In this document: piece after piece, positions 1 to 12,073 of the stretch
Numbering within the stretch: the first letter of the stretch is position 1
How the letters are laid out: each line of letters begins with the position of its first letter
Assembly (NCBI GenBank): GCA_015491595.1
Contig: WFVP01000214.1
Coordinates: 1 to 12,073 of the forward strand
Origin: Anaerolineales bacterium
GTDB taxonomy: Bacteria; Chloroflexota; Anaerolineae; Anaerolineales; DRMV01
DNA: 12,073 bases
Direction: 5' to 3'
Program-made: the position numbers and the translations under genes
The notes under the pieces: generated by a model
What the model was told of the DNA's origin: nothing
What the model saw: only the letters and a program-made list of their open reading frames with translations
Databases searched by the model: none

Positions 1-918
1 GACCAGGGCCTTCAGCACCTTCTCCCGATACTCCCGGTCGTACTGGCTGCGCCGGTCCTCCTCCAGGTTGGCACGGATGCCCTTCCGCAAGTCCTCTACC
101 GTCTCGTACTCGGTGTGCTCCTTCACGAATTCATCGGTGATGTCCGGATACACGGGGGTCTGAACTTCCAGGACCTCGACCTCGTACTCGAAGGTGTACC
201 CCCGCATGCTCTCGTTCTCGGCATCCTCGGGATAGGTGTAGGACAGGGTGAGCTTGTCCCCCTTCTTGGTGCCCTCCAGCTGCTTGGAGAGCCCGGGGAA
301 GGGCCACTCTTCGGGGTCCTCGTCGTCCTTGACCAGCAGGGAGACCTCTTCTTCGGGAATGTGGCGGGTCTCAGGAGTCTCGCCTTCCTTGGCGGGAGGG
401 GTGTATTTCCCCTTGAGTTTCATCTGGACCACGTCACCCACCTGAGCCGGCCGGTCCACCGTCTCCATGCGCACGTGCATCCGACGCAGGTTTTCCAGGG
501 CCCGTTCCACTTCCTCCTCGTCCACCTGGGGCGGTTCGTAGGGCACCCGCAGGGCCTTGTAATCCCCCAGGTCCACTTCCGGCTCCAAAGGAACCTCGAT
601 TTCCACCACCAGCGGCTCCCAGGAGACGACCTGTTTGACCTGACCCGGGAGCGCGGGTTTCACCTCGGCTTCCTCCAGAATCTTGCCGTAGTACTCATCC
701 AAAAGGGTGTCCAACAATTCCTCCCGGACGACGGTCTCGCCGAAGTGGCGAACCACCACCCCATAGGGGGCCTTGCCGGGACGGAAACCAGGCACACGGG
801 TTTGCTGGGAGAGCTTCCGGGCCACCCGACGCTTGGCCCGTTCCACGGCTTCGGGAGCGAATTCCACCACCAGTTTCGCGTGGTGGGTGGGCAGGATTTC
901 CTTGGTGACCTTGAACAT
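1..918 (-). CDS. tig: Trigger factor, ribosome-associated chaperone (3' end outside window)
   Basis: Trigger factor binds at the ribosome exit tunnel and shields nascent chains; it also has peptidyl-prolyl isomerase activity. The 306 visible codons have no stop. Residues 1-120 look like the ribosome-binding domain and carry the family signature GFRPGKAP at residues 44-51. An FKBP-like PPIase domain follows at about 155-245 (opening with VGDVVQMKLKGKY), and the start of the helical C-terminal chaperone region runs to the window edge. Full-length members have about 430-480 residues, so the last third is missing because of the window boundary. The ATG at 918 is preceded by GGAGGA at 7-base spacing. 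The gene lies downstream of the oxidase operon on the same strand, but a likely terminator and its own -10 box separate them, so it is probably transcribed on its own. Identity is secure. Confidence 0.95.
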   Translation of the reverse strand, partial: MFKVTKEILPTHHAKLVVEFAPEAVERAKRRVARKLSQQTRVPGFRPGKAPYGVVVRHFGETVVREELLDTLLDEYYGKILEEAEVKPALPGQVKQVVSWEPLVVEIEVPLEPEVDLGDYKALRVPYEPPQVDEEEVERALENLRRMHVRMETVDRPAQVGDVVQMKLKGKYTPPAKEGETPETRHIPEEEVSLLVKDDEDPEEWPFPGLSKQLEGTKKGDKLTLSYTYPEDAENESMRGYTFEYEVEVLEVQTPVYPDITDEFVKEHTEYETVEDLRKGIRANLEEDRRSQYDREYREKVLKALV

Positions 919-960
919 GCACCATCCTCCATGGAGATATCTGGCAACAAGCGCCTTGTG

Positions 961-988
961 ATTATACCCCGTTCACCCGTTTGGGGAA
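961..988 (-). promoter_or_regulatory. Probable sigma70-type promoter of tig
   Basis: The minus strand has a perfect TATAAT at 966-961, about 43 bases upstream of the tig ATG. The best -35 candidate at 16-base spacing is TTCCCC (988-983), which is poor, so only the -10 is convincing. Transcription would start near 954 and give a leader of about 36 bases. Confidence 0.6.
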
Positions 989-999
989 CCCGAAGCGGA

Positions 1000-1092
1000 A
1001 AAGGAAAGTCCCCGGGCGTCGGAGACCCGGCGGGTCCGACACCCAGGGACGGAGCACAGCCCGCGGTTCGGCCTTTCGGGGCCGGACGCGGG
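1000..1092 (-). terminator. Probable terminator region at the end of the oxidase operon
   Basis: Two hairpins follow the cytochrome c stop on the minus strand. The first (1092-1060) pairs CCCGCG with CGCGGG and, inside, CGGCC with GGCCG, and has no T run. The second (1040-1018) pairs GTCGG with CCGAC and ACCC with GGGT around a GCC loop, with a two-base bulge. It is followed by a stretch rich in T and C (CTTTCCTTTTCC on the minus strand, about 1010-998). The second looks like an imperfect intrinsic terminator. It isolates the operon from tig. Confidence 0.5.
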
Positions 1093-1094
1093 CG

Positions 1095-1526
1095 TTACTT
1101 CAGGGTCAGCAGGTAGGCGATGAGGTCCTGCAGCTCCTGCTCGCTCAACCCGTTGTAGGCGGGCATGACGCCCTGCGGAAAGCCCTCCACCACGTAGGCG
1201 TTGGGTTCCAGCAAGGACTGCTTGAGGTACTCCGCCGCGCTCATCCCCGGCACCCGTTCGGCCGCCCGGGAACCGATGCCGGCCAGGGACGGCCCCACCA
1301 GGGTCACATCCGGCTCCAGGGAGTGGCAGGACGTGCAGCCCGCCTGTCCCGCCACCGCGGGCGCCTTGAACAGGGCCTCGCCCCGGGCAGGGTCGCCCGT
1401 GACCGTGACCTCTTCCGCGGGAGCGCCTCCCGCCGCACCCTCCTCCGCGGCCTCCTTTCCGCCACACGCGGCCAGCGTCAGGGCCGCCAAGACGAGCACA
1501 GCCAACAGGAGAACTTTGCGCATCAT
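1095..1526 (-). CDS. Mono-heme cytochrome c lipoprotein, likely electron donor to the ba3 oxidase
   Basis: A 143-residue exported c-type cytochrome. Residues 1-20 form a hydrophobic signal ending in LAA-C21, a lipobox, so the protein should be lipid-anchored on the outer face of the membrane. After a linker rich in Ala, Glu and Gly comes a class I cytochrome c domain with heme motif C64-x-x-C67-H68 and a likely axial Met121 in GVMPAY. Two adjacent ATG codons are possible; 1526 is chosen because a perfect AAGGAGGTG lies 8 bases upstream. That Shine-Dalgarno overlaps the TAA stop of the preceding fusion gene (13-base gap), so translation is probably coupled. The domain is strikingly similar to the C-terminal domain of the fusion (41 of 56 residues identical from CH to the VMP motif), which indicates duplication. 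It is the last gene of the operon. By position it probably shuttles electrons to CuA of subunit II (inference). Confidence 0.9.
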   Translation of the reverse strand: MMRKVLLLAVLVLAALTLAACGGKEAAEEGAAGGAPAEEVTVTGDPARGEALFKAPAVAGQAGCTSCHSLEPDVTLVGPSLAGIGSRAAERVPGMSAAEYLKQSLLEPNAYVVEGFPQGVMPAYNGLSEQELQDLIAYLLTLK

Positions 1527-1539
1527 GATTCGCACCTCC

Positions 1540-3885
1540 TTAAGGATTCGGTGTTGGGGTTGCCTCGGACGCATGCAACGTGAGTAAGAACGCGACCAGG
1601 TCTTGAATCTCCTCCTCGCTCAGGAACTCCCGATAGTTGGGCGGCATGACCCCCGCAGGGTAACCCGGCACCACGTAGGCGTCAGGGTCCACGATGGACT
1701 GATAAAGGTATTCTACCGCTTTCATGCCCGGAATCCTATACGCCGCTCGGTCGGCAATCCCCGCCAGGGACGGTCCCACCAGGGTCACCCCCGGTTCCAG
1801 GGAGTGGCACAACCGACAACCCGTGTTCTCCCCGGGGAGCTGCTCGAAGAACAACCGCCGTCCCCGCTCGGGGTCGCCGTCCTGGCGCTCGTCCCGGAAG
1901 TGGAAAAGGTAAATCCGCCGCGAGGTCCAGGTCTGTTCGACCTGCAACAGGCGCCAGGCCTCCCGCCCGCCCCGGGCGTCTTCCACCACCCATTCCACCC
2001 GGACTCGGTGCCATCCCGGCTCCAGGAAAATCCGCCGAAAGAGGGTAATGCGTCCCGACGCGGGAACGGCCGTGGGCCAGAAGCCCGAGAGGGTTCCATC
2101 CAGCCACAGGTAGAGCCCCGGCGCCCGGGAAGGGTCGGATGCGAGGGGCTGCGCTTTCTCCAACGGTTGCCCCAGGGTATGCGTCACCACCAGGTCCAGG
2201 GTGGCCTGCTGGGCCCAGGCGGGGCCTGGATAAGGCCACCGGTTCCCCAGGCCCACCAGGAGCAAAAGGGCCGCCCACAGGGTGAGCGCCCTTCTGGAGC
2301 CCGGACGGCGCCACCAGGAGCGTCCTGCTTCCTGACGATGCTCCGGCAACGCCGTCTCCTCCCCGGGGAACCGGTTCCCATCCGTCGCCATCCGTCGAAA
2401 TTCGCTGGGAGGCGTCCAGCGCCACCGCAGGGGAAACGCCCGCCAGCGGGCCCGCAACCAGGGTTTCCGCTCCCGGCGCAAACGGGCTTCCTCCCACCGG
2501 TTCCCGTAACGTGCGGGACAGTCCTCCGGGGGACAGCCCACCACCTCTACTTGGCCGGCTCCCTGTTCCCAGGCCAGGGCCAGGACGTCGGGATGCACGG
2601 CGGCCACGCACGAGACCTCCACGACGCGCGTGGGAACGTCCCTCGTCCCTTCCGGGACGTCGGACGTTCCCCATGCCGGGTTGTGGGCCCGATGTCGGGC
2701 GCAGGCCAGGACCACCCGCGGGGCCTGACCCTGGGCCGGTTGCGCCGCCGTTCGTATGCGGGCCCGCAGGGTTTCAGGGTCGCCCGCGCCTTCTTCTAAG
2801 GCCAAGGCATCGGTGGGACAGCTGCCGACGCATACCCCGCATCCCACACAGCGCTCCGGGTGCAACCGGGCCACCCATTGGGGCCCCGGTCCCTCCCGCG
2901 GGACCATCTCCAACGCCCCATAGGGACAATCCTGCGCGCACAATGTGCACCCGATGCAGGCATCTACCTTCAGGCGCACGGGCCGCGGACGTCTGGCAGG
3001 CCACCAGACCCAGGGAAACAGGGCGACGCCCAAGAGGAGCAGGGCCAGGACCGCGGTTCCCCAGCCGCGCCGGAGAAGGTCGGGCAGCAGGCTCAGATAA
3101 AAGACGTTGAGCGGGACGGTCTCCGGCCAGCGGGTGAAATCCCACATGGGAAGGTGCGGGACGGGCCAGAAAAGGGCCAGGAGAAGGACCCCGACGGTCA
3201 CCCACGCCCACCAGGGTCGAGGCGGCAGCCAACGAGGGCGCTGGAGATGCCGGATGTGCCACCAGTAGAGTAAGCCCAACAGCCCCGTCAGGCCCACGTG
3301 GAGGAAGAAAAGGAGCACCATGTACAGCCAGCCGTTGTTCTCCGGCGAGGGCAACAGGAAGTCCACCACCCACCGCTGCCCCCACAGGGTTCGCTGCAGG
3401 AGATGTTGCAACCCGCCATGCAGCCATTGGGCCCGCTGGTCGGCCAGCATCCAGAAACCCGTTACCCCGATGGCCCAGGTGACCGCGAGCATCCCCACGC
3501 CGGCGACCCATCCCAACCAGCGGGCTCCCTTGAAGCGATTCTGGACGAACATGCGCCAGGCATGCAACAGGGTGAACACCAGAAAAAGGTCCCCCAGATA
3601 GCGATGGGCGCTGCGCATGACCCGGCCCACCAGGTTGGCGTCCAAACCCACGATGGAGGCGTAGGACCCCTCAAAACCAAAGCGGTAGAAGAGGGTCACG
3701 TACAGCCCGGTCACGCCCAACAGCACCAGCGTGCCGAAGGCCAGGGTCCCGGTATGGTAGAACAGAAACAGCCAGGGGTCCCGCACCCAACGATACAGAG
3801 GGGCCTCCAGGCGCACCGTCATGCCTTCGAGACGGCGCAACCACGTATCGCCGTGGAAGGGGAAAGCGTGCATGTGCCGGGACAT
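1540..3885 (-). CDS. Four-part fusion: cytochrome b + 2x[4Fe-4S] ferredoxin + MvhD-like + cytochrome c
   Basis: A 781-residue protein. Residues 30-220 match the N-terminal domain of cytochrome b/b6, with bis-heme ligands H94/H108 and H196/H210, each pair 14 apart. Two further membrane helices follow at about 224-244 and 273-295. Two ferredoxin motifs come next: C310-x2-C313-x2-C316-x3-C320-P and C346-x2-C349-x2-C352-x3-C356-P. Residues 390-480 resemble the MvhD/FrhD-type hydrogenase iron-sulfur subunit, with candidate cysteines C395, C426, C451 and C456 and the GCPPEDC...GN pattern. A seventh helix (about 533-547) leads to an outside domain of beta-strand character, then cytochrome c with C690-x-x-C693-H694 and Met747. 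Positive-inside topology puts the Fe-S clusters in the cytoplasm and heme c outside. There is no Rieske or c1 gene nearby, so a role as quinol- or ferredoxin-linked reductase of cytochrome c is inferred. The start is uncertain: ATG 3885 has only a weak AGGA. An ATG at 3987 overlaps the subunit I stop as TGATG and would add 34 residues, but these would be encoded by a strongly structured, hairpin-rich stretch. Confidence 0.88.
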   Translation of the reverse strand: MSRHMHAFPFHGDTWLRRLEGMTVRLEAPLYRWVRDPWLFLFYHTGTLAFGTLVLLGVTGLYVTLFYRFGFEGSYASIVGLDANLVGRVMRSAHRYLGDLFLVFTLLHAWRMFVQNRFKGARWLGWVAGVGMLAVTWAIGVTGFWMLADQRAQWLHGGLQHLLQRTLWGQRWVVDFLLPSPENNGWLYMVLLFFLHVGLTGLLGLLYWWHIRHLQRPRWLPPRPWWAWVTVGVLLLALFWPVPHLPMWDFTRWPETVPLNVFYLSLLPDLLRRGWGTAVLALLLLGVALFPWVWWPARRPRPVRLKVDACIGCTLCAQDCPYGALEMVPREGPGPQWVARLHPERCVGCGVCVGSCPTDALALEEGAGDPETLRARIRTAAQPAQGQAPRVVLACARHRAHNPAWGTSDVPEGTRDVPTRVVEVSCVAAVHPDVLALAWEQGAGQVEVVGCPPEDCPARYGNRWEEARLRRERKPWLRARWRAFPLRWRWTPPSEFRRMATDGNRFPGEETALPEHRQEAGRSWWRRPGSRRALTLWAALLLLVGLGNRWPYPGPAWAQQATLDLVVTHTLGQPLEKAQPLASDPSRAPGLYLWLDGTLSGFWPTAVPASGRITLFRRIFLEPGWHRVRVEWVVEDARGGREAWRLLQVEQTWTSRRIYLFHFRDERQDGDPERGRRLFFEQLPGENTGCRLCHSLEPGVTLVGPSLAGIADRAAYRIPGMKAVEYLYQSIVDPDAYVVPGYPAGVMPPNYREFLSEEEIQDLVAFLLTLHASEATPTPNP

Positions 3886-3908
3886 AGGCGCATCCTGAGC
3901 ATCCGCAT

Positions 3909-3961
3909 GGTGAGGGGCGACCGGCATCCTCGGTCGCCCCTCACCTCCGTCCGACGGAGGT
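3909..3961 (-). other. Two overlapping hairpins between subunit I and the fusion gene
   Basis: A perfect 15-bp inverted repeat pairs 3909-3923 with 3931-3945 around a 7-base loop. An 8-bp inverted repeat (ACCTCCGT / ACGGAGGT, 3943-3950 with 3954-3961) shares its edge, bases 3943-3945, so the two stems cannot both form fully. There is no T run after the long stem on the minus strand (CACCATGCGG), so it is not a classical terminator. It may be an mRNA-processing or stabilising element, or an attenuator that sets different levels for the oxidase and the fusion. It sits 24 bases upstream of the preferred ATG at 3885. Confidence 0.6.
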
Positions 3962-3986
3962 CGCCTATACCGCGTGTCCCGCGGCA

Positions 3987-5639
3987 TCACCACAACTTCA
4001 TCATGGGCGCGTCCACGGGCACCATGTTGGTGATGAGGTCCAGGAGGACCGGCGTATACGCCAGCACCACCAGGGCGATGGCCCCGATGACCCAAGGCCG
4101 CCAGGAATCCAGCCAGGCCGGGGTCTGCTGCGGGTCGTGCAGGGCCTCGGCGACGGGGGGCTCCACGGTGACGGGCTTCTTCGCCTTACCCCAGGCCAAG
4201 CGGGCCATGATGTAGATGTAGAGGTACAGCCCCGTGGCCAGCAAGACGCCGCCGATGGCGACCCGCAACAGCAGCCCCTGCCACTCCGGTGGGATGTAGG
4301 GCGCGTTCCCCAGGGGCGTGCGCCGCGGCGCCCCGGCCAGGCCCAGGGAGTGCAGGGCCTGGGAGAAGATGGTCATGCCGATGGCGTAGAACCAGACCTG
4401 CGCCCGGGCCACCTTCTCGGGCAGGGGTTTCCCCGTGAGGTATGGCACCAGCCAGTAGGAAATCCCCATGAAGCTCAGGGTGACGGCCGTACCCACGGTG
4501 AGGTGGAAGTGCCCCACCACCCAGGCGGAGTTGTGCAGAATCATGTTGATGTTGTAGGAAGCGTTGAGTACCCCGCCGATGCCGCCGAACATGAAGATGA
4601 GCCCGGCCAGCAGCTGGGCCGCCACCGAGGGGTCCTTCCAGGGCAGGGCCCAAATCCAGCCGAAGAGGCCCTTCCCGCCCCGCTTACGACCCGCGTACTC
4701 CAGCGAGGCCACCACGGTGAACAGGGTCATCATGGAGGGCACCACCACGGACAGGGTGAGGAGGGCGTGGATGTAGCGCCAACCCGGCGGCACGCCCGGG
4801 TCCAGGTACTGGTGATGGAAGCCCACAGGCACGGACAGGAGCAGGAAGAGCCAGAAGGCCAGGCGGGCCAGGGTGTCGCTGAACAGCTTGCCTCCCGCCT
4901 GCCGGGGCAGGTAGGCGTACCAGGAGATGTAGGCAGGCAGCAGCCAGAAGTAGACCAGAGGATGCCCGAACCACCAGAAGAGGGTCCGGGCCAGCTCCAC
5001 GTCCACCCCCTGGGTCAGGCCCATGGACCAGGGGAGCAACAGGGCCAGCACTTCCGCGGCCACTCCCAGGGTGGCCAGCTGCCACAGGATGAAGGTCAGG
5101 ACCGCGGCGAAGGCGATGAAGGGCGAACGGACTCCGGGGTTTTCCTTCTTCCAGGCGAAGAAGGTCCAGGCCAAGCCCCAGCCTTCAATCCAGGAGCCCA
5201 CCACCAGCAAAGTCAGGCCCAGGTAGAAAATCCAGGGGGCCTTGAGGGGCGGGTAGAAGGTGTACAGGACCGACGCCTGATTGGACAGAATCATGAGCGC
5301 GGCCAAAATCAGGCCCAGGGTCATGACCCAGAAGCCCGCCCAGTTCAGTTTGGCGGACTTCAGCGGTCGCTTGAGGCCGTACACCACGTTGAAGGTCAAA
5401 AAGCCCATGATAAAGTAGGTAGTCCAGATGATGGCGTTGAGCACGCCGTGGAGGGTGAGGCCCTGATAGTAACTCTTCAAGCCCAGCTTGCCCAAAAAGC
5501 CGTACAGGTCAACGCCGCCGTAGTTCAGGGCCTGAAAGAGCCCGAAGAGCCCGCCCACCGAGAGGGCCGCGACGGCGATGACCAGGTGCCAGACGACCAG
5601 TTTCTTCTCACTCCGGGGCAGTTGGAAGACCTCGGACAT
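3987..5639 (-). CDS. cbaA: ba3-type (B-family) cytochrome c oxidase subunit I
   Basis: Catalytic subunit of a heme-copper oxygen reductase that reduces O2 to water and pumps protons. The 550 residues resemble Thermus thermophilus ba3 subunit I throughout, for example YPPLKAPWIFYLGL, TLFWWFGHPLVYFWLLPAY, GFHHQYLDPG and NASYNIN. Visible ligands: H64 (low-spin heme), H226 with cross-link tyrosine Y230 (CuB), H275-H276 (CuB), and H377 and H379 in VGHFHL (active-site heme and low-spin heme). About 13 membrane helices are expected; a last one lies near residues 515-535. ATG 5639 is chosen for GGAGGG at 7-base spacing. It lies 14 bases after the subunit II stop. The IIa-II-I gene order is the same as in Thermus. 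The QTPAWLDSWRPWV stretch separates the core from the last helix. Family assignment is very strong; the true heme types (b, a or as) cannot be read from sequence, and no heme A synthesis gene is in the window. Confidence 0.96.
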   Translation of the reverse strand: MSEVFQLPRSEKKLVVWHLVIAVAALSVGGLFGLFQALNYGGVDLYGFLGKLGLKSYYQGLTLHGVLNAIIWTTYFIMGFLTFNVVYGLKRPLKSAKLNWAGFWVMTLGLILAALMILSNQASVLYTFYPPLKAPWIFYLGLTLLVVGSWIEGWGLAWTFFAWKKENPGVRSPFIAFAAVLTFILWQLATLGVAAEVLALLLPWSMGLTQGVDVELARTLFWWFGHPLVYFWLLPAYISWYAYLPRQAGGKLFSDTLARLAFWLFLLLSVPVGFHHQYLDPGVPPGWRYIHALLTLSVVVPSMMTLFTVVASLEYAGRKRGGKGLFGWIWALPWKDPSVAAQLLAGLIFMFGGIGGVLNASYNINMILHNSAWVVGHFHLTVGTAVTLSFMGISYWLVPYLTGKPLPEKVARAQVWFYAIGMTIFSQALHSLGLAGAPRRTPLGNAPYIPPEWQGLLLRVAIGGVLLATGLYLYIYIMARLAWGKAKKPVTVEPPVAEALHDPQQTPAWLDSWRPWVIGAIALVVLAYTPVLLDLITNMVPVDAPMMKLW

Positions 5640-5653
5640 AGTGGTTCCCTCCT

Positions 5654-6136
5654 TCACTTCTGGGGTGGCAGCACTTTGATGACGCCGTACATGGCCGCGT
5701 GGCCCAGCCCGCAGTACTCGGTGCAAATCATCATGTACTCGCCGGGCTCACGAAAGACGTAGGAGACCTTCCCCACGTATCCCGGCAACACCTGCATGCT
5801 CACGCTGGTGTCCACAATCTTGAACCCGTGCTGAATGTCCGCGCTGGTGATGTAGAAGGTGACCTTGGCCCCAGCCGGCACCTCAATGGTCCGGGGGACG
5901 AACTGCCAGGCCTTGGAAATCAGATAGACCTCGTACTGCTCACCGGGCACGATTTCCCGCACGCCGGGGTTGGACCACACAGGGTCCTCGTCCAGACGCG
6001 TCGGGTCCACCCGGCGCTCCAGCGTCGGGACCTGGACGCCAAAGGCAAAGGCCGCGACGCCGATGAGCACCGCGAAGGCGGCCAGCAACGCGATGCTGAT
6101 TTGAATCCAGCGCTTCTCCAGTTCGTGAATGTGCAT
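5654..6136 (-). CDS. cbaB: ba3-type cytochrome c oxidase subunit II (CuA)
   Basis: Accepts electrons from cytochrome c at the binuclear CuA centre and passes them to subunit I. The 160-residue protein has a single N-terminal membrane helix (about 12-34) and an outside cupredoxin domain. This single-helix layout fits the B family rather than the two-helix A family. CuA ligands are all present: H103 in DIQHGF, then C138, E140 (backbone ligand position), C142, H146 and M149 in ICTEYCGLGHAAM. The VDPTRLDEDPVWSNPG segment also mirrors the Thermus protein. ATG 6136 follows GAGGAGGTG closely. Gaps of 18 bases to subunit IIa and 14 to subunit I suggest coupled translation. The two upstream copper-delivery genes (SCO, PCuAC) probably load this site. 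Confidence 0.96.
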   Translation of the reverse strand: MHIHELEKRWIQISIALLAAFAVLIGVAAFAFGVQVPTLERRVDPTRLDEDPVWSNPGVREIVPGEQYEVYLISKAWQFVPRTIEVPAGAKVTFYITSADIQHGFKIVDTSVSMQVLPGYVGKVSYVFREPGEYMMICTEYCGLGHAAMYGVIKVLPPQK

Positions 6137-6154
6137 GGCTCACCTCCTCGCTGG

Positions 6155-6280
6155 CTATACGGTTGGACCCTGGGAGACCAGCAGGTAGTACACCGTGCCC
6201 CAAATGAGAACCAGGAGCACCAGAAAGAGCAGGGCAAAAGCCCAGGCGCCTTTCGGGGTGAAGGTTTCCTGTTCCTGCAT
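6155..6280 (-). CDS. cbaD: Cytochrome c oxidase subunit IIa, 41-residue membrane peptide
   Basis: A very short gene: ATG at 6280, TAG at 6157-6155. The product begins MQEQETFTPKGAWAFALLF and has one membrane helix at about residues 12-35, ending in VYYLLVSQGPTV. This is the layout of the subunit IIa family of ba3 oxidases (34 residues in Thermus), including the polar N-terminus with a PKGA segment before the helix. It replaces the first helix that A-family subunit II carries. GAGGAGG lies 8-9 bases upstream of the ATG. The position immediately before subunit II matches the Thermus order IIa-II-I. The role is structural, in assembly or stability of the complex. Its size makes automatic gene callers likely to miss it. 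Confidence 0.88.
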   Translation of the reverse strand: MQEQETFTPKGAWAFALLFLVLLVLIWGTVYYLLVSQGPTV

Positions 6281-6308
6281 GGCAACACCTCCTCAGCAGA
6301 CCAAGGGA

Positions 6309-6752
6309 TTATTTGCGCACTTCCACTTCCACGGTGATGGGTTCGTGGTTGGCAAAGGTCAACGTCAGGGAAAACCGGGTGCCTTCCTCAAAGGGAACCT
6401 GCTTCCCCATGCACATGATGTGCAATCCCCCGGGTTCCAGGGAAACCGTCTCCCCCGGTGGCAACGGCACGCGGCCTCCTTCCACAGGACGCATGCCCAT
6501 GCTGCCGTCCTCTTTCTGGTAGGTCTCGTGAATCTCGGCTTTCTTGCAGGCCTCCGTCTGCACGCCCACCAGGGCATCGGCTTCGTTGCCTTCATTGCGA
6601 ATCTTCAAGTAAATCGCGCCCATCTCCACGTTCATGGGCGAAGAACGGGCCCAGGGGTCCTCCACTTTTAGCTTCGGCCCTTGGGTCGACTGGCAGGCGG
6701 CCAACCCCAATAGGGCCATTCCCAATACGAGTCCCATCATCCAACGAGCCAT
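6309..6752 (-). CDS. PCuAC-family copper chaperone lipoprotein
   Basis: Extracytoplasmic Cu(I) carrier that helps deliver copper to the CuA site of oxidase subunit II, usually together with SCO. The 147-residue protein has a lipoprotein signal with LAA-C20. The mature part is a single PCuAC (DUF461) beta-domain: WARSSP near the start, H75 in EIHETY, methionines M85 and M87, and H111-x-M113 in GGLHIMCMG. These fit the family's His/Met copper motif, although the Met that usually follows the first His is Glu76 here. C114 is an extra possible ligand. ATG 6752 has AAGGAGGAGG 5-6 bases upstream. It lies 24 bases after the SCO gene and 28 before subunit IIa, so it is cotranscribed. Confidence 0.93.
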   Translation of the reverse strand: MARWMMGLVLGMALLGLAACQSTQGPKLKVEDPWARSSPMNVEMGAIYLKIRNEGNEADALVGVQTEACKKAEIHETYQKEDGSMGMRPVEGGRVPLPPGETVSLEPGGLHIMCMGKQVPFEEGTRFSLTLTFANHEPITVEVEVRK

Positions 6753-6776
6753 AGAGCCTCCTCCTTGCGCGAGAGG

Positions 6777-7385
6777 TTATCGGCGCAGCAGGTACTTCAG
6801 GTCCGCGGCCATCTGTTCGGGCGTGATGCCGTCCGGACCAAAGGTGGGGGGAAAGATGACCTTGAGGTAGCCCTCGGGATTAATCAACAGGGTGGACGCG
6901 GTGTGCTCCACGATATACCCCGATTCCGGGGTGCCCTGGGGATAGTTGTAGAAGATGCCGTACCGGGTCGCGACCTCCCGGATATCCTCTTCCGTGCCCG
7001 TCAGCCCGATGAAGGAGGGGTGGAAATACCGCACGTATTCGGCCATGCGTTCGGGCGTATCCCGTTTGGGGTCCACGGAAATCATGATGACCTGCAGTTT
7101 CTCCCCGTCCCTGCCCAGCAAATCCATCACGCGGGCCAGGTCGGCCAGGGTGGTGGGACAGACGTCCGGGCAGTGGGTGTATCCGAAGAAGAGCAGCACC
7201 CACTTGCCCCGGAAGTCGCTCAGGCGCACCGGGCCCTCGGCCGAGGTCAGCTCGAAGTCGTACGCCGGCTCCGGGGACTGAAGGACCGTGCCCGCGAAAC
7301 GATGGGGACGGAACCTCCAGAAGAGCCATCCGCCCGCCGCGAGCACCACGACCAGCAAGGCCAAGAACTTCCAAGAGCGTTGCAT
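6777..7385 (-). CDS. SCO1/SenC family copper-delivery protein
   Basis: Membrane-anchored thioredoxin-fold protein that binds copper and/or reduces the CuA cysteines of oxidase subunit II. The 202 residues comprise an N-terminal anchor helix (about 7-23) and an outside domain with the metal-binding motif C72-P-D-V-C76-P. The third copper ligand is H161 in VEHTAS. All three canonical ligands are present, so it should be a genuine copper protein. Two ATGs are adjacent (7388 and 7385). The second is preferred because GGAGG lies 6 bases upstream rather than 3; the difference is one residue. It follows the Rrf2 regulator gene by about 20 bases and precedes PCuAC by 24. Confidence 0.95.
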   Translation of the reverse strand: MQRSWKFLALLVVVLAAGGWLFWRFRPHRFAGTVLQSPEPAYDFELTSAEGPVRLSDFRGKWVLLFFGYTHCPDVCPTTLADLARVMDLLGRDGEKLQVIMISVDPKRDTPERMAEYVRYFHPSFIGLTGTEEDIREVATRYGIFYNYPQGTPESGYIVEHTASTLLINPEGYLKVIFPPTFGPDGITPEQMAADLKYLLRR

Positions 7386-7406
7386 CATCGTCCTCCTTCG
7401 TCCACT

Positions 7407-7874
7407 TCAGGGGGTTTGGGCGCCGTCGGCGCCTGGATCCGGGGGCAGGGCGAACATGGACGCCTGGGCCTCCTGCACCAGTTCGGCAAAGGTGACCCCT
7501 TCCAGTTCTTCCTGAATCAAGTGTTGAATCCGGGCCCACCGACGACGCACCGGACAGGTCGGTGCAAAGGGGCAGGAGCCGGGATGGTCCACGCATTCCG
7601 AGACCTGGGGCGGCCGGTCCACCGCCACCACCACATCCCACAGGGTGATGTCCTCCGGGTCGTGGGCCAGCTCGACCCCTCCCCCCGCCCCGGGGTAGGT
7701 GCGAATCAGTCGAGCCCGGGCCAGCTCCTTGAGGAGGCTGTAGAGCATGGGCAGTGGAATGAGCATGTCCTCGCTCAATTGTTGGGCCGAGACCCGGGTC
7801 CCCGCGGGATACTTGGCCAGCCCCAAGATGACCCGGACGGCGTAATCCGTTCGACGATTGATCAAGAAGTGCAT
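7407..7874 (-). CDS. Rrf2-family transcriptional regulator with three cluster-type cysteines
   Basis: A 155-residue winged-helix regulator, first gene of the oxidase operon. The N-terminus INRRTDYAVRVILGLA, the SAQQLSEDMLIPLPMLYSLLKEL helix-turn-helix region (29-51) and the wing YPGAGGGVELA (60-70) are typical of Rrf2. Cysteines C94, C101 and C107 form C-x6-C-x5-C, the place where IscR, NsrR and RsrR hold an Fe-S cluster; IscR and NsrR commonly have x5-x5, so this spacing is slightly different. Family knowledge suggests it senses O2, NO or iron-sulfur status and probably controls its own operon. A dyad over the predicted transcription start (7909-7925) is a possible target. ATG 7874 has a weak GGAG at 8-9 bases. 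The C-terminal tail after about residue 135 is low in recognisable features. Confidence 0.92.
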   Translation of the reverse strand: MHFLINRRTDYAVRVILGLAKYPAGTRVSAQQLSEDMLIPLPMLYSLLKELARARLIRTYPGAGGGVELAHDPEDITLWDVVVAVDRPPQVSECVDHPGSCPFAPTCPVRRRWARIQHLIQEELEGVTFAELVQEAQASMFALPPDPGADGAQTP

Positions 7875-7908
7875 CCCCGGCTCCGAATTGTGGACTTTCT
7901 CGGCTTTT

Positions 7909-7925
7909 TAGACCGTTTTGGTCAA
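7909..7925 (-). promoter_or_regulatory. Candidate Rrf2 operator at the operon transcription start
   Basis: The dyad TTGACC-N5-GGTCTA (minus strand; 5 of 6 positions symmetric) lies directly downstream of, and touching, the -10 box at 7930-7925. A repressor bound there would block initiation, so it is a candidate autoregulatory site for the adjacent Rrf2 gene. It is short and unsupported by other copies. Confidence 0.35.
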
Positions 7926-7967
7926 GTATAGAAACCGAATCCCTCCACCCCAAGATGACATTCGTCA
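7925..7967 (-). promoter_or_regulatory. Promoter of the Rrf2-oxidase operon with an activator site at about -41.5
   Basis: On the minus strand: -10 TATACT (7930-7925), 17-base spacer, -35 TTGGGG (7953-7948), 2 bases, then the palindrome TGAC-GAAT-GTCA (7967-7956). The palindrome is centred about 42 bases upstream of the expected start near 7919. That is the class II position used by CRP/FNR-type activators, whose sites include TTGAC-N4-GTCAA-like sequences. The same arrangement occurs before the second SCO gene. Confidence 0.65.
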
Positions 7968-7992
7968 CCTCTCGCGTCTGGGGTTGAACGGG

Positions 7993-8691
7993 TTATGGGG
8001 CGTAACACAGGAACAGATGGGCGGCTTCGTACGCGAGCTTGGCCGCGCCGCGGCTGTTTTGGATTTCCCGGGCCAGAACGCCGAAATGCCGCAGGATACG
8101 GTCCCGCGTGGAGACCACCGTTTCGTACTTGTATTCCCCGCGGATGATGCCCCACCCGTCCACCAGGATGTACCGGGGGTCGAACCGAATGGTGCCGTCG
8201 GGCTGGGGCTCGTAATACACCTGGAACCCCGCGCCCACGTAGGTCTTCAGGACCTCAGGGTCGGGATGGGTGACGAAGTACCACGTCTTGCCGGTGCGGG
8301 CTTTCATCTCCCGGGCGTAAGCCTGCAAGACCTCGGGGGTGTCCCGCGCCGGATCCAGGGAAACCACCACAAAGGCCACGGGAATGGTCGCCTGTCGCAT
8401 CTCCGGCACCTGGTCCAGGTGCCGCGCCACGTATTCCATGGTGGGCAGGATGTCGAAACAAGGGTCCGGGCAATGGCTGTACCAAAAGGTAAACAGCACC
8501 ACCTGGCCTCGCAGAGCTTCGCTGCTCAAAGGAGTCCCCCGGTGGTCCACCATCTGAAAGCCCGGCGCCAGGCGCACCCGGGGGAGCACCTGCACGGGCT
8601 GGAACACCTTGAAGGCCACCGCGCCCAAAAACACCGCGCCGATCACGGCGTACGCCACATACCAGAAGAGGGAAACCCGTCGAGATGACAT
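7993..8691 (-). CDS. Second SCO/SenC-like membrane protein, lacking the canonical copper histidine
   Basis: A 232-residue SCO-family thioredoxin-fold protein. It has an N-terminal anchor helix (about 8-28), the motif C74-P-D-P-C78 in YSHCPDPCF, and the family stretch VVVSLDPARDTPEVL (108-122). When ILVDGWG (175-181) is aligned with LLINPEG of the neighbouring SCO, the conserved copper histidine (H161 there) falls on F170, followed by D171. The third ligand is therefore missing, and the protein may act as a thiol-disulfide reductase for CuA or another periplasmic target rather than as a copper carrier. A C-terminal extension (about 205-232) ends in a hydrophobic stretch, AAHLFLCYAP. ATG 8691 lacks a clear Shine-Dalgarno. 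It lies 118 bases before the Rrf2 gene and has its own promoter with the same activator site. Confidence 0.9.
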   Translation of the reverse strand: MSSRRVSLFWYVAYAVIGAVFLGAVAFKVFQPVQVLPRVRLAPGFQMVDHRGTPLSSEALRGQVVLFTFWYSHCPDPCFDILPTMEYVARHLDQVPEMRQATIPVAFVVVSLDPARDTPEVLQAYAREMKARTGKTWYFVTHPDPEVLKTYVGAGFQVYYEPQPDGTIRFDPRYILVDGWGIIRGEYKYETVVSTRDRILRHFGVLAREIQNSRGAAKLAYEAAHLFLCYAP

Positions 8692-8727
8692 AATCCGTTC
8701 TTCCCAGAGAAGTTCGTCACATCCCTA

Positions 8728-8748
8728 CCTTGGATTACGTGACCAAGG
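8728..8748. promoter_or_regulatory. CCTTGG/CCAAGG dyad over the second SCO gene's transcription start
   Basis: CCTTGG (8728-8733) and CCAAGG (8743-8748) form a perfect 6-bp inverted repeat with a 9-base spacer. It overlaps the -10 box (8751-8746) and the predicted start near 8740. It could be a repressor site or a short leader hairpin; there is no independent support. Confidence 0.3.
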
Positions 8749-8787
8749 ATAAAGTCGGCCTCCGAAACCCCATAGTGACAAATGTCA
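8746..8787 (-). promoter_or_regulatory. Promoter of the second SCO gene with the same activator site
   Basis: On the minus strand: -10 TATCCT (8751-8746), 16-base spacer, -35 ATGGGG (8773-8768), 2 bases, palindrome TGAC-ATTT-GTCA (8787-8776). On the plus strand the palindrome reads TGACAAATGTCA, one base different from TGACGAATGTCA at the oxidase operon. The geometry is the same to within one base, so the two promoters are probably coregulated. Confidence 0.6.
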
Positions 8788-8962
8788 TGTTTCCCGTTTC
8801 CCTTGAGAAGCCCGGCCCGGGCCCGGGTATGCTTTACTTGTCCCGCGACCCCGGAAGGCGTCCGGGGTACGGTCAGGCACACTGGGAGGAGCCGTATGCC
8901 TTGGACGACGCGGTTCTTCGCCCCCTTTGCTTCCCTTCCCGGCCCGCATCCCCGCGCTTTTG

Positions 8963-8994
8963 CCCCTTGGCAAGGGGGGTCTAACCGTTATAAT
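8963..8994 (+). promoter_or_regulatory. Strong sigma70-type promoter of the reductase gene
   Basis: -35 TTGGCA (8967-8972, 5 of 6 consensus), 16-base spacer, -10 TATAAT (8989-8994, perfect). The start would be near 9001, with a 34-base leader ending in a GGGAGGTGG Shine-Dalgarno. The -35 lies inside a dyad, CCCCTT-GGC-AAGGGG (8963-8977), a possible operator. Together they suggest high expression, perhaps with repression. Confidence 0.75.
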
Positions 8995-9034
8995 CGGAAA
9001 GAACAAAACACAAGCAGATTTCGGGAGGTGGAAC

Positions 9035-10384
9035 ATGGCAGCCAAGGGTTACCTGGTGGCCGTCATCGGCGCCGGGCCAGCAGGGCTGTACGCGGCACGG
9101 GCACTGGCACAGAAAGGTGCGCGCGTGGTGGTCTTCAATCGCGACATCAAGCCCGGGGGTCTGGCGGAATACGGCATCTACCATGACAAGCACAAGATGA
9201 AGGAAGGGCTGCGCAAGCAATTCCAGCGCATCCTGGAGATGCCGGGCGTCACCTACCTGGGCAACATCGCCGTAGGTCAGCAAGGCGACCTGACCCTGGA
9301 CGATTTGCGAGACCTGGGCTTCCAGGCCATTTTGGTGACCACGGGCGCGCAGGGGACGAAGTCCCTGGGCCTTCCCGGTGAGGACCTGGAAGGCGTATAC
9401 CACGCCAAGGAAATCGTCTACCACTACAACCTGCTGCCCCCCTTCAGCCAGCAAACCTTCGCCATCGGGCGACGGGTGGGCATCATCGGTGTGGGCAACG
9501 TCATGGCCGACATCGCCACCTATCTGGTCAAGGAACTCAAAGTGGACGAGGTCTACGCCATCGCCCGCCGGGGGCCCTTCGAGGTGAAGTTCGACAAGAA
9601 GGAATTCAAGCGCTTCGCCCGCAACCTGGACGTGGAGGACTTCGAGAAAGAGATTGAGCGCATCGCCGAGCGCCTGCGCAAGGTGGGACAGGACCCCGAG
9701 GAAGCCAAAGCCCACATCCTGAGCATGGCCGAAGGCGCGCCGGAGACCGGGTCCCCCACGGTGTTCCGCTTCCGCTTCCTCTCTTCCCCCAAACGCATCC
9801 TGGGCGACGAACACGGTCGGGTGAAGGCCCTGGAGCTGGAAGACACGGAACTGGTGCTGGAAAACGGCCGCACCAAGGCCAAGAAGCTGGGTACCACGTA
9901 CACCCTGGACGTGGACACGGTGATTTTCTCCATCGGCGACCGGGTGGACCCCAACTTTGGCCTGCCCCTGGAATGGAACGCCTACGCCACCAACCCCAAC
10001 CCCCGGTTCCCGGTGGACGGCGTCTCCTACGAGGCCTACGACCCCGAGAAGGGCGAGCCCATCGAGGGCATCTTTGTGGCCGGCTGGGCCCGCCAGCCCA
10101 GCACGGGCCTGGTGGGCACGGCCCGCAAGGACGGCGAGAACGCGGCGGACGCCCTGTGGCAGTACCTGAAGACCCTGGAGCCCGCGGATATCGACGTGGA
10201 CGCCGTGGTGGCCCAGATTCGCGCCAAGGTGAGCAAGCCCCTGGTCACCCAGGAGGACCTCAAGCGCCTGGCCGAAGCCGAGAAGGCCGAGGCTGAGAAG
10301 CGGGGCGTGCCTTACTTCAAGTTCGACTCCAACGAGGCCATGCTCCAGGTCATGGGCCTGTTGCCCGTGTCCACGGGGGACTAA
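9035..10384 (+). CDS. Adrenodoxin-reductase-type ferredoxin/NADP+ oxidoreductase (FprA-like, FAD)
   Basis: Flavoprotein that exchanges electrons between NAD(P)H and ferredoxin. The 449 residues are close in length to mycobacterial FprA. Residues 12-17 GAGPAG form the FAD dinucleotide fold, followed by GGLAEYGI (41-48), typical of this family and of glutamate synthase small subunits. The NADPH fold has G152-V-G-N-V-M-A-D159, and R178-R179 match the usual contacts to the 2'-phosphate, so NADPH is the likely cofactor. The second FAD contact GWARQPSTGLVGTARKDG (350-367) is the family's C-terminal signature. The last 70 residues form a charged helical extension. There are no Fe-S motifs and no membrane segment, so it should be a soluble cytoplasmic protein. 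ATG 9035 is chosen for GGAGGTGG and the promoter at 8967-8994; an upstream ATG at 8927 lies before that promoter. A link to the ferredoxin domains of the nearby fusion is only inference. Confidence 0.85.
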   Translation: MAAKGYLVAVIGAGPAGLYAARALAQKGARVVVFNRDIKPGGLAEYGIYHDKHKMKEGLRKQFQRILEMPGVTYLGNIAVGQQGDLTLDDLRDLGFQAILVTTGAQGTKSLGLPGEDLEGVYHAKEIVYHYNLLPPFSQQTFAIGRRVGIIGVGNVMADIATYLVKELKVDEVYAIARRGPFEVKFDKKEFKRFARNLDVEDFEKEIERIAERLRKVGQDPEEAKAHILSMAEGAPETGSPTVFRFRFLSSPKRILGDEHGRVKALELEDTELVLENGRTKAKKLGTTYTLDVDTVIFSIGDRVDPNFGLPLEWNAYATNPNPRFPVDGVSYEAYDPEKGEPIEGIFVAGWARQPSTGLVGTARKDGENAADALWQYLKTLEPADIDVDAVVAQIRAKVSKPLVTQEDLKRLAEAEKAEAEKRGVPYFKFDSNEAMLQVMGLLPVSTGD

Positions 10385-10448
10385 ACGGCTCGTGGGGACC
10401 CTTGGCCTGCGCGGTCACCGGTTCACCTTCTTACGCTCACGTTCCACG

Positions 10449-10486
10449 ACAAGGACGGGATGGCGCCATCCCGTCCTTGTGGTTTT
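10449..10486 (+). terminator. Intrinsic terminator of the reductase gene
   Basis: A perfect inverted repeat with 16-base arms and no spacer (10449-10464 with 10465-10480; tip GGCGCC) is followed by GGTTTT. The hairpin would have at least 14 base pairs. It lies 65 bases after the reductase stop. The T run is on the plus strand only, so it acts for the reductase gene and separates it from the glycosyltransferase. Confidence 0.85.
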
Positions 10487-10506
10487 AACCGCGGCCCGAA
10501 TCCAAG

Positions 10507-10529
10507 TAGAATGGGAGGGACATCCTCCC
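10507..10529 (+). promoter_or_regulatory. Possible promoter and leader hairpin of the glycosyltransferase gene
   Basis: A -10 box TAGAAT (10507-10512, 5 of 6) lies 35 bases before the ATG. The only -35 candidate is TTTAAC (10484-10489), which is weak and overlaps the preceding terminator tail. A 6-bp hairpin, GGGAGG-GACAT-CCTCCC (10513-10529), would sit at the very 5' end of the transcript. Confidence 0.4.
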
Positions 10530-10546
10530 GGACGAGAAGGACGAGC

Positions 10547-11749
10547 ATGCGGAAACGCATCCTGGCGCTGCTCCTGACGGTCCTCGCGCTGACCACGCTC
10601 ACGGCCGCGAACTACCAGTTCGCCCGCATGGCCCCTGGAGGGAACGACTTCCTCCCCCGCTGGCTGGCCCTGCGGCTGTGGCTCCTGGAGGGGAAGGATC
10701 CTTATGCCCCAGAGGTCACCCGCGCCATCCAGTACATGATTTACGGCCGACCGGCACGCCCTGGTGAGGATGTGTCGCATTTAGTCTATCCCCTGTACGT
10801 GGCTGTGGTCCTGGCTCCCTTCAGCCTGCTCCCTTATACCCTGGCCCGGGCCCTTTGGATGACGGTTCTGGAACTCAGCCTGGTGGGGTTGGCCCTGCTC
10901 TCGGCCCGCTGGGCGGGGTGGCGTCTTTCGCCCCGCGGTCGCCTCGCCCTGGTATTGTGGGTCGTGCTGGGGTATCACGGCCTGCGGACCATCGTGTTGG
11001 GACAGTACGCGGGTTGGAACGCGTTCCTGATGGCCGCCGCCCTGGTCCTCCTGCAAACCCGCCGGGACCTATGGGCAGGCATCCTGCTGGCCCTCAGCAC
11101 CGTCAAGCCTCAAATGGCCTTCCTCCTGCTACCCTGGCTCCTCCTCTGGTCCTGGGGCACCGGACGCCGCAAGATGGTCTGGAGCACAATAGGGACCCTG
11201 GTCTTCCTCTGGGGTACCTCGTTCGTCTTGCTCCCCAACTGGCTTACGGGCTGGATTCGGCAGGTCATGGAATACCCCTCTTACACAGGCTCGGGTTCCC
11301 CGTTTACTGCGCTGGCCGCGTGGATGCCCCTTCCCCCTGAAGGTCAACGCCTGGTGGGGGTCGTGCTCCATGTTGCGGGCTTGCTGTACCTGCTTTCCCT
11401 GTGGAAAAAAGCCTGGAAGGCCCAGGGCCGAGCCTTCCTATGGGTCACCGCCATGACCCTGCTCATGACCAATCTCCTGGGGATACGCACGGGCACGACC
11501 CACGCGTTGATGCTCATCCCTGCCATGGCCCTCATCGGAGCCTGGTATACCGAGCGGGGTCCGGGTGGGATGCGGCTTCTTGCAGGGCTTTTGGGCCTGC
11601 TGGGCCTCGGGGAGTGGGTGCTGTTCCTGGTCACCCTGCGCGGCAATGCCGAACATCCCATCATGTTCTTCCCCCTGCCCCTGGCCGTATGGATAGGGCT
11701 GGAAATGGTGCGACCCGCTTTCCGCTGGAGAACGAAACATATTGAATGA
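10547..11749 (+). CDS. GT87/DUF2029-like polytopic membrane glycosyltransferase
   Basis: A 400-residue membrane protein with roughly ten hydrophobic segments. It fits the GT-C fold family GT87 (DUF2029), polyprenyl-phosphate-sugar-dependent mannosyl or arabinosyl transferases. Supporting features: an early outside loop GGNDFLPRW with D34 at the usual acidic position, LLEGKDPYAPE (46-56), YPLYVAVVLAPFSLLPYTLARALW (81-104), VLGQYAGWNAF, and AGILLALSTVKPQMAFLLLPW, all of which follow the family's pattern. The substrate cannot be told; such enzymes build cell-envelope glycolipids or glycans. ATG 10547 gives a clean signal-anchor helix and has AAGGA about 6 bases upstream. The gene stands alone between the terminator at 10449-10486 and a convergent gene. 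It has no evident tie to respiration. Confidence 0.75.
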   Translation: MRKRILALLLTVLALTTLTAANYQFARMAPGGNDFLPRWLALRLWLLEGKDPYAPEVTRAIQYMIYGRPARPGEDVSHLVYPLYVAVVLAPFSLLPYTLARALWMTVLELSLVGLALLSARWAGWRLSPRGRLALVLWVVLGYHGLRTIVLGQYAGWNAFLMAAALVLLQTRRDLWAGILLALSTVKPQMAFLLLPWLLLWSWGTGRRKMVWSTIGTLVFLWGTSFVLLPNWLTGWIRQVMEYPSYTGSGSPFTALAAWMPLPPEGQRLVGVVLHVAGLLYLLSLWKKAWKAQGRAFLWVTAMTLLMTNLLGIRTGTTHALMLIPAMALIGAWYTERGPGGMRLLAGLLGLLGLGEWVLFLVTLRGNAEHPIMFFPLPLAVWIGLEMVRPAFRWRTKHIE

Positions 11750-11878
11750 CAGGGTGGGGTTTTCTCCCACACGATGTTCCGGTACCCCTCCTTCGGGAAC
11801 ACGGCATCCGGATGTTCCCCTCCACGGGGAAGCCCTCCCCAACAAGCCTTGTTGTTCTGTTTGGTGGAGGAGTTGGTA
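11750..11878. other. Gap between convergent genes with several small hairpins
   Basis: 129 bases between converging stops. Small stems include TTCCCC/GGGGAA (11814-11819 with 11826-11831) and CAACAA-GCC-TTGTTG (11840-11854), the latter followed by TTCTGTTT-type sequence on the plus strand. That second one is the best, though weak, terminator candidate for the glycosyltransferase gene. No T run follows a stem on the minus strand. Confidence 0.4.
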
Positions 11879-12073
11879 TTACGGCACCCGATACAGGGTA
11901 ACGCCGCCTTCCCGCCAGACCGGAGTCAGCGCCGCCAGCCATGCAGGTGGGGAACACAAGGCGCTTTCCCGTGGCGTCCATAGCACCCACTGCACGGACC
12001 GGGCCCGAAGTGCGGATAGCGCGCGGGACCCGTCCTGCTCACATAGGGTTTGCACCACCCAGGTTCGCTCCGC
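11879..12073 (-). CDS. C-terminal end of an unidentified protein (5' part outside window)
   Basis: An open frame enters from the right edge on the minus strand and ends at TAA (11881-11879), giving 64 residues ending VWREGGVTLYRVP. The stretch is not obviously membrane-spanning and contains several Trp and Arg residues. A C-terminus of the type 'REGGVTLYRV' is common in the outside domain of GT39-like membrane glycosyltransferases and related envelope proteins. Given the neighbouring GT87-like gene, a second glycosyltransferase is a reasonable guess, but too little is visible to assign a family. No complete ATG frame lies inside the window because the start is beyond 12073. A chance open frame cannot be fully excluded at this length in GC-rich DNA. 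Confidence 0.5.
   Translation of the reverse strand, partial: AERTWVVQTLCEQDGSRALSALRARSVQWVLWTPRESALCSPPAWLAALTPVWREGGVTLYRVP

Follow-up and report, generated by a model that had tools for sequence, protein, structure and literature searches.

The fusion gene and its operon

Within the window, by which we mean the whole 12,073-nucleotide stretch of Anaerolineales DNA analyzed here (assembly GCA_015491595.1, contig WFVP01000214.1), a long open reading frame lies on the minus strand, with its ATG at 3885, its last sense codon at 1543 and its stop at 1540-1542. Four Pfam families match the product above their cut-offs: Cytochrome_B (residues 39-205), Fer4_7 (310-360), FlpD (418-504) and Cytochrom_C (673-770). 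The first-pass annotation had proposed these modules in this order, and every cofactor residue that it named is in place: the heme b histidines H94/H108 and H196/H210, eight ferredoxin cysteines between 310 and 356, the FlpD cysteines 395, 426, 451 and 456, and C690-x2-C693-H694 with M747 for heme c. It also placed the gene between the oxidase and a cytochrome c, and the direct neighbors are indeed genes for an oxidase subunit I and a cytochrome c; the annotation named no strand, and all three genes lie on the same one. The features are as follows.

1095..1526, minus strand: small cytochrome c with a lipoprotein-like signal, next downstream of the fusion (Pfam Cytochrom_C; start and signal are our reading)
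1543..3885, minus strand: cytochrome b - 2[4Fe-4S] - FlpD - TM - beta domain - heme c fusion, 781 residues (Pfam, homologue alignment, AlphaFold2)
1567..1881, minus strand: its c-type cytochrome domain, residues 669-773, with C690xxCH694 and M747 (Pfam)
1882..2220, minus strand: its outer beta domain, residues 556-668, H569 mostly kept (alignment; separate gene in Defluviimonas)
2245..2304, minus strand: its seventh helix, residues 528-547 (AlphaFold2 model)
2365..2718, minus strand: its FlpD/MvhD-like module, residues 390-507, cysteines 395, 426, 451 and 456 (Pfam FlpD; cysteines conserved)
2791..2979, minus strand: its ferredoxin module, residues 303-365, eight cysteines for two [4Fe-4S] clusters (Pfam Fer4_7; cysteines conserved)
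2986..3786, minus strand: its bc-type cytochrome b, residues 34-300, six membrane helices A-F, heme b ligands H94/H108 and H196/H210
3987..5639, minus strand: heme-copper oxidase subunit I of the O2-reductase type, GHPLVY, HH and HxH intact (Pfam COX1, E 7e-96; start is our reading)
5654..6136, minus strand: CuA subunit II, CTEYCGLGHAAM (Pfam COX2; motif)
6309..6752, minus strand: PCu(A)C copper chaperone (Pfam)
6777..7388, minus strand: SCO1/SenC protein (Pfam)
7407..7874, minus strand: Rrf2-family regulator (Pfam)
7993..8691, minus strand: second SCO1/SenC protein (Pfam)
8927-10384, plus strand: divergent FAD/NAD(P) oxidoreductase, related to glutamate synthase small subunits

The oxidase, which we take to be a B-family heme-copper O2 reductase, possesses the HPxVY tyrosine, HH, HxH and the CuA ligands. 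The heme c domain of the fusion is 61% identical to the small cytochrome c encoded downstream. The divergent flavoprotein is about 30% identical to flavoproteins of the Rieske gene sets described below and may be a partner of the fusion.

An AlphaFold2 model of the fusion (97-sequence alignment; mean pLDDT 92.2, pTM 0.90) matches bc1 cytochrome b and places the Fe-S block in an inner loop, after helix F. As predicted in the first-pass annotation, a single intact polypeptide is modeled with its Fe-S modules inside, its b hemes within the membrane and heme c on the outer side. With helix borders taken from the model, the inner loops hold more K+R than D+E, and the outer loops do not. We infer that the protein is loaded with these cofactors and lies in the membrane of the cell in this orientation. 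The modeled seventh helix probably stands where helix G of bc1 cytochrome b would be; 28 of 50 structural matches align on to residues 553-557, paired with the 326-363 region of the matched chain, while the alignment ends earlier in the other 22, the top eight included. By profile, GYWLIWD aligns with GYLLPWD of a Rieske-type cytochrome b. The cd region of the outer quinone pocket aligns by profile, helices E-F align by structure only, and the likening of the D260 region to PEWY is our own reading. Residues 375-510 match MvhD or MvhD-related PDB chains at E 4e-4 to 2e-3; the beta domain has no Pfam match at E up to 5 and no clear PDB fold match.

Conservation and gene neighborhoods of the family

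How widespread is this architecture? In a protein search with the fusion, 7995 candidates were scored and 172 of them match at E <= 0.001; a second search, with the genome's own paralogue, gave 243 out of 7998 (the best 120 listed in each case). We retrieved 241 sequences, and the 237 with at least 640 residues entered the ligand count. A CxxCH motif follows residue 500 in 114 of them, of which 113 are distinct (P0001 and P0002 are identical), and heme c is absent from the other 123. Within the heme-c group, H94 and H108 are kept in 112 sequences (the other two rows are gapped) and H196 and H210 in all 114; seven of the eight ferredoxin cysteines are invariant, C349 is found in 113, and the four FlpD cysteines are kept in 114 of 114. 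C690, C693 and H694 are present in all 114, CxxCH being the selection rule itself, and M747 in 112. The 123 homologues lacking heme c all keep the heme b ligands and show few losses among the Fe-S ligands, the lowest being C451 (112) and the next C456 (118). H569 of the beta domain occurs in 111 of the 114 and in 110 of the 123. In the quinone pocket, D149 is present in 237 of 237 rows, and position 260 is D in 226 and N in 11; W148 and D260, the residues of most relatives, are replaced in the window protein by A and N. That the frame was joined by an assembly error, a risk raised in the first-pass annotation, or arose by chance is as good as ruled out by the 113 distinct homologous sequences, which share its module order.

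Among the matches listed, the source names of heme-c members include Chloroflexi, Anaerolineae, Caldilineales, Actinomycetota and Acidimicrobiia. A survey of 298 genomes of the window's class scored three candidates per genome, so that its counts are lower bounds: at least 54 genomes match at E <= 1e-40 over a region that includes the cytochrome b part, and in at least 20 of these the match reaches through heme c. The full order was found in a second MAG (L006; 59% identity in the best segment; a short piece of its DNA is unread) and in 19 more genomes of this survey. In a sample of the phylum, 9 of 201 genomes match at the same threshold, all within the window's class. On a quick, midpoint-rooted tree of 88 core sequences (42 loci, every fifth retrieved protein and P0001), the presence of heme c (42 rows) requires two changes against a shuffled mean of 29.4; these could be, for example, two gains or a gain plus a loss.

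Clustering of gene neighborhoods took in 42 loci: 21 with heme c (the window, L006 and 19 others with the full order) and 21 without it, the latter picked by hand, not at random, from the 43 remaining strong match rows of the class survey. At the 21 heme-c loci, and on the same strand, a subunit I gene lies directly upstream in 19, a CuA subunit nearby in 17 and a small cytochrome c directly downstream in 16. The two without subunit I are L048, whose contig has none, and L023, at a contig end. The subunit I family is present at 38 of the 42 loci; at the heme-c-less ones it lies nearby on the same strand in 18 of 21 (10 of the 12 without eNOR, 8 of the 9 with it), is on the other strand at L069, and was not found in the stretch fetched for L058 and L066. 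The 38 subunit I sequences read GHPLVY (27) or GHPAQQ (9), two being truncated there. All 18 heme-c-locus oxidases complete in that region have GHPLVY, and one more, at L006, is truncated. Replacement of Tyr by Gln has been described as a mark of eNOR (PMC8756737), and eNOR-type NO reductases stand at 9 of the 21 heme-c-less loci. Common to the studied loci is a CuA heme-copper reductase outside, together with a fusion-type conduit.

Other genes recur in these neighborhoods. SCO is found at 8 of 21 heme-c loci and at 6 of 12 heme-c-less loci without eNOR; nearby on the same strand, the nine eNOR loci have a CopA-type ATPase in seven cases and a DsbD_2 protein in five. Four of the 12 heme-c-less loci without eNOR carry both Rieske-type cytochrome b genes and a Rieske gene on the same strand within 9 kb, together with the FAD-Fer4 flavoprotein gene, and a fifth has a Rieske gene at the contig edge. 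Among the heme-c loci, L042 alone is followed, some way downstream, by a Rieske set. Rieske/cytochrome b sets near the fusion family at L042, L056, L058, L059 and L061 (gene clusters 14, 15, 16, 11 and 12) include a GltD-type flavoprotein with ferredoxin domains and a c-type cytochrome (one representative of each), and are similar to the complexes linked to NAD(P) that have been proposed for anammox bacteria. At 11 loci, either the heme-c fusion or its cytochrome c has as neighbor a small lipoprotein-like protein (L037:6799-7254, minus strand; gene cluster 6), one representative of which has no Pfam match at E <= 1e-5.

Outside the Chloroflexota, the plasmid of the alphaproteobacterium Defluviimonas sp. 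SAOS-178_SWC (L081:9828-15946) encodes, in order, the CuA subunit II, eNOR, heme o synthase, SCO, a b-Fe-S protein and a TM-beta-domain protein, followed by hemerythrin. Its subunit I, annotated as a cbb3-type oxidase, has the motif GHSSQQ. The b-Fer4-FlpD protein (526 residues) shares 33% identity with the window protein along residues 66-506 of the latter, whose TM-beta-domain part aligns with the product of a gene of its own, 172 residues long and with its own TM. The split genes thus mark a module border of the fusion, and the operon ties the core to an eNOR-type gene outside the phylum. A third search, with this Defluviimonas protein, gave 4427 matches among 7999 scored, whose architecture need not be common to all; nearly all of the best 120 carry cytochrome b, Fer4 and FlpD domains (P0310 has no FlpD call), so that alphaproteobacteria commonly carry the three-part core.

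At L069, a multicopper gene resembling NirK stands beside eNOR. An eNOR gene in an operon with NirK has been described (PMC4653789), and partly because of this agreement L069 is very probably Ardenticatena maritima. The paralogue in the window's own genome (L054, contig C7) has no heme c and is without one cysteine of the first ferredoxin cluster; it adjoins an eNOR-type subunit I, a CopA-type ATPase and a DsbD_2 protein.

Proposed electron transfer across the membrane and its alternatives

What might such a protein do? It probably carries electrons across the membrane for oxygen-reducing enzymes, and the reading we favor, tentatively, is that of a dedicated transmembrane carrier for the neighboring B-family CuA oxidase, with a donor and a direction that we infer. 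The cytochrome b core would hold two [4Fe-4S] clusters and the FlpD [2Fe-2S]-type module in its inner loop, and the beta domain and heme c would lie outside. A putative soluble low-potential donor would dock at FlpD, from whose [2Fe-2S] cluster electrons would pass through the two [4Fe-4S] clusters, heme bH and heme bL to heme c, and then through the small cytochrome c and CuA to O2. Those relatives that keep the outer quinone pocket may also take up electrons from quinol there. In relatives lacking heme c, the same core, paired with an O2 reductase or an eNOR NO reductase, would hand its electrons to a separate acceptor.

We favor the carrier because the ligands are conserved in the 114 heme-c homologues, because the fold is of the bc1 type with the Fe-S block after helix F and positive inner loops, and because oxidase and cytochrome c genes directly flank the fusion at most heme-c loci. 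Further grounds are the likeness between the built-in heme c and the downstream cytochrome c, the O2-reductase motif in every complete heme-c-locus oxidase, and the intact cysteines of FlpD, an electron-entry module in known complexes. Against it, inside-to-outside electron flow would cost membrane potential, and the outer quinone pocket, partly kept in most relatives, suggests quinol over a pure wire. Some relatives, moreover, lie near a Rieske/b set and others among assembly factors.

The cytoplasmic partner is a further difficulty: genome comparisons revealed none, and in many carriers HdrA/MvhD partners were not found. In 11 of 20 carrier genomes, some of them incomplete but five of these 11 at least 92% complete, FlpD was found only inside the fusion or its paralogue. 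Among 13 genomes searched, near-full HdrA was found in seven, and not in the window's own (81% complete) or the five others. A hydrogenase or heterodisulfide reductase partner of the methanogen type, suggested in the first-pass annotation, therefore seems not to be required.

Could the fusion instead help to build the reductase? CcoG/FixG is the assembly reductase of cbb3 oxidases, and a comparable protein would send electrons out of the cytoplasm, reducing Cu(II) or thiols during assembly of the copper centers of the neighboring reductase; heme c would have been added in one branch. We consider this unlikely, although it ranks next after the carrier. It would suit the CopA-type ATPase, DsbD_2 and SCO genes counted above, the occurrence of the family with both NO and O2 reductases, and the Defluviimonas gene order, which resembles fixGHIS. 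FixG, however, is not known to have b hemes. The fusion has no FixH match in Pfam and no FixG_C match at E up to 1 (whole protein) or 5 (TM and beta domain) in searches whose HMMER filters drop most weak matches, and the heme-c branch is directly adjoined by subunit I and cytochrome c, not by CopA.

Ranked third, and improbable in our judgment, is quinol bifurcation in one chain without a Rieske protein. Menaquinol would be oxidized at the outer pocket, one electron passing through heme c to the oxidase and the other through the b hemes to the Fe-S block, where the Fe-S/FlpD arm would make low-potential reductant for metabolism inside; in relatives, the NO reductase would be fed. The bc1 fold, the GYWLIWD alignment and the retention of D149 and D260 in the family are consistent with this, as are the Rieske/b sets with an NAD(P)H-type flavoprotein that class genomes hold beside the fusion family. 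PMC12954380 describes NAD(P)-linked Rieske/b complexes, with a proposed bifurcation logic, in anammox bacteria. Yet the fusion has no Rieske protein or other gate, the heme-c-less relatives have no high-potential acceptor, and the window protein itself departs from most relatives at A148 and N260.

A plain quinol:cytochrome c reductase, feeding the oxidase and using its Fe-S block for regulation or structure, seems less probable again. The cytochrome b fold, heme c and oxidase operon would suit it; the 12 Fe-S cysteines, almost invariant in heme-c members, would not, and the genome already possesses Alternative Complex III. As the first-pass annotation had noted, no Rieske or Alternative Complex III gene shows in the window, judged by Rieske and NrfD matches, but the latter's operon lies on another contig (L075) and comprises NrfD and ActD, components of the molybdopterin and Fer4 types, one cytochrome with five hemes and others with a single heme. 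All NrfD matches of the genome are on contigs other than the window's. NrfD-family genes occur in 20 of 20 heme-c genomes, inspection having covered the window's own genome and L078-L080, the latter by ORF list alone. Rieske (PF00355) has no match in the window's genome (81% complete), window included, and none at E <= 0.001 in 8 of 20 carrier genomes.

The fusion points to a large and apparently uncharacterized family in which a bc-type cytochrome b carries a cytoplasmic Fe-S insert and which is linked to O2 and eNOR-type NO reductases. Whether its members feed these reductases, help to build them or use them to drive low-potential chemistry, their role would fill a gap: how such reductases, one of them making N2O, obtain electrons or copper.

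Comparison with known systems

Cytochrome b of the bc1/b6f complexes resembles the fusion in helices A-F, in the 14-residue spacing of the heme histidines on both helices and in the GYxLxWD region, and a G-like helix is probably common to both. The fusion differs by the Fe-S/FlpD block in its inner loop, by the beta domain and heme c on the same chain, and by its occurrence in a genome with no Rieske match. From Alternative Complex III it has no NrfD-type ActC, ActB or pentaheme ActA domain, as judged by Pfam. The ferredoxin and MvhD-like C-terminal part of HdrA2 (574-765) matches fusion residues 305-507 at E 1.4e-19; unlike HdrA2, the fusion is without the flavin part of HdrA (69.7 bits, the cut-off being 1100) and is joined to a cytochrome b. 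It shares the FlpD/MvhD module with HdrABC-MvhADG, for whose HdrA no near-full counterpart was found in the fusion's genome (81% complete).

In the anammox NAD(P)-linked Rieske/cytochrome b complexes, as presented in PMC12954380, cytochrome b is likewise tied to a cytoplasmic redox module, but these complexes have Rieske proteins and NAD(P) oxidoreductase subunits, unlike the fusion. The first-pass annotation knew of no characterized protein with the four-part order. Our literature search, with most subscription journals outside its scope, found no functional study of the fusion; the four-part set itself, however, had already been listed. Heme-c-less relatives beside eNOR or O2 reductases (source names "hydrogenase iron-sulfur subunit", "4Fe-4S dicluster domain-containing protein" and "cytochrome b N-terminal domain-containing protein") have the same core and mostly the beta domain too, without heme c. 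In appendix Table A3 of a 2022 paper (PMC8756737), RME88945.1 is a single ORF with cytochrome b6, DMSOR-beta-like, FlpD and C1 cytochrome c domains, and by that domain listing, rather than by sequence comparison, it has the same four kinds of domain as the fusion.
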